Shown: one piece after another, positions 1 through 64,000 of the stretch | How positions within the stretch are numbered: the first letter of the stretch is position 1 | Layout of the letters: every line of letters begins with the position of its first letter | Source: Streptomyces sp. SLBN-31 | GTDB taxonomy: Bacteria; Actinomycetota; Actinomycetes; Streptomycetales; Streptomycetaceae | NCBI RefSeq assembly: GCF_006715395.1 | Contig: NZ_VFNC01000001.1 | Span: 3,224,001 to 3,288,000 of the forward strand | Direction of reading: 5' to 3' | Length of the DNA: 64,000 bases | Notes under the pieces: generated by a model | What the model was told of the DNA's origin: nothing | The model's input: the letters and a program-made list of their open reading frames with translations, nothing else | Databases searched by the model: none | Program-made: the position numbers and the translations under genes

Positions 1-403
1 CACCGGGGGCCAGGTGCCGGCGGGCCGCCGCGAGCGTGGGGAGCAGGCCGCCGAAGGCGTGTGCGGCCCCGAAGCTGAGGACCACGTCGAACGGCTCCTC
101 GGGCGCGAACTCCTCGGCCTTGCGGTGGTGCAGTACGAGACGGTCCCGGACACCGAGGCCGCTCGCCGCGGCGGCCGCCTGGGCGAGGGCCTCCTCGGAT
201 ATGTCCACACCCTCGGCACGGACGCCGGGTCGCATGTCCAAAGCGCGCAGGAGCCACTCCCCGGTGCCGCAGCCGAGGTCGAGAACCCGCTCGTCGCCCC
301 TGGGCAGCGCGCGTTCCAGCAGGCGGCGCACCGAGTCGTCGGAGAGCGGGGACTTGATCGGGTGTTCGGTATGAGCGATGCGGGAGATCTGTTCGCGATT
401 CAC
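1..403 (-). CDS. Class I SAM-dependent methyltransferase, C-terminus cut by window edge
   Basis: The reading frame starts at GTG 403 (VNREQISRIAHTEHPIKSPL) and runs off the left edge, so only about 134 N-terminal residues are visible. Motif I for S-adenosylmethionine binding, VLDLGCGTGEWLLRAL, lies near residues 45-60. It is followed by an acidic residue at the end of strand 2 (EGVDIS) and by a motif near residue 108 (FDVVLSFGAAHAFGG) typical of class I methyltransferases. The substrate cannot be told. It is transcribed leftward, away from the ANTAR genes. The fold assignment is secure; the function beyond 'methyltransferase' is not. Confidence 0.8.
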   Translation of the reverse strand, partial: MNREQISRIAHTEHPIKSPLSDDSVRRLLERALPRGDERVLDLGCGTGEWLLRALDMRPGVRAEGVDISEEALAQAAAAASGLGVRDRLVLHHRKAEEFAPEEPFDVVLSFGAAHAFGGLLPTLAAARRHLAPG

Positions 404-461
404 CGGGGCAGCGTGCCAACGGCGTGGCGTGTCCGCACCTCATTTACGCCCGGCACCTCGG

Positions 462-785
462 TCACCCCCGGTAGGGCGCCAGCACACGGTCCAGCTCGTC
501 GGTCACCGCGGCGGGCGCGTCCAGCCCCTGCACCACGTTCAGCAGGTGTTCCGCCACCGTGGCGACGTCCATCCCGACGGCGCGGCCGAGGTCCGCCAGC
601 ACCTGCCTCGCCTCGCCGAGGGGCACGGGCCCCAGCACGGCCAGAGCGCCTTCCGCCATGTGGACGGCGGACTGCGCCGCCAGCGCGCGACGGAACTGGT
701 CATCCTCCGACGGGGCCGGGCCCTGGCGCAGGACAGTGGTCGAGAGGAGGCTGAGGACACGCGATTCCGGTCTGGGAGAGTGCAT
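462..785 (-). CDS. Small ANTAR-like protein
   Basis: A protein of 107 residues. I chose ATG 785 because AAGGCGG lies about five bases upstream; a TTG at 818 would add 11 residues without a better site. The C-terminal two thirds (ALAAQSAVHMAEGAL, then GEARQVLADLGRAVGM, then VATVAEHLLNVVQGL) match the three-helix spacing of ANTAR RNA-binding antitermination domains, but without the usual aromatic and Arg residues. No sensor domain is attached. It is divergent from two GAF-ANTAR genes, so the three may be paralogous. ANTAR membership is inferred from helix pattern and could be wrong. Confidence 0.55.
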   Translation of the reverse strand: MHSPRPESRVLSLLSTTVLRQGPAPSEDDQFRRALAAQSAVHMAEGALAVLGPVPLGEARQVLADLGRAVGMDVATVAEHLLNVVQGLDAPAAVTDELDRVLAPYRG

Positions 786-968
786 ACGACCGCCTTGGCA
801 TGGGACTGGGAACTCCAATTACCCGCAATCACCTGCTCAATAGCGCCGTATGGGCCATGGTCACATCACCCTCACCGTCGGCGGACCCTCGCCGTCCGCA
901 TGGGTCCGCGGCCCGCGAGAGGGCGGGCGGTAGGCTGGCCGGACCGGTGATCGAGGCGGGTGGTGGCG

Positions 969-1661
969 GTGGAGTGGCGAGAGTTCGCCGAGGCGATGGC
1001 CCAGCTCGCGCGGAACCTGCTGGCGCAGGAGTCGGTGCAGGGGACGCTGGACGAGATCGCGAACTCGGCGGTGCGACTGGTGGAGGGCTGCGACGCCGCC
1101 GGAATCCTGGCGGTGCGCAAGGGCCGGGCGGTCACCCTGTCCGCCTGCGGGGACGTGGTCGAGGCCTCCGACCGTCTGCAGGGCGAGCTGGCCGAGGGCC
1201 CCTGTTTCGACCTGGCCCGACGAGCGAACGGGGAGCGGGTCTTCCGGATCGAGGACATGACGCGGCCGCAGGAGTCCTGGCCGCGGTTCGCGGAGGCGGC
1301 CCGCTGGCTGGGGATCGGCAGCATGACCGGGGTGCTGCTCTACACCCACGACGAGGACTTCGGCGCGCTGAACCTGTACGCCCGCCGCCCCGGCGCCTTC
1401 GGCAAGGACATCGAGACCGCCGGCTGGCTGCTGGCCTCGCACGCCGCCGTCGCCCTGGCCGACGCCCGCACCATCGACCAGCTCGAGGACGCCATGAAGA
1501 CCCGGCACGCCATCGGCGAGGCCATGGGCATCCTGATGGAACGCCACAAGCTGAGCGAGGACGACGCCTTCGACGTGCTGCGGCGCATCTCCCAGCAGCA
1601 CAACATCAAGCTGCGTGACGTCGCCCAGCGCGTGCGCAGAGACCCTCCGGGCCAGGCCTGA
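969..1661 (+). CDS. GAF-ANTAR cytoplasmic regulator
   Basis: About 230 residues. A GAF domain (about residues 10-150) precedes a canonical C-terminal ANTAR domain (MKTRHAIGEAMGILMERHK, then DDAFDVLRRISQQHNIKLRD). ANTAR domains bind paired hexaloop hairpins in nascent RNA and prevent termination; the GAF domain would sense a small ligand or redox state. Several in-frame GTGs compete (960, 963, 969); I prefer 969 because GAGGCGG then sits about nine bases upstream. A closely related GAF-ANTAR gene follows 308 bases downstream on the same strand. No target RNA hairpin was identified. Confidence 0.88.
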   Translation: MEWREFAEAMAQLARNLLAQESVQGTLDEIANSAVRLVEGCDAAGILAVRKGRAVTLSACGDVVEASDRLQGELAEGPCFDLARRANGERVFRIEDMTRPQESWPRFAEAARWLGIGSMTGVLLYTHDEDFGALNLYARRPGAFGKDIETAGWLLASHAAVALADARTIDQLEDAMKTRHAIGEAMGILMERHKLSEDDAFDVLRRISQQHNIKLRDVAQRVRRDPPGQA

Positions 1662-1969
1662 TCACATCGTTCGCACGAGGGGCCACGGGCGGGCGGGTGT
1701 CGGGGGGGAATCGCACCCGCCCGGCCCGTGGGCAAGGACCCGCACGGGGGAAGCGGGCCTTGCGGGCCTTGATCAGGGCCCACCGGTTACAGCGCACCGC
1801 GCACCCCATGTGTCACAGTCCACTGCTCCCTCGACGCCGGCCCGGCCGACGGGCCGACGCCGCACCTCGCGTCCGTCGTCGTGGGAGCGCCATGTCGCAT
1901 CCCGGCGCTCAGCGGGTAACAGCATGTCTCGGAGCCCTGGAGAGGCCCTGACATGGGAGGTGACGGGCG
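1662..1969 (+). other. Gap of 308 bases between two GAF-ANTAR genes
   Basis: No convincing gene was seen. An 84-codon open frame at 1697-1951 has a very Arg/Pro-rich translation and no ribosome site, and looks like a high-GC artefact. The gap should hold the promoter and leader of the next gene; I could not pick out a clear -10/-35 or an ANTAR-type double hairpin. Confidence 0.5.
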
Positions 1970-2701
1970 GTGGATCGGCTGGATGGCAACCAGCGCGCGC
2001 TCGACATGATCGACTGGCTGACGGAGACCGCCTCGGTACGCGACTTCCTGCAGCACCTCGTGGACGACGCCGTGGGCAACTCGGGGGCGGACGGCTGCGG
2101 GGTGACACTGCAACGACGCGGGCGCCCGCTGACCGTGGTCAGCACCGGGGGAGTGGCGGACAAACTGGACGAGAAGCAGTACGGCCAGGACGACGGCCCC
2201 TGCCTACAGGCCCTGCGCACCGGTCTCGTCGTCCATGTGCCGGACACCCTGGACGAAGACCGCTGGGGTTCCTACCCGTCGTTCGCGGCCGACCTGGGCA
2301 TCCGTTCCTCGCTGTCCCTGCCGGTACCGGTGGGCACGCACACCGCCGGGGCGCTGAACTTCTACGCCGCCCAACCGGACGCCTTCACCGAGAGCGACCG
2401 CTCCGCCCTGGCGTCGTGCGCCGCACAGGCCGGTGGCGCCATCGCGCTGGCGCAGCGACTGGCCGACACCGAGGACTTCACGCGCGAGCTGCAGGGCGCA
2501 CTCGCCTCCCGCCGCGTCATCGACCAGGCCATCGGCAGCGTCATGGCGCAGCACCAGTGCACGGAGGAGGAGGCCTTCGGCCTGCTGCGCCGGCTGTCCC
2601 AGGAGACCAATCTCAAACTCCGGGACGTCTGCACGCGTCTGCTCACCGATCTCGCCGGCCGGCCACCGGCGCCGCGCCCGCCGCTGCGTCCCCGACCGTG
2701 A
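1970..2701 (+). CDS. GAF-ANTAR cytoplasmic regulator (second copy)
   Basis: 243 residues, GTG start at 1970 preceded by GGGAGGTGACGG. The GAF domain (about residues 15-165) contains DGPCLQALRTGLVVHVPD, similar to the neighbouring copy's EGPCFDLARRANGERVFR. A classical ANTAR domain follows (RRVIDQAIGSVMAQHQCTE, then AFGLLRRLSQETNLKLRDVC), with a short Pro/Arg-rich tail. The role is a predicted ligand-responsive RNA antiterminator. Shared architecture and segment similarity with the gene at 969-1661 suggest tandem duplication followed by divergence. Confidence 0.9.
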   Translation: MDRLDGNQRALDMIDWLTETASVRDFLQHLVDDAVGNSGADGCGVTLQRRGRPLTVVSTGGVADKLDEKQYGQDDGPCLQALRTGLVVHVPDTLDEDRWGSYPSFAADLGIRSSLSLPVPVGTHTAGALNFYAAQPDAFTESDRSALASCAAQAGGAIALAQRLADTEDFTRELQGALASRRVIDQAIGSVMAQHQCTEEEAFGLLRRLSQETNLKLRDVCTRLLTDLAGRPPAPRPPLRPRP

Positions 2702-2705
2702 CGCC

Positions 2706-2720
2706 CCGGCGAAACGCCGG
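2706..2720 (+). terminator. Short stem-loop after GAF-ANTAR gene
   Basis: CCGGCG pairs perfectly with CGCCGG across an AAA loop, five bases after the stop codon. There is no U tract, as is common in Streptomyces, so termination is only plausible. Confidence 0.35.
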
Positions 2721-2840
2721 CGCGTCGGCGTCCGACGGCCGGCCCGGCGTTTGAGTGCCCCGACCCGGTCAACACGGTGACCAGAGGGACACGGCCGTAC
2801 GGCCCGGTCCCCGGACTCGGTGGATGGACGTGGAGGAGTC

Positions 2841-4304
2841 ATGGATCACTCGCGGGTGCCCGTCCTGGAGGCGCTGCAGGAGTTCCGGCGCCGTGGAGAC
2901 GTGGTCTTCGGTCCGCCCGGCCACAAGCAGGGCCGAGGCGTCGACCCGCGGGTGGCGGAGATCGTCGGCATGGACGTGTTCCGGTCGGACGTGCTGTCCC
3001 TCAACGGCCTGGACGACCGCCGCCAGTCCCAGGGTGTGCTCAGCCAGGCGCAGGAACTGATGGCGGACGCCGTCGGCGCCGAGCAGGCGTTCTTCTCCAC
3101 GTGCGGCAGCTCCCTGTCGGTGAAGACCGCCATGCTCGCCGTGGCCGGTCCCGGCGAGAAACTGCTGCTCTCCCGCAACGCGCACAAGTCGGTGATCTCG
3201 GCCGTCGTTGTCAACGGCGTCGAGCCGATCTGGGTCCACCCGAAGTTCGACCGCGAACGGCACATCGCCCATCCGCCGGAGCCCGACGACGTACGGCGGC
3301 GGCTCCAGGAACACCCGGACGCCAAGGGCATGCTGCTGATCAGCCCCACGGACTGGGGTACCTGCGCCGACATCCGGGGCGCGGCCCGGGTGTGCCACGA
3401 GTTCGACGTCCCTCTGATCGTCGACGAGGCATGGGGCGCCCATCTGCCCTTCCATCCCCAGCTGCCCGCCTGGGGCATGGACGCCGAGGCGGATCTGGTG
3501 GTCACCAGCGTGCACAAGATGGGCGGCGCGATCGAGCAGAGCTCCGTCTTCCACCTCCAGTACGACCGGGTCTCGCCCGAGGCGCTCAAGCAGCGTGAGG
3601 ACCTGCTCGGCACCACCAGTGCCTCGACCCTGGTGTACGCCACCCTCGACGGCTGGCGGCGCCAGATGGTCGAGTACGGACACGACCTCCTGGACGCCGC
3701 CCTGCACCGCGCGGAACGCGTGCGCCAGGCGGCCGGGGACCTGCCGGGACTGCGGCCCATGGGCGGGGAGATCATGGACGAGGGGCTCGCCGCGGACTTC
3801 GACCCCCTGAAGATCGTGATCGACGTACGCGAACTCGGCATCAGCGGTATGCAGGCCGCCGAGTGGCTGCGCGCCGAACGCCACGTGGACGTCGGCGGCT
3901 CCGACACCTGCCGCATCAGCGCCTCCATCACGCACGCCGACGACGACGAGACCGAGAAGGTGCTGCTGGACGCCCTGCGCGCCCTCGTCGACCGGGCGGA
4001 CACCATCGAGCGCCTACCCCAGGTGCACCTGCCCGAGCCGTCCGTCCTGGAGCTGGAGCAGGCGATGCTGCCGCGGGAGGCGTTCTTCGCCGAGGTCGAC
4101 CACGTGCCGGCGGAACAGGCCGCCGGGCGGATCGCCGCCGAGATGATCAGCCCCTACCCGCCGGGCGTGCCGGCCATCGCCCCCGGTGAGGTCATCACCG
4201 CCGATGTGCTGGACTACCTGCGCAGCGGCGTCGAGCACGGCGTTCTCATCCCGGACGCGGCGGACCCCACGGTGAAGACGCTGCGGGTGGTGGCCCGGCG
4301 CTGA
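2841..4304 (+). CDS. PLP-dependent Orn/Lys/Arg decarboxylase (SpeA/Cad type)
   Basis: 487 residues, the normal size of the shorter arginine/lysine/ornithine decarboxylases. The start ATG 2841 has GGAGGAG just upstream. The fold-type I core shows FGPPGHKQGRG near residue 25, the PLP-stacking region FFSTCGSSLSVKTAML, the cofactor aspartate in LIVDEAWGAH, and the Schiff-base lysine in VTSVHKMGGAIEQSS. The C-terminal Orn_DC_C domain is present (MLPREAFFAEVD, then SPYPPGVPAIAPGE). It would release CO2 from a basic amino acid to give a polyamine or its precursor (agmatine, cadaverine or putrescine); the substrate is not decided by these motifs. It stands alone and converges with recQ. Confidence 0.9.
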   Translation: MDHSRVPVLEALQEFRRRGDVVFGPPGHKQGRGVDPRVAEIVGMDVFRSDVLSLNGLDDRRQSQGVLSQAQELMADAVGAEQAFFSTCGSSLSVKTAMLAVAGPGEKLLLSRNAHKSVISAVVVNGVEPIWVHPKFDRERHIAHPPEPDDVRRRLQEHPDAKGMLLISPTDWGTCADIRGAARVCHEFDVPLIVDEAWGAHLPFHPQLPAWGMDAEADLVVTSVHKMGGAIEQSSVFHLQYDRVSPEALKQREDLLGTTSASTLVYATLDGWRRQMVEYGHDLLDAALHRAERVRQAAGDLPGLRPMGGEIMDEGLAADFDPLKIVIDVRELGISGMQAAEWLRAERHVDVGGSDTCRISASITHADDDETEKVLLDALRALVDRADTIERLPQVHLPEPSVLELEQAMLPREAFFAEVDHVPAEQAAGRIAAEMISPYPPGVPAIAPGEVITADVLDYLRSGVEHGVLIPDAADPTVKTLRVVARR

Positions 4305-4328
4305 GGCCGTTCGCAGGACCGGGCCCGT

Positions 4329-6038
4329 TCAGCTCTTCTCACCCTCGCGCGTCGTGAGCAGTTCCTGGTCGGCGATCGCGGCCAGGGACAGCGTCCGGTA
4401 GCCCATGGAGTCGAACAGGACGGTGATGCGGTCGCCCTCCTCGCTCATCACCGTGCCGTCGCCCCATTCCCGGTGCCGCACCAAGGCGCCCGCCGGATAG
4501 GACGGGGCCGCCGGATGGGCCTGACGGGTGTCCTCGGTCTCGCGGACCCCGTCGACGACCGTGTCCTGCGCGGAGGCGGGCACGCACACGTCGCAGTTGT
4601 CGCACGGCGCCTCGTACGGCTCACCGAAGTAACCGAGCAGGAAGCGCCGGCGGCAGCCCGTCGCCTCGGCGTATCCCAGCACCATCTCCAGCCTGGACTG
4701 CTCCAGTCTGCCGCGGGAGCGGGCTGCCTCCGCGGCGCGTGCGCCGGCGTCCTCGGGCGTTGTGCCGTCGACCGCGCGCACCCGCCCCCGCTCGTCGGTA
4801 CGGACGACACCCGCCTGTTCGAGGAGGTTCACCGCGGCCGTCGCTCGCCGGCGCGAGAGGCCCGCCTCCCGGCCGATGTCGTCCAAGGGCAGCCACCCGC
4901 CGTGTTCGTGGATCTCTTCCGCCACCGAGCCGAGCGTCTCCTCGTCGGGTGCCCGCTGGGCGAAGAGGTGCTGCAGGGCGCTGTCCTGGGGCCGGTAGTG
5001 CAGGACGGCGACCGCGGGCCGCCCGTCCCTGCCCGCGCGGCCGATCTCCTGGTAGTAGGCGTCGAGCGAACCCGGCACGGACGCGTGGAGCACGAACCGC
5101 ACGTCCTCCTTGTCGATGCCCATGCCGAAGGCGGAGGTGGCGACCACCACGTCGGTCTCACCGGCCAGGAAGGCGTCGTGCACCCGGGACCGCTCACCGG
5201 ACGCCAGACCGGCGTGGTAGGCGTCGGCGGACAGGCCCAGGTCGGCGAGGTCGGCCGCGTACTCCTCGGCGTCGCGGCGGGTGGCGGTGTAGACGATGCC
5301 CGGTTTGGGCTCCGCCGCGGCGCGCTCCACGACCGCCCGCCGCTTGTCCGCGTCCTCCTGGAAGCGGCGCACCTCCAGGGCGATGTTCGGCCGGTCGAAG
5401 CCGGCGACGACCAGCGCGGGATCGTCCATGTCCAGCCGTCGCACGATCTCCTCGCGTACGGGTGGCGCGGCGGTGGCCGTCAGGGCGAGGACCGTGGGCC
5501 TGCCCACCCGCTGGATCGCCTGGGCCAGGCGCAGATAGTCGGGGCGGAAGTCGTGCCCCCAGGCGGCCACGCACTGGGCCTCGTCCACGACGAACAAGGA
5601 CGGCGCGGCCGCGGCCAGCCGTTCGACGACCTCGTCCTTGGCCAGCTGCTCGGGGGAGAGGAACAGGAATTCGGCGTCCCCGTGGCGTACCGCGTCCCAG
5701 GCGGCCGCCGTCTCGCCGGCGGCCTGCGCCGAGTTGACGGCGACGGCGCCGGGCGCCCGCCGGCGGCCGAGCAGGCCGGTGATCTGGTCCCGCTGGAGGG
5801 CGATGAGCGGCGAGACCACGACCGTGGGACCGGGGAGCAGCAGCCCGGCCACCTGGTACACGGCCGACTTCCCGGCGCCGGTCGGCATGACCGCCAGCGC
5901 GTCACGCCCCTGTACCACGGCCTCCATCGCGGTCGGCTGTCCCTGCCGCAGCTCACTCCAGCCGAACACCTCGGCGGCCGTCCGCCGCAGCCGTTCGGCG
6001 ACCGTCGCACCGCCCTCGTTCGCCATGCGCTCGCTCAC
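4329..6038 (-). CDS. recQ: RecQ family ATP-dependent DNA helicase
   Basis: 569 residues. Superfamily 2 motifs are all visible: motif 0 glutamine region (WSELRQGQPTAMEAVVQG), Walker A MPTGAGKSAVYQ, Walker B/DEAQ box FVVDEAQCVAAWGHDFRPDY, motif III LALTATAAP, and motif VI EIGRAGRDGRPAVAVL. A RecQ zinc-binding region follows (CRRRFLLGYFGEPYEAPCDN, then CDVC). The C-terminus is short, with a wall-like beta motif (ALVRHREWGDGTVMS) and no HRDC domain. It unwinds 3'-5' at forks or recombination intermediates. GTG 6038 overlaps the stop of the upstream small gene (GTGA), so I keep it over the internal ATG at 6026; the two are probably translationally coupled. Confidence 0.92.
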   Translation of the reverse strand: MSERMANEGGATVAERLRRTAAEVFGWSELRQGQPTAMEAVVQGRDALAVMPTGAGKSAVYQVAGLLLPGPTVVVSPLIALQRDQITGLLGRRRAPGAVAVNSAQAAGETAAAWDAVRHGDAEFLFLSPEQLAKDEVVERLAAAAPSLFVVDEAQCVAAWGHDFRPDYLRLAQAIQRVGRPTVLALTATAAPPVREEIVRRLDMDDPALVVAGFDRPNIALEVRRFQEDADKRRAVVERAAAEPKPGIVYTATRRDAEEYAADLADLGLSADAYHAGLASGERSRVHDAFLAGETDVVVATSAFGMGIDKEDVRFVLHASVPGSLDAYYQEIGRAGRDGRPAVAVLHYRPQDSALQHLFAQRAPDEETLGSVAEEIHEHGGWLPLDDIGREAGLSRRRATAAVNLLEQAGVVRTDERGRVRAVDGTTPEDAGARAAEAARSRGRLEQSRLEMVLGYAEATGCRRRFLLGYFGEPYEAPCDNCDVCVPASAQDTVVDGVRETEDTRQAHPAAPSYPAGALVRHREWGDGTVMSEEGDRITVLFDSMGYRTLSLAAIADQELLTTREGEKS

Positions 6039-6250
6039 TCGGAGTCTTCCGGCGGCTCCCGGAACTCGGGCGCGAGCGGGCCCCGGTCCTCGGCGTCGTG
6101 CACCGCGAACGCGGCGGCGCTCGTGTCGTCCTCGATGGCCTCCTGCACGGAGGGCTCGTCCTCCATGGCTCCGGCGCCGTCCGCCGGCATCGTCTCCTCG
6201 CCCCGGTCCTCACGTTCCCGGGCGGACTGTCCGTCGTCACGGTCGGTCAT
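6035..6250 (-). CDS. Small acidic hypothetical protein coupled to recQ
   Basis: 71 residues from ATG 6250, preceded by GGAGGTGACC. The protein is strongly acidic and low in complexity (MTDRDDGQSAREREDRGEET, then MEDEPSVQEAIEDD), with no membrane segment or recognised domain. Its TGA overlaps the recQ GTG start, so the two form a coupled pair. It may be a disordered partner or simply a leader for recQ; nothing in the sequence decides. I do not recognise the family. Confidence 0.65.
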   Translation of the reverse strand: MTDRDDGQSAREREDRGEETMPADGAGAMEDEPSVQEAIEDDTSAAAFAVHDAEDRGPLAPEFREPPEDSE

Positions 6251-6306
6251 GCGGTCACCTCCGGTCGAAGAACATCGCGCGGCGCGAGTACCCGAACGGC
6301 GGCGCC

Positions 6307-8061
6307 TCACCGCCCGCGGCCGGAGGCGTGCCAGTCCGTCGCGTGGCCGGGGGTACGCAGGGCCAGAAGGGCGACGTCGTCGTCGTTTTCGGCCAGCCTG
6401 ACGCGGCGCAGCAACTGGTCGGTGAACGAGCCGAGGGGACGGTGCGCGAGGGCGGCGGCGTGTTGGCGCAGCCGGTTCAGGCCCACGTCCAGGGTGTGAC
6501 CGCGTGCCTCGACCAGTCCGTCGGTGTAGAGCACCAGGGTGGAGCCGGGCGGGAGGGTGACCGTGGCGTCGGGGCGCGTGGTTCTGGCACCGGTGCCCAG
6601 GAGCAGGCCGTGGCCCTCGGTGAGGTAGTGGGTCAGGCCGTCGCGGCTGATCAGCAACGGCGGAGGATGGCCCGCGTTGGTCCAGGACAGCCGCCAGTGG
6701 CCGTCCTCCGCCGCTTCGAGTCGGCCGAAGAGCACGGTGGCCATGGAGACGTCGGTGATGTGCTGGATCGCCTCGTCGAGCCGTTCGACGATCCGGCTGG
6801 GCGGTTCCTGCTGGGACCAGGCGTAGGCGCGGAGCATGTTGCGCACCTGGGCCATGCCGGCCGCGGCCTCCAGGTCGTGGCCGACGACATCGCCGATGGC
6901 CAGGGCGGTGGAGCCGTCGGACAGGCGGAAGGCGTCGTACCAGTCGCCGCCCACCTGCGAGGCGTGCGGCGCGGGCAGATAGCGGACCGTCATCTGCAGG
7001 TCCGGCACGCCCGGCATCTGGGGCAGCAGATGGTTCTGCATGGTCTCGGCGACCTTGCGCTGACGCTGGTAGAGGCGGGCGTTGTCCAGCGCGAGACCGG
7101 CACGGCGGGCGATGTCCTCGATCAGGGGGAGCTCGGCCGAGGTGAAGGCCACCGGGTTCTCGGAGCGGCCCACCGTCAGGGCGCCCAGCACGTCGCGTGT
7201 GCTGCGGATGGGGGCGATGGCCGCGGAGTGCATGCCGGTGGCGTCGAACAGGCGGCGCTGCTCGACCGCTATGCCGGCATCCGGCGGCTGCTGGTAGGTG
7301 TGCTGGTCCGCCAGGGTCGAGGCGACCCCGCGCAGGGCACGGGAGAGCGGCATCGCGGATTCCTGCGGGACCGGCGGCATCGGGCCCTGCAGGTCCTCCC
7401 GGTGGAGCAGGGTGCCGTCGTCCTCGGCGTGGACCACGACGGTGCGCCACACCTCGTCGCCCTCGCTGATCAGGTCGACGACCGCCCAGTCCGCCAGCCG
7501 GGGCACGACCAGTTCCACCAGTCGGCGCAGCGTCTCGTCGGTGTCCAGCGTGGAGGTGAGCCGCGTGGTGGTCTCGGCCAGCAGGGCCAGGCGTTCCAGC
7601 TCCGGCATCGGCTCGGCCGCCGGCTCCGGTTGCGGGACCGTCTCCAGCGGGTCCTCGGCGGCGTGGAAGACGATGAGCGTGCGGCCCCCGTCGGCGCCGA
7701 CCTCGTACGGCGTGATCATCCAGGAGATGGGCAGCAGTCTGCCGTCCGCGCGGGCGAAGTAGTCGATGTCGGCCTGGGCCGGGCGCCTGTCGTGGAACGC
7801 CTGGCGCATGCGGCACTGTGTCCTCGGCAGGGTCTGGCCCTGCGGTCCGCGGTGCAGCAGCTCGTGTGCGTCGTGGCCGAGCAGGTCCTCGGCCGGCCAG
7901 GCCAGCAGCTGCTCGGCGAGGACGTTGGCGGCGATGATGCGTCCTTCGTCGTCCACGACGTACGCCCCGGCCCCGATGGCCTCAAGCGCCGTGGTCAGCT
8001 CGGCGGACGGCGACGGCACGGTCCGTCGCCGTGCGGTCCCCCTGTTCACCGGCTCCGCCAT
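6307..8061 (-). CDS. PAS-GAF-SpoIIE (PP2C-type) serine phosphatase
   Basis: 584 residues from ATG 8061, chosen for AGGTGAGGAC just upstream; 52 upstream codons are rejected. Domains in order: PAS (about 20-135, ALEAIGAGAYVVDDEGRIIA), GAF (about 170-330) and SpoIIE/PP2C (about 350-575). The phosphatase carries the metal-binding aspartates in VGGDWYDAFRLSDGSTAL and IGDVVGHDLEAAA, and LVLYTDGLVEARG. Such proteins dephosphorylate STAS anti-anti-sigma proteins and so release sigma factors. There is no STAS gene adjacent; candidate partners lie at 49.2-51 kb and a sigma factor at 42.4 kb. Confidence 0.92.
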   Translation of the reverse strand: MAEPVNRGTARRRTVPSPSAELTTALEAIGAGAYVVDDEGRIIAANVLAEQLLAWPAEDLLGHDAHELLHRGPQGQTLPRTQCRMRQAFHDRRPAQADIDYFARADGRLLPISWMITPYEVGADGGRTLIVFHAAEDPLETVPQPEPAAEPMPELERLALLAETTTRLTSTLDTDETLRRLVELVVPRLADWAVVDLISEGDEVWRTVVVHAEDDGTLLHREDLQGPMPPVPQESAMPLSRALRGVASTLADQHTYQQPPDAGIAVEQRRLFDATGMHSAAIAPIRSTRDVLGALTVGRSENPVAFTSAELPLIEDIARRAGLALDNARLYQRQRKVAETMQNHLLPQMPGVPDLQMTVRYLPAPHASQVGGDWYDAFRLSDGSTALAIGDVVGHDLEAAAGMAQVRNMLRAYAWSQQEPPSRIVERLDEAIQHITDVSMATVLFGRLEAAEDGHWRLSWTNAGHPPPLLISRDGLTHYLTEGHGLLLGTGARTTRPDATVTLPPGSTLVLYTDGLVEARGHTLDVGLNRLRQHAAALAHRPLGSFTDQLLRRVRLAENDDDVALLALRTPGHATDWHASGRGR

Positions 8062-8311
8062 GTCCTCACCTTCTCGTCGCTCGCGCTGCCGCCGCCCCCT
8101 GTCCCGGGTGCCCTTCCCCGTATGCCCCTCCGAAGGGGAAGTGCACGCCGATTCGAATCCACGTCCGAGGCCCGCGCGGAAGCCGAGTGAACGCCGGTGT
8201 GAATCGAAGGTGAACAACTTCCGCTCTCAAGGTGCACAACCATGCGCCCTCTGTCCAAGTCGAACTGGCATGCGCGGTGCTACCGCCAGTAGTCAGTTCC
8301 GTGGGGGGAAC

Positions 8312-10342
8312 ATGTCCATGATGGCCCGTCGGTTGTGTGGTGTCCTGCGCGTGCGCGGGACCACTGACCTGCTCCTCGTCCTCTTTCTGGCCGCCGGTTT
8401 CGCGGCCCTGCCCGTCTGCGCGCTGCTGCCGTCGCTGGGCGGTTTCGCCGTCGCGTCGACCGTCAGTTATGTCGCGGACGAGGCGCTGCACGTCCGCGCC
8501 CCCGGCTTCGTCCGCCGGCTGGCCACGCTGCAGCTCGACCGCACGCTGCGCTTCGCCGTCCGGACGGTGATGCTGCTCGCCCTGGCCGACCGGATGAACG
8601 CGCCCGACTCCCTGCTGGTCGCCGCACTCGCCGTCTTCAGCGCTCATTTCGCGCTGGTGATGCTGTTCACCGCGCTGCATCACGCGATCCGCAGACGGCG
8701 CGTCCTGCCTCTGGTGGTGCGCAACCTCGACATGAGCGCGCTGCCCATCCCGAAGCAGCCGCCCGCCGTGCTGTTCCGGCGCTTCCTGCGCAAGCTCCTC
8801 CATCTGGACCTGGCCGCCCATGTGGGACTCCTGGCCGCGCTCGCCACCGGCAGCCGGGTACCGGCGTACATCGGCTTCGCCCTGACCGTCGGCGTCACCG
8901 CGGGGGCGGTGGCCGCACTGCTGGGGCAGTACGTCCGGGTGCGCCGTATGCCCCCGAGGGAAGAGATCTTCGCCGAGGTCAACCGTCAACTCGCCGCCCA
9001 CCGGCCCGAGGTGGCCCTGTACTTCAGCTTCGCCGCGGTGTCCCGGGACTTCATGTACCAGGTCAACATGTGGATCGAGACGCTGGAGCAGCTCGACCGG
9101 CGCCCGCTGATCATCCTTCGTGAGCGGGCCTCGTTCCGTCATCTCAGCCGGACCAAGCTCCCGGTACTCTGCGTGCCCAAGGCCGACGATCTCGCCGAAC
9201 TCGACCTGTCCGGCATCCGGGTCGTCCTCTATCCCGGCAACGCCGGCAAGAACGTGCACATGCTGCGCGTGGCCGAGGCCAAACACGTCTTCATCGGCCA
9301 CGGCGACAGCGACAAGCTGGCCAGCAGCAACCGGGTCAGCAAGGTCTACGACGAGATCTGGGTGGCGGGCCGGGCCGGCCGCGACCGCTACCGGCGCGTC
9401 CGGCACGCCATCAGCGAGGAGGCCATCGTCGAGGTGGGCCGCCCGCAGCTGGCGCCGATCCGGCTGCACGCCGACCACACTCCGGGCCCGCGGCCGGTCG
9501 TCATGTACGCCCCGACCTGGGAGGGCTGGAGCGACGACGACTGCCACACCTCCCTGATCCCGATGGGCGTCCCCCTGATCGACAAGCTCCTCGCCGACGA
9601 CGTCCGGATCCTCTACAAGCCGCATCCGCTCACCGGCAGGCGGTCGGCCGAAGCGGCCGCCGCGGACCGGGCGATCCGCGAACTGCTGGAGGCGGACAAC
9701 GAGCGCCGGGAGGCCGTACCGGCGCGGTCGGCCTCCGCCGCGGCCCGCTCGCGGCTGACGTGGATCCGGGCGCGGCTCGACGAACTGGCCGGACGGCAGG
9801 CCGGCGACGATGCCCAGCAGACCCGTGAGGCACGCCCGCCGCAGCACGACGACGCGGCCGAGTGGCACGCCCTGCACGCCGAGTGGCACCAACTCTTCTG
9901 GGAGAGCCGCGGCCCGGTCGCGCACCACGTCGTCCTGGAGCAACTGCCCACCCTGTACGAGTGCTTCAACCAGGCCGACGTGCTCATCAGTGACGTGTCC
10001 TCCGTGGTCGCCGACTTCGTCGCGGGCCTCAAGCCGTACGTCCTGACCAACGCCCACGACCTGCCCGACGAGGAGTTCCGGGCCGCCTACACCACGGCGG
10101 GCGGCGCCTATCTGCTGGATCACGCGTGCAGTCGTCTCCCGGACATCCTGCGCTCGGTGCGCGAGCCCCGGCACGACCCGATGGCCCCGCACCGCCGCAC
10201 GCTCAAGGAGTACGTCCTGGGCCCGGACCACCCCACCTCCATGGCGCGGTTCAACGCCGCCGTCAACGCCCTGGCCGACAAGGGCGCGGCGGAACTCGCC
10301 GAGGACCGCACCCTGTGGGAATCGAACGACCTCGTCGGATGA
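8312..10342 (+). CDS. Membrane CDP-glycerol glycerophosphotransferase family protein (TagF-like)
   Basis: 676 residues from ATG 8312, preceded by GTGGGGGGAA; a longer open frame upstream overlaps the divergent phosphatase gene and is rejected. The N-terminus has several hydrophobic helices (LLLVLFLAAGFAALPVCALL, then more to about residue 210). The C-terminal two thirds is a TagF-like glycosyltransferase fold: VVMYAPTWEGW, ILYKPHPLTG, and the signature DVLISDVSSVVADFVAGLKP. It would transfer polyol phosphate from a CDP-activated donor into a wall teichoic-acid-like polymer at the membrane. A Stealth phosphotransferase lies 0.8 kb downstream, which supports surface-polymer synthesis. The donor is not shown by sequence. 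Confidence 0.85.
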   Translation: MSMMARRLCGVLRVRGTTDLLLVLFLAAGFAALPVCALLPSLGGFAVASTVSYVADEALHVRAPGFVRRLATLQLDRTLRFAVRTVMLLALADRMNAPDSLLVAALAVFSAHFALVMLFTALHHAIRRRRVLPLVVRNLDMSALPIPKQPPAVLFRRFLRKLLHLDLAAHVGLLAALATGSRVPAYIGFALTVGVTAGAVAALLGQYVRVRRMPPREEIFAEVNRQLAAHRPEVALYFSFAAVSRDFMYQVNMWIETLEQLDRRPLIILRERASFRHLSRTKLPVLCVPKADDLAELDLSGIRVVLYPGNAGKNVHMLRVAEAKHVFIGHGDSDKLASSNRVSKVYDEIWVAGRAGRDRYRRVRHAISEEAIVEVGRPQLAPIRLHADHTPGPRPVVMYAPTWEGWSDDDCHTSLIPMGVPLIDKLLADDVRILYKPHPLTGRRSAEAAAADRAIRELLEADNERREAVPARSASAAARSRLTWIRARLDELAGRQAGDDAQQTREARPPQHDDAAEWHALHAEWHQLFWESRGPVAHHVVLEQLPTLYECFNQADVLISDVSSVVADFVAGLKPYVLTNAHDLPDEEFRAAYTTAGGAYLLDHACSRLPDILRSVREPRHDPMAPHRRTLKEYVLGPDHPTSMARFNAAVNALADKGAAELAEDRTLWESNDLVG

Positions 10343-10363
10343 GTGACCGGGGCACCGGTGCGT

Positions 10364-10392
10364 CAGGGCCGACCGGGCGAAGGCCGGCCCTG
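10364..10392. terminator. Stem-loop between convergent genes
   Basis: CAGGGCC (10364-10370) pairs with GGCCCTG (10386-10392) across 15 bases. It lies between the TagF-like gene and the convergent lipoprotein gene, a sensible place for a bidirectional terminator. No U tract. Confidence 0.4.
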
Positions 10393-10405
10393 GGAGCGGC
10401 CGGGC

Positions 10406-10963
10406 TCAGCCCTCTCGCGGGTACGGGGTCACGGTCACGTCCAGCGTGAACGCGACGCGCGCCGCGCCCGCCACGTCCGGTGCCTTCGCCGGCGCGGTGA
10501 CCCTGGCGGTGCCGCCCCGGGTCCCGGCGCACCGCAAGGTGGCGTGCGCGGTGCCGTCGGTGTCCAGGCGCCAGCCGGTCACCACGACGAACACCGGCGC
10601 GGAACTGCGCACGTCCGTCCACCGTTTGTCGTCCACCCGGGGCCGCAGCACCAGGGAGATCACGGTTCCCGGCCGCACGCACAACCGTCGCCGAACCGGG
10701 TCGCCCGGTTCGACGGTGACCCGCGCCAGCCCCGCGACACAGCCGGTGGCCGTGGGGGAGGGCGAGGCGGCCGATCCGGACGGCGCGGAGGACGAGGGCG
10801 GCCGGGAGGGCCGCGCCGGGGTGCCGGACGAGGGCTCCGAGGAGGGGCGGCCCGACGGACGGCCCGAGGGACTGCCCGTCGCCGACCCGCCGCCGTCCGA
10901 CGAGCCGCACGCGGCCAGCGTCAGCACCGCGGCCACCGCCCATGCTCCGGCCCACCACCGCAT
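10406..10963 (-). CDS. Putative secreted lipoprotein with Ser/Pro-rich linker
   Basis: 185 residues from ATG 10963, which has GGGAGGTGG upstream. The N-terminus is a lipoprotein signal peptide (MRWWAGAWAVAAVLTLAACG) with the lipobox cysteine at residue 19. About 50 residues of Ser/Gly/Pro/Arg repeats (SGRPSGRPSSEPSSG) form a wall-spanning linker. A roughly 110-residue beta-rich C-terminal domain follows with two cysteines (GCVAGLARV, TLRCAGTRGG). No family was recognised. It sits convergent to the TagF-like gene and divergent from the Stealth gene, so a surface role is reasonable but unproven. Confidence 0.75.
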   Translation of the reverse strand: MRWWAGAWAVAAVLTLAACGSSDGGGSATGSPSGRPSGRPSSEPSSGTPARPSRPPSSSAPSGSAASPSPTATGCVAGLARVTVEPGDPVRRRLCVRPGTVISLVLRPRVDDKRWTDVRSSAPVFVVVTGWRLDTDGTAHATLRCAGTRGGTARVTAPAKAPDVAGAARVAFTLDVTVTPYPREG

Positions 10964-11160
10964 GCGCCCACCTCCCGGACCGTTCGTGTACCCACCAGCA
11001 TGCTCCGCGTTCCCGCACGAAGTCGCGTGAGCATCCGAACGTCCCCCGGTTGTCTGCCCGTCCGGCCCTCGATCGAGGACCGCGGACCCCCGCGCCGACG
11101 CTCCCCACGGCGGGATATTGATCAGGGAAGCCACGTGACGCACGGGGGGAGCACGACATC

Positions 11161-12969
11161 ATGGGTACGGCAACTCCCCACAGGCGTACGCCGTCCAGGG
11201 CGACGTCGGCAGGACCCGCGGTCCGCCGCAGTCTCGAGGGCTCCGCGCTGCTGCGCGCCTATCGCCGCCTCGTTCCCGCACGGGTCAGACGCGCCGTCGT
11301 GGCCCGTACCTCCACCGCGGCCCGCGCCCGGATGAAGCAGTACATCGCGGTGGTGCCGTCCCTGCGGCACCTGCTCGGCAGGATGCGCGCGTTCGGGCTG
11401 CGGTGCCTGCGACCGGGCCTGTACCGGGGCCCGGACCGCGCCGTGCGTCTGGTGCGGGACGTCCCCAAGGCGGTGATCACGGAGCCGGACGTCTCACCGC
11501 TGGCGGCGCGCAACGCCAACGCGGCGGCGGTGCGCCGCGCTCTCGACGACGCGGGTATCGACTACTTCTGCGTCCGCGGCCGCAGCCACACCGCGGCGGC
11601 CGTCGCGGTCGCCGCCGAAGACCGGCGGCCCGTCCTGCGCGCCCTGGCGGCGGCGTGCCGTGCCCGGCCGGGCTACGTCTGCTCCCTCGACACACGCTGG
11701 CACGAGCGCAGGGCGACCCGGCCGGGCTTCCACCGTGCCGCCTGGCGACGACTGGCTCTCGCCGACGTCATCCGCGTGACGTGGTACCACGGTGATCCGG
11801 ACGGCCGACTCACGCTGGGCCCCAAGTACGGCTGCGACGTGGAGTTCTGGCCCGGCGAAGGCGACACGTTGCTCGCCCCGCGCCCCAACCGCACGGCCGA
11901 CCAGGTGCCCCGCACGGACACCCCGGTGCACGCCTCCGACTCCCTCTTCACCTGGCTCGCCCCCGCCGACCCCCCGTTGCCGCGGGTGCGCACGCGCAGG
12001 GAGTTCGCGCGTCCCGCGCCCGACGACATCCGCTTCCCCGTGGACGTCGTGTACACGTGGGTCGACGGCGACGACCCGGAGTGGCTGCGCCGCCGCGAGG
12101 CCTGCACCGGGCAGGGCTATCACGAGGAGGCGGCGAACGCGGCCCGCTACCTCAACCGGGACGAACTGCGCTACTCACTGCGCTCCCTGCACCTCTACGC
12201 ACCCTGGGTGCGCACGGTCCACCTCGTCACCGACGAGCAGACCCCGTCCTGGCTGGACGTGAGCGTGCCCGGTCTGCGCGTCGTCAGCCACAAGGACATC
12301 TTCGACGACCCGAGCCTGCTGCCCACGTACAACTCACACGCCATCGAAAGCCAACTGCACCACATCGACGGCCTGTCCGAGCACTTCCTGTACTTCAACG
12401 ACGACGTCCTCCTCGGCCGGCCCACCACACCCCAGGACTTCTTCCTCGCCAACGGCCTCACCAAGTTCTTCCCCTCGACCGCCCTCATCCCCCAGGGCCC
12501 GCCCTGCGCGGAGGACACGCCCGTCGCCGCCGCGGGCAAGAACAACAGGGCCCTGATCGAGGCCACGTTCGGCACCACGATCAGCCAGAAGATGAAGCAC
12601 ACACCGCACGCGCTGCGGCGCAGCGTCCTGTACGAGATCGAGGAGAGGTTCCCGCTCCAGCATCACGCCACCGCGGGTCACCGGGTGCGCAGCCTCGACG
12701 ACGTGTCGATCGTCTCCTCCCTGCACCACTACTACGCCTTCCACACCGCCCGCGCCGTCCCCGCCCGCCTTCGCTACGCCTACCTCGACCTCTCCCACCC
12801 GGCGCTCGCGGCCCGCCTGGGCAGCCTGCTCGCGCGTCGGGACCGCCACGTGTTCTGTCTGAACGACACGGTCTCGCAGGCACAGGACCTGCCGGACCAG
12901 CAGGCCCTGCTGTCCTGGTTCCTGAAGGCGTACTTCCCGCTTCCCGGTCCGTACGAGACCCGGAGCTGA
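11161..12969 (+). CDS. Stealth family sugar-phosphate transferase
   Basis: 602 residues, ATG 11161. The Stealth conserved regions are visible: CR1 near residue 292 (PVDVVYTWVDGDDPEWLRR), CR2 at about 325-425 (RDELRYSLRSLHLYAPWVR, then HFLYFNDDVLLGRP), CR3 at about 480-520 (KMKHTPHALRRSVLYEIEER, then HHYYAFHTARAV) and CR4 near the end (RHVFCLNDT). Family members are hexose-1-phosphate or polyol-phosphate transferases making phosphodiester-linked surface polymers. The N-terminal 280 residues are less conserved and Arg-rich. The nearby TagF-like enzyme suggests a joint role in a teichoic-acid-like polymer. Confidence 0.9.
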   Translation: MGTATPHRRTPSRATSAGPAVRRSLEGSALLRAYRRLVPARVRRAVVARTSTAARARMKQYIAVVPSLRHLLGRMRAFGLRCLRPGLYRGPDRAVRLVRDVPKAVITEPDVSPLAARNANAAAVRRALDDAGIDYFCVRGRSHTAAAVAVAAEDRRPVLRALAAACRARPGYVCSLDTRWHERRATRPGFHRAAWRRLALADVIRVTWYHGDPDGRLTLGPKYGCDVEFWPGEGDTLLAPRPNRTADQVPRTDTPVHASDSLFTWLAPADPPLPRVRTRREFARPAPDDIRFPVDVVYTWVDGDDPEWLRRREACTGQGYHEEAANAARYLNRDELRYSLRSLHLYAPWVRTVHLVTDEQTPSWLDVSVPGLRVVSHKDIFDDPSLLPTYNSHAIESQLHHIDGLSEHFLYFNDDVLLGRPTTPQDFFLANGLTKFFPSTALIPQGPPCAEDTPVAAAGKNNRALIEATFGTTISQKMKHTPHALRRSVLYEIEERFPLQHHATAGHRVRSLDDVSIVSSLHHYYAFHTARAVPARLRYAYLDLSHPALAARLGSLLARRDRHVFCLNDTVSQAQDLPDQQALLSWFLKAYFPLPGPYETRS

Positions 12970-13443
12970 ACTCCCGCGGCGGGCGGACCACTTGAAACCG
13001 GGCCGACAATCGTGCCCGGCCGGGGGATTGATCGCGGTGAGCCGGGGTAGACGGGCGCCGTGTAACCAGTGGGGCGGCGCGGTCCTGGGGAGGTCGTGCG
13101 CCGCCCCACCTTTCGTGGCCCGGACACAGACCGTCGACGGGGAGGGCCCCGACCACTTCTCGTGGTCCCTGATCACGCGGTGCGCAGCCCCCCGCTGCTC
13201 CTCCGCGTCCCTGTACGGGGCCCTCCCCGTCTCCTCAACCCAACCATCCGCCCACCGTCCTCGCGAGGGCCATGCGGCCCTTTCCGTCTTCCCCGAGGGT
13301 CCCGATCGGGCCGACACCCGCTCGCACGGGGTTGACCGGGGCCGGTGGGCCGGTCACCGTGAGGTGACACTGAGGGTGGGAGCGCTCCCATCATTGGCGT
13401 CACCCGCCCGGACCGTTGTCACCGATCGACAGAGGATGACCTC
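12970..13443 (+). other. Gap of 474 bases upstream of the CE2-like esterase
   Basis: No gene is supported; open frames here are Arg/Pro-rich shadows. Just after the Stealth gene a weak stem (CCGGGC at 12998-13003 with GCCCGG at 13014-13019) could terminate transcription. The right part holds a perfect CebR-type palindrome and therefore the promoter of the esterase gene. Confidence 0.5.
13377..13390. promoter_or_regulatory. CebR-type operator palindrome
   Basis: TGGGAGCGCTCCCA is a perfect 14-bp palindrome and equals the operator known for CebR, the LacI-family cellobiose-responsive repressor of Streptomyces. It ends 53 bases before the ATG of a secreted carbohydrate esterase, the expected position for an operator. 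Confidence 0.85.
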
Positions 13444-14565
13444 ATGCGGACGCTTTCGACACCCTGCTTATCCCGCCGGACCCTGATGACCGGCGTCGCC
13501 GCGGGCCTGGCCGCCGCGGTGGCGCCTCCCGCGCGGGCGGCCACCGCCCCGGCCCGGTTCCACACCGCGGGCCGGGTCGAGCAGGCACCCGACGGTTCCG
13601 TCCGGTACTCGTGGCCCGGCGTCTACTTCGAGGGAAGGTTCCGCGGCACCGGCGTCGGCATCGTCCTCGACGACGCCGACAACGACTACGACGTGTCGAT
13701 CGACGGAAGGACCGCGGCCACCCTCGTGACCCCCGGCAGGACCACCCACTGGATCCGGGGCCTCGACGACGCCGTGCACAGCGTGCGGATCGTCAAACGG
13801 ACCGAAAGCCCGTGGGCCGCGGGCCGGTTCGGCGGCTTCGTCGCCGCCCCCGGAGGCGCGGTCCTCCCCGGCCCCCCTCGCCGGAGACGGCAGATCGAGT
13901 TCATCGGCGACTCGTACACCGCCGGCTACGGCAACCTCTCCGGTACGCGCGACTGTTCGGCCAACGGCGGAGTCAACCGCAACAGCGACGCGGACCAGTC
14001 CTTCGGCGCCCTCACCGCCCACGGCCTCGACGCCGACTACCAGCTCAACGCCTTCTCCGGCCGGGGCATGGTCCGCAACTACAACGGCAGCAGCCCGGGC
14101 ACCGACTTCCGCACCTACTACGACCGTGCCCTGCTGAACGCCGAGGGCGACGTGTGGCACAGGCCGCCCGGATGGCGGCCGCAGGTCGTCGTGATCGGGC
14201 TGGGCATCAACGACTTCTCCACCCCGCTCAACCCGGGCGAGCGCTGGAGCGCGGCTGCCGAACTCGTCGCCGACTACGAGACCGCCTACCACGGCTTCCT
14301 CGACAAACTGCGGGCCCTGTACGGTCCCAGGACGTTCCTCCTGGTCAGCGCCACCCGACTCGCGGACACCACGGTGTTCGCCGAGACGACCCGACGGATC
14401 GTGCGAACCCGCAACGAGCAGGGCGACGACCGGGTCCGCCACTGGTACTACGACGGCGCGGACCTGGACCACCTGGGCTGCGACTGGCACCCCTCGGTCC
14501 ACGACCACCGGATCATCTCCGGTCTGCTCGACGACCGGCTCGCCGCTCTTCCGCTGCGCTGGTAG
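13444..14565 (+). CDS. Secreted SGNH/GDSL carbohydrate esterase (CE2-like)
   Basis: 373 residues from ATG 13444 (AGAGGATGACC upstream). A Tat signal peptide (LSRRTLMTGVAAGLAAAVAP, cleaved after about residue 32) precedes a jelly-roll of about 110 residues (YSWPGVYFEGRFRGTGVGI) and an SGNH hydrolase domain: catalytic serine in EFIGDSYTAGYG, oxyanion asparagine in GLGINDFSTPL, and Asp/His in GCDWHPSVHDH. This two-domain order is that of carbohydrate esterase family 2, deacetylating xylan or gluco/mannan oligomers. The CebR-type box upstream places it in the cellulose/cello-oligosaccharide regulon. Its 3' end overlaps the convergent membrane gene by 53 bases. Confidence 0.88.
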   Translation: MRTLSTPCLSRRTLMTGVAAGLAAAVAPPARAATAPARFHTAGRVEQAPDGSVRYSWPGVYFEGRFRGTGVGIVLDDADNDYDVSIDGRTAATLVTPGRTTHWIRGLDDAVHSVRIVKRTESPWAAGRFGGFVAAPGGAVLPGPPRRRRQIEFIGDSYTAGYGNLSGTRDCSANGGVNRNSDADQSFGALTAHGLDADYQLNAFSGRGMVRNYNGSSPGTDFRTYYDRALLNAEGDVWHRPPGWRPQVVVIGLGINDFSTPLNPGERWSAAAELVADYETAYHGFLDKLRALYGPRTFLLVSATRLADTTVFAETTRRIVRTRNEQGDDRVRHWYYDGADLDHLGCDWHPSVHDHRIISGLLDDRLAALPLRW

Positions 14566-15109
14566 CCGGGAGGCCCGAGCGCCGGGCCGTCCGCGCGTGC
14601 GTGGCCGCGAGGACGAGGATCAGGCCCGCGACCGCGACCGGCGCCGCGGCCACCAGCCAGTCCACTCCGCCGCCCGTGCCCGGGCTCACCGCGACGGCGG
14701 CGGCGACCGCGGCGACGGCCAGGGCGGAGCCCAGAAGGGCGGCGAAGACGTAGCGGGCGCTGTCGTCGCCCCTGCCGTGCCGGGGCGGGTTCGGGGTCAA
14801 CGCCGCCCAATGGCGGGCCACTTCCCGCCGCTCGTCCCGGCGCCGGACGAGCGAACGGATGCGGAGGCCGACCGTGGCGACCGCGCCCGCCGCGGCCGTC
14901 CCGGCGACCGGCCACCATGTCTGCGCCACGAGGAGCAGGACGGCGACGAGGCCGGCCGTGCCCCAGCCGCTCAGGCAGGCGGCCGCGGCGAAGCGGCGGG
15001 AGTCCGGGCGGTCGGCTCCCGCGCGCAGGTCGACGAGGGCGGGGACGTACCAGACACAGCCGGACGCGGTCACCAAGGCGGTGCCGACCGCCAGGACGGC
15101 CTGTGCCAT
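14513..15109 (-). CDS. Hypothetical membrane protein downstream of ctaD
   Basis: 198 residues. Four or five hydrophobic stretches are visible (AVLAVGTALVTASGCVWYVP, GLVAVLLLVAQTWW, ALLGSALAVAAVAAAVAV, VAGLILVLAATHA), with a basic loop (RIRSLVRRRDERREVARHW) and basic tail. The ATG lies one base after the ctaD stop, so the two are co-transcribed and probably coupled. It may be an accessory or assembly factor for this oxidase subunit, but no motif shows that. The 3' end overlaps the esterase gene on the other strand. Confidence 0.75.
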   Translation of the reverse strand: MAQAVLAVGTALVTASGCVWYVPALVDLRAGADRPDSRRFAAAACLSGWGTAGLVAVLLLVAQTWWPVAGTAAAGAVATVGLRIRSLVRRRDERREVARHWAALTPNPPRHGRGDDSARYVFAALLGSALAVAAVAAAVAVSPGTGGGVDWLVAAAPVAVAGLILVLAATHARTARRSGLPATSAAEERRAGRRADRR

Positions 15110-15110
15110 G

Positions 15111-16835
15111 TCACCTCACCGCCTCGGCCTCGAGAGCGGCGATCTCCGGGTGGTGAAGGTCGAACGCCGGTGACTCGGACCGGATCCGGGGCAGCGAGGC
15201 GAAGTTGTGGCGCGGGGGCGGGCAGGAGGTGGCCCACTCCAGCGAACGGCCGTAGCCCCACGGGTCGTCGACGCCGACCGGCTTGCCGTACTTGGCGGTC
15301 TTCCACACGTTGTAGATGAAGGGCAGGATCGACATGCCGAGCAGGAACGAGCCGATCGTGGAGACCGTGTTCAGGGCGGTGAAGCCGTCGGCCGCCAGGT
15401 AGTCGGCGTACCGGCGCGGCATGCCCTCGGCGCCCAGCCAGTGCTGCACCAGGAACGTGGTGTGGAAGCCGATGGTCAGGGTCCAGAAGGTGATCTTGCC
15501 GAGGCGTTCGTCGAGCATCTTGCCGGTCATCTTCGGCCACCAGAAGTGGAAGCCGGCGAACATCGCGTACACCACCGTGCCGAACACCGTGTAGTGGAAG
15601 TGCGCGACCACGAAGTAGGAGTCGGAGAGGTGGAAGTCCATCGGCGGCGAGGCCAGGATGACGCCGGTCAGTCCGCCGAAGGTGAAGGTGATGAGGAAGC
15701 CGGTGGTCCACAGCATCGGGGTCTCGAAACTCAGCGACCCCTTCCACATCGTGCCGATCCAGTTGAAGAACTTCACACCGGTCGGGACCGCGATGAGGAA
15801 CGTCATGAAGGAGAAGAACGGCAGCAGCACACCGCCGGTGACGTACATGTGGTGCGCCCACACCGTCACGGACAGACCCGCGATCGCGATGGTCGCGCCG
15901 ATCAGGCCCATGTAGCCGAACATCGGCTTGCGGGAGAAGACCGGGATGACCTCGGAGACGATCCCGAAGAACGGCAGCGCCAGGATGTACACCTCTGGAT
16001 GGCCGAAGAACCAGAAGAGGTGCTGCCACAGCAGGGCCCCGCCGTTGGCCGCGTCGAAGACGTGCGCGCCGAACTTGCGGTCCGCCTCCAGCGCGAACAG
16101 CGCGGCCGCCAGCACCGGGAACACGATGAGGATCAGCACCGCGGTCAGCAGCACGTTCCACACGAAGATCGGCATACGGAACATCGTCATGCCCGGCGCG
16201 CGCATGCAGACGATGGTGGTGATGAAGTTGACCGCGCCCAGGATCGACCCGAAACCGGACAGCGCCACGCCCATGATCCACAGGTCGGCGCCGAGCCCCG
16301 GCGAGTGGACCGCGTCGGACAGCGGGGCGTACAGGAACCAGCCGAAGTCGGCGGCACCGCCCGGGGTGAGGAAGCCGAACGCGGCGATCGAGGAGCCGAA
16401 CAGGAAGAGCCAGTAGGCCAGCATGTTCAGGCGGGGGAAGGCGACGTCCGGGGCGCCGATCTGCAGCGGCATGATCCAGTTGGCGAAGCCGGTGAACAGG
16501 GGCATGGCGAACATCAGCAGCATGATCGAACCGTGCATGGTGAACGCCTGGTTGAACTGCTCCTGCGACATGATCTGCATCCCGGGCCGGGCGAGCTCGG
16601 CCCGCATCAGCAACGCCATCACGCCGCCCACCAGGAAGAACACAAAGGCGGTGACGAGGTACAGCGTCCCGATCTTCTTGTGGTCGGTGGTCGTCAGCCA
16701 GTCCGTCCAGGCCGGCCGGCTCTCCTCCCGCCCGACCGGCTGTCCCGCCACGGCGACCACGGCCTCCGGGCGCGCGGGTACCACCTGCTGTATCTGTGCC
16801 TCGTCCACCGGACGGCGTCCTCCCGATCTGCTCAT
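15111..16835 (-). CDS. ctaD: Cytochrome c oxidase subunit I (aa3 type), stand-alone copy
   Basis: 574 residues from ATG 16835; the longer open frame is rejected because the mature-like N-terminus ([20 protein letters not shown]) begins normally after this start. Twelve membrane helices are expected. Haem and copper ligands are visible: low-spin haem His in [17 protein letters not shown], the CuB His/Tyr pair in [15 protein letters not shown], the paired His in [10 protein letters not shown], and the haem His pair in [10 protein letters not shown]. The subunit reduces O2 and pumps protons. No ctaC, ctaE or qcr genes are nearby, so this is probably a second copy. A DevR-like box lies about 100 bases upstream. 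Confidence 0.95.
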
Positions 16836-16932
16836 GTCGTACGACGAGCCGGGAAGGGCCACGGGTGAGGGATGTGACCGGGCCTTCCGGGCCGCCGCCA
16901 CATGATCGGCCGAGGGGCACCCGGTCCCGATA

Positions 16933-16946
16933 GGGTCCAAAGTCCC
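16933..16946. promoter_or_regulatory. DevR/DosR-like box
   Basis: On the minus strand the 14-mer GGGACTTTGGACCC matches the core of the mycobacterial DosR consensus (GGGACTWWAGTCCC) at 12 of 14 positions. It lies between divergent ctaD and the DevS-like kinase, close to a DevR-like regulator gene. Binding is inferred. Confidence 0.5.
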
Positions 16947-17068
16947 CCGCGTCGGCCCACCGTGGGGGCCCAACGGCCCCTCTTCGCGCCGACGGGCCGA
17001 CGGACCCCCGGTCAGGACCTCGCGTGTCGTACGCTGCTGAGCACCAGACCGGCCCAGGAACGGCGGGT

Positions 17069-18742
17069 ATGTCCGAATCACCAGCGCGGGCGGCGCTCCC
17101 GTCACGCCCACGGCTCGACGCACCGGAACGGATGCACGGCCTCCTGAACGCGGTCATGAACCTCGGTCGCGGGCTGGAGCTGTCCCAGGTGCTGCGCGGC
17201 ATCGTGGAGGCCGCCGTCGAGCTCACCGACGCCGAGTACGGCGCCCTCGGTGTGATCGGCGAGGGACAGCGGCTGTCGCAGTTCCTGACGGTGGGCATCC
17301 CCGACGACGCGGCGGCCCTGATCGGCCGGCCCCCTCGCGGGCGCGGCATCCTCGGTGAACTGATTCGCCACCCGGTTCCGTTGCGCCTCACCGACCGGAC
17401 ACGGCACCCCGGCAGCCTCCGTCTCCCCGAGCACCATCCGCCGATGCGCGGCTTCCTCGGGGTGCCCATCCGCGTCCGCGACGAGGTGTTCGGCAACCTG
17501 TACCTGACCGAGAAGCGGGACGGCGCGGACTTCGACGCCGACGACGAGGCCCTGTTGACCACGCTGGCCAAGGCCGCCGGCGTGGCCATCGACAACGCCC
17601 GCAGATACCACGACAGCCGCCGCCGGGAGCAGTGGCTGGAGGCGCTCGGCGAGATCGGCCGCAGTCTGCTCGCCGGCACCGAGACGCGCGCGGTGCTGGG
17701 CCTGATCGCCCGGCGGGCGAGCGAGCTGGCCGACGCCGACCAGGCCGTCGTCCTGCTCCCGTCCGGCCCCCACGGCGACCGGCTCATCGTCGAGACCGCG
17801 CACGGGCCCGACGCCGAGCACCTGACGGGTCTGTCCTTCCCGGCCCACGGCTCCCTCGCCGGGCAGGCGGCGCGCACCGGCAGCGCCGTGGCCACCACGG
17901 ACGCCGGGAGCGACCCCCGGGTGCGCCCGTTCGGCGCCGGGGACGGCACGGCCCCGTACGGGCCCGTCGTCGCGGTCCCGCTGCCGCTCGACGCCGCGTC
18001 CTGCGGTGCGCTGCGGCTGAGCCGGCACAGCGGGCGAGCGGCCTTCGACGACACCGAGGTGCTTCTCGTCTCCCGTTTCGCCGACCAGGCAGCCCTCGCC
18101 CTCGAACTCGCCCGGCGCCGCGCGGAGTCCGGGGAACTGGCCGTCCTGCGCGAACGCGACCGGATCGCCCGCGACCTGCACGACCTCGCCGTCCAGCGGC
18201 TCTTCGCCACCGGCATGACCCTGCGGAGCACCACTCGCAATCTGGGCGGCGCGGACGCCGTCGAACGCGTCGGACGGGCGGTGCGGGACCTGGACACCAC
18301 CGTCGAGATCATCCGTACGGCCATCTTCGAACTGCGGTCCGCCGGTGACGACCGGGGCGGAGCGGGACTGCGCCGTCGTATGCCCGAGACCGTCCGGCTC
18401 GCCGCCCGGTCCCTCGGGTTCGGCCCGGCACTGCGGATCGAGGGGCCGGTGGACTCCACGGTTCCAGTCGAGGTGGCCGAGCAGGTGCTCGCCGTGACCG
18501 GCGAGGCGCTCGACGGCATCGCCCGGCACACCGGCGCCACCCGGGCGGACGTGTTCCTGGCCGTGCCGATGACCGGGGACCGCCTGACCCTCACGGTGAC
18601 GGACGACGGCACGGCCCCGCACGGGGACAAGGGGCCCGGCCTGCGCTCGCACGCCGAGCGGTACGGCGGGACGCTGACCGTCGAGCCCACCGCCGACGGC
18701 GGCACCCGAATATCGTGGCGGATACAGCTGCCCGCCGACTGA
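17069..18742 (+). CDS. GAF-GAF sensor histidine kinase, DevS/DosS (OsdK)-like
   Basis: 557 residues if read from ATG 17069 (AGGAACGG upstream); a GTG at 17024 would add 15. Two GAF domains (about 35-190 and 205-350) are followed by HisKA_3 with the phosphoacceptor at His371 in [17 protein letters not shown], typical of the DevS/DosT group, and a short HATPase domain ([20 protein letters not shown]). In mycobacteria such GAF pairs sense O2, NO or redox through haem; in Streptomyces the OsdK/OsdR pair is the counterpart. The cognate NarL-type regulator is convergent, 12 bases beyond the stop. Whether haem is bound cannot be seen. Confidence 0.88.
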
Positions 18743-18754
18743 AACGGCCGCCGG

Positions 18755-19471
18755 CTACCGGAGAGGCCCTTGCCGCTCGCGCAGCCGGCCGGCCAGCAGT
18801 GCCGCCTGGACCCGGCGGTCCACGCCCAGTTTGGCCAGGATGGACGAGACCCGGTTCTTGATGGTCTTCTCGGCGAGGAACAGCCGCTCGGCGATCTGAC
18901 GGTTCGTCAGTCCCTCGCCGATCAGGTCCAGGATCTCCAGCTCCCGCGGTGACAGCCGCTCCAGCTCGGGCGACACGGCCGGCTCGGGCGCGGGCAGCGG
19001 GGCCCGCAGCCTCGCCATCACCCGTGCGGTCGCCCTCGGGTCCAGCAGGGACTGCCCGCCCGCCACCTTGCGCACGGCTTCCACCAGGTCGGAGCCGTCG
19101 ATCCGCTTGAGCACATACCCGGCCGCGCCCGCCATGATCGCGTCGAACAGGGCCTCGTCGTCGTCGAACGACGTCAGCATCAGACAGGCCAACTCCGGCA
19201 ATCCGGCCCGTAGTTCGCGGCACACCTCGACCCCCGCACGGTCGCCGCTGCCGTCGTCGCCCAGCCGTACGTCCAGCACGGCCACCTGCGGGCGGACGGC
19301 GGGCACCCGGGCGAGCGCCTCCTGTGCGGTCGCCGCCTCCCCGGCCACGGTGATGTCCGGTTCGGCCTCCAGCAGGTCACGCACCCCCCGGCGCACCACC
19401 TCGTGGTCGTCGAGGATGAACACCCGCAGCGGTGCGGCGGGTCCGGGGGAGGGGACGGAGTCGGTGCGCAT
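18755..19471 (-). CDS. NarL/LuxR response regulator, DevR/DosR (OsdR)-like
   Basis: About 238 residues from ATG 19471 (GGAAG upstream; ATG 19483 lacks a site). The receiver domain shows the acidic pair LDDHEVVRRGVRDLL, the phosphoacceptor in QVAVLDVRLGDDG, Thr in CLMLTSFDDD and Lys in AAGYVLKRIDG. The C-terminal LuxR HTH reads LSPRELEILDLIGEGLTNRQ and EKTIKNRVSSILAKLGVDRR, very close to DosR. It is the last gene of a leftward set after the SLOG-like and VKOR genes, and faces the DevS-like kinase. It would activate hypoxia or redox-stress genes through boxes such as that at 16933-16946. Confidence 0.9.
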   Translation of the reverse strand: MRTDSVPSPGPAAPLRVFILDDHEVVRRGVRDLLEAEPDITVAGEAATAQEALARVPAVRPQVAVLDVRLGDDGSGDRAGVEVCRELRAGLPELACLMLTSFDDDEALFDAIMAGAAGYVLKRIDGSDLVEAVRKVAGGQSLLDPRATARVMARLRAPLPAPEPAVSPELERLSPRELEILDLIGEGLTNRQIAERLFLAEKTIKNRVSSILAKLGVDRRVQAALLAGRLRERQGPLR

Positions 19472-19519
19472 GGGAACTTCCATGGAGGGTCGGACGACGA
19501 GGTGGGCGGTCGGACGGGG

Positions 19520-20173
19520 TCAGAGGAGGGTCTGCCAGTAGTCCCACCAGCGGGTGGCGATCAGCATCACGATGCTCAGACACCAGGTGAGCGGTACCAC
19601 CCAGTGGAACTCCAGCACCCCCGCGACCACCGCGCGCGGAGCGTTGAGGATGCCGTGCCGCAGGTTGTGCGCCGTCGTGTACCAGAACATCGCGATGGTG
19701 GCCGCCCAGGCCAGGCAGCACCACAGACACAGCGCACCGATCTCGTACAGCGCCTGCGTCATCAGCCACATGCAGAACGCCGCGCCGAGCAGTGTGCCGG
19801 CGTTGAGCCCGAGCCAGAACCAGCGGGGGAAACAGGCACCGGAGAGCAGCGCGACGCCGACGGTGACGACCACCGGGTAGGCGAGCAGCCCGAGCACCGG
19901 GTTGGGGAAGCCGAACACCGACGCCTGGGCGCTCTTCATGACGCTGCCGCACGACAGGACCGGGCTGAGATTGCACGAGGGGGAGAACAGCGGGTCCTGC
20001 AGGAGCCGGATCTTGTCGACCGTGATCACGAAAGAGGCGAGGGCGCCGAGCGCGCCGGAGACGATCAGCAGCCAGGCGAAGGCACGCGAGGCACTGCTCG
20101 CGCCCCGCGGGGCGATCCGCCGCGCCCCTTCCGGTGCCCGTCGTGCGGGGGTGGCGGTGGTCGTGCCGCTCAT
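19520..20173 (-). CDS. Vitamin K epoxide reductase (VKOR) family membrane protein
   Basis: 217 residues with four or five membrane helices (RAFAWLLIVSGALGALASFV, LGLLAYPVVVTVGVALLSG, WLGLNAGTLLGAAFCMWLM, LTWCLSIVMLIATRWWDYW). The VKOR signature is present: a periplasmic cysteine pair (SPSCNLSPVLSCGSVMKS) and the quinone-proximal CxxC in IGALCLWCCLAWAATI. Bacterial VKORs reoxidise DsbA-like thiol oxidases by passing electrons to menaquinone. No thioredoxin domain is fused. The ATG overlaps the stop of the SLOG-like gene (ATGA), and the DevR-like regulator follows 48 bases later, which ties disulfide formation to a redox-sensing operon. Confidence 0.9.
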   Translation of the reverse strand: MSGTTTATPARRAPEGARRIAPRGASSASRAFAWLLIVSGALGALASFVITVDKIRLLQDPLFSPSCNLSPVLSCGSVMKSAQASVFGFPNPVLGLLAYPVVVTVGVALLSGACFPRWFWLGLNAGTLLGAAFCMWLMTQALYEIGALCLWCCLAWAATIAMFWYTTAHNLRHGILNAPRAVVAGVLEFHWVVPLTWCLSIVMLIATRWWDYWQTLL

Positions 20174-20754
20174 CGAAGGTGTTCCGCCTTGCCGGTGGTC
20201 ATGAGGGGCGCCGGGCCCGCGACGGTGTGGGCGATCGCGTGCGGGCGGCGACCGGCGGGACTCGCCGGCACGCCGGGAGTCGTCCCACGGGCCGCCTTGT
20301 CGGGCCAGACGACCTCGACCTCGATGCCGTGGGCGCGGGCGTACGCCACCAGGTGGGCCGTGGCGTCACGGCCGTTGGAGGGCGAGCCGTCCCAGACGGC
20401 GAACAGGTGCCGGCACTCCGCGATCATCCGCTCGTCGGCCGCGACACACGCGTCCCGGTCCGCCGGGTCGTAGGGCAGCAGCCGTACCTGACGGGCGAGG
20501 AGCAGCAACTCGCCCGTCGCCATCCGATCCCGTTCGGGCAGCAGCGCCGGCACGAGCCCCTGGGTGGGAGTCAGGACGATCAGGTCACGTCCCGCCGCCC
20601 GCGCGGCCCGGCCGAACGCCACCGGCACACCGGCCCCCGCCCGCACCAGCCCCGGTGTGTCACCGGGCAGGCGGGCCAGGGCCGCCCGCAGCTCGTGCTC
20701 CACCAGGTCCAGCGTGTCCCCGGTCAGATCGGTGTGCCCCACCGCCGCGATCAT
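20170..20754 (-). CDS. Hypothetical protein with possible SLOG/Rossmann-like fold
   Basis: 194 residues from ATG 20754. The N-terminus (MIAAVGHTDLTGDTLDLVEH) and middle (DLIVLTPTQGLVPALLPERD, then HLFAVWDGSPSNGRDATAHL) resemble SLOG/LOG-type nucleotide-binding proteins, where Gly-rich turns bind a nucleotide or its derivative. The Pro/Arg-rich C-terminus looks unstructured. It is the first gene of the leftward SLOG-VKOR-DevR set and is coupled to VKOR by a four-base overlap. It may sense or process a nucleotide under redox stress; that is inference from fold and context only. Confidence 0.65.
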   Translation of the reverse strand: MIAAVGHTDLTGDTLDLVEHELRAALARLPGDTPGLVRAGAGVPVAFGRAARAAGRDLIVLTPTQGLVPALLPERDRMATGELLLLARQVRLLPYDPADRDACVAADERMIAECRHLFAVWDGSPSNGRDATAHLVAYARAHGIEVEVVWPDKAARGTTPGVPASPAGRRPHAIAHTVAGPAPLMTTGKAEHLR

Positions 20755-20903
20755 TCCGCCAGCCTCCGCCCTACGACGCTCACGTTTCCCAGTGCCCTCG
20801 GGCCCAGCTCGCCACCGCCCCGGGCAAGGACCGCCGGGCCCTGCTCACAAGCCCATGGACAGGCCCGCGGGCTCAGTGAAGCCAGTGCGCCGAAGGCCGA
20901 CAA

Positions 20904-20917
20904 GGGCCGAAGGTCCT
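20904..20917. promoter_or_regulatory. Weak DevR/OsdR-like box
   Basis: GGGCCGAAGGTCCT keeps 10 of 14 positions of the DosR core and has the GGGCCG half-site style reported for streptomycete sites. It lies about 150 bases upstream of the SLOG-VKOR-DevR set. Weak on its own; noted because of its location. Confidence 0.25.
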
Positions 20918-20953
20918 CGCCACGGACCTCTGCGACGCGCCGGCCGCGCGGGC

Positions 20954-21778
20954 TCACGCCCAGGGCGAGGCGATGTCGAAGGTGGTGGCGACGCGCTTGA
21001 TCTCGTCCGAGGTCAGGCCCTCGGCCCGCCGCCCGGCGACCATGTCCATGTACTCGTAGCGCGCGCCGGTCTCGGCGTACTCGATCCGGTCGACGGCGTG
21101 GGTGACCGACACGTCCGAGCGGGCCATCACCCCGTGCTTGCTCCACAGCACGACCTGCGCGTTCCGCAGCCCCTCGACGTTGGCCGCCATAAGCTCCGCC
21201 GAGCCGGGGACCATGAAGTCGAGCACGACGACCCCCTCCGGCAGGCTGACGACCGCTTCCGGCTCCCAGCGCAGAATGCGGGAGTTGAGGGCCGCCGTAC
21301 CGCGGTAGGCGGGGACGTGACTGAGGTAGGTCAGGTGCGGGGGCTGGGCATGGACCGCCGCGTGGAAGGCCAGGCCGCGCCGCGCCACCTGGTCCTGGTG
21401 GACCCCCAGATGGGAGTTGAACTCGCTGGTCAGGCGGGCGAACCGGCGACGCGGCGAGGTGTGCAGGGTGGCCGTCCGCCCGTCCCGGAGGATGCGTACG
21501 GCGCCGATGCCGGCCAGCGGGTCCGCGGCGAGCTGGCGCAGCCGACGGCCGGAGCCGGTCACCAGAACGGTCCGGCCCGCCAGCGCCGGAGCGGGCAGGG
21601 GGAGCACGATCTCCTCGCTGCGGGGGAAGTGGTCGCCCAGTTCGAGGTCCCGGCCGACGTACACCGAGAGGTTGCCGGCGGCCGCCTCGCTCGCGCCGAT
21701 GTCGCTGATCCGGCTGCCGGCCGCGCCCATGTCGGCGAGCAGGTCGTCGAGGTTCGGGAAGGATGTCGTCGTCGGCAT
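20954..21778 (-). CDS. Class II aldolase family protein, rhamnulose-1-phosphate aldolase-like
   Basis: 274 residues from ATG 21778. The class II aldolase/adducin pattern is visible: AAGNLSVYVGRDLELGDHFP, phosphate-binding VLVTGSGRRLR, FNSHLGVHQDQVARRG, HAAVHAQPPHLTYLSHV, and EGVVVLDFMVPGSAELMAAN followed by VVLWSKHGVMARSDVS with the metal-binding His. This order fits rhamnulose-1-phosphate aldolase, which cleaves the sugar phosphate to dihydroxyacetone phosphate and lactaldehyde. No rhamnose isomerase or kinase gene is near, so the substrate is uncertain. A perfect LacI-type palindrome lies just upstream of the start. Confidence 0.8.
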   Translation of the reverse strand: MPTTTSFPNLDDLLADMGAAGSRISDIGASEAAAGNLSVYVGRDLELGDHFPRSEEIVLPLPAPALAGRTVLVTGSGRRLRQLAADPLAGIGAVRILRDGRTATLHTSPRRRFARLTSEFNSHLGVHQDQVARRGLAFHAAVHAQPPHLTYLSHVPAYRGTAALNSRILRWEPEAVVSLPEGVVVLDFMVPGSAELMAANVEGLRNAQVVLWSKHGVMARSDVSVTHAVDRIEYAETGARYEYMDMVAGRRAEGLTSDEIKRVATTFDIASPWA

Positions 21779-21794
21779 GGCTCGGAGCCCCCTT

Positions 21795-21806
21795 TGAAAC
21801 GTTTCA
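21795..21806. promoter_or_regulatory. LacI-family operator palindrome upstream of the aldolase
   Basis: TGAAACGTTTCA is a perfect 12-bp palindrome with the central CG typical of LacI-family operators. It begins 17 bases upstream of the aldolase ATG, so a bound repressor would block early transcription. No LacI gene is in this window; a rhamnose-responsive regulator encoded elsewhere is the likeliest partner. Confidence 0.65.
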
Positions 21807-22015
21807 CTATTGCTCCCACGCTATGCGGGTTCCGCGGGCCCGGACAGTGCCGAACGACCCCCTCCGGGGGTTCGAGGGGTGAACCATCAGCGGGTTTCAA
21901 CCGGCCCCGTTCACAAACGAATTGGCTGTCCCGTTTCCTGTGTGAACATGCGTGCGACCTCTCCCCTGCGGTGTAGCTTCTACCCGTCAGTAGAGGCCTG
22001 ATCAAGGGTGGTTCT

Positions 22016-23113
22016 GTGGCTGCCTCTCCGCACATAGAGAAATTCGCCGCTCACCTTCGCATGCTGAAGGACCGCAGTGGCCGGGGTTACGACCGCCTCG
22101 GCAAGGAGGCGGGCGTCAGCGGCTCCAGTCTGCACCGGTACTGCTCAGGCCTCGGCGTCCCGGCGGACTACCGGGTGGTGCACGCCTTCGCCAGGGTGTG
22201 CGGCGCCAGTGCGGAGGAACTGCGCGAACTGCACCGGCTGTGGGCCTTGGCGGACAGCGAGCGGGACGCACCGGCAGCAGCGGCCGTGTCGACCACCGAG
22301 GAGAGCCGGGAACCGCTGTCCGGCGCAGGCTACGCACCCGCCTCACCCGCCGAGGCGGCGCAGACGGCTCCCGTGCCGGAGGAGGACGTCACCCCGCCGC
22401 AGGTCACCGTCGGCCAGGACGGGGCGCCGCGCAAGTACCGGCTGCCCGACAAGCTCTCCTCCCGCTGGGCGGTCCTGGCCGCCGTGCTCGCGGTGATGCT
22501 GGTGGCCGGCTTCGTATGGCTGCCTTCAGGCCGTACCGCCGGTGACTCCCGGGCCGCGGGCGACAAGGTGCTGGACTCCTCGGCGTGCGGGACGGTCAGC
22601 ATGGGGGAGCACGACGAGTGCGTGCGTGAGGTGCAGCGCCTGCTGGTGCGCGCCGAGGGCAGACTCGCCGTCGACGGGGACTTCGGTCCGGAGACCCTGC
22701 GCAGAGTGACCGCGTTCCAGGTGCTGGCGGGGGTGACGGCCAGGGGCGTGGTCGACGAGGACACCAAGAAGGCGCTGTACGCGCGCAAGGTGAGCATGGC
22801 GACCTGGTCGACGGCCAGGGTGGCGCAGCGGATCCGTGAGGTGTTCGTCGAAGACCCGGACACCGCCGTGGCCATCGCCCGCTGCGCGTCCTTCCTCGAC
22901 CCGCTGTACGTGCTGCCCAACACCAACGGCAGCCGCAACTGGGGGGTGTTCCAGATCTCCGACACCCGCCTGCGCGACCTCGACGGCACACCGCTGAGGG
23001 CGTTCGACCCGGACTGGAACATCAGGGCGGCCCACCGGCTGTGGGCCGTTCGGCACGACTTCCACGACTGGCCGTCCTGCCAGGCGGCGTTGAAGAACAC
23101 GCCGAAGAGCTGA
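22016..23113 (+). CDS. Membrane-spanning HTH protein with external peptidoglycan-binding and pseudo-lysozyme domains
   Basis: 365 residues, GTG 22016 (CAAGGGTGG upstream). An N-terminal XRE-type HTH (about 8-75: LKDRSGRGYDRLGKEAGVSG) is followed by an acidic/Pro linker, one membrane helix (151-170, WAVLAAVLAVMLVAGFVWLP), a PG_binding_1 domain (about 190-258, LAVDGDFGPETLRRVTAF) and a lysozyme-like domain (about 270-365, SRNWGVFQIS). Where lysozyme-like transglycosylases have a catalytic Glu after the conserved Cys, this one reads ARCASFLDP with Ala291, so it is probably inactive. The layout suggests a DNA-binding head tethered to a wall-sensing tail. It faces the wall-enzyme operon across a shared terminator. 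Confidence 0.85.
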   Translation: MAASPHIEKFAAHLRMLKDRSGRGYDRLGKEAGVSGSSLHRYCSGLGVPADYRVVHAFARVCGASAEELRELHRLWALADSERDAPAAAAVSTTEESREPLSGAGYAPASPAEAAQTAPVPEEDVTPPQVTVGQDGAPRKYRLPDKLSSRWAVLAAVLAVMLVAGFVWLPSGRTAGDSRAAGDKVLDSSACGTVSMGEHDECVREVQRLLVRAEGRLAVDGDFGPETLRRVTAFQVLAGVTARGVVDEDTKKALYARKVSMATWSTARVAQRIREVFVEDPDTAVAIARCASFLDPLYVLPNTNGSRNWGVFQISDTRLRDLDGTPLRAFDPDWNIRAAHRLWAVRHDFHDWPSCQAALKNTPKS

Positions 23114-23116
23114 GGC

Positions 23117-23158
23117 CCGGTGCCTCGGATACTCACCCGCGGTACCCGAGGACACCGG
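23117..23158. terminator. Stem-loop between convergent genes
   Basis: CCGGTGCCTCGG (23117-23128) pairs with CCGAGGACACCGG (23146-23158) with one bulged base. It separates the HTH/pseudo-lysozyme gene from the end of the wall-enzyme operon and probably terminates both. Confidence 0.6.
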
Positions 23159-23176
23159 ACCGTCGCCGGGCCGGCG

Positions 23177-23926
23177 TCAGACCGTGCCGTTCTCCCACCA
23201 CCAGTCACGGCCCAGGTCGGCCCTGCTGTCGACGTGCTGGTGGTCGGTGTTGTACGTCTCCAGTCCGGAGAACCCGCAGGTCTCCGCCTTCTGGTAGACG
23301 GTCTTGTTGGACACGCCGGACACGTCGAGGTCGGCCGCCGTGCCGTACAGGTGCATGCTGTCGCTGGCGCCGCCGATCTCGGCGTTGTGCGCGATGCTGC
23401 GGAAGCCGGAGTTGACGGTGATCGGCTTGTCGCCCAGCTTCTTGCGCAGCGCCTCCAGCTTGTACATGCAGCGGCGCACGTTCTCCTTGACCTGCGAGGC
23501 GCTCAGCTTGCCGCCGTTGAAGGTGCCGTCCGTCTGGTTCACGAACTCGCTCCAGTTGAAGTGGAGCGTGGAACCGTCGGACTGCTCCAGGGAGTTGAGC
23601 TTGGCCTGGGTGTTGGGGCCGGCGCTGCCGTCGACGGAGAGACCGTACGCCGCCTGGAACCGGCGTACGGCCGCCGCCGTGCCGGGGCCGAAGTCCCCGT
23701 CGATGCCGACCCGGCTGTGACTGGCGCTGTCCGCGGCCCAGCCCGCGACACGGATCTGCAACTCGGTGACGTCGGCGCCGCTGTCGCCCTGATTCAGGGT
23801 GCGCGACCACCCGTAGGCCTGCGCGGTGCCGGAGAACAGCAGCTGGCCGAACGCGGCACCGGCGCCTACGGCCAGGGTGCCACGCAGCATGGCACGGCGG
23901 TCGATGGGTCGGGAGAAGGAGGTCAT
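23177..23926 (-). CDS. Tat-secreted PG-binding D,D-peptidase (M15_3 family)
   Basis: 249 residues from ATG 23926 (GAAAGGACG upstream). A Tat signal (IDRRAMLRGTLAVGAGAAFG, ending AQA) is followed by PG_binding_1 (about 45-110, VGIDGDFGPGTAAAVRRFQ) and an M15 peptidase domain with zinc ligands in MHLYGTAADLDVSG and TDHQHVDSRADLG. Members cleave D-Ala-D-Ala or related peptide bonds in peptidoglycan stems. It is the last gene of a four-gene leftward operon with two small secreted proteins and a GH25 muramidase; gaps are 25-35 bases. It could remodel the cell's own wall or attack neighbours. Confidence 0.9.
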   Translation of the reverse strand: MTSFSRPIDRRAMLRGTLAVGAGAAFGQLLFSGTAQAYGWSRTLNQGDSGADVTELQIRVAGWAADSASHSRVGIDGDFGPGTAAAVRRFQAAYGLSVDGSAGPNTQAKLNSLEQSDGSTLHFNWSEFVNQTDGTFNGGKLSASQVKENVRRCMYKLEALRKKLGDKPITVNSGFRSIAHNAEIGGASDSMHLYGTAADLDVSGVSNKTVYQKAETCGFSGLETYNTDHQHVDSRADLGRDWWWENGTV

Positions 23927-23961
23927 GGTCGTCCTTTCGGTGAACGGCGGTGCGGGGAAGG

Positions 23962-24378
23962 TCAGTAGGCGATCTGGAAGGTGACGTTCTGGGCGTCGGT
24001 GTCGTAGGCGTGGATGCGCAGGACGAAGTGGGTGCCGTCCTTGACGTCGGTGGCGACGGTGCCCCACTCGGTGCCGTGCGTGGTGTACGCGTCGTCGTTG
24101 TTGCACTTGGTGGTGTGGTCGACGAAGACCACACAGGCGTCCAGGAACACGCCGGGTTCGTCCGTGATGAGCCTGAGGTTGATGTCGTTGCACCGCGAGG
24201 ACGTGGTGTAGGTGCCGTACTCCTTGGCGGCGGCCTGGTAGTGGTACGTCAGGGTCTTGGCGCCGCCGTAGCAGCTGGTGGCGGCGGCCGAGGTGTGCGC
24301 CGAGGCGGGTGCGACGCCCGCTCCCAGCAGTGCGGCCGCGGTGAGCAGGGCCGAGGCGAACGCTCTTGTACGGGTCAT
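23962..24378 (-). CDS. Small secreted Cys-rich protein (paralogue B)
   Basis: 138 residues from ATG 24378. A Sec signal peptide (RAFASALLTAAALLGAGVAP, ending ASA) leaves a mature protein of about 110 residues with four cysteines: SCYGGAKTL, SSRCNDINLRL, FLDACVVFVD and TKCNNDD. It shares the frame CYGGA, TTS-RC-DIN, ACV-F, TC, then W-T-ATDV with the next gene, so the two are tandem paralogues. I do not recognise the domain. Its place between a muramidase and a D,D-peptidase suggests a wall-directed role such as binding, inhibition or protection. Confidence 0.8.
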   Translation of the reverse strand: MTRTRAFASALLTAAALLGAGVAPASAHTSAAATSCYGGAKTLTYHYQAAAKEYGTYTTSSRCNDINLRLITDEPGVFLDACVVFVDHTTKCNNDDAYTTHGTEWGTVATDVKDGTHFVLRIHAYDTDAQNVTFQIAY

Positions 24379-24403
24379 GTCGGTCTCCGTCGGGGGAGGA
24401 GGG

Positions 24404-24799
24404 TCAGAAGGCGATCTGCATGACGGCGTCGTCGCCCTCCAGGGGCACGCCGGCGGGCACCGTGAACTTGCTGTCGTTCAGGACGTCGGTGGCGATGGTC
24501 GTCCAGCCGCGTCCCACCCTGGTCCAGTGGTTGCAGGTGCCGTACTTCGCGAACTTCACGCAGGCGTTGACGTAGTCGGCGGTGCCGCCGATGACACGCA
24601 TGTTGATGTCGGTGCAGCGGCTCGTGGTCCAGTAGGGGCCGAACTCGACGGCGTCCCCGTAGCGCACGGTGACCGCCCCGCCGTAGCAGGTGGTCGCCGC
24701 GGTGGCCGGGGCGGCCGAGGCGGAGCCGGTCGCCGGGGCGGTGAAGCCGAGGCAGAGGAGCAGTGCGACGGGAAGCGCGCGGGTGAACCGGGTGGTCAT
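24404..24799 (-). CDS. Small secreted Cys-rich protein (paralogue A)
   Basis: 131 residues from ATG 24799 (CAGGAGAACC upstream). A Sec signal peptide (ALPVALLLCLGFTAPATGSA) leaves about 100 residues with four conserved cysteines (TCYGGAVTV, TSRCTDINMRV, NACVKFAKYG, TCNHWTRV) and the closing pattern GWTTIATDVLNDSKF. It is paralogous to the downstream gene. The signal, disulfide-type cysteine spacing and operon position all indicate an exported protein working at the cell wall. No function can be given from sequence alone. Confidence 0.8.
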   Translation of the reverse strand: MTTRFTRALPVALLLCLGFTAPATGSASAAPATAATTCYGGAVTVRYGDAVEFGPYWTTSRCTDINMRVIGGTADYVNACVKFAKYGTCNHWTRVGRGWTTIATDVLNDSKFTVPAGVPLEGDDAVMQIAF

Positions 24800-24825
24800 G
24801 CGGGTTCTCCTGTGGTCGGGCCGGG

Positions 24826-26172
24826 TCAGCGGTTGGCGAGCCGGTCCAGATCGGCCTGGGTGCCGTTGAACACGTCCGCGGTCGCCGGTGCCTTGATGCC
24901 CGGGAAGACGGCGGCGTCGGTGTACTGCCACATCGCCCAGGCCGTCGAGCCGTTGGGCAGCGGCGGCTGGGTGATCGACTGGCGGTAGTCCGCGAGTTGC
25001 AGCGGATAGCGGGCGAACGCGGTGGTCGAGCCCAGGCAGTCGTCCAGGAAGGACTTCTGCGTGTAGATGATCGGAGTGCGGCCGAAGGCCGCCTCCACCC
25101 GGTCCAGCCAGGCCTTGACGTCACCGACCGTGCCGTAGGTCGGGCAGCGTCCGCTGCCGTCGTCCATGCGTTCCAGGTCGAAGATCGGCGGCAGGTCGCC
25201 CGCCCGCTGCCCGGTGTAGCCGGTCGCCCGCACGGCGGCGATGAAGCGGTCGGCCTGCGCGGCACCCGTGTCGGGGGAGGAGCCCGTGTAGAAGTGGTAC
25301 GGCGCCACGGCCAGCCCCGCCGCCCTGGCCGCCGGCAGGTCGGTGGCGAGGTACTCGTCGGTGACGTTCGTGCCCCGCGTCGCCTTGACCGTCGCGAACT
25401 CGACGCCCGAGGCCCGTACGGCCTTCCAGTCGATCGGCGCGCCGCCGGGGTGCTGGTACTTGGCCGTGTCCAGACCGTCGATCGAGTAGCCGGCCGGACG
25501 CGGCGGCGCGCAGTACGTGTTGCGGCCGGACCAGTCCACCAGCCTGGCCCAGGTGTTGGGGCCCACGACGCCGTCGGCGCTGAGATTCGCGCAGTGCTGG
25601 AGTTCGATGACCCGGGACTCGGTGCCGCCCCCGAAGTCACCGTCGATCGTCAGCGGCGGATAGTGGAAGGGCTCCATGGCCAGGTTCAGCCGGCACTGCA
25701 GCTCCTTGACCTCGACGCCGTTGGAGCCCTTCTTCAGGGTGGGGCGCGTGTCGGTGTGCCCGCACACCGCGGACTCCGCCGCACTCGACGTGCCCTGCAC
25801 GCCACAGGTGTGCGGTTGTGCGGCCCAGGTGTTCAGCGCCGCCCACGTCTGCGGGCCGAGGACACCGTCCACCGCCAGCCCGGCGCACCGCTGGAAGTCC
25901 TTGACCCGCGTCTCCGTCGCCGGCCCGAACGAGCCGTCGGCCGCGATCGGCGTGTACCGGCTCGGCTTCGTCGCCAGGTTGAGCTCGCACTGCGCCTCCA
26001 GGGCCGGGTCCCCCGTCGATCCCCGTTGCAGGGTGGGCTGTGCGCTCGTGTGCCCGCAGACGGCGACCGCGGTGGCCGCGGACTGTGCCGCCTGTACCAC
26101 CGTCGGCCCGCACAGGGGCAGGGCCGCTGCCACGGCGAGGGTCAGACCCCGCAGAAGCGTCCTTCGTCCCAT
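24826..26172 (-). CDS. Secreted GH25 muramidase with two PG-binding domains
   Basis: 448 residues from ATG 26172 (GAGGGGGA upstream), with a signal peptide (RRTLLRGLTLAVAAALPLCG, ending VQA). Two PG_binding_1-like domains (about 38-120 and 125-215; IAADGSFGPATETRVKDFQ and LTIDGDFGGGTESRVIELQ), each bracketed by cysteines, precede a GH25 domain (about 225-445). Catalytic residues fit YSIDGLDTAKYQ and PPIFDLERMDDGSG. GH25 enzymes cut the MurNAc-GlcNAc bond. It is the first gene of the four-gene wall operon. Confidence 0.92.
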   Translation of the reverse strand: MGRRTLLRGLTLAVAAALPLCGPTVVQAAQSAATAVAVCGHTSAQPTLQRGSTGDPALEAQCELNLATKPSRYTPIAADGSFGPATETRVKDFQRCAGLAVDGVLGPQTWAALNTWAAQPHTCGVQGTSSAAESAVCGHTDTRPTLKKGSNGVEVKELQCRLNLAMEPFHYPPLTIDGDFGGGTESRVIELQHCANLSADGVVGPNTWARLVDWSGRNTYCAPPRPAGYSIDGLDTAKYQHPGGAPIDWKAVRASGVEFATVKATRGTNVTDEYLATDLPAARAAGLAVAPYHFYTGSSPDTGAAQADRFIAAVRATGYTGQRAGDLPPIFDLERMDDGSGRCPTYGTVGDVKAWLDRVEAAFGRTPIIYTQKSFLDDCLGSTTAFARYPLQLADYRQSITQPPLPNGSTAWAMWQYTDAAVFPGIKAPATADVFNGTQADLDRLANR

Positions 26173-26604
26173 CCGGTGTTCCCCCTCGTATGAGTTGCCG
26201 GGAGTTCCCGGCGCCGGATCATGCTGGCAGCGGTCGTCCTCAACTGGCCCAGCACGCCGGTGGATTGGGACACCGGGATGGTCACACCCGTGTGACCTGC
26301 GAGAACGGAACACCGCTGGGACGGCGGTGGGACGGGGACGGCGGAGCGTGATCCTGAGGGGCTCGTGGCCTGGCTCGGTGGCCGAGGGGGTGGGCGATGC
26401 CCGTGTCACACCCGAGCGCGTAGCCCTGGGCTGCCCAGTGAGGCCAGGCCGAGCGGGAGGGCGGCGCGCTCCGCCTGCCCGGGGGCAACCGCGGCCGCGG
26501 CGATGACGTCCAGACACATCGCCGCCACAGCGGGCCGTTGAGGCGCCTCTTGAGGAACATCCGCCCGGGGCCGGGCATGTGCACGTCCGGGCCGTTCGGC
26601 GAGC
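26173..26604 (-). other. Gap of 432 bases upstream of the wall-enzyme operon
   Basis: No gene is supported. The region must contain the promoter of the GH25 operon. It holds a perfect 8-bp inverted repeat (26280-26297) and a second partial copy of the TCACACCCG motif near 26405. The remainder is GC-rich without recognisable structure. Confidence 0.5.
26280..26297. promoter_or_regulatory. Inverted repeat upstream of the GH25 operon
   Basis: GGTCACAC-CC-GTGTGACC is a perfect 8-bp inverted repeat with a 2-bp centre, about 110 bases before the GH25 start codon. It is a candidate operator; the cognate protein is unknown, though the HTH/pseudo-lysozyme protein encoded nearby is one possibility. 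Confidence 0.45.
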
Positions 26605-27036
26605 CTACGAGGTGGCAGTGCTGAGCGAATGGCCGTGCCCGGCGACGGTTTCGTTCGCGTCGGCCTGGTCGTTCCCCTCGACCTTGTAGCCCGGGACCGA
26701 GGGCCAGCGGACCGTCAGCACCACGGACTCCTCCTCCGCGTACCAGGAGTGGTCGACTCCGCGTCCCCATACGACGTAGTCACCCTGCTCGGTCAGGACG
26801 ACGTCGCGTCCGGGGAGTTCCACCCGGAAGCGTCCGCTGATGAGGACCAGCAGGGCGGTCCGCTCTTCGCCGGTCACCCATTGGGCCCGCTCGTCGCCCT
26901 GCGGGTGGACGCCCCACTTGATCTCCACGTCCTCGCTGTGCCGGGGATCGGAGGCGTCCTTGAAGTGCCCCAGGAGCCACCCCCGGTCGAGTGCCGCGTC
27001 TTTGCCCGCATTGCCCACATACACGCCGTCGTTCAT
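26605..27036 (-). CDS. Cupin-domain protein
   Basis: 143 residues from ATG 27036; 15 further codons upstream would run through a terminator hairpin and are rejected. A single cupin barrel is visible: VEIKWGVHPQGDERAQWVTG, then ALLVLISGRFRVELPGRD, then TEQGDYVVWGRGVDHSWYAE, with His residues in cupin motifs 1 and 2 and EESVVLTVRWPS closing the barrel. Metal binding is plausible but the substrate is unknown. It lies after the ABC exporter operon but is separated from it by a strong hairpin, so it may have its own promoter. Confidence 0.75.
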   Translation of the reverse strand: MNDGVYVGNAGKDAALDRGWLLGHFKDASDPRHSEDVEIKWGVHPQGDERAQWVTGEERTALLVLISGRFRVELPGRDVVLTEQGDYVVWGRGVDHSWYAEEESVVLTVRWPSVPGYKVEGNDQADANETVAGHGHSLSTATS

Positions 27037-27057
27037 GGCTCGGAAGGTAGCAGCAGT

Positions 27058-27081
27058 GTGCCCCTGCTCTCGCAGGGGCAC
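27058..27081 (-). terminator. Stem-loop after the ABC exporter operon
   Basis: GTGCCCCTGC pairs perfectly with GCAGGGGCAC across a TCTC loop, 11 bases after the permease stop codon on the minus strand. No U tract, as is usual in this group. Confidence 0.7.
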
Positions 27082-27092
27082 CTACCGGTCGC

Positions 27093-27869
27093 TTACTTGG
27101 ACTCGCGGTTGAACAGGGCCCTCGACCAGCGGTGGCCGAGGACGGTCAGGCCCAGGCACCAGACGAGGGCGATCCACCAGTTGTCGCCGATCTCGGTGCC
27201 GAGGAGAAGTCCGCGCAGTGTCTCGATGGCCGGGGTGAAGGGCTGGAAGCGGGCGATCGGCTGGAACCAGCCCGGCATGGAGTGCAGCGGGACGAAGGCG
27301 CTGGAGATGAGCGGCAGGAGGATCAGCGGCATGGCGTTGTTGCCCGCGGCCTCGGCGTTGGGGCTGCTCATCCCCATGCCGACCGCGATCCAGGTGAGTG
27401 CCAGCGAGAACAGCGCGAGCAGCCCCAGTGCCGCGAGCCATTCCAGGATGTCGGCGTCGGTGGACCGGAAGCCGATGGCCACGCCGACCGCGCCGACGAG
27501 GATGACGCTCATGAGGCACTGCAGGACGCTGCCGGCGACGTGCCCGAAGAGTACGGACCCCCGGTGGATGGCCATCGTCTTGAAGCGGGCGATGATGCCC
27601 TCGTTCATGTCCGTGGCGACCGCGACCGCGCTGCCGATCGTGGTGGAGCCGATCGTCATCAGCAGGATGCCGGGAACGATGTAGGCGATGTAGGCGGAGC
27701 GCCCCGCGCCGGCACTCATGGCGCCGCCGAAGACATAGACGAACAGCAGCAGCAACATCACGGGTGTGAGCAGCAGGTTGAGCGTCAGGGAGGGGTAGCG
27801 CCGGGCGTGCAGGAGGTTGCGGCGCAACATGGTGGAGGAGTCGCGCACGGCGAGGGTGAGGGTGCTCAT
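27093..27869 (-). CDS. ABC-2 type transporter permease (DrrB-like)
   Basis: 258 residues from ATG 27869. Six membrane helices are expected (LTLNLLLTPVMLLLLFVYVF, SVLQCLMSVILVGAVGVAIG, ALGLLALFSLALTWIAVGMG). ABC-2 signatures are visible: DMNEGIIARFKTMAIHRGSV and LPLISSAFVPLHSMPGWFQP, as in DrrB/daunorubicin-type exporters. The ATG overlaps the ATPase stop (ATGA). With the ATPase it would export a hydrophobic drug or lipid. A DUF4097 protein and a divergent GbsR/MarR regulator complete the locus. Confidence 0.9.
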   Translation of the reverse strand: MSTLTLAVRDSSTMLRRNLLHARRYPSLTLNLLLTPVMLLLLFVYVFGGAMSAGAGRSAYIAYIVPGILLMTIGSTTIGSAVAVATDMNEGIIARFKTMAIHRGSVLFGHVAGSVLQCLMSVILVGAVGVAIGFRSTDADILEWLAALGLLALFSLALTWIAVGMGMSSPNAEAAGNNAMPLILLPLISSAFVPLHSMPGWFQPIARFQPFTPAIETLRGLLLGTEIGDNWWIALVWCLGLTVLGHRWSRALFNRESK

Positions 27870-28831
27870 CGGGCGTTCTCCTTGGGCTGGCCGGTGTCGC
27901 CGGCTCGGTCGGTGTCGCCGGTGAGGGCGAAGAAGACGTCGTCGAGGTCGGGGGTGTGGACGGTGAGTTCGTCGGCCTCGATGCCGGCGTCGTCCAGGTG
28001 GTCGAGGAGGGTGCGCAGGTCGCGCTGGCTGCCGTCGCTGGGGATGCGCAGGGTGAGGGTGTCGTCGTCGGCGGTGATCGGGCGCAGGGTGCGGGCGGCC
28101 GTCCGGTAGGCGGCGGGGTCGGTGAAGCGGAGGCGGATGTGGCCGCCGGGGACGAGTCGTTTGAGTTCCTGGGGGGTGCCCTCGGCGGCGATGCGGCCGT
28201 TGTCGAGGACCGCGATGCGGTCGGCGAGTTGGTCGGCCTCTTCCAGGTACTGGGTGGTGAGGAGGACCGTGACGCCGTCGGCGACGAGGGTGCGGATGAT
28301 CTGCCACATGTTGTGCCGGGCGCGGGGGTCGAGCCCTGTGGTGGGTTCGTCGAGGAAGATGATGCGAGGGTCGCCGACGAGGGTCATGGCGATGTCCAGG
28401 CGGCGTTTCATGCCGCCGGAGTAGGTGGCGGCGGGTTTGCCGGCGGCGTCGGTGAGGTCGAAGCGCTGCAGGAGTTCGGCGGCCGTACGGCGTCCCTGGT
28501 GGCGGGGCAGGTGGTGCAGGTCGGCCATGAGGAGCATGTTCTCCTCGCCGGTGATGAGGTTGTCGACGGCGGAGAACTGTCCGGTGACGCCGATGGCGGC
28601 GCGTACATCGTCGGGTGCGGTGGCGATGTCGTGGCCGGCGACCTCGGCCCGTCCGGCGTCGGCGGCGATGAGGGTGGACAGGATCCGCACGGTGGTGGTC
28701 TTGCCGGCGCCGTTCGGCCCGAGCAGCGCGAACACGGTGCCGGTGGGGATGCGCAGGTCGATGCCGTCGAGGACGGTCTTGTCGCCGTACGACTTGCGCA
28801 GGCCGTTCGCCGTGATGGCCAGGTCGGTCAT
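27866..28831 (-). CDS. ABC transporter ATP-binding protein (DrrA-like)
   Basis: 321 residues from ATG 28831 (GGGGGAAC upstream). Walker A is LLGPNGAGKTTTVRILSTL, the Q loop lies near VTGQFSAVDNLITGEENML, the ABC signature is YSGGMKRRLDIAMTL, and Walker B is IIFLDEPTTGLDPRAR. The C-terminal extension of about 90 residues (LDHLDDAGIEADELTVHTPD) is the DrrA-type regulatory domain. The product is the energising subunit of the adjacent permease, with which it is coupled by a four-base overlap. Confidence 0.93.
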   Translation of the reverse strand: MTDLAITANGLRKSYGDKTVLDGIDLRIPTGTVFALLGPNGAGKTTTVRILSTLIAADAGRAEVAGHDIATAPDDVRAAIGVTGQFSAVDNLITGEENMLLMADLHHLPRHQGRRTAAELLQRFDLTDAAGKPAATYSGGMKRRLDIAMTLVGDPRIIFLDEPTTGLDPRARHNMWQIIRTLVADGVTVLLTTQYLEEADQLADRIAVLDNGRIAAEGTPQELKRLVPGGHIRLRFTDPAAYRTAARTLRPITADDDTLTLRIPSDGSQRDLRTLLDHLDDAGIEADELTVHTPDLDDVFFALTGDTDRAGDTGQPKENAR

Positions 28832-28860
28832 GAGTGGTTCCCCCCAGTAAGGAGTGTGGG

Positions 28861-29526
28861 TTACAGGCTGCGGGCGGTGATGTCGCCGTTGGAGGTGGTG
28901 GCGCGGATGGTGAGTTCGGCGGTGCCGTCGTTCTTGAGCGCGTTGTCGATCCGGCCGTGGGAGGTACCGGCGTCCAGGGACGCCGAGACGCCGGCGGCGG
29001 CCGCGACGCTGATGTCGCCCGAGCCGGTGCGCAGGTCGAGCGTGCCGCGTCCGGCCTCGGCGATGCGGATGTCGCCCCGTGCGGTGCTGATGTCGGCGGA
29101 GCCGCCCAGCCGGCCGATCTCGACGTCTCCGTCGACGGCGGTGAGGTGGACGCTCGCGGCCTCGTCGATCTTGATCTGGCGGTAGGCGCCGTCGAAGGAG
29201 AGGTCGCCGAGGCGTCCGACCACGCGGAGTTCGGTGCCGGCGGACTTGGCCTCGACGCGGGAGCCGGTGGGCAGTTGGACGGTCACCTCGACGGCGCCGG
29301 AGTGGCCGAAGAGCTGGTTCTTCGCCTCGGGGGCCGTGACCCGCAGGACCCCGTCGCCGTGGGTGACCTCGATCTGCTGCGCCGCCTTGAGGTCGCGGCT
29401 CTTGGAGGCGTCCGCCGGCAGTACCTCGACCGTGGTGTCGGCGCGGTCGGCGGCGATGAGCTGGACGCGTCCCGCGGGGATGGCGAGGACGGCGAGGACG
29501 GGGGCGGTGGTGGCGAACTTCTGCAT
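28861..29526 (-). CDS. DUF4097-type beta-repeat protein
   Basis: 221 residues from ATG 29526 (GGAGAACGTC upstream). The sequence is a chain of short beta-strand repeats (SVHLTAVDGDVEIGRLGGSA, DISTARGDIRIAEAGRGTLD, DLRTGSGDISVAAAAGVSAS), typical of DUF4097 beta-helix-like proteins. It has no signal peptide and is likely cytoplasmic. It heads the leftward operon with a DrrAB-like ABC exporter. DUF4097 proteins often sit with exporters and regulators, but their biochemical role is not known. Confidence 0.82.
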   Translation of the reverse strand: MQKFATTAPVLAVLAIPAGRVQLIAADRADTTVEVLPADASKSRDLKAAQQIEVTHGDGVLRVTAPEAKNQLFGHSGAVEVTVQLPTGSRVEAKSAGTELRVVGRLGDLSFDGAYRQIKIDEAASVHLTAVDGDVEIGRLGGSADISTARGDIRIAEAGRGTLDLRTGSGDISVAAAAGVSASLDAGTSHGRIDNALKNDGTAELTIRATTSNGDITARSL

Positions 29527-29565
29527 GACGTTCTCCTGGACTCGTCGTTGTTTCTGACATTGGAA

Positions 29566-29594
29566 ACGCTACGTTGCGTTCTCAGTTCAGGCAA
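29566..29594 (-). promoter_or_regulatory. Predicted promoter of the DUF4097-ABC operon
   Basis: On the minus strand TTGCCT (-35, 29594-29589) is followed after 17 bases by TAGCGT (-10, 29571-29566). It lies 40 bases before the DUF4097 start. The -35 overlaps an inverted repeat, which suggests repression. Confidence 0.5.
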
Positions 29595-29606
29595 CAAGGT
29601 TGTTGC
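29591..29606. promoter_or_regulatory. Inverted repeat GCAACAA-GG-TTGTTGC
   Basis: Seven-base arms around GG overlap the -35 of the leftward promoter. Related TTGCAA-containing elements (CGTTGCAACG at 29644-29653; GTTGCAA at 29688-29694) recur in the same divergent region. A likely operator for the adjacent GbsR/MarR regulator. Confidence 0.5.
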
Positions 29607-29688
29607 GCAGGGAGTGAGAAATACCAGCTCACGGCCGCGATTTCGTTGCAACGGTCATGTCAGCTAATGCAATAGCTCCGATCGTTCG

Positions 29689-29718
29689 TTGCAATGGAAT
29701 GTCGGTGAACGCTATAGT
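29689..29718 (+). promoter_or_regulatory. Predicted promoter of the GbsR/MarR regulator gene
   Basis: TTGCAA (29689-29694), an 18-base spacer and TATAGT (29713-29718) form a near-consensus promoter 33 bases before the regulator's ATG. The -35 is itself one of the repeated TTGCAA motifs, consistent with autoregulation. Confidence 0.55.
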
Positions 29719-29750
29719 CGGGCCACCAACGCACCGAGAAGGAGGCCGCG

Positions 29751-30500
29751 ATGCCGGGCGGCAGGCTCACGCAGCAGGAACGTCGGCAGATCGCGCTCGG
29801 GCTGGCCGACGGGCTCGCCTACGCGGAGATCGCCCGACGTCTGGACCGCCCGACCTCGACCGTCACCCGCGAGGTGATGCGCAACGGCGGCCCCACCGCC
29901 TACCGCGCCGACCTCGCCCACCGCGCCACCGAACGCCGGGCCCACCGCCGTCGGCAGGCCGCGCCCCGCGGGACGCAGGCGGCCCCGCAGCCCTACGGAC
30001 GCGATCCCGAGGCCGTACGCGCGTACGAGGAGACCCTCACCACCGTCTTCATGCAGTCGGGCACACCCCAGATGATGGCGCGGGTGATGGCCTGCCTCAC
30101 CGTCAGCGACACCGGCAGCCTCACCGCGGCCGAACTCGTCCAGCGCCTCCAGGTCAGCCCGGCCTCCGTCTCCAAGGCCATCGCCTTCCTGGAGGGCCAG
30201 GACCTGGTACGCCGGGAACGCGACGAACGCCGCCGCGAGCGCTACGTCGTCGACGACGAGGTCATGTACCAGGCGATGATCTCCAGCGCCCGGGCCTCCG
30301 CCCAGGTCGCCGAGACCGCACGGCAGGGCGTCGGCGTGCTCGGCCCCGGCACCCCGGCCGGCGCGCGCCTCGAAAACACCGCCCGCTTCCTCGACTTCGT
30401 CTCCGAAAGTCTCGTCCGCGCCGCCGAACAGGCCCGCGAGATCCTCCACACCAAGCCGGGGGCGATCGAGTCCGAAGTCGGTGGGGTTCACGACGTGTGA
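29751..30500 (+). CDS. GbsR/MarR family regulator with N-terminal IS30-type HTH
   Basis: 249 residues from ATG 29751 (GAAGGAGGCCGCG upstream). An N-terminal HTH_38/IS30-transposase-like domain (about 5-65: LTQQERRQIALGLADGLAYA, then IARRLDRPTSTVTREVMRNG) is joined to a GbsR/MarR winged helix (about 85-240: MMARVMACLTVSDTGSLTAA, then VSPASVSKAIAFLEGQDLVR). Two DNA-binding units in one chain are unusual. It is divergent from the DUF4097/ABC operon and the shared region carries repeated TTGCAA elements, so it probably represses both directions. The inducer is unknown. Confidence 0.85.
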   Translation: MPGGRLTQQERRQIALGLADGLAYAEIARRLDRPTSTVTREVMRNGGPTAYRADLAHRATERRAHRRRQAAPRGTQAAPQPYGRDPEAVRAYEETLTTVFMQSGTPQMMARVMACLTVSDTGSLTAAELVQRLQVSPASVSKAIAFLEGQDLVRRERDERRRERYVVDDEVMYQAMISSARASAQVAETARQGVGVLGPGTPAGARLENTARFLDFVSESLVRAAEQAREILHTKPGAIESEVGGVHDV

Positions 30501-30509
30501 GTTCGTCGC

Positions 30510-30548
30510 CCCTCATGTTTCATGCGGCCGGCGCATGAAACATGAGGG
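30510..30548. promoter_or_regulatory. Perfect 16-bp inverted repeat upstream of the HTH-tap-tpg operon
   Basis: CCCTCATGTTTCATGC and its exact complement GCATGAAACATGAGGG are separated by 7 bases. Each arm contains the near-palindrome CATG-TTT-CATG. The element begins 10 bases after the regulator gene's stop and ends 6 bases before a TATAGG box. It could be an operator, or a terminator for the upstream gene, or both; its place against the -10 favours an operator. Confidence 0.65.
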
Positions 30549-30554
30549 ACGGGC

Positions 30555-30560
30555 TATAGG
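30555..30560 (+). promoter_or_regulatory. -10 element for a probably leaderless transcript
   Basis: TATAGG ends 9 bases before ATG 30570, and no ribosome-binding site lies between. Transcription would then begin at or next to the start codon, as in leaderless streptomycete mRNAs. No clear -35 is seen; the inverted repeat occupies that position. Confidence 0.45.
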
Positions 30561-30569
30561 CTCGGCGCC

Positions 30570-30878
30570 ATGAGTATGAGCCTGGAGGAGCGGGTGCGGT
30601 CCGCTGTGGCGGCTCTTCTGCATGCGGCGGGCGAGTCCCAGACCGAGCTCGCGGGTGCGCTGGGAGTGAGCCAGGCGCAGGTGAGTCGGCGTCAGTCGGG
30701 TGCGGCCGCATGGAGTCTGGCCGACTGCGAGGTGGTCGCCGCGCACTACGGCATCGACGTCCTCGACCTCCTGGCAGGACCCACCCGCGCCGCGGAGGCG
30801 TTGCCCGCCGGACGCCGTCGCGTCCCCGGCCGGCAGACCACCGCGCGTCCTGCGGCCGTAGCGGACGGGGATGTGTGA
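30570..30878 (+). CDS. Small HTH protein, first gene of the tap-tpg-like operon
   Basis: 102 residues from ATG 30570. An XRE/lambda-repressor-like HTH covers about residues 5-60 (HAAGESQTELAGALGVSQAQ, then VSRRQSGAAAWSLADCEVVA, and HYGIDVLDLLAG). The C-terminal 30 residues are Arg/Pro/Ala-rich. It is probably the repressor of its own operon through the 30510-30548 inverted repeat; this is inferred from position. Its TGA overlaps the ATG of the Tap-like gene (TGATG), so the two are coupled. Confidence 0.8.
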   Translation: MSMSLEERVRSAVAALLHAAGESQTELAGALGVSQAQVSRRQSGAAAWSLADCEVVAAHYGIDVLDLLAGPTRAAEALPAGRRRVPGRQTTARPAAVADGDV

Positions 30879-32416
30879 TGGGTGACTTCGAGGCGATCGA
30901 CGCACTGCTCGCCCGCGCCGGGAAAGCGGTCCCGCTGCCCCCGGCGGAGGAGCGACGGGCCCTGCGTGAGGAGCTGAACCTCTCCCGCGCCCAGCTCGCC
31001 CGGGCGCTGGGGGTCGGCCCCTCCACGGTCGGGGGCTGGGAGTCGGGGCGCGACCCGAGCGGTGAAGTGCGGGAGAAATACGCGTACTTCCTCGAGGGGG
31101 CACGGACCAAGCTGGCGGCTGCCGCTGCCGAGGACGATCCGGTTCAGGAGCCGGAGGAGGACGTGTCGGGGGATGCCGGCCGGGACGTCGGCCCGGACGA
31201 CGAGGTCGACGTACTCGCCGTTGCGCGGCCCTGTGTGCTGTGCGGGCAGCCGGCCCACCACGAGGTGGCCGGATATCCGCAGCACCTCGACCCCGCGGAA
31301 TGTGCCGCGGCCCCGCCCACCCCGGGTTCCGAGCAGATCCCGGCCACCTCGGATGCTCGACCCCACTCTCGTCCCCGTCCCGGCGGACGGCCCGCCGGAG
31401 GGGTGCGGATCGTGCCCGCCGGACGCCGCGTGCAGCCCGCGGACACCCCCGACCTGGTCGTCTCGGCCGTCGCGGCCGCGCTCGCCGAACACTCAGGCGA
31501 CGTGGAAGCCGCCACCGCGGCGCTGACCAAGCGGGCGATCCCGGACGCGATGGCGCTGCTGGACCACAGCCGCAAGGGCGGCCGTTACGACGTCATCGCC
31601 CACCCCTGGCTGCCCGACATCCTGCGCAAGCAGACCTCGCGGGGCGCCGACCAGATCTGGGAGGCCCGCCCCAAGTGGACGCGCCCCGAACTGCCGCCGG
31701 GCGAGCACGAGGTGACCGCGCTCGACGTCAACGGCGCCTACCTCTCCGCGTTGAAGACCCACCTGCCGATCGGTCAGTTGGAGCACTCGACCGGCGACCA
31801 CCACGACCGGCGCCGTGCAGGCGTCCACCTGATCACCCCGCCCGTCTGGGAACACGACGCGGTGCTGCCCAACCCGGTCGGCAGCCGCGACGAGCCGGGC
31901 CCGCTGTGGGTGACCGAGCCGACCCTGCGCCTGCTGCTGCGTCTGTCGGGCCCGAAGTACGGCCTGTGCGATCCGCCTCGGATCCACGAGTCGTGGACGT
32001 CGGGCGCCACCGAGGGTCTGCTGGAGAAGTTCCGGGTCGCCCTGAAGGACGCCCGGGACGCGGCGATCGCCGAGGGCGACGAGGTGACGCTGGAGTACGT
32101 CAAGGCGATGTACTCGAAGTTCGTCTCCACGCTGGGGGAGTCGAACTACAACCGGGAGCTGTACCGCACCGACTGGATGCACCTCATCCGCTCTCAGGCC
32201 TTCGCGAACCTGTGGTGGAAGGCCCACCGCGCCTACGACGAGGGCCTGATGGTGGTCCGTGCGATGGGCACCGACGAACTGCACGTCATCGGCGACTGGC
32301 AGGCCGTGTTCGCGGAGGGACGCGGCCTGACCGAGGTGAAGGTCAAGGACGTCTACGTTGTCGGGGCGGACCCGTACAGTGATCCTCACACCGAGGACGG
32401 AAGAGACGATGCCTGA
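30878..32416 (+). CDS. tap: Tap-like telomere-associated protein, short form
   Basis: 512 residues from ATG 30878 (overlapping the previous stop). The N-terminus (PPAEERRALREELNLSRAQL, then GVGPSTVGGWESGRDPSGEV and YAYFLEGARTKL) closely resembles the HTH of Streptomyces Tap. A disordered Pro/Arg region (about 85-190) with a CxxC-type cluster (ARPCVLCGQPAHHEVAG) follows. The C-terminal half has polymerase-like motifs: VTALDVNGAYLSAL, YVKAMYSKFVSTLGES and MGTDELHVIGDWQ. Tap recruits Tpg to telomere 3' overhangs and has been reported to act as a telomere primase. It is shorter than the usual roughly 740 residues, so orthology is tentative. Confidence 0.75.
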   Translation: MGDFEAIDALLARAGKAVPLPPAEERRALREELNLSRAQLARALGVGPSTVGGWESGRDPSGEVREKYAYFLEGARTKLAAAAAEDDPVQEPEEDVSGDAGRDVGPDDEVDVLAVARPCVLCGQPAHHEVAGYPQHLDPAECAAAPPTPGSEQIPATSDARPHSRPRPGGRPAGGVRIVPAGRRVQPADTPDLVVSAVAAALAEHSGDVEAATAALTKRAIPDAMALLDHSRKGGRYDVIAHPWLPDILRKQTSRGADQIWEARPKWTRPELPPGEHEVTALDVNGAYLSALKTHLPIGQLEHSTGDHHDRRRAGVHLITPPVWEHDAVLPNPVGSRDEPGPLWVTEPTLRLLLRLSGPKYGLCDPPRIHESWTSGATEGLLEKFRVALKDARDAAIAEGDEVTLEYVKAMYSKFVSTLGESNYNRELYRTDWMHLIRSQAFANLWWKAHRAYDEGLMVVRAMGTDELHVIGDWQAVFAEGRGLTEVKVKDVYVVGADPYSDPHTEDGRDDA

Positions 32417-32981
32417 GCGGAACCTCGAGTTCGGCAAGTACGGCGCCCGCGGCATCAAGGGCCACGAGGCCGTGGCCCGCCAACTGGACGCGCTCGCCGG
32501 CTACATCGCCACGCCCGTCACCGTCCGGCGAGGTCTGCTGGCCCGTCTGCACTATCTCACCCGCACCGACCACGCCCGCGCCGCGGCCCGGGCCGCCGGT
32601 CTGACCGTCACCGACCGCACCGTGCGCGCCTGGCTTGACGGCACCCGGTCGCCCTCGCGGCGGAACCTGGAGCGCGTCGAGCGGGCGTACCGCACCGTGC
32701 GGCGCGAGAACGTCGCCCGCTACCTGACCGCCCGCCTCAACCGCGCCGGCCGCGGCACCCGCGTGGAGATCCACCCGCTCAACCAGTCCGGCGTCGACCG
32801 GCCCCGCCAGCGCGTCGTGGAGTTCCGCACCCTCAACGTGCGCCGCTGGGACCGCATCGTCGCCGCCTGGGCGGCCGGCGACGACCGGGAACTCGACGAG
32901 GCCTGGGTCGACCAGGTCGTCGACCTCGGCTCGCAGTGGGGCCAGTACGAGTACGTCACCAACGTCGGCTTCGCCGCCTGA
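32409..32981 (+). CDS. tpg: Tpg-like terminal protein
   Basis: 190 residues from ATG 32409, overlapping the tap-like stop by 8 bases. Size and layout fit Streptomyces Tpg (about 185 residues): basic N-terminus (FGKYGARGIKGHEAVARQLD), HTH (ARAAGLTVTDRTVRAWLDGT, then RSPSRRNLERVERAYRTVRR), a basic bridge, and a C-terminal domain (VEFRTLNVRRWDRIVAAWAA, then QWGQYEYVTNVGF). Tpg is covalently linked to the 5' ends of linear replicons and primes end patching; several Tyr/Thr/Ser are available but the linking residue cannot be assigned. Similarity by eye is moderate, so this may be a divergent family with another role. Confidence 0.7.
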   Translation: MPERNLEFGKYGARGIKGHEAVARQLDALAGYIATPVTVRRGLLARLHYLTRTDHARAAARAAGLTVTDRTVRAWLDGTRSPSRRNLERVERAYRTVRRENVARYLTARLNRAGRGTRVEIHPLNQSGVDRPRQRVVEFRTLNVRRWDRIVAAWAAGDDRELDEAWVDQVVDLGSQWGQYEYVTNVGFAA

Positions 32982-33028
32982 GATTCAGGGTCGGCCGGGG
33001 GAGCGGCGAAAGCGGGCAGTAGTACCGC

Positions 33029-33418
33029 ATGAGACCCCGACCGCGTTTCACACTGGCCGCGACCACTCTCGATGCACCGGACGCCCGCGAGCTCGCGCGG
33101 TTCTATGAGCGCCTGCTCGGGTGGCCTGTGCGGAAGGAAGAGACGGGCTGGGTGGAGATCGCACCGCCCGACGGCGGTGCCGGACTCTCCTTCCAGACCG
33201 AACCGCTCTACACGCGCCCGCGGTGGCCGCCGGCCCGTTCCGCGCAGCAGATGATGATGCACCTGGACATCCAGGTCGACGACCTGCCATCGGCCGTCGA
33301 GCAGGCCGTAGCCCTGGGCGGGACCGAGGCGGACTTCCAGCCCCAGGACGACGTACGCGTCCTGCTGGACCCGGCAGGTCATCCCTTCTGCCTCTTCGTG
33401 CGCTCCGCCTCGAACTAG
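33029..33418 (+). CDS. VOC/glyoxalase-fold protein
   Basis: 129 residues from ATG 33029. One pair of beta-alpha-beta-beta-beta modules is visible: TLDAPDARELARFYERLLGW, then GWVEIAPPDGGAGLSFQTEP, then MMMHLDIQVDDLPSAVEQAV and VRVLLDPAGHPFCLFV. The spacing and HPFCLF ending are those of actinobacterial VOC proteins annotated as glyoxalase-like. Possible metal ligands are present but the set is not clearly complete. It may detoxify or bind a small molecule, for example as a drug-binding protein. It follows tpg by 47 bases but has no evident functional link. Confidence 0.8.
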   Translation: MRPRPRFTLAATTLDAPDARELARFYERLLGWPVRKEETGWVEIAPPDGGAGLSFQTEPLYTRPRWPPARSAQQMMMHLDIQVDDLPSAVEQAVALGGTEADFQPQDDVRVLLDPAGHPFCLFVRSASN

Positions 33419-33444
33419 ACCTCGCATTCCGGACAGCCGCTCTT

Positions 33445-33465
33445 GCCGACAGGCATGTCGGGAAC
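33445..33465. promoter_or_regulatory. 21-bp operator copy 1
   Basis: This box has the pattern GCCGACA-N5-GTCGG-N-AAC and carries the inverted repeat CCGACA-GGCA-TGTCGG. It is repeated at 33478-33498 on the other side of a TAAGAT -10-like hexamer (33472-33477). Probably a TetR-type operator for the downstream operon. Confidence 0.55.
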
Positions 33466-33477
33466 CTGGGCTAAGAT

Positions 33478-33498
33478 GCCGACACTGGCGTCGGCAAC
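33478..33498. promoter_or_regulatory. 21-bp operator copy 2
   Basis: Second copy of GCCGACA-N5-GTCGG-N-AAC, with arms GCCGAC and GTCGGC, 45 bases before the monooxygenase start. It shares 15 of 21 positions with copy 1. Confidence 0.55.
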
Positions 33499-33542
33499 AT
33501 TTGCCGGTGCTTTCGTTCTGCCCTGGAACAGGTGGTTTTCGG

Positions 33543-33839
33543 ATGTACACGGTGATGAACCGGATACCGGTCCCCGCGGCCGGCGCGGTGGCTTTCGAGG
33601 AGCGGTTCGCGGCGAGCATGCGCGAGACGCTGCCGGGCGTGCCGGGTCTGGTCACGGCGCGTCTGCTGCGCCCGCAGCACGCGGGCGGGGCGTACGCGGC
33701 GGTCATGGACTTCACGTCCCGCGACGCCTTCATGGCCTGGATGGGCTCGCCCGCCTTCCGCGCCGCTCACGGGCCGTCCACCGGCGGGACGGGCGGCGAC
33801 GTGGAGACCTTCGAGACCGTCGCCTCCGTCGGCGCCTGA
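33543..33839 (+). CDS. ABM/IsdG-like antibiotic biosynthesis monooxygenase
   Basis: 98 residues from ATG 33543 (CAGGTGG upstream). It is a single ferredoxin-like ABM domain: MYTVMNRIPVPAAGAVAFEE, then MRETLPGVPGLVTARLLRPQ, then YAAVMDFTSRDAFMAWMGSP. Proteins of this type are dimeric; some degrade haem and others oxidise aromatic polyketides without cofactor. It is the first gene of an operon with a MacB-like ABC pair and a TetR regulator, preceded by two 21-bp boxes, so a link to haem or drug stress is possible. Confidence 0.8.
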   Translation: MYTVMNRIPVPAAGAVAFEERFAASMRETLPGVPGLVTARLLRPQHAGGAYAAVMDFTSRDAFMAWMGSPAFRAAHGPSTGGTGGDVETFETVASVGA

Positions 33840-33854
33840 AGCGGAAGGCCTCCT

Positions 33855-34979
33855 GTGTTCCTCGCTCTGCGCGATCTGCGCGTCGCCCGCGGGCGGTTCG
33901 CCCTCATCGGTGCCGTCGTCGGCATGATCGCCGTCCTCGGCGTCATCCTCTCGGGGCTCGCCAGCGGCCTCGCGGACTCCGGTATCTCCGCCCTGCGCGC
34001 CCTTCCGGTCACCCACCTCGCCTTCGACAGGTCCGCCACCGGAGAGCTGTTCTCCCGCTCCACCGTCACCACCGACACCGCCCGGCAGTGGGCCGGACAG
34101 CCGGGTGTCCGCAAGGCGGAACCCCTCGGCCAGCAGTTGGTCCACGCCCGGCTCGGCGGCGCGGGCGGCAAGCAGCTCGATCTCGCCGTGCTCGGCGTAC
34201 GGCCGGGCGGGTTCCTCGCCCCCTCGCCCTTGTCCGGCAAGCCGCTCGGTGGGTCCGGCGACCCGAACGGCGTCCTCGTCAGCGAGGAGATCGTCAAGGA
34301 AGGCGTCAGGATCGGCGACCACCTGACCGCCGGCCAGGCCGGCACCGACCTGACCGTGATCGGCACGGTCGGCCGCGCCTCCTTCGGCCATGTCGGCATC
34401 GTCTACGCACCGCTGCCGCTGTGGCAGCGGCTCCACTACGGCCTGCCCGGCGCGCTCCCCGACGCCGCCGCCCACCAGGCCACCGCCGTCGCCCTGCAAC
34501 TCGCCCCGGGCGCCGACACCACCGCGATCGACCACCGCCTCGGCACCCGGACCGTCGACAAGGCCGGCACCTACGCCGCGTCCCCCGGCTACACCGCCGA
34601 ATCCAGCACCATGACCCTGATCCGAGGCTTCCTCTACGCCATCTCCGCGCTCGTGGTCGGCTCCTTCTTCACCGTGTGGACCATCCAGCGCCGACACGAG
34701 ATCGCCCTGCTGAAGGCGATCGGCGCCGCCACCGGCTACATCCTGCGCGACGCCCTCACCCAGGCCGCCGTCGTCCTGCTCGCCGCCACCACGGCCGGAA
34801 CCGCCGTGGGTCTGGCCCTGGGCGGTGCGATGAATGGATCGGCCCCCTTCTCCCTCCAGACTGACCAGGTCACCCTGGCCGCGGTCCTGCTGATCGCCCT
34901 GGGCCTCGCCGGAGCCGCCGTCGCCATCCGCCGCATCACCAAGGTCCAGGCCCTCAGCGCACTCGGAGCCGAACGATGA
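33855..34979 (+). CDS. FtsX/MacB-type ABC transporter permease
   Basis: 374 residues from GTG 33855 (GGAAGG upstream), 15 bases after the monooxygenase gene. An N-terminal helix (FALIGAVVGMIAVLGVILSG), a large external domain (about 45-240) and three C-terminal helices (FLYAISALVVGSFFTVWTIQ, AVVLLAATTAGTAVGLALGG, LAAVLLIALGLAGAAVAIRR) give the FtsX-like topology. The cytoplasmic motif RRHEIALLKAIGAATGYILR is typical. It partners the ATPase with which it overlaps by four bases. Transport or mechanotransmission of a hydrophobic substrate is likely. Confidence 0.9.
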   Translation: MFLALRDLRVARGRFALIGAVVGMIAVLGVILSGLASGLADSGISALRALPVTHLAFDRSATGELFSRSTVTTDTARQWAGQPGVRKAEPLGQQLVHARLGGAGGKQLDLAVLGVRPGGFLAPSPLSGKPLGGSGDPNGVLVSEEIVKEGVRIGDHLTAGQAGTDLTVIGTVGRASFGHVGIVYAPLPLWQRLHYGLPGALPDAAAHQATAVALQLAPGADTTAIDHRLGTRTVDKAGTYAASPGYTAESSTMTLIRGFLYAISALVVGSFFTVWTIQRRHEIALLKAIGAATGYILRDALTQAAVVLLAATTAGTAVGLALGGAMNGSAPFSLQTDQVTLAAVLLIALGLAGAAVAIRRITKVQALSALGAER

Positions 34980-35689
34980 ACCATCCCGCACCCGCCCCCG
35001 CCGCGCGCCCGGTACCGGAAGCCGCAGTGCTGCGCCTGACCGGCGTCACGCTGCACCTGGGCCACGACCGGCAACGGGTCACCGCCCTCGACGACGTCGA
35101 CCTCGCCGTCGCACCCGGCGAGTTCGTCGCCGTCACCGGCCCCTCCGGATCGGGCAAGTCCAGCCTCCTCGCCGTCGGCGGCGGCCTCCAGACCCCGACC
35201 CGGGGCGCCGTTCACGTGGCCGGAGTCGACCTGACCACGCTCAAGGAACACCAGCGCACCGCCCACCGCCGCCGCCACATCGGCTACGTCTTCCAGCACG
35301 CCAACCTCTTCGCCTCCCTCACCGCACGAGAGCAACTGCTGCTCGCCGCCCATGTCTCAGGCCGTCTCGACGGCGCGACCCGCCGCCGCGCGGACGACCT
35401 GCTCGAAGCCGTCGGCATGACCTCCCGCGCCGGCCACCGCCCCGACCGGCTCTCCGGCGGCGAGCGCCAGCGCGTCGGCATCGCCCGGGCCCTCGTCCTC
35501 GCCCCCGAGGTCCTGCTCGTGGACGAGCCGACCTCCGCCCTGGACCGCGCCCGGGCCCGCGACATCGTCGATCTGCTCGCCGAACAGACCCGCCTCCACC
35601 ACACGGCCACCGTCATGGTCACCCACGACCACGAGATACTGGACGCGGCCGACCGCGTCCTGACCCTGCGGGACGGCCGCCTGAGCTGA
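34976..35689 (+). CDS. LolD/MacB-type ABC transporter ATP-binding protein
   Basis: 237 residues, starting in an ATGA overlap with the permease. Walker A VTGPSGSGKSSLLAVGGGL, Q loop RRRHIGYVFQHANLFASLTA, signature LSGGERQRVGIARALVLAPE, Walker B VLLVDEPTSALDRARARD and H loop VMVTHDHEILDAADRV are all intact. It energises the adjacent FtsX-like permease. The TetR gene follows 29 bases later on the same transcript. Confidence 0.93.
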   Translation: MNHPAPAPAARPVPEAAVLRLTGVTLHLGHDRQRVTALDDVDLAVAPGEFVAVTGPSGSGKSSLLAVGGGLQTPTRGAVHVAGVDLTTLKEHQRTAHRRRHIGYVFQHANLFASLTAREQLLLAAHVSGRLDGATRRRADDLLEAVGMTSRAGHRPDRLSGGERQRVGIARALVLAPEVLLVDEPTSALDRARARDIVDLLAEQTRLHHTATVMVTHDHEILDAADRVLTLRDGRLS

Positions 35690-35718
35690 CCGAGCGACCG
35701 AAAGGCGATCCCCGCCCC

Positions 35719-36342
35719 ATGCCGAAGATCAACGCCGCCACCGTCGCCGAGCACCGTGCACAGCAACGCGCCGCGCTGATCCAGGCCGCCGTCGACATCC
35801 TCGTCGAGCAGGGCGCCGCCGCTGTCACCCCGGCCGCGGTCGGCGCCCGCGTGGGACTCGCCCGCTCCAGCTTCTACCAGTACTTCCCGTCCTCCGCCGC
35901 GCTGCTCGCGGCCATCGTCGAGGAGTCCTTCACCGCCGCCGACGCCGCCACCACCCAGGCCCTCGTCGACGTACACGAACCCGCCGCCCGCGTCGACGCC
36001 TTCGTCCGCACCGAACTCGCCCTGGCCGCCCGGGGCATGCACCGCCCCGCGAAGGCACTGATGCAGGCCGACCTCCCCCGCGAGTGCCTCGACCGCGTCC
36101 ACGAACTCCACCGACACCACTACGCCCCCCTCCAGGCCGCCATCGCCCTCCTGGGCGCCGGCGCCGACGAGCTGACCGGCCGGCTCGTCGGCGGCATCGT
36201 CCAGGCGGCCATGACCGCCGTCGAACACGGCGCCGACCCCGACCGCGTCGCCGACCGCGCCCTCACCCTCGTACGCCACGGCCTGACCCCGCCGACCGCC
36301 GAGCGGTCCGACGAACCCGCGGCCGGCGTCGCCCACGACTGA
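35719..36342 (+). CDS. TetR family regulator
   Basis: 207 residues from ATG 35719. The N-terminal HTH is typical: EHRAQQRAALIQAAVDILVE, then AAVGARVGLARSSFYQYFPS. The ligand domain (about 75-205) is all-helical. It is the last gene of the ABM-ABC operon and probably represses it through the duplicated 21-bp boxes at 33445-33498. It does not look like an ArpA-type gamma-butyrolactone receptor, so it is not obviously linked to the AfsA-like gene at 39.8 kb. Confidence 0.9.
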   Translation: MPKINAATVAEHRAQQRAALIQAAVDILVEQGAAAVTPAAVGARVGLARSSFYQYFPSSAALLAAIVEESFTAADAATTQALVDVHEPAARVDAFVRTELALAARGMHRPAKALMQADLPRECLDRVHELHRHHYAPLQAAIALLGAGADELTGRLVGGIVQAAMTAVEHGADPDRVADRALTLVRHGLTPPTAERSDEPAAGVAHD

Positions 36343-36418
36343 CCCTGCCGTCGACCCCGGCGCGCACTCGGCCGCCGCGAACCTGCATGGGCTGCTCCCG
36401 TGGGGCACTCTGCAAGGT

Positions 36419-36958
36419 ATGGGCCAGACTGCGCTGATCGTCGTCGACATGATCAACACCTACGACCACACCGACGCCGACCTGCTGCTTCCCTCGGTGA
36501 CGGACGTCGTGCCGAGGGTGACCTCGCTCCTGGAGCGGGCGCGCGAGCAGGAGGCGACCGTCATCTACGTCAACGACAACTTCGGCGAATGGCGCTCGCA
36601 CCACGGCGAACTCCTGGAAAAGGCCTTGGCCGGCCCGCACGCGAAGCTGGTCGAACCGCTCGTGCCCGACGACAACTCCCTCTTCGTGGTCAAGGCACGC
36701 CACTCGATCTTCTTCGAGACGCCCCTGAACTACCTGCTCTCCCAGCAGGGCATCGACCATGTGGTGCTGTGCGGACAGGTCACCGAGCAGTGCATCCTCT
36801 ACTCGGCCCTGGACGCACACATCCGCCACCTGGAGGTGACCGTCCCCCGCGATGCCGTGGCCCACATCCACACCGACCTCGCCGAGGCCGCGCTGCGCAT
36901 GATGGAGCGGAACATGGGCGCCACGGTCTGCGACGGCGACGATCTGTGGCGCGGCTGA
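36419..36958 (+). CDS. Isochorismatase-family cysteine hydrolase
   Basis: 179 residues from ATG 36419. The catalytic triad of the family is visible: Asp in TALIVVDMINTYDH, Lys in FVVKARHSIFFETPLNY and Cys in VVLCGQVTEQCILYSALDA, with the preceding cis-peptide region. Members hydrolyse isochorismate, nicotinamide or carbamoyl substrates; these motifs do not tell which. Gene neighbours offer no pathway. A hairpin follows the stop, separating it from the convergent transglycosylase-like gene. Confidence 0.88.
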   Translation: MGQTALIVVDMINTYDHTDADLLLPSVTDVVPRVTSLLERAREQEATVIYVNDNFGEWRSHHGELLEKALAGPHAKLVEPLVPDDNSLFVVKARHSIFFETPLNYLLSQQGIDHVVLCGQVTEQCILYSALDAHIRHLEVTVPRDAVAHIHTDLAEAALRMMERNMGATVCDGDDLWRG

Positions 36959-36981
36959 ACGGTCGCTCCCGGCCGGGTGTG

Positions 36982-37003
36982 CCGGGGCGGGGCGTCACCC
37001 CGG
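36982..37003. terminator. Stem-loop between convergent genes
   Basis: CCGGGG (36982-36987) pairs with CCCCGG (36998-37003) across 10 bases in the 49-base gap between two convergent genes. Confidence 0.35.
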
Positions 37004-37007
37004 TGGC

Positions 37008-37607
37008 TCAGGACCCCGTGTCCTCGCGCCTGTCGCGGCCGTCCGCCAGCACCGCCGCCGCCCGGGGCCGGTACGAACGGAAACGACGCAGGTAGGACCG
37101 CGCCATCGGGCCCGGCGGCACTCCCCGGGCGAACGCCCGCATGTTGCGTTCTCCCGCGTTGTAGCCCAGGGCCAGCAGCTCCTCGCGGGTGTAGCGGCGC
37201 ACATGCCGTTCGGCAAGGCCTCGGTCGAGGTCCGCGAGATGCAGCGCCGCGGCACGGACGGCGAAGGCGGGATCGTCACGCAGGTCCTGCCAGCGCTCCG
37301 GCAGGCCGTGCGCGCGCCGGACCCGCTCGAACGTCGCGCGGTGCATGTTGGCCACCCCGAAGGACGCCTCCGGCTTCCACCACTGCCACAACCGCTCCAG
37401 CAACGGATGGTGCGGCTTGTACGCCTCGTTGTACAGCACGGTCAGCACCAGCAGCGGCGACACCCCCGCCGCCTCGGCGCTGCGCAGCACGCAGTCGGCA
37501 TAGTCCGCCGGGTCGTATTCAGCGGGCCGCAACGGCGGCGTCCGCGCCTCACCGCCATCGGGCCCGTCCGACCCCGGCCGCGGCACCGCCGTCGACGGTT
37601 CAGCCAT
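37008..37607 (-). CDS. Lytic transglycosylase-like protein without signal peptide
   Basis: 199 residues from ATG 37607 (GAGGGTGGGG directly upstream); a longer open frame adds low-complexity sequence and is rejected. An SLT/lysozyme-like fold is suggested by SPLLVLTVLYNEAYKPHHPL (candidate catalytic Glu), PEASFGVANMHRATFERVRR and LLALGYNAGERNMRAFARGV, the last being the AYNAG-type motif of lytic transglycosylases. No signal peptide is visible, so it may be cytoplasmic or use an unusual route. The N-terminal 40 residues are Pro/Asp-rich. Function is inferred from fold. Confidence 0.7.
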   Translation of the reverse strand: MAEPSTAVPRPGSDGPDGGEARTPPLRPAEYDPADYADCVLRSAEAAGVSPLLVLTVLYNEAYKPHHPLLERLWQWWKPEASFGVANMHRATFERVRRAHGLPERWQDLRDDPAFAVRAAALHLADLDRGLAERHVRRYTREELLALGYNAGERNMRAFARGVPPGPMARSYLRRFRSYRPRAAAVLADGRDRREDTGS

Positions 37608-37802
37608 CCCCACCCTCGTTTTCTCGCTCGCCCCGGCGGGGCGGCAGACCGTGAACGATTCCGCAGTGCACGTGCCCCCGCGCCCCGCACTCATTCCGGA
37701 GTCCGCCGCCTTCCCGTGCATCCGTCGACCCTGCCGCTCCAGAACAGAAGCTGCCGAGACCGGCACGGAGATCGGCGTACGGACACCGAAGCGGAGGCCC
37801 TT

Positions 37803-37964
37803 GTGATCGAAGTCGAGCGTTCTGTGACGTTGGATCACCCCCTGGCCGAACCGCTGCTCAAGCGGGAGTTCCAACGGCTCGCCGACGAGGTGTCCGAGCA
37901 ACTGCCCCGAGCCGTGGACCGTGCGGTGGGCGCCCCGGAGACCGAAGGAAGGCACCCCCGGTGA
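37803..37964 (+). CDS. Small hypothetical protein, 53 residues
   Basis: Starts at GTG 37803 with GGAGG six bases upstream. It reads IEVERSVTLDHPLAEPLLKR, then EFQRLADEVSEQLPRAVDRA, an amphipathic, probably helical protein. It precedes the CarH-like regulator gene by 37 bases and may share its transcript. I do not recognise the family; the good ribosome site and normal codon use support a real gene. Confidence 0.55.
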   Translation: MIEVERSVTLDHPLAEPLLKREFQRLADEVSEQLPRAVDRAVGAPETEGRHPR

Positions 37965-38001
37965 GCGGCGCCCGGACCGCACGCGGCGTCGTGACCCGCC
38001 G

Positions 38002-39015
38002 ATGGACGTGAGCGAGCCCGAGGCCGACGTGCCGCCGTCGGCCGGGATGACCACCGGCTCCCTCGCCAGACGTCTGGGCGTGTCGCCCACGACGCTGCGG
38101 TCCTGGGACCGCAGGTACGGTCTGGGCCCGGCGACCAGGGCGCAGGGACGCCACCGGCGCTGGACGCCCGAAGACGTCGCCATGGTCGTCGAGATGTGCC
38201 GTCTGACGGCCGGCGGCATCCCGCCGGGCGAGGCGGCGAAGGCGGCAAAGTCGCAAATGGGCCGGCCGCAGCCGCAGCCCGTGGCACCCTCCCGCCCGCC
38301 GAACCACGCCGTGGCCGCCCCGGCGGACGTCATCGAGTCCGTCACCGCCTCGCGGTCCGCCAGCGGCCTGCCGCTGGGCAACGTACGGCACGAGTGCAAG
38401 GGCCTCGCGCGCGCCGCCGTCCGCCTGGACGCCGTCGCCGTACAGGAGCAGCTCACCGCGGTGATCCGCGCCTACGGGCTGGTCGTGACCTGGGAGGAGA
38501 TCCTGTCCCCGGCACTGCAGGCCGTCGGGCGCAAATGGCAGTCGGCCGGCGAGCGCTACGTCGAGGTCGAGCATCTGCTCTCCTGGCACATCTCGGCGAC
38601 GATCCGGCACGTCTGTGTGGCCGCCGCGCCCGCGCAGAGGGAGTGGAAGTCCGCTCCCGTGATCCTGGCCTGTCTCCCGGGTGAGCAGCACACGCTGCCG
38701 CTCGAGGCACTCAACGCCGCACTGGCCGAGCGTGGTGTCGCGACGCTCATGCTGGGCAGCGCCGTACCTGCGGAGGCGCTGACGGCCGCCGTGCAGCGCG
38801 TCGGGCCGAGCGCGGTGGTGCTGTGGTCGCAGTCCGGTTCGACGGCCAGTCTGCCGCTGGCCCACCATGTCGCCTCCACCCGCTGGGGCATCCGGGGCGC
38901 TCGCACGCAGAGCCATGTGCTGCTCGCGGGCCCCGGCTGGGGGCGCGGGCAGCGTCCCGGTCTGCTGCGTCCGCGTGGCCTGCAAGACGCACTGGTCATG
39001 CTCGAAGGGCTGTGA
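38002..39015 (+). CDS. MerR family regulator with cobalamin-binding-like domain (CarH/LitR-like)
   Basis: 337 residues from ATG 38002. An N-terminal MerR HTH (about 16-75: TTGSLARRLGVSPTTLRSWD, then RRYGLGPATRAQGRHRRWTP) is followed by a four-helix cap (about 125-215: WEEILSPALQAVGRKWQSAG, then ERYVEVEHLLSWHISATI) and a Rossmann B12-binding-like domain. CarH-type light sensors bind adenosylcobalamin through a D/E-x-H-x-x-G motif; here the site reads GEQHTLPL, with the Glu and His kept but Pro in place of Gly. It may be a light- or B12-responsive repressor or a degenerate relative. No carotenoid genes are nearby. Confidence 0.82.
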   Translation: MDVSEPEADVPPSAGMTTGSLARRLGVSPTTLRSWDRRYGLGPATRAQGRHRRWTPEDVAMVVEMCRLTAGGIPPGEAAKAAKSQMGRPQPQPVAPSRPPNHAVAAPADVIESVTASRSASGLPLGNVRHECKGLARAAVRLDAVAVQEQLTAVIRAYGLVVTWEEILSPALQAVGRKWQSAGERYVEVEHLLSWHISATIRHVCVAAAPAQREWKSAPVILACLPGEQHTLPLEALNAALAERGVATLMLGSAVPAEALTAAVQRVGPSAVVLWSQSGSTASLPLAHHVASTRWGIRGARTQSHVLLAGPGWGRGQRPGLLRPRGLQDALVMLEGL

Positions 39016-39048
39016 CCCGCGACCCACACGGCGGTGGTCCGCGGGAAA

Positions 39049-39085
39049 GTGGCCCTCGCCGGCTGTCGTCGAGCCCGAGGGCCAC
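39049..39085. terminator. Stem-loop between convergent genes
   Basis: GTGGCCCTCG (39049-39058) pairs perfectly with CGAGGGCCAC (39076-39085) across 17 bases, between the CarH-like gene and the convergent DUF4383 gene. Confidence 0.6.
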
Positions 39086-39112
39086 CGTGTTCCGAGCGGT
39101 CCGCTGCGCCCG

Positions 39113-39694
39113 CTACTCCTCGCGCTGTGCGCTCATGCCGGCGAGCGCCCGTTGATCCGCCACCCCGCCCGAGGGCAGTGCGGGACCCTGGCCCCGCTCG
39201 CGGCGGCGGGCCGCGAGCGACTCACGGGCCGCCTCGCGGGCGTGCCGGCGACGCCAGTACGGATTGTCGTGCGGCAGCTTGCTCGAGACCCGCCCGTACA
39301 TGCCGAAGGTCAGGATGATCAGCCCCATGACGAAGCTGAACAGGACGTTGGTCATGCCGAAGTCGAGGAAGTTGGCCGAGCGGTCGAGGATGAAGATGTG
39401 GACGAAGCCGCTCAGCAGGAACAGCGTCCCGACCACCATGTTGAGCGTCGAGGCGAAGTTCCCGCCGACGATGCCGCCGCCGATCAGGGCCAGGCCCACG
39501 ACGACGGAGATCAGGCTGAGCACGCCGTTGGTCGACATGCCGGCGATGCTCTGCCCGTCGGTGCTGAACGGGCTCAGTTCATCGGCGAAGCCGAGGGCAC
39601 CGAAGACCAGCAGGGTCAGCCCGCAGAAGGCGGCGCCGTACCGGTAGACCTTGGCCAGACTGTGATCCAGGGGAAGCTCGTCGCTCAGTTTCAT
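39113..39694 (-). CDS. DUF4383 membrane protein
   Basis: 193 residues from ATG 39694 (GAAAGGATTCGCC upstream). Four membrane helices are visible (AAFCGLTLLVFGALGFADEL, NGVLSLISVVVGLALIGGGI, MVVGTLFLLSGFVHIFILD, NVLFSFVMGLIILTFGMYG), with the DUF4383 pattern of small residues and a basic, soluble C-terminus (NPYWRRRHAREAARESLAAR). Such proteins are common in actinobacteria and of unknown function, often near stress-response genes. Confidence 0.82.
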   Translation of the reverse strand: MKLSDELPLDHSLAKVYRYGAAFCGLTLLVFGALGFADELSPFSTDGQSIAGMSTNGVLSLISVVVGLALIGGGIVGGNFASTLNMVVGTLFLLSGFVHIFILDRSANFLDFGMTNVLFSFVMGLIILTFGMYGRVSSKLPHDNPYWRRRHAREAARESLAARRRERGQGPALPSGGVADQRALAGMSAQREE

Positions 39695-39754
39695 GGCGAA
39701 TCCTTTCCGTGCACTGTTCGCGACAAATCGGCCGTACGGTTGCACGCTCGTCCG

Positions 39755-40684
39755 TCACGGCCCCAGCAAGGTCACGGCACCGGTCGCCGCGACCTGTCCG
39801 GCGGCCGTCACGACGAAACGGGCTCCCATGTGATCCGGTACGACGTCCACGGCGGCCCCCCGGACGGGCAGCGGCGAGCGGAGATCCACGTACAGGCCGG
39901 CCACTGCGCGAGCCGTCATGCCCGAGGACAGCAGGACGGCCTGCCGACCCGCTTCCAGCACGGCCAGGGCGGGCAGACCGGCCGGGCGGCCCGGCAGCAG
40001 AACGGGATGGGCAGGGTCGCGCGGGACGATCACCAACCGGCCCTGCGGCCCGCGGGCCAGCAGCACGTCGGGCTCGGAGACCGCACCCACCGCCGCCGCG
40101 GCGGGGTGCAGCAGCGCGGAGCCCGGTGCGGGGACGGGCGGTCCCGTCTCCGTCGGCGCCGAGGCGAACCTGATGGCGCACGTCGCGAAGAGTTGCTCCG
40201 CGTGCAGGTATTCGGCGGTGACGCGGAAAGAGGTGAGGGTGCCTGCCCGAAGCGCGAGGTCGCTCAGCATCACCCGGACCGACACCCGCGTGGCGCTGCC
40301 GCTCTCGACGGGCTGCGTTCCCGCGTACAGCCCCAGGTTCACCGACACCGCTTCGAGCAGTGGCTCCTGGCCGGGGCGCAGGTGCCGGCTCTGCACGGCC
40401 GTGGCGAGCTGGCGGGTGGACTCGACGACGATCAGCGGGTGGTGCGACACGGCGGTGGCGCGCTCGTTGAGAGGGTGCAGCCGTGGCCATTGGCACTGTG
40501 CCTCGAAGAAGCGGTCCCCCAGCCGGCGCAACGTCATCACCAGCATGCAGGCCATCGTCTCGAGCCGCAGACCGCGCCAGGTCAGCGGCTCACCCGGGCC
40601 CTCGTGCTGCTCCTGCGGAATGCCGTGTGCCGCGGCGACGGGCTCCCCGGCCAAGGCCACCTCGTGCACTGCCCTGTCCAGCAT
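39755..40684 (-). CDS. AfsA-like double-hotdog protein
   Basis: 309 residues from ATG 40684 (AGGAGGCTTC upstream). Two AfsA repeats can be traced: HPLIVVESTRQLATAVQSRH near residue 95 and HPVLLPGRPAGLPALAVLEA then GRQAVLLSSG near residue 240, with beta-strand regions between. AfsA/ScbA condense a beta-ketoacyl chain with dihydroxyacetone phosphate to make gamma-butyrolactone signals. Here the usual DHVPGM core of the second repeat is replaced by GLPALA, so activity may be changed or lost. No ArpA-type receptor or butenolide reductase gene is adjacent. Confidence 0.75.
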   Translation of the reverse strand: MLDRAVHEVALAGEPVAAAHGIPQEQHEGPGEPLTWRGLRLETMACMLVMTLRRLGDRFFEAQCQWPRLHPLNERATAVSHHPLIVVESTRQLATAVQSRHLRPGQEPLLEAVSVNLGLYAGTQPVESGSATRVSVRVMLSDLALRAGTLTSFRVTAEYLHAEQLFATCAIRFASAPTETGPPVPAPGSALLHPAAAAVGAVSEPDVLLARGPQGRLVIVPRDPAHPVLLPGRPAGLPALAVLEAGRQAVLLSSGMTARAVAGLYVDLRSPLPVRGAAVDVVPDHMGARFVVTAAGQVAATGAVTLLGP

Positions 40685-40829
40685 GAAGCCTCCTGATGGG
40701 CGGAGAGTTCCCCTGCGAACCCGTGATACCGGGCATTCGCGACGAGCCGCGCCGCCGGATGCGCCGGCACCGAATTCCACGGCGAAGGTGGAGGGCCGAA
40801 CACCCCGGGCCGGGGGCCACGGCCGGGTG

Positions 40830-41270
40830 TCAGGGGGCGGCGATGAGCCGAGGCTCGCCCCAGTCGGCGGCCGGAGTCTGCCGCAACGCGTCGACGGCCG
40901 TGGCGCCGATGCGGTCGGCCAGGACCGACTCCATGACCGCGATGGTGGCCTGCGCCCCCTCGTGGACCCGCCGGCCCTCGGCCGTGGTGCGGATGAGGAT
41001 CCGGCGCGCGGTACCCGGATCCGGGACCTGTTCGAGCAGGTGCATGCCGATCAGGGCGTGCACCACCTGATGGGCCGTCTGCCGGGCGACGCCGATGCGG
41101 CAGGCGAGTTCCGACAGGGTCGTTCCTCGTCGTCGAGCAGCGCGAACACCGACGCCTGGGTGGGAGGTCACCGGCTGTTCCCCGGCCGCTTCCATGCCGG
41201 CGAAGAGGGCGTCCTCGAACCAGCGCCGGGATTCGGCGCGGAGCTCGTCTCCGTGCGGGGCGGTGACCAC
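40830..41270 (-). CDS. MarR family regulator with an internal compensated frameshift
   Basis: About 146 residues if started at GTG 41270 (weak ribosome site; the true start is uncertain). The normal MarR winged helix is present (TTLSELACRIGVARQTAHQV, then VHALIGMHLLEQVPDPGTAR, then LIRTTAEGRRVHEGAQATIA). Between VTS and GTTLSEL the frame reads HPGVGVRAARRR, whereas the +1 frame of the same DNA reads TQASVFALLDDE, which is what MarR homologues have here. An extra C near 41162-41164 and a missing G near 41125-41126 would explain it. The protein keeps its length but has about 13 wrong residues in helix 2 and may be inactive. Confidence 0.65.
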   Translation of the reverse strand: MVTAPHGDELRAESRRWFEDALFAGMEAAGEQPVTSHPGVGVRAARRRGTTLSELACRIGVARQTAHQVVHALIGMHLLEQVPDPGTARRILIRTTAEGRRVHEGAQATIAVMESVLADRIGATAVDALRQTPAADWGEPRLIAAP

Positions 41271-41317
41271 CTGTGGGTGGGGATCGCGGACGAGGAGGTG
41301 GGGCGAGACCCGGATGG

Positions 41318-41554
41318 GGGACCGTCGCGCCTTGTCCCGGCGGAGGTCTGACGTCGGCGTCGGCCCGTCACGACTCACCGCAGGGCACCATCGCCGGCCA
41401 CTGGCGGCTGACCGACGACGACCTCGCCCTGACGGTCGGGACACCGCCCGGAACCGAGGCCGGGATCCGCCTTCCGGGAGCCGCGCCGACACTCGCGGGA
41501 CCCGGCACCTCCACGTACGAAATTCGGGTGCGACAGGGCCGGGCTCGTCCATAG
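41318..41554 (+). pseudogene. Remnant of an alpha-L-rhamnosidase C-terminus
   Basis: In one forward frame CPGGGLTSASARHDSPQGT, IAGHWRLTDDDLALTVGTPP and GTEAGIRLPGAAPTLAG match the last 75 or so residues of family 78 rhamnosidases (PGGGLTSA, HDSPYGT, VPPGTxAxVRLP patterns) and end at a proper stop. No start codon with a ribosome site and no catalytic domain precede it; full enzymes are about 900 residues or more. It is a decayed or recombined fragment beside the damaged MarR gene. Confidence 0.6.
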
Positions 41555-41622
41555 GATCTTCGTCCGGGTGCCGCGCGGTGCCCGCCGACGGCCGGCATTC
41601 GACACCGGGGGTCCGTGACGCA

Positions 41623-42336
41623 ATGAGCAGCCGCCTCTTCGCCATCTCCTTCGACGCGCATCAGCCCGAGCGACTGGCGCACTTCTGGTACGGCCTCCTG
41701 CGGCTCGACAGAGCCGACGACCTCCACGACGGCGTCGCGCTGCTGTCCGGCAACGACGCCGGGTACCGCCTGGGCTTCCGGTCCTCGCGGGCGCGCAAAG
41801 TCGCCCAGAACCGGCTGCACTTCGACCTGACCAGCTCCTCGCCGGAGAACCAGCGGGAGACGGTGGCCAGGGCACTGGACCTCGGGGCGCGGCACGCGGA
41901 CGTCGGGCAGGGCCCGGACGCGTCCCATGTGGTGCTCGCCGACCCCGAGGGCAACGAGTTCTGCGTTCTGGAGCCGGGCAACCGCTTCCTCGCCGGCTGC
42001 GGCCTCATCGGAGCGCTCGCCTGCGACGGCTCCCAGGCCGTGGGGTACTTCTGGAGCGAGGCGCTCGGCTGGCCGCTGGTCTGGGACCAGGACGAGGAGA
42101 CGGCCGTCCAGTCGCCGAAGGGCGGTACGAAGCTCACCTGGGGCGGTCCGCCCCTGATGCCGGACCCCGGCAAGGACCTGCACCTCGAACTCGCACCGGA
42201 CGGCGATCAGCGGGCCGAGGTCGAGCGCCTGCTCTCGCTGGGCGCGAAGCGTCTCGACGCCGCTGACGATCCGGGCGGCGCGGTAGTGCTGGCCGACCCG
42301 GACGGCAACGAGTTCCGCGTGCTCGCCGACGGGTGA
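41623..42336 (+). CDS. Two-domain VOC/glyoxalase-like protein
   Basis: 237 residues from ATG 41623. Two tandem VOC domains: first SFDAHQPERLAHFWYGLLRL to ASHVVLADPEGNEFCVLEPG (about 5-115), second SQAVGYFWSEALGWPLVWDQ to GAVVLADPDGNEFRVLADG (about 128-237). Both end in the same ADPxGNEFxVL motif. It resembles actinobacterial glyoxalase-like proteins of unknown substrate. Neighbours do not reveal a pathway. Confidence 0.85.
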   Translation: MSSRLFAISFDAHQPERLAHFWYGLLRLDRADDLHDGVALLSGNDAGYRLGFRSSRARKVAQNRLHFDLTSSSPENQRETVARALDLGARHADVGQGPDASHVVLADPEGNEFCVLEPGNRFLAGCGLIGALACDGSQAVGYFWSEALGWPLVWDQDEETAVQSPKGGTKLTWGGPPLMPDPGKDLHLELAPDGDQRAEVERLLSLGAKRLDAADDPGGAVVLADPDGNEFRVLADG

Positions 42337-42358
42337 GGCCGGTCGCCCGACGCGGGTG

Positions 42359-43210
42359 TCACCTCGTCGAGCCGCCGCCCGAGCGCCGGCCGAGTGCCTG
42401 TTCGCGGACGAGGGCGCAGCTGCGCGTGATCAGTCGCGACACGTGCATCTGGGAGATGCCCAGCCGGCTGGCGATGCTGCTCTGCGTCATGTCCTCGAAG
42501 AAGCGCATGTACAGGATCGCCCGTTCCCGCTCGGGCAGTCGGCGCAGGCCTTCCTTGACGGCCTCCCGGTCGAGCACGACTTCGTAGGAGGCCTCAGTCG
42601 TGCCGAAGGTGTCGGCGAAGCTGTAGCCGTCGCCGTCGGAGGACATCTCGACGTCGAGGGACAGGGTCTTGAAGCTGTCCATGGCCTCCATGCCCGCGGA
42701 GACCTCTTCCTCGGTGAGGCCGGTGTGGACGGCGAGGTCCGCGACGGTGGGTTCGTGGGTGCCCGGGGCCTGGGTCAGCTCGCGGCGCGCCACCCGGACC
42801 TTGTTGCGCAGCTCCTGCACCCGGCGCGGCACCCGCAGGGCCCACATCCGGTCGCGGAAGTGCCGCTTGATCTCACCGGTGATGGTCGGCACGGCGTAGC
42901 TCTCGAAGGCTCCGCGTGAGGGGTCGTAGCGGTCGACGGCCTTGACCAGCCCGAGCGCGGCCACCTGACGCAGGTCCTCGATGTTCTCTCCCCGGTCACG
43001 GAAGCGGCCGGCGATCCGGCGGGCCATGGGCAGCCAGGCCTCGACGAGTTCGTCGCGCAGGGCGTTGCGTTCGGGGCCCTCCTCGAGCTCCGCGAGCCGG
43101 GTGAAGAGCGCCGCGGTGTCGGGGGCGTCGTCATGGGCGCGCTGCGCGGTAGGGGCGGCGGCGGTCGTCGTGGGCGTGCCGGAACGGCTTGTCGACATGT
43201 CGATGAGCAT
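42359..43210 (-). CDS. RNA polymerase sigma factor, SigB/F/G stress family
   Basis: 283 residues from ATG 43210 (GGGGAGCC nine bases upstream); ATG 43198 is possible. All four regions are present: region 2 (NIEDLRQVAALGLVKAVDRY, then GAFESYAVPTITGEIKRHFR and WALRVPRRVQELRNKVRVAR), region 3 (HEPTVADLAVHTGLTEEEVS) and region 4 (LRRLPERERAILYMRFFEDM, then TQSSIASRLGISQMHVSRLI). It directs stress or differentiation promoters and is normally held by an RsbW-type anti-sigma factor. None is adjacent, but such a protein is encoded at 49.2 kb. Confidence 0.94.
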   Translation of the reverse strand: MLIDMSTSRSGTPTTTAAAPTAQRAHDDAPDTAALFTRLAELEEGPERNALRDELVEAWLPMARRIAGRFRDRGENIEDLRQVAALGLVKAVDRYDPSRGAFESYAVPTITGEIKRHFRDRMWALRVPRRVQELRNKVRVARRELTQAPGTHEPTVADLAVHTGLTEEEVSAGMEAMDSFKTLSLDVEMSSDGDGYSFADTFGTTEASYEVVLDREAVKEGLRRLPERERAILYMRFFEDMTQSSIASRLGISQMHVSRLITRSCALVREQALGRRSGGGSTR

Positions 43211-43632
43211 GCGTAGTGGCTCCCCGAACGATATGGGGCGGACCTGGAGGTCGTGGACCAGGCCGCCCGACGGTATGGCAGCAGTCAGGGTTCGCCGAGG
43301 TGAGCTGCCGAGCCATGTGGTGGCTCGGAGGGCAGGTCCACCCGGCGTGCGCCTCCGGTCCGAAGCGTGTGGTTCCGGTTGCCCGCCGGTCGCGGCAGCA
43401 AACACCCCGATCGCGGAACGTGCGTCGATTCGTCCCGGCGGTCCCCCCGGGAGGCAGTGGCCCTCGCGTCATGGACGCCCTGGCAGGTGTGGATCCAGCG
43501 GCGCGGGGCACCAGAAGATCGCTCAAGGCCGCTGAGCGCGGTGCACGGGGTGAACCTCCTGCCTCATGCGGCCTGACCAGCGGCCGCGTCGGCCGCGTTG
43601 AGAGTCGTGTCCTGTGGGGAGAGGGAATCGTC
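43211..43632. other. Gap of 422 bases between the sigma factor and DUF5133 genes
   Basis: No gene is supported; open frames here are antisense-type shadows rich in Arg/Pro. The left part should carry the sigma-factor promoter. The right part precedes the DUF5133 gene. No tRNA-like or repeat structure was seen. Confidence 0.5.
43379..43403 (-). promoter_or_regulatory. SigB-type promoter candidate for the sigma factor gene
   Basis: On the minus strand GTTT, 15 bases and GGGCAA resemble the streptomycete SigB pattern (GNNT, 14-16 bases, GGGTAY), about 170 bases upstream of the sigma gene. The -10 differs at one position; autoregulation would be typical of this family. Confidence 0.35.
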
Positions 43633-43881
43633 ATGCTGCTTCCGGCCGAGAAGGATCTGCGCGCCGTGCTGGCCCGTTTCGAAAACGCGCGCATCGCGCA
43701 CGATGTGCATCCGTCCGGACGGACGAGCCGTGCGCTGGAGGACGCCACGTACACGCTGTGCGTCATGACCGCCTCCCGTACCGCCGAGCAGGCCGTCTCC
43801 GCGGCCCGAGCCCTCCTCGACCGCTACGCCGCCGCGGGTCGGCAGACGCCGGACCAGCAGGACAAGACGCTGGCGGCGTAG
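43633..43881 (+). CDS. DUF5133 family small protein
   Basis: 82 residues from ATG 43633 (GGGGAGAGGG upstream). It reads LLPAEKDLRAVLARFENARI, then SRALEDATYTLCVMTASRTA and EQAVSAARALLDRYAAAG, all helical, matching the small streptomycete DUF5133 family. The role is unknown; family members are often found near stress-response or regulatory genes. Not obviously in an operon with the ligase gene, which starts 192 bases later. Confidence 0.78.
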   Translation: MLLPAEKDLRAVLARFENARIAHDVHPSGRTSRALEDATYTLCVMTASRTAEQAVSAARALLDRYAAAGRQTPDQQDKTLAA

Positions 43882-44019
43882 GGCGCTCTGCCGCTGAGCG
43901 TCGTCGGCGTGCCGCGTTACGCTCATATGAGAGGTAGCCAGTTCAGACGGGCGAGGAGTTGTGCCTATTTGTCCGGGCTCTGGGCACTTGGAGGACCTGA
44001 AGGCCACCGTGCCCTCGGC

Positions 44020-44037
44020 CCGGGACGCACGTCCCGG
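44020..44037. promoter_or_regulatory. Perfect inverted repeat upstream of the YbdK-type ligase gene
   Basis: CCGGGACG-CA-CGTCCCGG, 8-bp arms, lies 36 bases before the GTG start. Its GGGAC and GTCCC half-sites are those of DevR/DosR boxes, although the centre differs. It could equally be a leader hairpin. Confidence 0.4.
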
Positions 44038-44073
44038 ACACGCCGACGTTCGAGCAACACCTCAAGGAGTGCC

Positions 44074-45264
44074 GTGAACATTCGCATGGGAGTCGAGGAG
44101 GAGTTCCACATCCTGGAGGTGGAGAGCGGACTTCTCGTGCCGCGCGCCGACCAGGTACTGCGACGGCTTCCCCGGCGGACCTTCACCGCGGAGATGCACC
44201 AGTCCACCGTGGAGTCGAACAGCGGGGTGCACGACTCCCTGGACGACCTGTACGCCGATCTGGCAGGGACGAGGCGGCGCCTCGACGCGGCCGCCGCCGA
44301 ACTGGGGCTGGCGGTGGTGGCCGCCGGCACCGCCCCTCTCGCACCGGCCGCCTCAGGCCACCCCACCGCCGACCCCCGTTACCGCCACATGGTCGAGGAA
44401 TACCGGCAGGTCGCCGACGAGCAGCTCATCTGCGGCGCCCAGGTCCACGTGGACGTGCCCGACCGGGACACGGCCGTGGGGATCATGTGCCTGATCTCGC
44501 CCTGGCTGCCCGTCCTGCTGGCGCTGTCGGCCAGCTCGCCGTTCTGGCAGGGCTCCGACACCGGCTACGCGAGCTGGCGCACGCTGCTGTGGCAGCGGTG
44601 GCCGACCGCCGGCCCGGTGGGCTGCTTCTCCAGCGCGGCAGACTACGACGCCGCCGTCGACGGACTCGTCCGCAGCGGAGTCATCAGCGACGCGGGGATG
44701 ATCTACTACGACGTCCGGCCCTCCGCTCATTTGCAGACGCTGGAGCTGCGTATCTGCGACGCATGCCCCCGTGTGGAGACCGTCGTGCTCGTCGCCGGCC
44801 TCTACCGGGCCCTGGTGGCCGACGCCCTCGAGCGCCGGGCGACCGGCGCGGCCGCCTGCGACGGCCGGCACGAGTGGGTGCGCGGTGCGACCTGGCGGGC
44901 CGCGAGGTCGGGCCTGGGAGGCACGCTGGTGGATCCCGAGACCCGGGGCGAGGCGCCCGCCGGGGAGGTCGTACGCAAACTGCTCGCCCGCCTGCGTCCC
45001 GCGCTCGAGGCCCGGGGGGACTGGCAGACCGTCAGCGCGCTGGCCGAGTCGGCACTCGCGGAAGGCGACGCCGCGCGGCGCATACGCCGGACCGCCCAGG
45101 ACGAGGGCCTGCTGGCCTGCACCGACATGCTGATCGCCGACACGCGCGGCGAGCGCCGGGACCGCAGAAGGACACCGCCCGGCCGCAAGAGCATCCCGTT
45201 CGCCGTCCCGGACCCGGCAGGCTCCGCTTCCGCTTCCGGGGCGCCGGAGGCCGTCGGCCGCTGA
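44074..45264 (+). CDS. Carboxylate-amine ligase, YbdK/GCS2 family
   Basis: 396 residues from GTG 44074 (CAAGGAGTGCC upstream). The glutamate-cysteine ligase type 2 fold is shown by RMGVEEEFHILEVESGLLVP, FTAEMHQSTVESNSGVHDSL, ICGAQVHVDVPDRDTAVGI and DVRPSAHLQTLELRICDACP. Such enzymes join an amine to the carboxylate of glutamate using ATP. The next genes encode an AsnO-type amidotransferase and an S9 peptidase, so a short glutamine-type dipeptide amide, perhaps an osmoprotectant, is a likely product. A usual N-acetyltransferase/ATP-grasp partner is not present here. Confidence 0.85.
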   Translation: MNIRMGVEEEFHILEVESGLLVPRADQVLRRLPRRTFTAEMHQSTVESNSGVHDSLDDLYADLAGTRRRLDAAAAELGLAVVAAGTAPLAPAASGHPTADPRYRHMVEEYRQVADEQLICGAQVHVDVPDRDTAVGIMCLISPWLPVLLALSASSPFWQGSDTGYASWRTLLWQRWPTAGPVGCFSSAADYDAAVDGLVRSGVISDAGMIYYDVRPSAHLQTLELRICDACPRVETVVLVAGLYRALVADALERRATGAAACDGRHEWVRGATWRAARSGLGGTLVDPETRGEAPAGEVVRKLLARLRPALEARGDWQTVSALAESALAEGDAARRIRRTAQDEGLLACTDMLIADTRGERRDRRRTPPGRKSIPFAVPDPAGSASASGAPEAVGR

Positions 45265-45319
45265 CCCGCGGCCCGGCTCACGGGTCCGCCTTTTCCTGAC
45301 ACCCCACGGAGGTTTCGTC

Positions 45320-45436
45320 ATGCCCAGCCATACCGCCCGGGCCGCGACCGGCAGGCGCGGTCGCGGCCCGGCCCGCTCTTCGCGACCCGCGGCCGTCACC
45401 TCGCGGACGGGAGGTGACGCGCTGTGTGCGGTCTGA
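45320..45436 (+). CDS. Possible 38-residue leader peptide before asnO
   Basis: ATG 45320 has CGGAGG seven bases upstream, one of the best ribosome sites in the window. It encodes a basic peptide (MPSHTARAATGRRGRGPARS, then ending DALCAV) whose stop lies 13 bases inside the amidotransferase gene in another frame. It may couple translation or act as a leader. No family is recognised. Confidence 0.4.
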   Translation: MPSHTARAATGRRGRGPARSSRPAAVTSRTGGDALCAV

Positions 45437-47208
45437 GCGGGGAGATCCGCTTCGACGGGCGGCGACCCGACCTCGCCGCCGTGGAGCGCATGAGCGACCG
45501 GCTGGCGGCCCGCGGTCCCGACGGGCACGGAACCTGGACGCGGGGCGCCGTGGCGCTCGGCCATCGGCGACTGAAGATCATCGACTTGTCGGACCTCGGG
45601 GCCCAGCCGATGACCGACGCCGAGGGGGAGATCACCGGCGTCTTCAACGGCTGCGTCTACAACTACCAGGCGCTGCGTGAGGAACTCCGTGGACTGGGCC
45701 ACCACTTCGTGTCGACGTCCGACACCGAGGTGGTGCTGAAGGCTTACCGGGAGTGGGGCACCGCCTGCGTCGAGCACTTCCACGGCATGTTCGCCTTCGC
45801 CCTGGTCGAGCACCGCACCGGACGGCTCGTACTGGCCCGCGACCGGCTGGGCATCAAGCCGCTGTATCTCGCTCCGGCACCGGACAGGCTGCGGTTCGCC
45901 TCCTCGCTGCCCGCCCTCCTCGCCGCCGGCGACACCGACACCTCCCTCGATCCGGTGGCCGTCCACCAGTACCTGAGCTGGCACGCCACCGTCGCGGCGC
46001 CCCGCACCGTCCTCAACGGCGTGCGCAAGCTGCCCCCGGCCACCGTACGGATCGTCGAGCCGGACGGCAGCCATCGGGACCACCGCTACTGGCAGCCCTC
46101 GTACACCCGCCGGCCCGAGTACGCGGGCATGAGCGCCGACGAATGGCGTGACGCGGTGCTGGAGGCGCTGCGTACGGCCGTGCGCCGCCGGATGGTGTCC
46201 GACGTTCCCGTCGGCGTGCTGCTCTCCGGCGGACTGGACTCCAGCCTGATCGTCGCGTTGCTGGCCGAGGAGGGCCAGCGCGACCTGATGACGTTCAGCG
46301 TCGGCTTCGAGGCCGAGGGCGGGGAGGAGGGCGACGAGTTCCGGTACTCGGACCTGGTCGCCCGCGAGTTCGCGACGGACCACCGCCGTACGACCGTTCC
46401 CTCCGCCCGGGTGTCGGCGGCGCTGGACGACACGGTCGCCGCGATGAGCGAACCGATGATCAGCCACGACGTGGTCGCCTTCCACCTGCTGTCCGAGCAG
46501 GTCTCCCGGGAGGTGAAGGTCGTGCAGAGCGGGCAGGGCGCCGACGAGGTGTTCGCCGGATACCACTGGTACCCGCAGCTCGCCGCGGTCGCGCGCGAGG
46601 ACGAGCCGGAACGGTACGCCGAGACCTACTTCGACCGCCCGCACGACGACCTCGCGCGGATCCTGCAGCCGCACATGCTGCCGTCGCAGGACGTCTCGGG
46701 CCGTTTCGTGACGGAGCACATGGCGCATCCGGGGGCGGAGACCGCCCTGGACGCGGCACTGCGGCTCGACACGCACGTCATGCTCGTCGACGACCCCGTC
46801 AAGCGCGTCGACAACATGACCATGGCGTGGGGGCTGGAGGCCCGGGTGCCCTTCCTCGACCACGAACTGGTGGAACTGGCCGCGGCCTGCCCGCCGGAAC
46901 TCAAGCTCGCCGACGGCGGCAAGGGCGTCCTCAAGGAGGTCGGACGCAAGCTGCTGCCCCGGGAGGTCGTGGACCGACCCAAGGGATACTTCCCCGTGCC
47001 GGCCATCCGCCACATGGCGGGACCGGTCCTGGAGCGGGTGCGGGACGCGCTCGAAGCGCCCGAGGCGAAGGCGCGCGGGCTGTTCCAGGAGTCGTACGTC
47101 AGCGAACTCCTCGCCGCGCCCGAAGAGCACCGGACCAAACGCGGGGCCAACGCCCTGTGGCAGGTAGCTTTGCTCGAGATATGGCTGCAGACGCACGGCA
47201 TCAAGTGA
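45424..47208 (+). CDS. asnO: AsnO-type glutamine-dependent amidotransferase
   Basis: 594 residues from GTG 45424 (GGGAGGTGACGC upstream). The N-terminal Ntn glutaminase starts with Met-Cys2 (MCGLSGEIRFDGRRPDLAAV) and has RGPDGHGTWTRG and VFNGCVYNYQALREEL. The C-terminal synthetase has the PP-loop VGVLLSGGLDSSLIVALLAE and EARVPFLDHELVELAAACP. The whole resembles the N-acetylglutaminylglutamine amidotransferase (trio amidotransferase) of the NAGGN osmolyte pathway more than housekeeping AsnB, in length and in the motif SGQGADEVFAGYHWYPQL. It would amidate a dipeptide made by the upstream ligase. Confidence 0.85.
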   Translation: MCGLSGEIRFDGRRPDLAAVERMSDRLAARGPDGHGTWTRGAVALGHRRLKIIDLSDLGAQPMTDAEGEITGVFNGCVYNYQALREELRGLGHHFVSTSDTEVVLKAYREWGTACVEHFHGMFAFALVEHRTGRLVLARDRLGIKPLYLAPAPDRLRFASSLPALLAAGDTDTSLDPVAVHQYLSWHATVAAPRTVLNGVRKLPPATVRIVEPDGSHRDHRYWQPSYTRRPEYAGMSADEWRDAVLEALRTAVRRRMVSDVPVGVLLSGGLDSSLIVALLAEEGQRDLMTFSVGFEAEGGEEGDEFRYSDLVAREFATDHRRTTVPSARVSAALDDTVAAMSEPMISHDVVAFHLLSEQVSREVKVVQSGQGADEVFAGYHWYPQLAAVAREDEPERYAETYFDRPHDDLARILQPHMLPSQDVSGRFVTEHMAHPGAETALDAALRLDTHVMLVDDPVKRVDNMTMAWGLEARVPFLDHELVELAAACPPELKLADGGKGVLKEVGRKLLPREVVDRPKGYFPVPAIRHMAGPVLERVRDALEAPEAKARGLFQESYVSELLAAPEEHRTKRGANALWQVALLEIWLQTHGIK

Positions 47209-49199
47209 CCGGCCGCACGGCCACCGGCACCGCCCGGACGGTGCCCCTCGGCAGCGACACCGCCCCCGTCGCGGTGGCCCTGCCCGAGGCGGCGGGCCCG
47301 CGAGACGCCGTCACCCGGCTGCGCGCGCACGGCTGCTGGTACCCCTCCGCGAACCCCGACGGCACCGAGGCGGCCTTCATCTGCGACCGCGGCGGCGTCC
47401 CACAGCTGTGGGCGGGGCCGGTCCAGGGAGACGAGGTCCGGCTGCTCGACACGTCCCCGGACCCCGTCACGGAGGTCTCCTGGTCACCGGACGGCCGCTG
47501 GATCGCGTACACCGCCGCGCCCGGCGGCGGCGAGCACTCACGGGTGCTGTGCGTGCGGCCCGACGGCACCGGCCGCCGCATCCTCGCCGGGGCGGATCCC
47601 GACACCTCCGCCTACCTCGGCTGCTGGGCGCACGACGGATCGGCCGTCGCGGTCACGGTCGCCGTGCCCGCGGTGCGCAAGTCCGGGGACGGTTCGCCCG
47701 ACGGGACCGCGAACTCCGTCGCGGGGCCTGCGCCCCGGGGCGGCGACGGACTGTCGGCCTATCTGCTCGACCCCGACGGTCTGGCGTCCCCCGCCCTGCT
47801 GGCCACCGAGGCCGATGCCGCCACCCTGCGGGTGTGCGACCTCAGCTTCGACGGCACGCTCGCCCTGCTGCGCCGAGGGCCGCGCGGCCGACGGGAAGCG
47901 GTCGTGCGGCGTACGGCCGACTCGGCCACCACCTGCACCATGCCGGTGGCCGACGGCGATCCGTGGATCGGCCGCTTCTCGCACGACGGCCGGACACTGT
48001 GGCTGCGCACCGACGCCGACCGCGAGTTCGCGGCGCTGTACGCCCTCGAACTCGACGCCGACGGCGCGCCGCGCGCCGCCACACCCGCGGCCCAGCGCCC
48101 GGGCAGCGGACTGGAACTGCTGTCGATGGCACACGACGGCCGTACGGCCGTGCTGGTCTGGAACGTGCGGGGCGCGAGCGAACTCGAACTCCTCGAAACG
48201 ACCACGGCGCCATCGGGCGCGGACACCACGGGACCGGCGCGGCCGGTGCCCCTGCCGCACGAGGTCGTCACCCGTGCCGTGCCGGCCGGGGCGGGCCGGC
48301 TGCTGCTCGCACTGTCCGGCTCACGGCGCCGCCCGGGCGTGTGGTGGGCCCACGAAGGGGTGTCCCTGCTGCGCACCCGCTGGTCCTCCCGCGACGAGGA
48401 CGCCGTCCCGCCCGGCCGTCCGCCCGTACGGCCCGTACCCCTGCACCTGACGGCGAGGGACGGACTGCCCCTGAGCGGCTGGTACTACAGGGCACCAGGG
48501 CGCGCCCCCGGCGAGCCGGCCCCCTGTGTGATCCACCTGCACGGCGGCCCCGAGGAGCAGGAACGCCCGGTGTTCAACCCGCTGTACCACGAACTCCTCG
48601 GCCGTGGACTGGACGTCTTCGCGCCCGACGTCCGTGGCTCCTCGGGACACGGCAGGTCGTTCGTCGACGCCGACCTGGGCACCGGCCGGTTCGCCGCCCT
48701 GGACGACGTCGCGGACTGCGCCGCCCACACCGTCACGGCGGGTCTCGCGGACCCGACCCGGCTGGCGGTCATGGGACGCTCCTACGGCGGCTATCTGACG
48801 TTCGCCTCGCTCGTGTGGCACCCGGACCTGTTCCGTACCGGCGTGGCCGTCTGCGGCATGTCCGACCTCCTGACGTTCTTCGCCGGCACCGAGCCGTGGA
48901 TCGCGGAGTCGGCGGCGCACAAGTACGGACACCCGGTCCACGACCGCGAGTTGCTGCGCTCCCTTTCGCCGATGACCCGCATCGACGCGCTGCGCGTCCC
49001 GCTGCTCGCCGTCCACGGCGAGCACGACACCAACGTGCCACCCGGGGAGTCGGAGCAGTTCGTACGGGCGGCGCGTGAGCGCGGTGTCCCCGCCGAACTG
49101 CTCACCCTGCGCGACGAGGGCCACGACTTCCTGCGCGCGGACAACCGGCGCCTGTTCCGGCGGAGTGCCGCGGACTGGATGCAGCGCCACCTGGGCTGA
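47181..49199 (+). CDS. S9 family (prolyl oligopeptidase-type) peptidase
   Basis: 672 residues if started at ATG 47181; GTG 47205, in a GTGA overlap with asnO, would give 664 and is equally possible. An N-terminal beta-propeller (about 35-420; repeated blades such as VSWSPDGRWIAYTA and GRFSHDGRTLWLRTDADR) precedes an alpha/beta hydrolase domain: oxyanion region CVIHLHGGPEEQERPVFNP, nucleophile in AVMGRSYGGYLTFASLVW, Asp in AVHGEHDTNVPPG and His in RDEGHDFLRADN. It removes or trims short peptides, here perhaps turning over the dipeptide made by the upstream genes. Confidence 0.88.
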   Translation: MAADARHQVTGRTATGTARTVPLGSDTAPVAVALPEAAGPRDAVTRLRAHGCWYPSANPDGTEAAFICDRGGVPQLWAGPVQGDEVRLLDTSPDPVTEVSWSPDGRWIAYTAAPGGGEHSRVLCVRPDGTGRRILAGADPDTSAYLGCWAHDGSAVAVTVAVPAVRKSGDGSPDGTANSVAGPAPRGGDGLSAYLLDPDGLASPALLATEADAATLRVCDLSFDGTLALLRRGPRGRREAVVRRTADSATTCTMPVADGDPWIGRFSHDGRTLWLRTDADREFAALYALELDADGAPRAATPAAQRPGSGLELLSMAHDGRTAVLVWNVRGASELELLETTTAPSGADTTGPARPVPLPHEVVTRAVPAGAGRLLLALSGSRRRPGVWWAHEGVSLLRTRWSSRDEDAVPPGRPPVRPVPLHLTARDGLPLSGWYYRAPGRAPGEPAPCVIHLHGGPEEQERPVFNPLYHELLGRGLDVFAPDVRGSSGHGRSFVDADLGTGRFAALDDVADCAAHTVTAGLADPTRLAVMGRSYGGYLTFASLVWHPDLFRTGVAVCGMSDLLTFFAGTEPWIAESAAHKYGHPVHDRELLRSLSPMTRIDALRVPLLAVHGEHDTNVPPGESEQFVRAARERGVPAELLTLRDEGHDFLRADNRRLFRRSAADWMQRHLG

Positions 49200-49229
49200 G
49201 GACCGCGCCCGGCTCGGCCACGGGAGTGT

Positions 49230-49646
49230 TCAGGGCAGGTGCATGAGCAGCGTCACGGCGGCTCCCGCGGCCCCCGTGGCGATCGTGAGCCGGTCGGTGA
49301 GCAGCCGGGCCAGCCACAGCCCCCGGCCGCCCGTGCTGTCCAAGTCCGGGGCTGTTTCGGGAAGTTCGGGCGTGAACCCGGGGCCCTTGTCGGTGATCAG
49401 GCACTCCAGCGCGCCGTCGAGGCGCCGGAGCACCAGATGGCCGCCGCCCCCGGCGTGTTCGACGGCGTTGCAGGCGATCTCGTCGACCGCCAGAACGAAT
49501 TCGCCCAGCCGGTCGTCGTCGAGCCCCTCCTTGGCGGCCGTGCTCTCGACGAGGGCCCGCAGCAGGGCCAGGCAGTCCGCCGTGAACCGCTGCTCCAGCA
49601 GGGTCCCGTCCGCCCGGTCGACGGACTCCTCGGAGAAGTTCAGCAT
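49230..49646 (-). CDS. RsbW-like HATPase (anti-sigma factor kinase) domain protein
   Basis: 138 residues from ATG 49646. A single GHKL ATPase domain with the N box FVLAVDEIACNAVEHAGGGG, G1 box LECLITDKGPGFTPELPE and G2 box GGRGLWLARLLTDRLTI. In partner switching such proteins bind a sigma factor or phosphorylate a STAS protein. Its start overlaps the stop of the MEDS-STAS gene upstream (7 bases), so the two are coupled. The sigma factor at 42.4 kb is a possible target; no direct evidence. Confidence 0.88.
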   Translation of the reverse strand: MLNFSEESVDRADGTLLEQRFTADCLALLRALVESTAAKEGLDDDRLGEFVLAVDEIACNAVEHAGGGGHLVLRRLDGALECLITDKGPGFTPELPETAPDLDSTGGRGLWLARLLTDRLTIATGAAGAAVTLLMHLP

Positions 49647-50527
49647 CCGGCCCGCACCTCGCTCAGCGTGAGCCGGGGCACGGACGCCGCGCCGAGTTTG
49701 CGCAGGATTCCGGCGTGGAGGACCGAGCAGCGGATCTCGATCCGCTTGTGGTCGGTGGCCAGTTGGACCTGGCGCAGCAGGTCGAAAGCGCAGTGGACAC
49801 CGAGGAAGTGCAGGTGTGTGAGGTCCAGCAGCAGATGGCCGCGGTCGGAGGTCTGCGCCAGAGACTCGGTGAGGGCCGTCCGGAACTGGTCCAGGGTGGT
49901 CAGATCGGCGTCGCCGGCGAACCGCACCCCGTCCTCGTCGGGGATCGACAGAAGGACCCCGAGGCAGTCGTGGAGGCGGCGGGGATGAGCGTCGTGCATG
50001 GCCTCCACCACGTCGGGGGCGAACCAGTCCCGGTCGTAGGCGCAGACCTCCGTGTAGGAGCGGCCGGTGAACAGGTGCTCCACGTGGGTCTCACGGTGCA
50101 CGACCCCCGACACGTCGGCACCCAGGTCCGGCACCCAGCGCATGTCGATGAACGTGCGCAGGCCGGTGTACCCCTCACGCCGGGCCCGAGCGGTCTCCTC
50201 CCTCAGTCGTGCCGTCTGCCGGTCCATGGTGAAGGCGAGGTCGGGACGGATCACCTCCCGCATGCTGCTGAGCACGAGCTGCCCGCGCGCCCTCGCGGCG
50301 GCGGCCTGCGGGCCGTACGTGTCCAGGCGGGTGAGGACCTCCCGCCGTGGCACGTCGGGGTCGGCGAGGACCATCACCTTCTCGTGGCGGGCGAGACCCA
50401 GCCAGACGTACGCGGTGAGCACCTGCCAGCGCGACTCACCGAGGCCGTAGCCCACGAAGGCGTGGTCGCCGGGCCTGAGCCGCTGGACCGGGATGAGGCC
50501 GGCACAGCCCGTCTGCCTGTCGTGCAT
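49640..50527 (-). CDS. MEDS-STAS anti-anti-sigma protein
   Basis: 295 residues from ATG 50527 (AGAGGGGACG upstream). The N-terminal MEDS domain (about 15-185: LRPGDHAFVGYGLGESRWQV, then ARHEKVMVLADPDVPRREVL, and YTGLRTFIDMRWVPDLGADV) is a RecA-like, methanogen/DcmR-type sensor. A STAS domain follows (about 200-290: GDADLTTLDQFRTALTESLA, then GHLLLDLTHLHFLGVHCAFD). No Ser/Thr is obvious at the phosphoacceptor position after LTHLHFLG. It is coupled to the RsbW-like gene and probably controls it in response to a ligand. Confidence 0.88.
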   Translation of the reverse strand: MHDRQTGCAGLIPVQRLRPGDHAFVGYGLGESRWQVLTAYVWLGLARHEKVMVLADPDVPRREVLTRLDTYGPQAAAARARGQLVLSSMREVIRPDLAFTMDRQTARLREETARARREGYTGLRTFIDMRWVPDLGADVSGVVHRETHVEHLFTGRSYTEVCAYDRDWFAPDVVEAMHDAHPRRLHDCLGVLLSIPDEDGVRFAGDADLTTLDQFRTALTESLAQTSDRGHLLLDLTHLHFLGVHCAFDLLRQVQLATDHKRIEIRCSVLHAGILRKLGAASVPRLTLSEVRAGC

Positions 50528-50694
50528 CGCAGCGTCCCCTCTGGTGGCGGCCCGCACTCCGTAGCTGCGTGACACCACACCGTAGCCGTCGGCGCCGCTC
50601 CCACCCTCACCACGAACGGATATGCCTTCCGAAGGGCGTCGTCTGCGCACAGCCGCCCACTTGGTGATCGCTTCCGACTGCCTCGGGCGAGCCC

Positions 50695-50994
50695 TTACCG
50701 GCCGGGGGCGGGCCGCACCGGGACCAGGTCGGCGAGGCCGGAGACCGTGAGCAGCGGCCGCAGCAGCGTGTCGGCGATCACCTCGATGCGCTCGGCTCGG
50801 GCGAACAGCACGTTCAGGCCGGCGCTGTCGAGGTAGTCCACGCCGGTCAGGTCGAGGACGACATGCCCGGGCAGGCGATCGAGCGCGTCGGCGAGCCGGC
50901 CGCTGTTGCTCATGTCGATCTCGCCCGTGACGGTCAGCAGCGCGGTTCCGTCGGCGGTTCGTTCTGGGGCGAGTGTCAGCTGCACAGGCGTCAC
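50695..50994 (-). CDS. STAS domain anti-sigma factor antagonist
   Basis: 99 residues from GTG 50994, in a GTGA overlap with the preceding giant kinase gene. The STAS fold reads TALLTVTGEIDMSNSGRLAD, then LPGHVVLDLTGVDYLDSAGL, with the phosphorylatable serine in YLDSAGLNVLF. Dephosphorylated, it would bind an RsbW-like kinase. The adjacent gene encodes a PP2C phosphatase domain fused to an RsbW-like ATPase, so substrate and enzymes are co-encoded. Confidence 0.9.
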   Translation of the reverse strand: MTPVQLTLAPERTADGTALLTVTGEIDMSNSGRLADALDRLPGHVVLDLTGVDYLDSAGLNVLFARAERIEVIADTLLRPLLTVSGLADLVPVRPAPGR

Positions 50995-53900
50995 GGGATC
51001 CTCGTATGCATCTCGACGCTGGTGCCCGACGGGCCGGGCGTGACGGTCACATGGCTGGACAGGGCGTGCATGATGCCGATGCCCCGGCCGCGCAGGGAGG
51101 AGGCGTCCGGATCGCCGGGCTTCCATCGTCCGCTGTCGGCGACGGTCACGTGCACGTGGTCGGTGAAGATCTCGGCACTCAGCCGGATGGTGCCGCCCGG
51201 GTGGTCGCGGTGGGCGTGCTCGACGGCGTTGGCGCAGGCCTCGCCGGTGGCGATGAGGACGTCCAGGGCGGTGCGCACGGGCAGTTCGCAGCGGGTGAGC
51301 CAGTCGCGCAGGGCGTGGCGCGCGGTGGCGAGCTGACCGGACTCCGCGGGAAAGGCGATCCGCAGGGGTGCCGGATGGCGGTAGAGCAGCAGAGCGACGT
51401 CGTCCTCGTACCCGCCCGTGGGAGCCAGGGCGGCCATGACGTGGTCCGCCAGCTCCGAGGGAGGCAGGTCACGGCCGGTCCGCAGGGCCTCGCCCGCCGC
51501 CTGGATGCCCTGGTCGAGCACCTGGTGCCGGCGTTCGACGAGACCGTCGGTGTACAGCAGCAGAGTGGACCGGGCGGGCAGTCGGCAGACGCTGTCGGAG
51601 CGTTCGCGGTCGGGACGGACGGCCAGTGGCAGCCCGCGGCCGCCTTCCAGCAGGCGCGTGGTGCCGTCGGGGGAGGCGAGCACACTCGGCGGGTGCCCGG
51701 CGCTGGAGTAGGTGAGGGTTCCGGTGTGCGGGTCGAGCACTGCGCAGAGGACGGTGGTGCAGAAGGCGCCCGGGATGCCGCCGGCGAAGTGGTCGAGGGC
51801 CATGAGCGTGCGAGCGGGGCTGGCGTCCTGCAGGAACAACGCGCGGCAGGCACTGCGCAGTTGGCCCATGACGGTGGCCGCCTCCAGGCCACGCCCGACG
51901 CAGTCGCCGACCACGATCCCGGTGCGCTCGTCCGGGAGGGTGATGACGTCGTACCAGTCGCCGCCGATCTCCAGCGGAGGGGTGGCGGGCTCGTAGCGCG
52001 CGGCGAAGCCGGCGGGCAGCTGGGAGGGCCCGAGGATGGCGCGTTGCAGGGTGAGCGCGGTGTCGCGCTGCTGGTCGATCTGGTGGCTGCGGGCCAGAGC
52101 CTGGGCGAGGTGACCGGCCAGCAGCGCGAGCAGCAGTTCGTCCTGACCGCTGAAGCGGCGGGAGGCGCCCAGTTCGATCCACATGACCAGCGGGCCGTCG
52201 GGATGCTCCAGCAGGACGCCCGCCCCGGTGCCCTCGCACACCGGCGTGAGCGGGGGATGGTGCTGCAGTTCGGCGATGGCCTCCTGCTGCTGCTCGGGGA
52301 GGTCCTTCCAGGACAGCGGGCCGGTGGCGGTCAGCGCGGGTGGCTCGTCCCCGGCGAAGAGCGCCGTCAGGACGTACTCGGCCTGCCACAGTTGCTGGAA
52401 CTGGCCCAGAGCCGTCGTGAGTGCCTCGTGCAGGCCGGCCGTCTCCGCCAGGCCCGTGCTGAGGGCGGCCAGAGCGCTCTCGCGTTGGGTGGCGAAGCGC
52501 TCGGCGGTGATGTCGCGGAAGGTGCCGACGATCATCCGCCGGCCGGTGTCCGGGTCGTGGGCGCCGTTGAAGGCCGCCCTGATCCACAGGCGGCGCCCGT
52601 CCCGGTGGGTGAGGGGAAGGGTGTGGTTGCCCTGTCCCTGACGCAGCAGGTCGGCGAAGGCGTCGGCCACCGCCCGACGGGACTCCGGGTCGGCCGCGGC
52701 ATCCGGCCACCAGGGATGAGGCGGCTCGCAGGGCAGGATCGCCGAGTCGTGGCCGAGGAGGGTGGTGAACGCGGTGTTGGTCTCCAGCACCACACCGTTC
52801 TCGTCCATGACGATCAGCGCCTCCTGCAGGGAGTCCACCAGGGCGGTGCGCCAGCGCACGTGGTGGGTGCGCAGATGGGCGAGTTCGACGTTGGCCCGCA
52901 CACGGGCCAGCAACTCGGCCGCGGCGAACGGTTTGACGAGGTAGTCGTCCGCGCCCGCGGTCAGTCCTTCGATGGCCGCCTCCTGGCCGGCGCGGGCGGA
53001 CAGCAGCAGGACGGGCAGCGAGGCGGTCCTGGTGTCCGAGCGCAGGGCGCGCACCAGGCTCAGTCCGTCCATCATCGGCATCATCACGTCGCTGACGATC
53101 AGGTCCGGCGGGTGGGAGCGGGCGGCGCACAGGGCCGCCCGGCCGTCGCTGACGGCGCCGGTCTCGTAGCCGGCGCCGTCGAGGATGCGCACGAGGTACT
53201 CGCGCATGTCGGTGTTGTCGTCGGCGACCAGGACACGCGCCCGCACCGGCGCCCTGGAGCCGGACTCCGAGGCGGCGGTGCCGGCGCCGGCCTTGTCCCG
53301 CACGGTCGTGCCGGTGTCGGCCGGCAGCCAGCGCAGCGCCTCCTGGACGAACGGGACGGCCGTCGTCGAGGCGGCCCTGGCCTGGGACGAGGTGCGGACG
53401 GCGTCGGCGGGCAGGTGCGCGGACCCGAAGGGCAACCGGACGGTGAAGCACGTACCGCGTTCGGGGCTGCTGTCCGCCGTGATGGTGCCGCCGTGCAGCG
53501 CGACGAGTTCCCGTACGAGGGCCAGGCCGATGCCGCTGCCTTCGTTCGAGCGGGCGCGGACACCGCCGATCCGGTGGAAGCGTTCGAACAGCCGGGGCAG
53601 TTCGTGTGCGGGGATGCCGACGCCGGTGTCGTGGACGGTCACCACGGCCCGGGCGCCCTCGGCGCGGACCGTGACGCGGATCGATCCGTCGAAGGTGAAC
53701 TTCAGGGCGTTGCTCAGCAGGTTCAGGATCACCTTCTCCCACATGTCGCGGTCGATGTGGACGGGGCGGTCAAGCGGCGGGCAGTCGACGGTCAGGGTGA
53801 GGCCGGCCCGGTCGATCGCGGAGCGGAAGACGCTGGTCAGCTCGGCGGTCACGGCGGCCAGGTCGACCGGCTCGTAGGAGGCCTGCATGCGGCCGGCCTC

Positions 53901-55211
53901 GATGCGGGAGAAGTCCAGCAGGGTGTTGACGAGCTTGCCCAGCCGCAGGGCGTTGCGGTGGATCGCCTCCAGTTCCTCCCGGACCCGCGCGGGCGCGTCG
54001 GTGAGCAGTTCCTTCAGCTCCTGCACCGGTCCGGAGATCAGTGCGAGGGGGGTGCGGAACTCGTGACTGATGTTGGAGAAGAACGTCGTCTTGGCCCGGT
54101 CGAGTTCGGCCAGTTCCTCCGCGCGCCGCTGCTGGTCGCGGTAGCCGCGGGCGGAGCCGATGCCCGCGGCGAGGTGCCCGGCGACCAGTTCCAGGAAGCC
54201 CTGGTAGCCCTCGTCGAGGGCGCGGTAGCGGTTCAGCGCGGCGACGAAGAAGCCGTGCGGTGCTCCGCCCGGTTGCAGCAGCGGCATCAGCAGGGCCCGC
54301 CGGGGCGGTTCGGGCCAGTCGCCGGTCGGCAGGCCGGCGACGACGTCGGCGTCGAGCGGTACCAGTACCGGTGTGCCGTCGGCGAGATCGGCCCACGGCC
54401 AGGGGGCGGCGGGCTGCTCGGGGGACAGCAGGGGCGGTGCCGCCGGATGACCCGGCGAGATGCCCGTGGTACGGCTCAGGTGCGCGCCGTCCTCCCGGAG
54501 GAGGTAGGTCAGGGTGAAGGGCAGGTCGGCCAGGTTCCGTTCGAGTTGGCGGCCGAAGAACGCCAGCGTCTCGCTCTCCGTACGCACCACGGTGGGATCG
54601 GAGCCCAGGTCCCGCAGCGTGGCCATCCTGCGCGCCCCGATGACGCGCTCGGTGTCCTCACTGACCACGCAGAGCATGCCCACCACCGTGCCGCCGTCGT
54701 CGTGCAGCGGGCTGTACGAGAACGTGTGGTAGGTCTCCTCCCGGTAGCCGGAGCGCTCCAGGAAGAGCAACAGCCCCTCGTCCCAGGTGGCTTCGCCCGA
54801 GGCCAGCACGTGCTCGATCCGGGGGCCCACGTCGGACCAGATCTCCGACCACACCTCGCTCGCCGGACGGCCCAGCGCCCAAGGGTATTTGCGGCCAAGG
54901 GTGTTGCGGCGGTAAGCGGCGTTGCAGAAGAAGGTGAGGTCGGGGCCCCAGGCCATCCACATGGAGAACCGCGAGGACAGCAGGATGCGCACGGCTGTCC
55001 GCAGGCTCTGCGGCCACTCCTCGGGCGGCCCCAGGGGTGTGGCCGCCCAGTCGACGGCGGCGAGGTCCGCGCCCAGGCCGGGATCGGCGGCGAAGGCCTC
55101 GGTCCAGTCCGCACTGCTCCGCGCGTTGTTGCTCTGGTCACTGCTTCTGTCCGCGTGCCCCACCCGATCCCTGCTTCTGATCCGAGAGCCGGCGGAGAGC
55201 CGGACGTGCAC
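50991..55211 (-). CDS. Giant hybrid: PAS-GAF-histidine kinase-receiver-PAS-GAF-SpoIIE-HATPase
   Basis: About 1,406 residues from GTG 55211 (GTG 55163, with AGGGATC upstream, would give 1,390). Domains in order: PAS-like (65-195), GAF (215-365), HisKA with His near 387 (TFFSNISHEFRTPLALISG), HATPase (505-610), receiver (about 670-785, VLVADDNTDMREYLVRILDG and LIVSDVMMPMMDGLSLVRAL), PAS (805-925), GAF (935-1050), SpoIIE/PP2C (about 1075-1265, EIGGDWYDVITLPDERTGI) and RsbW-like HATPase (1275-1400, LIATGEACANAVEHAHRDHP). It joins two-component phosphorelay to partner switching in one chain. The downstream STAS protein is the likely substrate. Confidence 0.93.
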   Translation of the reverse strand: MHVRLSAGSRIRSRDRVGHADRSSDQSNNARSSADWTEAFAADPGLGADLAAVDWAATPLGPPEEWPQSLRTAVRILLSSRFSMWMAWGPDLTFFCNAAYRRNTLGRKYPWALGRPASEVWSEIWSDVGPRIEHVLASGEATWDEGLLLFLERSGYREETYHTFSYSPLHDDGGTVVGMLCVVSEDTERVIGARRMATLRDLGSDPTVVRTESETLAFFGRQLERNLADLPFTLTYLLREDGAHLSRTTGISPGHPAAPPLLSPEQPAAPWPWADLADGTPVLVPLDADVVAGLPTGDWPEPPRRALLMPLLQPGGAPHGFFVAALNRYRALDEGYQGFLELVAGHLAAGIGSARGYRDQQRRAEELAELDRAKTTFFSNISHEFRTPLALISGPVQELKELLTDAPARVREELEAIHRNALRLGKLVNTLLDFSRIEAGRMQASYEPVDLAAVTAELTSVFRSAIDRAGLTLTVDCPPLDRPVHIDRDMWEKVILNLLSNALKFTFDGSIRVTVRAEGARAVVTVHDTGVGIPAHELPRLFERFHRIGGVRARSNEGSGIGLALVRELVALHGGTITADSSPERGTCFTVRLPFGSAHLPADAVRTSSQARAASTTAVPFVQEALRWLPADTGTTVRDKAGAGTAASESGSRAPVRARVLVADDNTDMREYLVRILDGAGYETGAVSDGRAALCAARSHPPDLIVSDVMMPMMDGLSLVRALRSDTRTASLPVLLLSARAGQEAAIEGLTAGADDYLVKPFAAAELLARVRANVELAHLRTHHVRWRTALVDSLQEALIVMDENGVVLETNTAFTTLLGHDSAILPCEPPHPWWPDAAADPESRRAVADAFADLLRQGQGNHTLPLTHRDGRRLWIRAAFNGAHDPDTGRRMIVGTFRDITAERFATQRESALAALSTGLAETAGLHEALTTALGQFQQLWQAEYVLTALFAGDEPPALTATGPLSWKDLPEQQQEAIAELQHHPPLTPVCEGTGAGVLLEHPDGPLVMWIELGASRRFSGQDELLLALLAGHLAQALARSHQIDQQRDTALTLQRAILGPSQLPAGFAARYEPATPPLEIGGDWYDVITLPDERTGIVVGDCVGRGLEAATVMGQLRSACRALFLQDASPARTLMALDHFAGGIPGAFCTTVLCAVLDPHTGTLTYSSAGHPPSVLASPDGTTRLLEGGRGLPLAVRPDRERSDSVCRLPARSTLLLYTDGLVERRHQVLDQGIQAAGEALRTGRDLPPSELADHVMAALAPTGGYEDDVALLLYRHPAPLRIAFPAESGQLATARHALRDWLTRCELPVRTALDVLIATGEACANAVEHAHRDHPGGTIRLSAEIFTDHVHVTVADSGRWKPGDPDASSLRGRGIGIMHALSSHVTVTPGPSGTSVEMHTRIP

Positions 55212-55371
55212 TTCCGGCTTTCCGATGTCGAGAGGTATTCCGCCGGGGCCCTGGTGACGGATGCAGCCGGGGCATCCGACCAGTCATATCGAAAAAGAGA
55301 TGTTTGTTCGAGCGGTGACGGTGCACACGGAGAGCTAACACAACCTTTATGCGACGAAGTGGAGACGGACA

Positions 55372-55650
55372 ATGGGCATCATCGCTTGGATCCTCATCGG
55401 TCTGCTTGCCGGCGCCATCGCCAAGATGCTGATGCCGGGCAAGGACCCGGGCGGCATCATCATCACCATGCTCATCGGTATCGCGGGCGGCCTGCTGGGC
55501 GGCTGGCTCGGCAAGGTGATCTTCGGTGTGGACTCCATCGACGGATTCTTCGACCTCTCCACCTGGATCGCAGCGATCGTCGGTTCCCTCATCCTGCTGG
55601 CCCTCTACCGCGTCGTGGTGGGCAACCGACACTCGCACCGACACGCCTGA
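55372..55650 (+). CDS. GlsB/YeaQ/YmgE family stress-response membrane protein
   Basis: 92 residues from ATG 55372 (GTGGAGACGG upstream). Three membrane helices (IIAWILIGLLAGAIAKMLMP, GIIITMLIGIAGGLLGGWLG, WIAAIVGSLILLALYRVVV) with Gly-zipper motifs match the transglycosylase-associated/YeaQ family. These are small stress-induced membrane proteins of unknown action. It is divergent from the giant kinase gene and followed by a strong terminator. Confidence 0.93.
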   Translation: MGIIAWILIGLLAGAIAKMLMPGKDPGGIIITMLIGIAGGLLGGWLGKVIFGVDSIDGFFDLSTWIAAIVGSLILLALYRVVVGNRHSHRHA

Positions 55651-55683
55651 CACATCGGTGACACGCCTTCGGGCACATGATCA

Positions 55684-55715
55684 CGGCTCCCTCCCCGATG
55701 AAGGGGAGGGAGCCG
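55684..55715 (+). terminator. Strong stem-loop after the YmgE-type gene
   Basis: CGGCTCCCTCCCC pairs perfectly over 13 bases with GGGGAGGGAGCCG around a GATGAA loop, 33 bases after the stop codon. Confidence 0.8.
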
Positions 55716-55788
55716 TCGCAGTTCCGCGGTAATCCGGGCGGGGCGGGGTAATGGGACTGCGTTCAGCCTCCGTTGAGAAGGAGCCGAG

Positions 55789-56214
55789 ATGACCGATGAC
55801 GCCTATCTGTTCCTGCTGGGCGACGCGTCCGCGCCATTCGGGGTGAGCCCCGCAGCCGTCGGTGACCTCGCCTGCATGGAGACACCCGCGGTGCGTGCGT
55901 GGCTGGACGCGCAAGGGAGTACGGCGACTTCGCCGCAGCTGCGGCTGTTGCCCCCGGAGGAGACTGCGGCGATCCCCGAGGGAGCCGAACGCCTTCCGGT
56001 CCCGCTGAACGACGAGGAGTTGAGCCGGGTCCGGCACGCGATGTCGGCGGAGCCGCTGGCCCGGGTGGAGGACGAGCTGCTCGCCTACCGTGACTGCGCC
56101 GACGGCAGGGACGCGCTGATCGGCCGCGCTCTGGCCGCCGGCGTGGCGCCGCACCGCATCGTCGAGCTGACCGGGGTGGATCCCGCAACGGTCACGGCGG
56201 CCGCGAACGACTGA
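55789..56214 (+). CDS. Hypothetical protein, 141 residues
   Basis: ATG 55789 with GAGAAGGAGCC upstream. The protein is acidic and soluble: YLFLLGDASAPFGVSPAAVG, a variable middle, then LSRVRHAMSAEPLARVEDEL and a C-terminal helix pair resembling an HTH (AAGVAPHRIVELTGVDPATV). It may be a small DNA-binding or partner protein. I do not recognise the family. It stands alone between two strong terminator hairpins. Confidence 0.7.
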   Translation: MTDDAYLFLLGDASAPFGVSPAAVGDLACMETPAVRAWLDAQGSTATSPQLRLLPPEETAAIPEGAERLPVPLNDEELSRVRHAMSAEPLARVEDELLAYRDCADGRDALIGRALAAGVAPHRIVELTGVDPATVTAAAND

Positions 56215-56224
56215 CACGCGAAGG

Positions 56225-56266
56225 CGCGGGGCGTGGGAACGGACTCGGCCGTTCCCACGCCCCGCG
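56225..56266. terminator. 18-bp stem-loop between convergent genes
   Basis: CGCGGGGCGTGGGAACGG (56225-56242) and its exact complement (56249-56266) flank a 6-base loop. It lies between the end of the 141-residue gene and the end of the GH35 gene; a bidirectional terminator. Confidence 0.85.
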
Positions 56267-56281
56267 TGTGTCACCCCTTCG

Positions 56282-59200
56282 CTAGCCGCACGTCAGCGTG
56301 GGCGTCGCCCAGTCGCCGTGGTCGTTGCCGTTTCCGTCACCGGCGTCGCCGACCCTGAGGTCGAGCACCTGGGCACCGCTGACGTCGACGTCGATCGGCA
56401 CCGCGGCCTGTTTGCCCCGGATCGTCGGCGTGGTGACCAAGGTCTTGCCGTCGGCGATCACCGAGAACGTCACCGTCCCCGCGCCGCCCGTCTCGTCGTC
56501 GACGCCGACGTCCGCCGTCAACCGCGAGCAGTGTCCGGCGAGATAGAGCTCGACGCCGCTGACCGAGTTGGTGCCCAGACCCTTGGCGTAGCCGGTGCCG
56601 GCGATGCGGATCGGACGGCCGTCCTTGGCCGCCTGCTCGCCGACGCTGCTGTCGCGCTCCACCGGTCCCCATCCGTTGGTGGCGGACAGGAACGGCAAAT
56701 CGCTCACCGCGTTCTCGCCGGCCGGCGGGGCGGGCGGTATCCCGCCGACGATGCGCTCGTCCTCGCCCACGGCCTGCCGACCGTTCTGCCGGTAGCGCAC
56801 GGACGCGGTGAGCGCCGAGGCCGACGGCAGCGTCCCGCTCGGCGGCCGGACCTTCCAGGTGAAGGCGGCCGATCCGCCCGGTGGTACGCGCTTGACGGAC
56901 GTGGGGCTCGTGGCGCTGACACTCCAGCCGTCGGGGGCGGAGAGCGAGCTCGTCAGCCCGGACGCGGACGACCGGTCCTTCGGTACCCGGACCGTGGCCT
57001 CGGCCGTGAAGGCCTGCCCCGGCTGAGCGGTGTCGGGCACGTCCAGGGAAACCTCGGCTCCCGGACGCTTCGGCATCGCGTACCGGTGGGGGTCGTAGCG
57101 GGGGCTGTCGTTCTGCGCGACGCGCAGCGAGGAGGCGTAGCTGCCGTAGTCGGTGAGGGAGACCTTGCCCAGTCCGCCGGTGCTGCCGTCCAGGTTCCAC
57201 ACGGCGATGGCGATGCTGTTGCGGCCGTTCGGGTCCAGGATGCCGTTGGGCACCGGGAAGCTGTGCTGCGGGCCGAGGTAGTTGACGTAGTTGCCCATCT
57301 GCCAGCCGTTGACGAAGATCGTCGCCCGGTACTTGCGTGACGGGTCGTCGGTGAACGTCAGCCCGAGCGAGGTGTCCTGGCCGCGCGGGAGGTCCAGGTT
57401 CACGTCGGTGCGGTACCAGGAGACGCCGGGGCGGGTGTCGGTCGTCGGCAGGGACACCCGGTTCCACTTGCCGTCGGGGTAGCCCGGCAGGGACCAGCCG
57501 GCCCGCTCGCCGTACAGGCCGCCCGTCGAGAGCGGGCCGCGCACGGTGTCCTGGAGGCTCTCGCCGCCGCGTACGCCCTGCACCCGCCAGGTGACGGAGG
57601 TAAGCGGCGCTCCGACGAGGGAGGCGCTGGTCAGGCCGCGCGGCGTCTTGTTGCCGTTGGTGGAGTTGTAGTCCTCCTCATGGCCCATGTTCACGGTGAG
57701 GACGGAGAGGATGTTGTCGCCCTTGGCCTTCACGGAACCCGCCGGGAAGGAGAAGTCGGCGCTGCCCGTGGTGGAGCTGCCCAGGAAGGTGCCGTTGAGC
57801 CAGGCGGAGAACGCCTGCGCGGCTCCGCCGGAGTCGGAGACCAGGTGGATGCCGGTCTCCTTGCCGGTGGTGCGGAAGCGGCCGCGGTACCAGGTGTTGC
57901 CGGTGTGGAAGCCGTAGTCGTCCGCGTACAGGACGGGCAGCGAGTTGGCGCCGGAGACGCTGTTGGTGGTGGTCTTGTCGGCCACCTGCCAGCCGGAGTC
58001 GTCGAAGCCGGGTGCCGCCTCGGGTGACTCCTCGGCGTGCTTCCAGCTCGTCAGGGCGGGCAGGTGTACCGCGGCGGCCACCGGGATCTTCCCGGTGAGG
58101 CTTGCCGTGTCGGTGGGCCGGGTCTTCACCGACCTGCCGTTCCAGGTGACGTGGTCGGCGGAGGTGAACACCTCGATGTTCTTGGCGTCGGCGTTGTCGC
58201 CGGTGAGTGCCACCGTGTGGCCGCCGTCCAGGCTGGTGGCCGTCCGCAGCAGGTGGGTGCCGTGCACGAGCACCGGGCCGCTCGCGGTGTCCTGGCGCCA
58301 GAAGGTCTTGGCGGTGTCCTTGTCGCCGACGAGCAGCGTCAGCGGGGGCTTTCCGCCGCCGGTGAGGGTGATACGGATCAGGCCCTTGTGCGTGTAGTTC
58401 AGCCGCAGGTCACCGCCGGCCTCGTCCCAGGTGGTCGTGACCGTGCCGCCGGTGGTGGTCACGGTGGGCCGGGAGGAGTAGCGCAGCACGGTCTCGCCGT
58501 CGCTGCCCGAGTCGCCGTAGAGCACGGCGACGTCCCGGTCGCCGATGGCCGCGCTGGTCATGATCTCGGAGGTGGAGTACCGCAACTGCGCGTCACCGAG
58601 CCGGTAGTCGGCCGTGATCACGTGGGAGTCGCGGCCGTCGAGGGTGATCGCGGTGCCGGGCTGCTGGGGCACGACCGGGTAGGTCGGTTCCGCGGCGGCG
58701 GCCATCGGCACGTCGATGGCGTCGATGGACACGTAGTCGTCCGTGGACCCCGAGCCGTGCTTGCCGGCGACGACGATCTTCAGGGTGTGCGCGCCGGACG
58801 GCAGGCCGGTCTTCTGGAAGAGCACCGCCTGGTTCTCGCCGCCGGAGTCGTCGACCGTCGCGATCTTGGTGCCGTCGAGGTAGACGTCGGCGTAGCCGTG
58901 GTTGTCGGTCTTCGAACCGATCCAGCGGATCGCGGTGCCGTCGAAGGGCACGGTGAGCGAGTCGCCGGCCTTGTTGGAGAACGACTCGGTGTGCTTGTAG
59001 TCGCCCCCGGTGTAGCTGGTGTCGGCGACGTGCGACCATGAACCGGTGTACTGCAGCGCGGAGTCGGGGTCGTCCCAGGTGTAGCTGGTGTCCGACGCGG
59101 GCTGGGCGTTGAGGTCCAGCGAGATGTGCGTCTTGTCGACCGCGGTGGACGTGGAGTTGCCGTGCCGCAGCACATGGAACTGCGTCTTGGTGTCGGGGTT

Positions 59201-60457
59201 CATCCGGGCGGTGTCGACGACCGCGGAGTTGTCCGGCGGCGTGGTCCTGATCGCCTCGGTCTTGGTCAGCGGGGCCACCGACTGGGTGAAGTACCCGATC
59301 AGCTTGTCCTCGTAGTACTTCGGATCGAGTTGGCGGTTCTCGCGGATCGCCGCCCCGTAGTCGTACGACGTGTAGTTCTCCGGCATGCCCAGCCAGCCCC
59401 AGTTGGTGCCGCCGTAGGTCATGTAGAAGCTCTGCGCGGTCGCGCCGACGGCTATGTTCTGCTTGTAGAAGACGTTGGCGAACCGGTCGTTGATGAGCTG
59501 GGCGCACTTGTCGTAGCCCGGGCCGCCCCAGGGGTCGAAGGCGCCGCCCTGGAACTCCGGCGAGTACAGCGGCTTCCCGGCCGGATGGTCGTAGCTGATG
59601 TCCGGGACGCCGTTCCACTTCGTGGGGTTGGAGCAGTCGAAGCCCTGCGGGTAGGAGTCGGGGCCGTCGACGTCCAGGGCGCCCGTGCCGGAGTTGAAGG
59701 TGCCGTTGTTGTTGCCGGTCAGCGGGACGGTGATGCCGTCGGCGCGGGCCTTGTCCTCCAGGTGCTTCATGTAGGAGTGGCCGGCGGCGGAGCCGTTGTA
59801 GTACTCGTTCTCCACCTGGTAGGCGATGACCGACCCGGTGCCGTTGGTGAGCTGGTGGCGGGCGATGATCCGGTCGATCTGCGTCAGCCACTCGTCCGCG
59901 TACTTCAGGAAGCGCGGGTCGTCACTCCGGTTGTTCCCGGCCTTGGTGGTCAGCCAGCCGGGCAGGCCGCCGCTGTCGACCTCCGCGTTGATGTACGGGG
60001 CGGGGCGCGCGATGACGTAGAGCCCGGCCTCCTGGGCCATGTCGAGCAGTCGGTCGACGTCACGGACGCCGCTGAAGTCGTACACGCCCGGCTTGGGCGA
60101 GTGGTATCCCCAGTCGAAGTACAGCGACGTGGAGTTGAATCCGGCGGCCTTCATCTTCTGGAAGATGTCGCGCCACAGGTCCGGGCTCGGGAGCCGGAAG
60201 TAGTGGAACTCGCCGGACCACAGGTAGGTGCGCTTGCCGTCGACGAGGAACGAGTAGCCGTCGAGGCTCACCGTGTGCGCCTGGGCGGCGGAAGCGGCGG
60301 GTGGCTGCCCGCCGCTGTCCCGCGCCGCGGCGGGCGCGGTCATGCCCGCGGCCAGGGCGATGGTGGCGGCGGTCGACAGGACCGCCTTCCACCACCGGCC
60401 GCGGCCGGGTCTCGCAGCTTTCGAACCGATCCGAATACTCCGCACTGCGGCCTCCAT
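56282..60457 (-). CDS. Secreted multidomain beta-galactosidase, GH35
   Basis: 1,391 residues from ATG 60457 (AGGCGGT upstream). The Tat-like or Sec signal (RWWKAVLSTAATIALAAGMT, ending AAA) precedes the GH35 TIM barrel (about 55-390): FLVDGKRTYLWSGEFHYFRL, acid/base Glu in VIAYQVENEYYNG, and nucleophile Glu in KPLYSPEFQGGAFDPWGG. Beta-galactosidase domains 2-5 (to about 1090), a Big-like/NEW3-type region (VSLDVPDTAQPGQAFTAEAT) and a C-terminal NPCBM domain (IRIAGTGYAKGLGTNSVSGV) follow. It would release galactose from plant polysaccharides outside the cell. An inverted repeat lies over the leader. Confidence 0.92.
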   Translation of the reverse strand: MEAAVRSIRIGSKAARPGRGRWWKAVLSTAATIALAAGMTAPAAARDSGGQPPAASAAQAHTVSLDGYSFLVDGKRTYLWSGEFHYFRLPSPDLWRDIFQKMKAAGFNSTSLYFDWGYHSPKPGVYDFSGVRDVDRLLDMAQEAGLYVIARPAPYINAEVDSGGLPGWLTTKAGNNRSDDPRFLKYADEWLTQIDRIIARHQLTNGTGSVIAYQVENEYYNGSAAGHSYMKHLEDKARADGITVPLTGNNNGTFNSGTGALDVDGPDSYPQGFDCSNPTKWNGVPDISYDHPAGKPLYSPEFQGGAFDPWGGPGYDKCAQLINDRFANVFYKQNIAVGATAQSFYMTYGGTNWGWLGMPENYTSYDYGAAIRENRQLDPKYYEDKLIGYFTQSVAPLTKTEAIRTTPPDNSAVVDTARMNPDTKTQFHVLRHGNSTSTAVDKTHISLDLNAQPASDTSYTWDDPDSALQYTGSWSHVADTSYTGGDYKHTESFSNKAGDSLTVPFDGTAIRWIGSKTDNHGYADVYLDGTKIATVDDSGGENQAVLFQKTGLPSGAHTLKIVVAGKHGSGSTDDYVSIDAIDVPMAAAAEPTYPVVPQQPGTAITLDGRDSHVITADYRLGDAQLRYSTSEIMTSAAIGDRDVAVLYGDSGSDGETVLRYSSRPTVTTTGGTVTTTWDEAGGDLRLNYTHKGLIRITLTGGGKPPLTLLVGDKDTAKTFWRQDTASGPVLVHGTHLLRTATSLDGGHTVALTGDNADAKNIEVFTSADHVTWNGRSVKTRPTDTASLTGKIPVAAAVHLPALTSWKHAEESPEAAPGFDDSGWQVADKTTTNSVSGANSLPVLYADDYGFHTGNTWYRGRFRTTGKETGIHLVSDSGGAAQAFSAWLNGTFLGSSTTGSADFSFPAGSVKAKGDNILSVLTVNMGHEEDYNSTNGNKTPRGLTSASLVGAPLTSVTWRVQGVRGGESLQDTVRGPLSTGGLYGERAGWSLPGYPDGKWNRVSLPTTDTRPGVSWYRTDVNLDLPRGQDTSLGLTFTDDPSRKYRATIFVNGWQMGNYVNYLGPQHSFPVPNGILDPNGRNSIAIAVWNLDGSTGGLGKVSLTDYGSYASSLRVAQNDSPRYDPHRYAMPKRPGAEVSLDVPDTAQPGQAFTAEATVRVPKDRSSASGLTSSLSAPDGWSVSATSPTSVKRVPPGGSAAFTWKVRPPSGTLPSASALTASVRYRQNGRQAVGEDERIVGGIPPAPPAGENAVSDLPFLSATNGWGPVERDSSVGEQAAKDGRPIRIAGTGYAKGLGTNSVSGVELYLAGHCSRLTADVGVDDETGGAGTVTFSVIADGKTLVTTPTIRGKQAAVPIDVDVSGAQVLDLRVGDAGDGNGNDHGDWATPTLTCG

Positions 60458-60460
60458 ACC

Positions 60461-60492
60461 GCCTGAGTAATCAACATCCAACAGACTCAGGC
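60461..60492 (-). promoter_or_regulatory. Inverted repeat in the GH35 leader
   Basis: GCCTGAGT (60461-60468) and ACTCAGGC (60485-60492) are perfect complements 16 bases apart. On the minus strand the second arm includes part of the ribosome site of the GH35 gene, so it could act as an operator or, as RNA, hide the ribosome site. Confidence 0.45.
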
Positions 60493-60583
60493 AAAGTCGA
60501 ACAGTAAGGGGGCGCAAGGCTCAACACAATGGGGCGGGAGGACACGGTCGGGACGGCAGGGGCGTCGCCCAACCGCCCGTCCC

Positions 60584-61828
60584 CTACTGGCCGTTCGGTG
60601 ATCGATGGGAGGGAGTGCCCGCATCGTGCGAGGTGACCGCGGGCAGGTCCGGCACGGCCGCCTCGGTCGCACGCGCACGGGTCAGCGCTGTGACCACGCT
60701 GTGGGCCGACAGTGGATCGGCCGGCAGCACGTGGGAGGCGAACCAGCGTGCCGCCGACGGATCGGGGGAGGGGTCGACGAACTCGCCGCCCGCGTAGTCG
60801 TCGAGCGGAGGATCGAAGACGTACCCGGTGACGATGCCGTGCCGCACCAGGCGGTCGAGGAGGACGTCGCGGTCGTGGACGAGGAGCGGCACCCTGAAGA
60901 GCGGCAGGGCGCCCTCGTGTGCCGTCCGGTCGCGCAGGGCGGGCGACGCCCAGGGGGTGTCGGACAGCAGGCGGACACCGGCCCGGCGCCGGGCGAGGCT
61001 GTCGTCGAGCCGGGCCATCCGCAGCGCCAACGGTGCCTGGACGAGCAGGCCATGACGGTTTCGGAAGCCGTGCAGATCGACGCGCATCCACGGCTCGTAG
61101 GCGGTCAGGCTCGGCGTCCGGAGGGCACAGGCGGCCAGCAGCGGTGCGTGCAGGTCCATGCGGTAGCCGTCGCGCTCCAGCAGCCCCAGGCGCTGCATCG
61201 TCCGCCACACCGGGCTCACCAGATGGCTGCCGCGCACGGCGGAGCGGGCCAGCGGCCGCAGTGTCGTGGCCAGGTCGTCACCGAGCCGGCCCGGCACCAG
61301 GAGATCGTCGCGCAGCGACTCCAACTCCCTGCGAGTGCGGGCGCTCTCGAAGGCGAGGAAGCCGCCGGCCTTTCCTCCCGCGTGCTTGGACAGGCTGAAG
61401 GCGGCCGCCGTTCCGAAGGTGCCGATCGGACGGCCCGCCACGTGCGTCCCCATGGCGTGCGCCGCGTCCTCGAACAGCGGGATACCCAACTCCTCGCACC
61501 GGCAGCTCAGTTGCTCCACCCGGTCCGGAATCCCGTAGAGGTTGGTGGTCAACACCGCGTCCACGGTGCGCCACACGGACTCCGGTACGGCCGCCGGGTC
61601 GATGTTGCCGTCCCGGACCGACACCGGAGCCGCCACCGGGCGCAGACCGGCCGCGAGGACCACGAAGAGGATCACATCGTCGGTGACCGGGGACATGAGC
61701 AGCCGGGCCCCCGGCCGGCACCAACGCCTCAGGGCCAGGTAGAGGGCCAGCCGTGCCGAGGGCGTGTAGACGCATTCGCGTCCCAGCCGCCGGGCCATCA
61801 TCGCGGCGAGTCGGGATCCGTACGGCAT
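60584..61828 (-). CDS. DegT/DnrJ/EryC1-family PLP protein
   Basis: 414 residues from ATG 61828 (CAGGAAGGCACCC upstream). The sugar aminotransferase fold is visible: YTPSARLALYLALRRWCRPG, DAVLTTNLYGIPDRVEQLSC, GIPLFEDAAHAMGTHVAGRP with the PLP aspartate, and the Schiff-base region AAAFSLSKHAGGKAGGFLAF. The C-terminus ends in a Thr/Ser/His-rich tail. Members aminate nucleotide-linked keto-sugars. The next gene encodes a CelD/BcsL-like GNAT, so the pair may modify a surface polysaccharide; no sugar-nucleotide genes are adjacent. Confidence 0.82.
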   Translation of the reverse strand: MPYGSRLAAMMARRLGRECVYTPSARLALYLALRRWCRPGARLLMSPVTDDVILFVVLAAGLRPVAAPVSVRDGNIDPAAVPESVWRTVDAVLTTNLYGIPDRVEQLSCRCEELGIPLFEDAAHAMGTHVAGRPIGTFGTAAAFSLSKHAGGKAGGFLAFESARTRRELESLRDDLLVPGRLGDDLATTLRPLARSAVRGSHLVSPVWRTMQRLGLLERDGYRMDLHAPLLAACALRTPSLTAYEPWMRVDLHGFRNRHGLLVQAPLALRMARLDDSLARRRAGVRLLSDTPWASPALRDRTAHEGALPLFRVPLLVHDRDVLLDRLVRHGIVTGYVFDPPLDDYAGGEFVDPSPDPSAARWFASHVLPADPLSAHSVVTALTRARATEAAVPDLPAVTSHDAGTPSHRSPNGQ

Positions 61829-61883
61829 GGGTGCCTTCCTGTGGTGACCGGCGATCGGGTCCGACGGGGACGAGGGGAGCGGC

Positions 61884-63002
61884 TCAGCGCGTGTCGGTGC
61901 CCGTGACCCAGCCCGCGCCGAGCGGGCCCGAGGTGCGCAGCCGGCCTGCCGTCCTCAGCAGCCGGTCGGCGGGCCGACGCAGCCCGGGGTGGGCCAGGAC
62001 GGTGTTGCGCAGGCCGCGCACCGGCCTGCGCCACAGCCGGTGTGCCGCCGCCACCGGGCTGGCGCGGTACGCGAGGCCTTCGCCGACCCGCAGCTCACGG
62101 GTCTTGAGCCAGTTCTTGTACTCCATGTCGCCGCGCCCCAGGTCCACGAGCCGCACCCCGTGACGGCCCGCCGCCTCGATCATCCGCAGATGCATGATCA
62201 GGCCGGGGGAGTAGCGGCTGAACGCGGGATCGTAGGCGGTGAACCAGCCCGCCAGCACCGTCTGCGACCTCGGCCCGAAGTGGGCGGCCACCGGACGGTC
62301 GCCGGCGTACAGCACGGACAGCATGCCGGTGAGGTGCCGCTCACGGACGGCGAAGAGGTCGTCCACCAGGTCCACGATCCACGGCCGGGCGAAGCGGTCC
62401 ATCCGCCCCGTCCGCCGGTACTGGGCGGACTTCCACTGCATGAGCGTGCGCAGCCCCCGACGATCTCGCTCGTCGAGCACGAAGCGCACCTCGCCCGCGT
62501 CACCGCGCAGGCGGCGCTCCTTGGCCAGCGTCGTCTTGGTGTGCCGCGGGGAGGTCCGCCGCAGCCACTCCACGTAGCCGTTCCCCTCCTCTGGAAGATC
62601 GACCACCGGCGAGGCGAACGTCCCCGTGAGATACCTGTCGAACGGCTTCTGATCCTCGACGAGATGGTCGAACTCGAACACCGAAAGGCCGCAGGCCCGC
62701 AACAGCTCCGGCGGGTCCCAGGTGACGCCGGGACGGTGCACGACGGCCTGACAGTCGGACAGGCCGTACCCGATGGCCCGCCCCACGCCGAGGGCACTGC
62801 GCTGGTGGGGGAAGAAACCGACGGGCTCCGTCTGCTCCCGCAGGACCGCCACCACGCCGCCACGCCGGTGACGGGCCGTCGCCGCCGCGAACTCCGGTGC
62901 CAGGAACGGGTTGGCGTACTGCGGCGACTCGTCCATCGCACGGTGCCAGGCCCGGACCAGCGCGGGGCTCAGCTCATCTGCCGCGTGCATCGAGACGTCC
63001 AT
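61884..63002 (-). CDS. GNAT family protein, CelD/BcsL-like
   Basis: 372 residues from ATG 63002; the longer frame adds 40 residues without a better site. The FemAB/CelD-like double-GNAT pattern is visible: SPQYANPFLAPEFAAATARH, GVVAVLREQTEPVGFFPHQR, SPRHTKTTLAKERRLRGDAG, LRTLMQWKSAQYRRTGRMDR, and YSPGLIMHLRMIEAAGRHGV then DLGRGDMEYKNWLKTRELRV. Such proteins accompany exopolysaccharide synthesis. It lies 55 bases upstream of the DegT-type gene on the same strand and probably shares its transcript. The acyl group and acceptor are not known. Confidence 0.85.
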   Translation of the reverse strand: MDVSMHAADELSPALVRAWHRAMDESPQYANPFLAPEFAAATARHRRGGVVAVLREQTEPVGFFPHQRSALGVGRAIGYGLSDCQAVVHRPGVTWDPPELLRACGLSVFEFDHLVEDQKPFDRYLTGTFASPVVDLPEEGNGYVEWLRRTSPRHTKTTLAKERRLRGDAGEVRFVLDERDRRGLRTLMQWKSAQYRRTGRMDRFARPWIVDLVDDLFAVRERHLTGMLSVLYAGDRPVAAHFGPRSQTVLAGWFTAYDPAFSRYSPGLIMHLRMIEAAGRHGVRLVDLGRGDMEYKNWLKTRELRVGEGLAYRASPVAAAHRLWRRPVRGLRNTVLAHPGLRRPADRLLRTAGRLRTSGPLGAGWVTGTDTR

Positions 63003-63250
63003 GTCGGACCTGCCGTCCTGCTGATGGCGGAAGGGGACGTGCAACAGGGTGTGCCACCTACCAGGGTCGAGGCGGCCGCACTCCGCGCGCTTGGGCTGGA
63101 CGGGCCCTGAAGAAGGCCGCACAGCCCCTACGCCGCGGGTGCGGGACCCCGGCGCGCCTCGCCGACCATGGCCTGATTGATCATTGTGCGACCGACGCCC
63201 GGAACCGAGACTGCTGTGGGCCGACGGCGACGCGGAGGACGGGACGCTCG

Positions 63251-64000
63251 GTGAAACGCATCCATTTCACGGCGGAGGACCTGGCGCGGACCCGGGTGGC
63301 CACGACGATCGGCGTGGCGGCGGAGACGTTCGACACGGTGAAACTGCTCAAGGACCGCGACGCCTCCCTGGCCTTCCGCCGCTGGCAGGTGTCGGTGCGG
63401 GGGCGCCTCGGCGAACAGGCGGGCCCGCTGGCCGCGTTGATGCCCTCGCACGGGCCGCTGGTCGACATCGCGAGCCTGACGGGGCACACGGCGTCCATCG
63501 ACGAGGCGGTGGACAACCTGCTGACCGCTCCCCTACCCCTGCTGCGCCTGGAGTTGGAGAACATCGACTTCCACCCCAGCCACCGCTCCTGGGCGCGCAA
63601 CCTGGTCGCCGGGGACCGGGAGGCCCGCCTCCAGGTGGCCGCGGCGCTCCGCGCCTGCCACCGGGTGACCGTCGCGCCCTACTGGGGACGCGTGCGCTCC
63701 CGCCTGAGCGAGGTACGCGCCTCGTACGTGGGCGCGATGGCCGACGGCGGGGTCGAGCGGCTCCTCTCCACGCTCTCCGGTCCCTTGGTGCGCTGGCGAC
63801 CGCCCGTGCTCGAAGTCGTCCATCCGCGCGAGGCGGACATCCATCTGAACGGTCGCGGACTCGTCATCGCGCCGACCATGTTCTCCACCGGGCAGGCCGA
63901 ACTCCTGCAGGCGCCGCTCGACCCGGGCCGGCCACCGGTTCTCGCCGTGCCCACCCTCGACGGCGCCTTCCTCGACCCGACGCTGTGGGCAGCCGATGGC
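63251..64000 (+). CDS. ArsR/DUF5937-like winged-helix regulator, cut by window edge
   Basis: Starts at GTG 63251 (GCGGAGGACGGG upstream) and remains open to the right edge, giving 250 N-terminal residues. The opening IHFTAEDLARTRVATTIGVA, with AAETFDTVKLLKDRDASLAF and LRLELENIDFHPSHRSWARN, is the DUF5937-type N-terminal domain of actinobacterial ArsR-like regulators. The later part (GRGLVIAPTMFSTGQAELLQ) leads toward a C-terminal winged HTH that lies outside the window. It is divergent from the GNAT gene; target and ligand are unknown. Confidence 0.72.
   Translation, partial: MKRIHFTAEDLARTRVATTIGVAAETFDTVKLLKDRDASLAFRRWQVSVRGRLGEQAGPLAALMPSHGPLVDIASLTGHTASIDEAVDNLLTAPLPLLRLELENIDFHPSHRSWARNLVAGDREARLQVAAALRACHRVTVAPYWGRVRSRLSEVRASYVGAMADGGVERLLSTLSGPLVRWRPPVLEVVHPREADIHLNGRGLVIAPTMFSTGQAELLQAPLDPGRPPVLAVPTLDGAFLDPTLWAADG

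Follow-up and report, generated by a model that had tools for sequence, protein, structure and literature searches.

A Tap-like and Tpg-like operon with a predicted phi29-type polymerase domain as a probable end-patching system of Streptomyces replicons with Sg2247-type telomeres

The archetypal telomere proteins of Streptomyces are Tap and Tpg; Tap is said to have no polymerase motif, and Streptomyces to encode no family B polymerase (PMC4513846). A second pair is known from S. griseus, where, according to the available text of PMC7205883, gtpB and gtpA form a two-gene operon, GtpA is 18% identical to Tpg, and GtpB-GtpA is ~50% identical between S. griseus and a population with GGA-loop telomeres, in some strains of which it is the sole system found. 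The same text states that the linear plasmid of strain RLB1-9 (written pRLB1-9.1 in that statement and pRLB1-9.2 elsewhere in the paper) encodes no Tap or Tpg homologue. The end-patching proteins of telomeres of the Sg2247 type have been called elusive (PMC8743542). In the part of the literature that we covered, we found no paper that links particular proteins with Sg2247-type telomeres or describes Tap as having a family B fold. A 2017 paper is said to describe Tap as a "telomere associated primase," and may anticipate part of the polymerase claim made here.

We analyzed a 64,000-nucleotide stretch of the genome of Streptomyces sp. SLBN-31 (the window), in which a three-gene operon had been predicted from the sequence to be a divergent telomere-type system. 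This is still its best reading, given significant similarity to Tap, the placement of relatives at replicon ends, and their co-occurrence with one telomere class. We put the probability at roughly 80% that the operon serves to patch the ends of linear replicons whose telomeres are of the Sg2247 (non-archetypal) type.

The operon and its operator

The operon lies on the forward strand and encodes a small helix-turn-helix (HTH) protein of 102 residues (30570-30878), a Tap-like putative telomere-associated polymerase of 512 residues (30878-32416), and a Tpg-like, terminal-protein-like product of 190 residues (32409-32981). Open reading frame calls reproduce the three coupled genes of the original prediction, with overlaps of 1 base at 30878 and 8 bases at 32409-32416. 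Pfam assigns the first protein a BetR/XRE-type HTH (PF08667, E 2.4e-6), the second an N-terminal HTH_3 (E 2e-10), and the third an HTH_3 match below the cut-off (E 0.01). The two larger genes are not chance frames, since their products have 1,867 relatives among 7,985 scored candidates and 934 among 6,250, respectively, at E<=1e-3; databases label these relatives as regulators. Neighboring genes encode an ABC-type ATPase (read by eye), an FtsX permease, a glyoxalase, and a DUF4097 protein, and no RNA families or tRNAs were found in the window. Upstream of the operon, the gene at 29751-30500 combines an N-terminal HTH_38 and a MarR domain in one protein (Pfam), a pairing of which we know of no other case.

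Directly 5' of the operon is a perfect palindrome with 17-bp arms and a 5-nt loop (30510-30548, no strand assigned; DNA fold z -7.4), and CATGTTTCATG occurs twice in the window against 0.15 expected. We rejected this palindrome as a conserved element: it is absent from all 31 other loci examined, where no perfect palindrome reaches an arm length of 10. A looser search of upstream regions revealed a shorter operator within it, ATGCG-N5-CGCAT (30522-30536, no strand assigned). When one mismatch is allowed, this word or its mirror is found in the 100 bases upstream of 31 of 35 loci, the window included (16 exact; 100 shuffles gave a mean of 0.63 and a maximum of 4; one locus with too little upstream sequence was left out), a count that is not an independent test because the loci used to choose the word overlap with those counted, some of which are near-identical. 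The operator precedes genes for both separate and fused HTH types (see below) and is probably an autoregulatory site; the small HTH protein is proposed to be an autoregulator as well as a DNA-binding subunit, and autoregulation by it would be the simplest reading of the sequence. The exact word also occurs at one of the replicon ends fetched, the right end of contig C3 of genome G022.

The Tap-like protein, its relatives, and its Tpg-like partner

The 512-residue protein has the Tap-like HTH originally predicted. The NCBIfam Tap model NF047542 matches it with E 1.6e-19 and 70 bits, far below the curated cut-off of 600 bits, the best stretch being residues 4-163. In pairwise hhalign comparisons with canonical Tap (not database searches), residues 1-85 (30878-31132, forward strand) align over 83 columns with E 3.8e-25, probability 99.7, and 39% identity, and the C-terminal domain aligns with E 1.4e-5 and probability 80. 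A cysteine/histidine cluster follows, C119-x2-C122-x13-H136-x5-C142 (31232-31303, forward strand), in which C122, H136, and C142 are invariant and C119 nearly so in an alignment of 86 sequences; it is a possible zinc ribbon.

Residues 178-502 (31409-32383, forward strand) form a domain resembling a protein-primed family B polymerase in its predicted fold and invariant residues. The polymerase-like motifs noted earlier are indeed conserved: ALDVNGAYLSALK, EYVKAMYSKFVSTLGES, and GTDELH are kept among relatives, and D283 of motif A (codon 31724-31726, forward strand) and D466 of motif C are invariant in both alignments (86 and 44 sequences). Modeled alone with AlphaFold2, the domain reaches a pLDDT of 89.2 and a pTM of 0.88, and phi29 polymerase ranks first for this model in both Foldseek and VIA. 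In the full-length AlphaFold model, the polymerase part is poorly predicted (mean pLDDT 67); structural matches of this model are mostly HTH proteins, and phi29 polymerase comes only fifth (E 0.11). In the 512-residue protein, Pfam detects only HTH domains; across 44 members, its best match to the polymerase domain is an unconvincing DUF5995 (E 0.005), and hmmsearch of the domain profile against PDB sequences found nothing (best E 0.85). The hhalign profile match to phi29 polymerase is not significant (E 0.12, probability 0.5; canonical Tap gives E 0.55 in the same comparison). In it, motif A falls in register, while motif C was matched by eye; as for the motif B lysine, the stretch YVKAMYSKF falls on phi29 MLNSLYGKF, with the invariant K409 opposite the phi29 Asn, not its Lys. 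The residues before 178 comprise the HTH, the cysteine cluster, and a linker, and the protein may lack an exonuclease domain.

Relatives of the Tap-like protein exchange their N-terminal part. In subfamily A, to which the window belongs, a separate small HTH gene often stands 5' of the HTH-polymerase gene; in subfamily B2 (genome G063, a plasmid of S. albidoflavus NBC_01331, and others), a homologous HTH and the polymerase domain are parts of one fused protein. A DnaB-like stretch lies within the locus in 25 of 94 loci compared, and DnaB_C is in frame with the polymerase in four of six proteins scanned with Pfam; the same four fusions contain a Phd/YefM-like segment, below the cut-off in three of them. 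The DnaB fusions fit the argument that a helicase is probably necessary to remove Tap from the end (PMC4513846). On pRLB1-9.2, a complete dnaB (L236:1071-2480) ends 20 bp 5' of the Tap-like gene; no small HTH gene was found at this locus, dnaB occupying its place. The HTH domains and database names would suit transcription regulators with no telomere role, but a high-confidence predicted polymerase fold, invariant acidic residues, helicase fusions in relatives, and the telomere co-occurrence described below make that reading of the 512- and 190-residue proteins extremely improbable.

Profile similarity to both Tap and Tpg had been expected; it is significant for Tap, as shown above, and marginal for Tpg. 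The NCBIfam Tpg model NF047541 matches the 190-residue protein weakly (E 0.015, 15.3 bits, below its curated cut-off of 90 bits), and profile comparison with canonical Tpg gives E 0.0095 and probability 4%. On conservation, S175 (codon 32931-32933, forward strand) is a candidate for the priming residue: it is Ser in 208 of 209 Tpg-like sequences, many of them close relatives, and Thr in one. Acidic residues stand on both sides of it in subfamily B2 (DLDS[DE]Y); Y49, Y94, and Y180 are as conserved as S175. The available text of PMC3572947 reports that Ser can replace the Tpg priming residue T114, that Asp follows it, and that phi29 S232 has Asp and Glu on its flanks.

Distribution and association with Sg2247-type telomeres

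At E<=1e-3, the Tpg-like protein has a match in 53 of the 121 Streptomyces genomes, 48 of which reach >=100 bits; a query from subfamily B matches 171 of 392 genomes, weak and partial matches counted. The Tpg-like gene is enriched where canonical Tpg is missing (25/34 genomes without a Tpg over the cut-off vs. 23/87 with one; Fisher p 3e-6, eight no-match genomes being taken as the remainder), and those 23 genomes carry both. Seven of the 121 have neither canonical Tpg over the cut-off nor divergent Tpg (G023, G067, G071, G084, G086, G118, and G120), possibly because of other telomere systems or circular chromosomes. Frames of 763-872 aa in four genomes (G120:C30:68790-69470, G092:C38:39418-40092, G010:C45:19585-20166, and G023:C58:41910-42584) match only the later part of the Tap-like protein (approximately residues 275-490, 30-33% identity, E 8e-15 to 3e-18) and are possibly a third, larger telomere polymerase family; in two of these genomes, G120 and G023, both canonical Tpg and a full divergent Tpg are missing.

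Among plasmid records, 154 match the Tpg-like protein and 397 canonical Tpg. Genes of subfamily A do not lie close to plasmid ends (24/47 outward, median 62 kb from the end; 47 of 60 matches listed, near-duplicates dropped), unlike subfamily B (31/33 outward, median 3.3 kb from the end; first 33 of 60 matches listed). In several cases, the gene is present in both terminal repeats or near an end, as in G063 (~605 bp from both ends) and G014, whose Tpg-like gene is at base 549 with its Tap-like gene elsewhere; the two genes are likewise not always neighbors in G100 and G119. In G343, a Tpg-like match (36-542) starts 36 bp from the left ends of C1 and C2, with mirror copies near base 10,130,519 of C1 and 967,855 of C2. 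Rather than occurring mainly on circular replicons with no association with ends, the relatives are thus found in records of linear plasmids and at the ends of chromosomes. Their association with replicon ends speaks against a protein-primed repair, mobile-element, or defense process away from telomeres, which we regard as very unlikely even though a polymerase with a protein primer is also a phage design and some copies are internal; PADLOC gives a single weak match, to the small HTH protein only (E 0.0059), and the PHROG families matched are either regulators or of unknown function, with no polymerase or terminal protein among their names. A defense or phage origin of the operon accordingly found no support in either resource.

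The suggestion that the operon serves a different telomere type is supported by co-occurrence of the pair with Sg2247-type telomeres in plasmid records and genomes. The plasmid pSCAT carries the pair, and its terminal 200 nt match 44 plasmid records, 32 of them within 120 bp of an end. The Tpg-like gene is present in 29 of these 32 (24 among the 60 matches listed per Tpg-like search, 3 by direct search, and 2 by reading of the locus; CP003721 was not searched); the telomere occurs without it in pSHJG1 (canonical Tpg only) and CP108583 (neither). The pSCAT telomere sequence is in none of the 60 canonical-tpg records listed, of 397. These telomere and gene counts are not independent, because many records are close relatives. 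The 12 other records (e.g., CP108236, CP108988, CP107763, and CP075613) have the telomere-like sequence 0.7-20 kb inside the end, which suggests buried or replaced telomeres; at least five of them are in the Tpg-like lists (seven unchecked).

At fetched ends, picked partly for holding matches, the word GACGCG followed by a CTAC-loop hairpin is found in eight genomes, all with the pair, and in none of 19 genomes without it; outside the terminal 200 nt, the background is 8 matches in 191,400 nt. Nine genomes with the pair, SLBN-31 included, do not show this motif at their fetched ends, in some cases because the assembly stops short. A match at the right end of SLBN-31 contig C1, which would bring the total to 14 ends and nine genomes, was set aside as coding-like and without a matching hairpin. 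Five plasmid ends adjoining the gene were also fetched: those of S. albidoflavus NBC_01331 and NBC_00493 show the motif and those of pshk1, S. mobaraensis, and Kitasatospora do not; it was not seen at the right end of pSCAT either. Plasmid pSGZL (NZ_CP003988.1), listed among Sg2247-type telomeres (PMC8743542), carries the Tpg-like gene and lacks canonical Tpg, and its variant left end escapes the motif; the record is circular in PLSDB, yet this end reads like a telomere. Seven of 121 genomes contain a 24-nt telomere word with at most two mismatches; all seven have the pair, and in six the word lies at contig ends. Three mismatches were discarded as noise because a reversed control pattern then also matched ~20 genomes. 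Compared with shuffles, the terminal strands fold much better at four of six ends (z -6.2 to -7.2), moderately better at one (z -2.9), and not at the last (z -1.3), and their loops are GGA, GTA, and GAA, as reported for the Sg2247-type class (PMC8743542).

The SLBN-31 genome comprises 9.47 Mb in three contigs, with the trio 3.25 Mb into the 4.25-Mb contig C1. Canonical Tpg has no match in it, and the Tap profile finds the trio locus and one other weak match (E 3.8e-5), neither over the cut-off. No telomere is assembled in this genome: the 24-nt word is absent, and the contig ends do not look like telomeres. Because dnaA is on contig C3 and lies near the center of Streptomyces chromosomes (available text of PMC11260486), we take C1 to belong to a chromosome arm and place the trio in the chromosome interior. 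This position, the ordinary neighbors, and the mostly internal placement of subfamily A on plasmids would suit a relic of recombination with a linear plasmid that does not serve its own chromosome; we think this unlikely, as the three frames are intact with their overlaps and operator and form the only Tap/Tpg-type pair found in the genome.

Proposed mechanism and comparison with known systems

In the end-patching mechanism that we propose, bidirectional replication would leave a 3' overhang that folds into hairpins, and the folded end would be bound by the 512-residue protein through its HTH, probably together with the small HTH protein. The phi29-like polymerase domain would add the first nucleotides onto a hydroxyl of the 190-residue terminal protein, which would remain on the 5' end while host polymerase completes the strand; the small HTH protein, or its fused counterpart, would also repress the operon at ATGCG-N5-CGCAT. 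We lean slightly toward a broader view, in which replicon ends in up to about two-fifths of Streptomyces species are copied by a phi29-type family B polymerase that has been domesticated, lacks an exonuclease, and was recombined with exchangeable modules for DNA binding and helicase activity, canonical Tap being a distant member of the same polymerase family. If true, this would explain how Tap, reported without a polymerase motif, carries out protein-primed DNA synthesis, offering a structural answer to the missing motif (PMC4513846). The pair is also a named candidate for the elusive Sg2247-type end-patching proteins (PMC8743542) and a marker for linear replicons, now annotated "transcriptional regulator," and a compact protein-primed polymerase could be of use in linear DNA engineering.

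The family is fairly likely to be that of S. griseus GtpB-GtpA, in which case its biochemistry is known and what is new is confined to its breadth, telomere class, and fold; the mechanism is compatible with end patching, so that the question is one of novelty. The two-gene operon that is the sole system in some GGA-loop strains (available text of PMC7205883) points this way, as do the loops of the telomeres examined and the subfamily B proteins of S. griseus strains, which share 45-57% identity with those of the window (in one case across just 318 residues). Against it, the same text gives the RLB1-9 linear plasmid no Tap or Tpg homologue, yet pRLB1-9.2 carries the Tap-like/Tpg-like pair and an Sg2247-like end. 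Compared by description, GtpB/GtpA shares with the proposed end-patching system a two-gene operon and non-archetypal, GGA-loop telomeres (available text of PMC7205883), and SCP1 Tac/Tpc, likened by description, is also a pair for a non-archetypal telomere, with in vitro priming (PMC4513846).

Archetypal Tap/Tpg has the same gene order, a similar Tap HTH, a common catalytic-like C-terminal domain, and a partner of ~190 aa. It differs in the size of Tap (a 695-position model vs. 512 aa), in both curated cut-offs being missed by far, in the marginal similarity of Tpg, and in serving another telomere class, whereas the window has the extra small HTH gene and operator. With phi29 polymerase and its terminal protein, the system shares the predicted polymerase-domain fold, the register of motif A, and a separate protein partner; the 512-residue protein has no visible exonuclease domain and instead an HTH and cysteine cluster in front, and whereas phi29 synthesizes a full genome, the system described here would patch ends.
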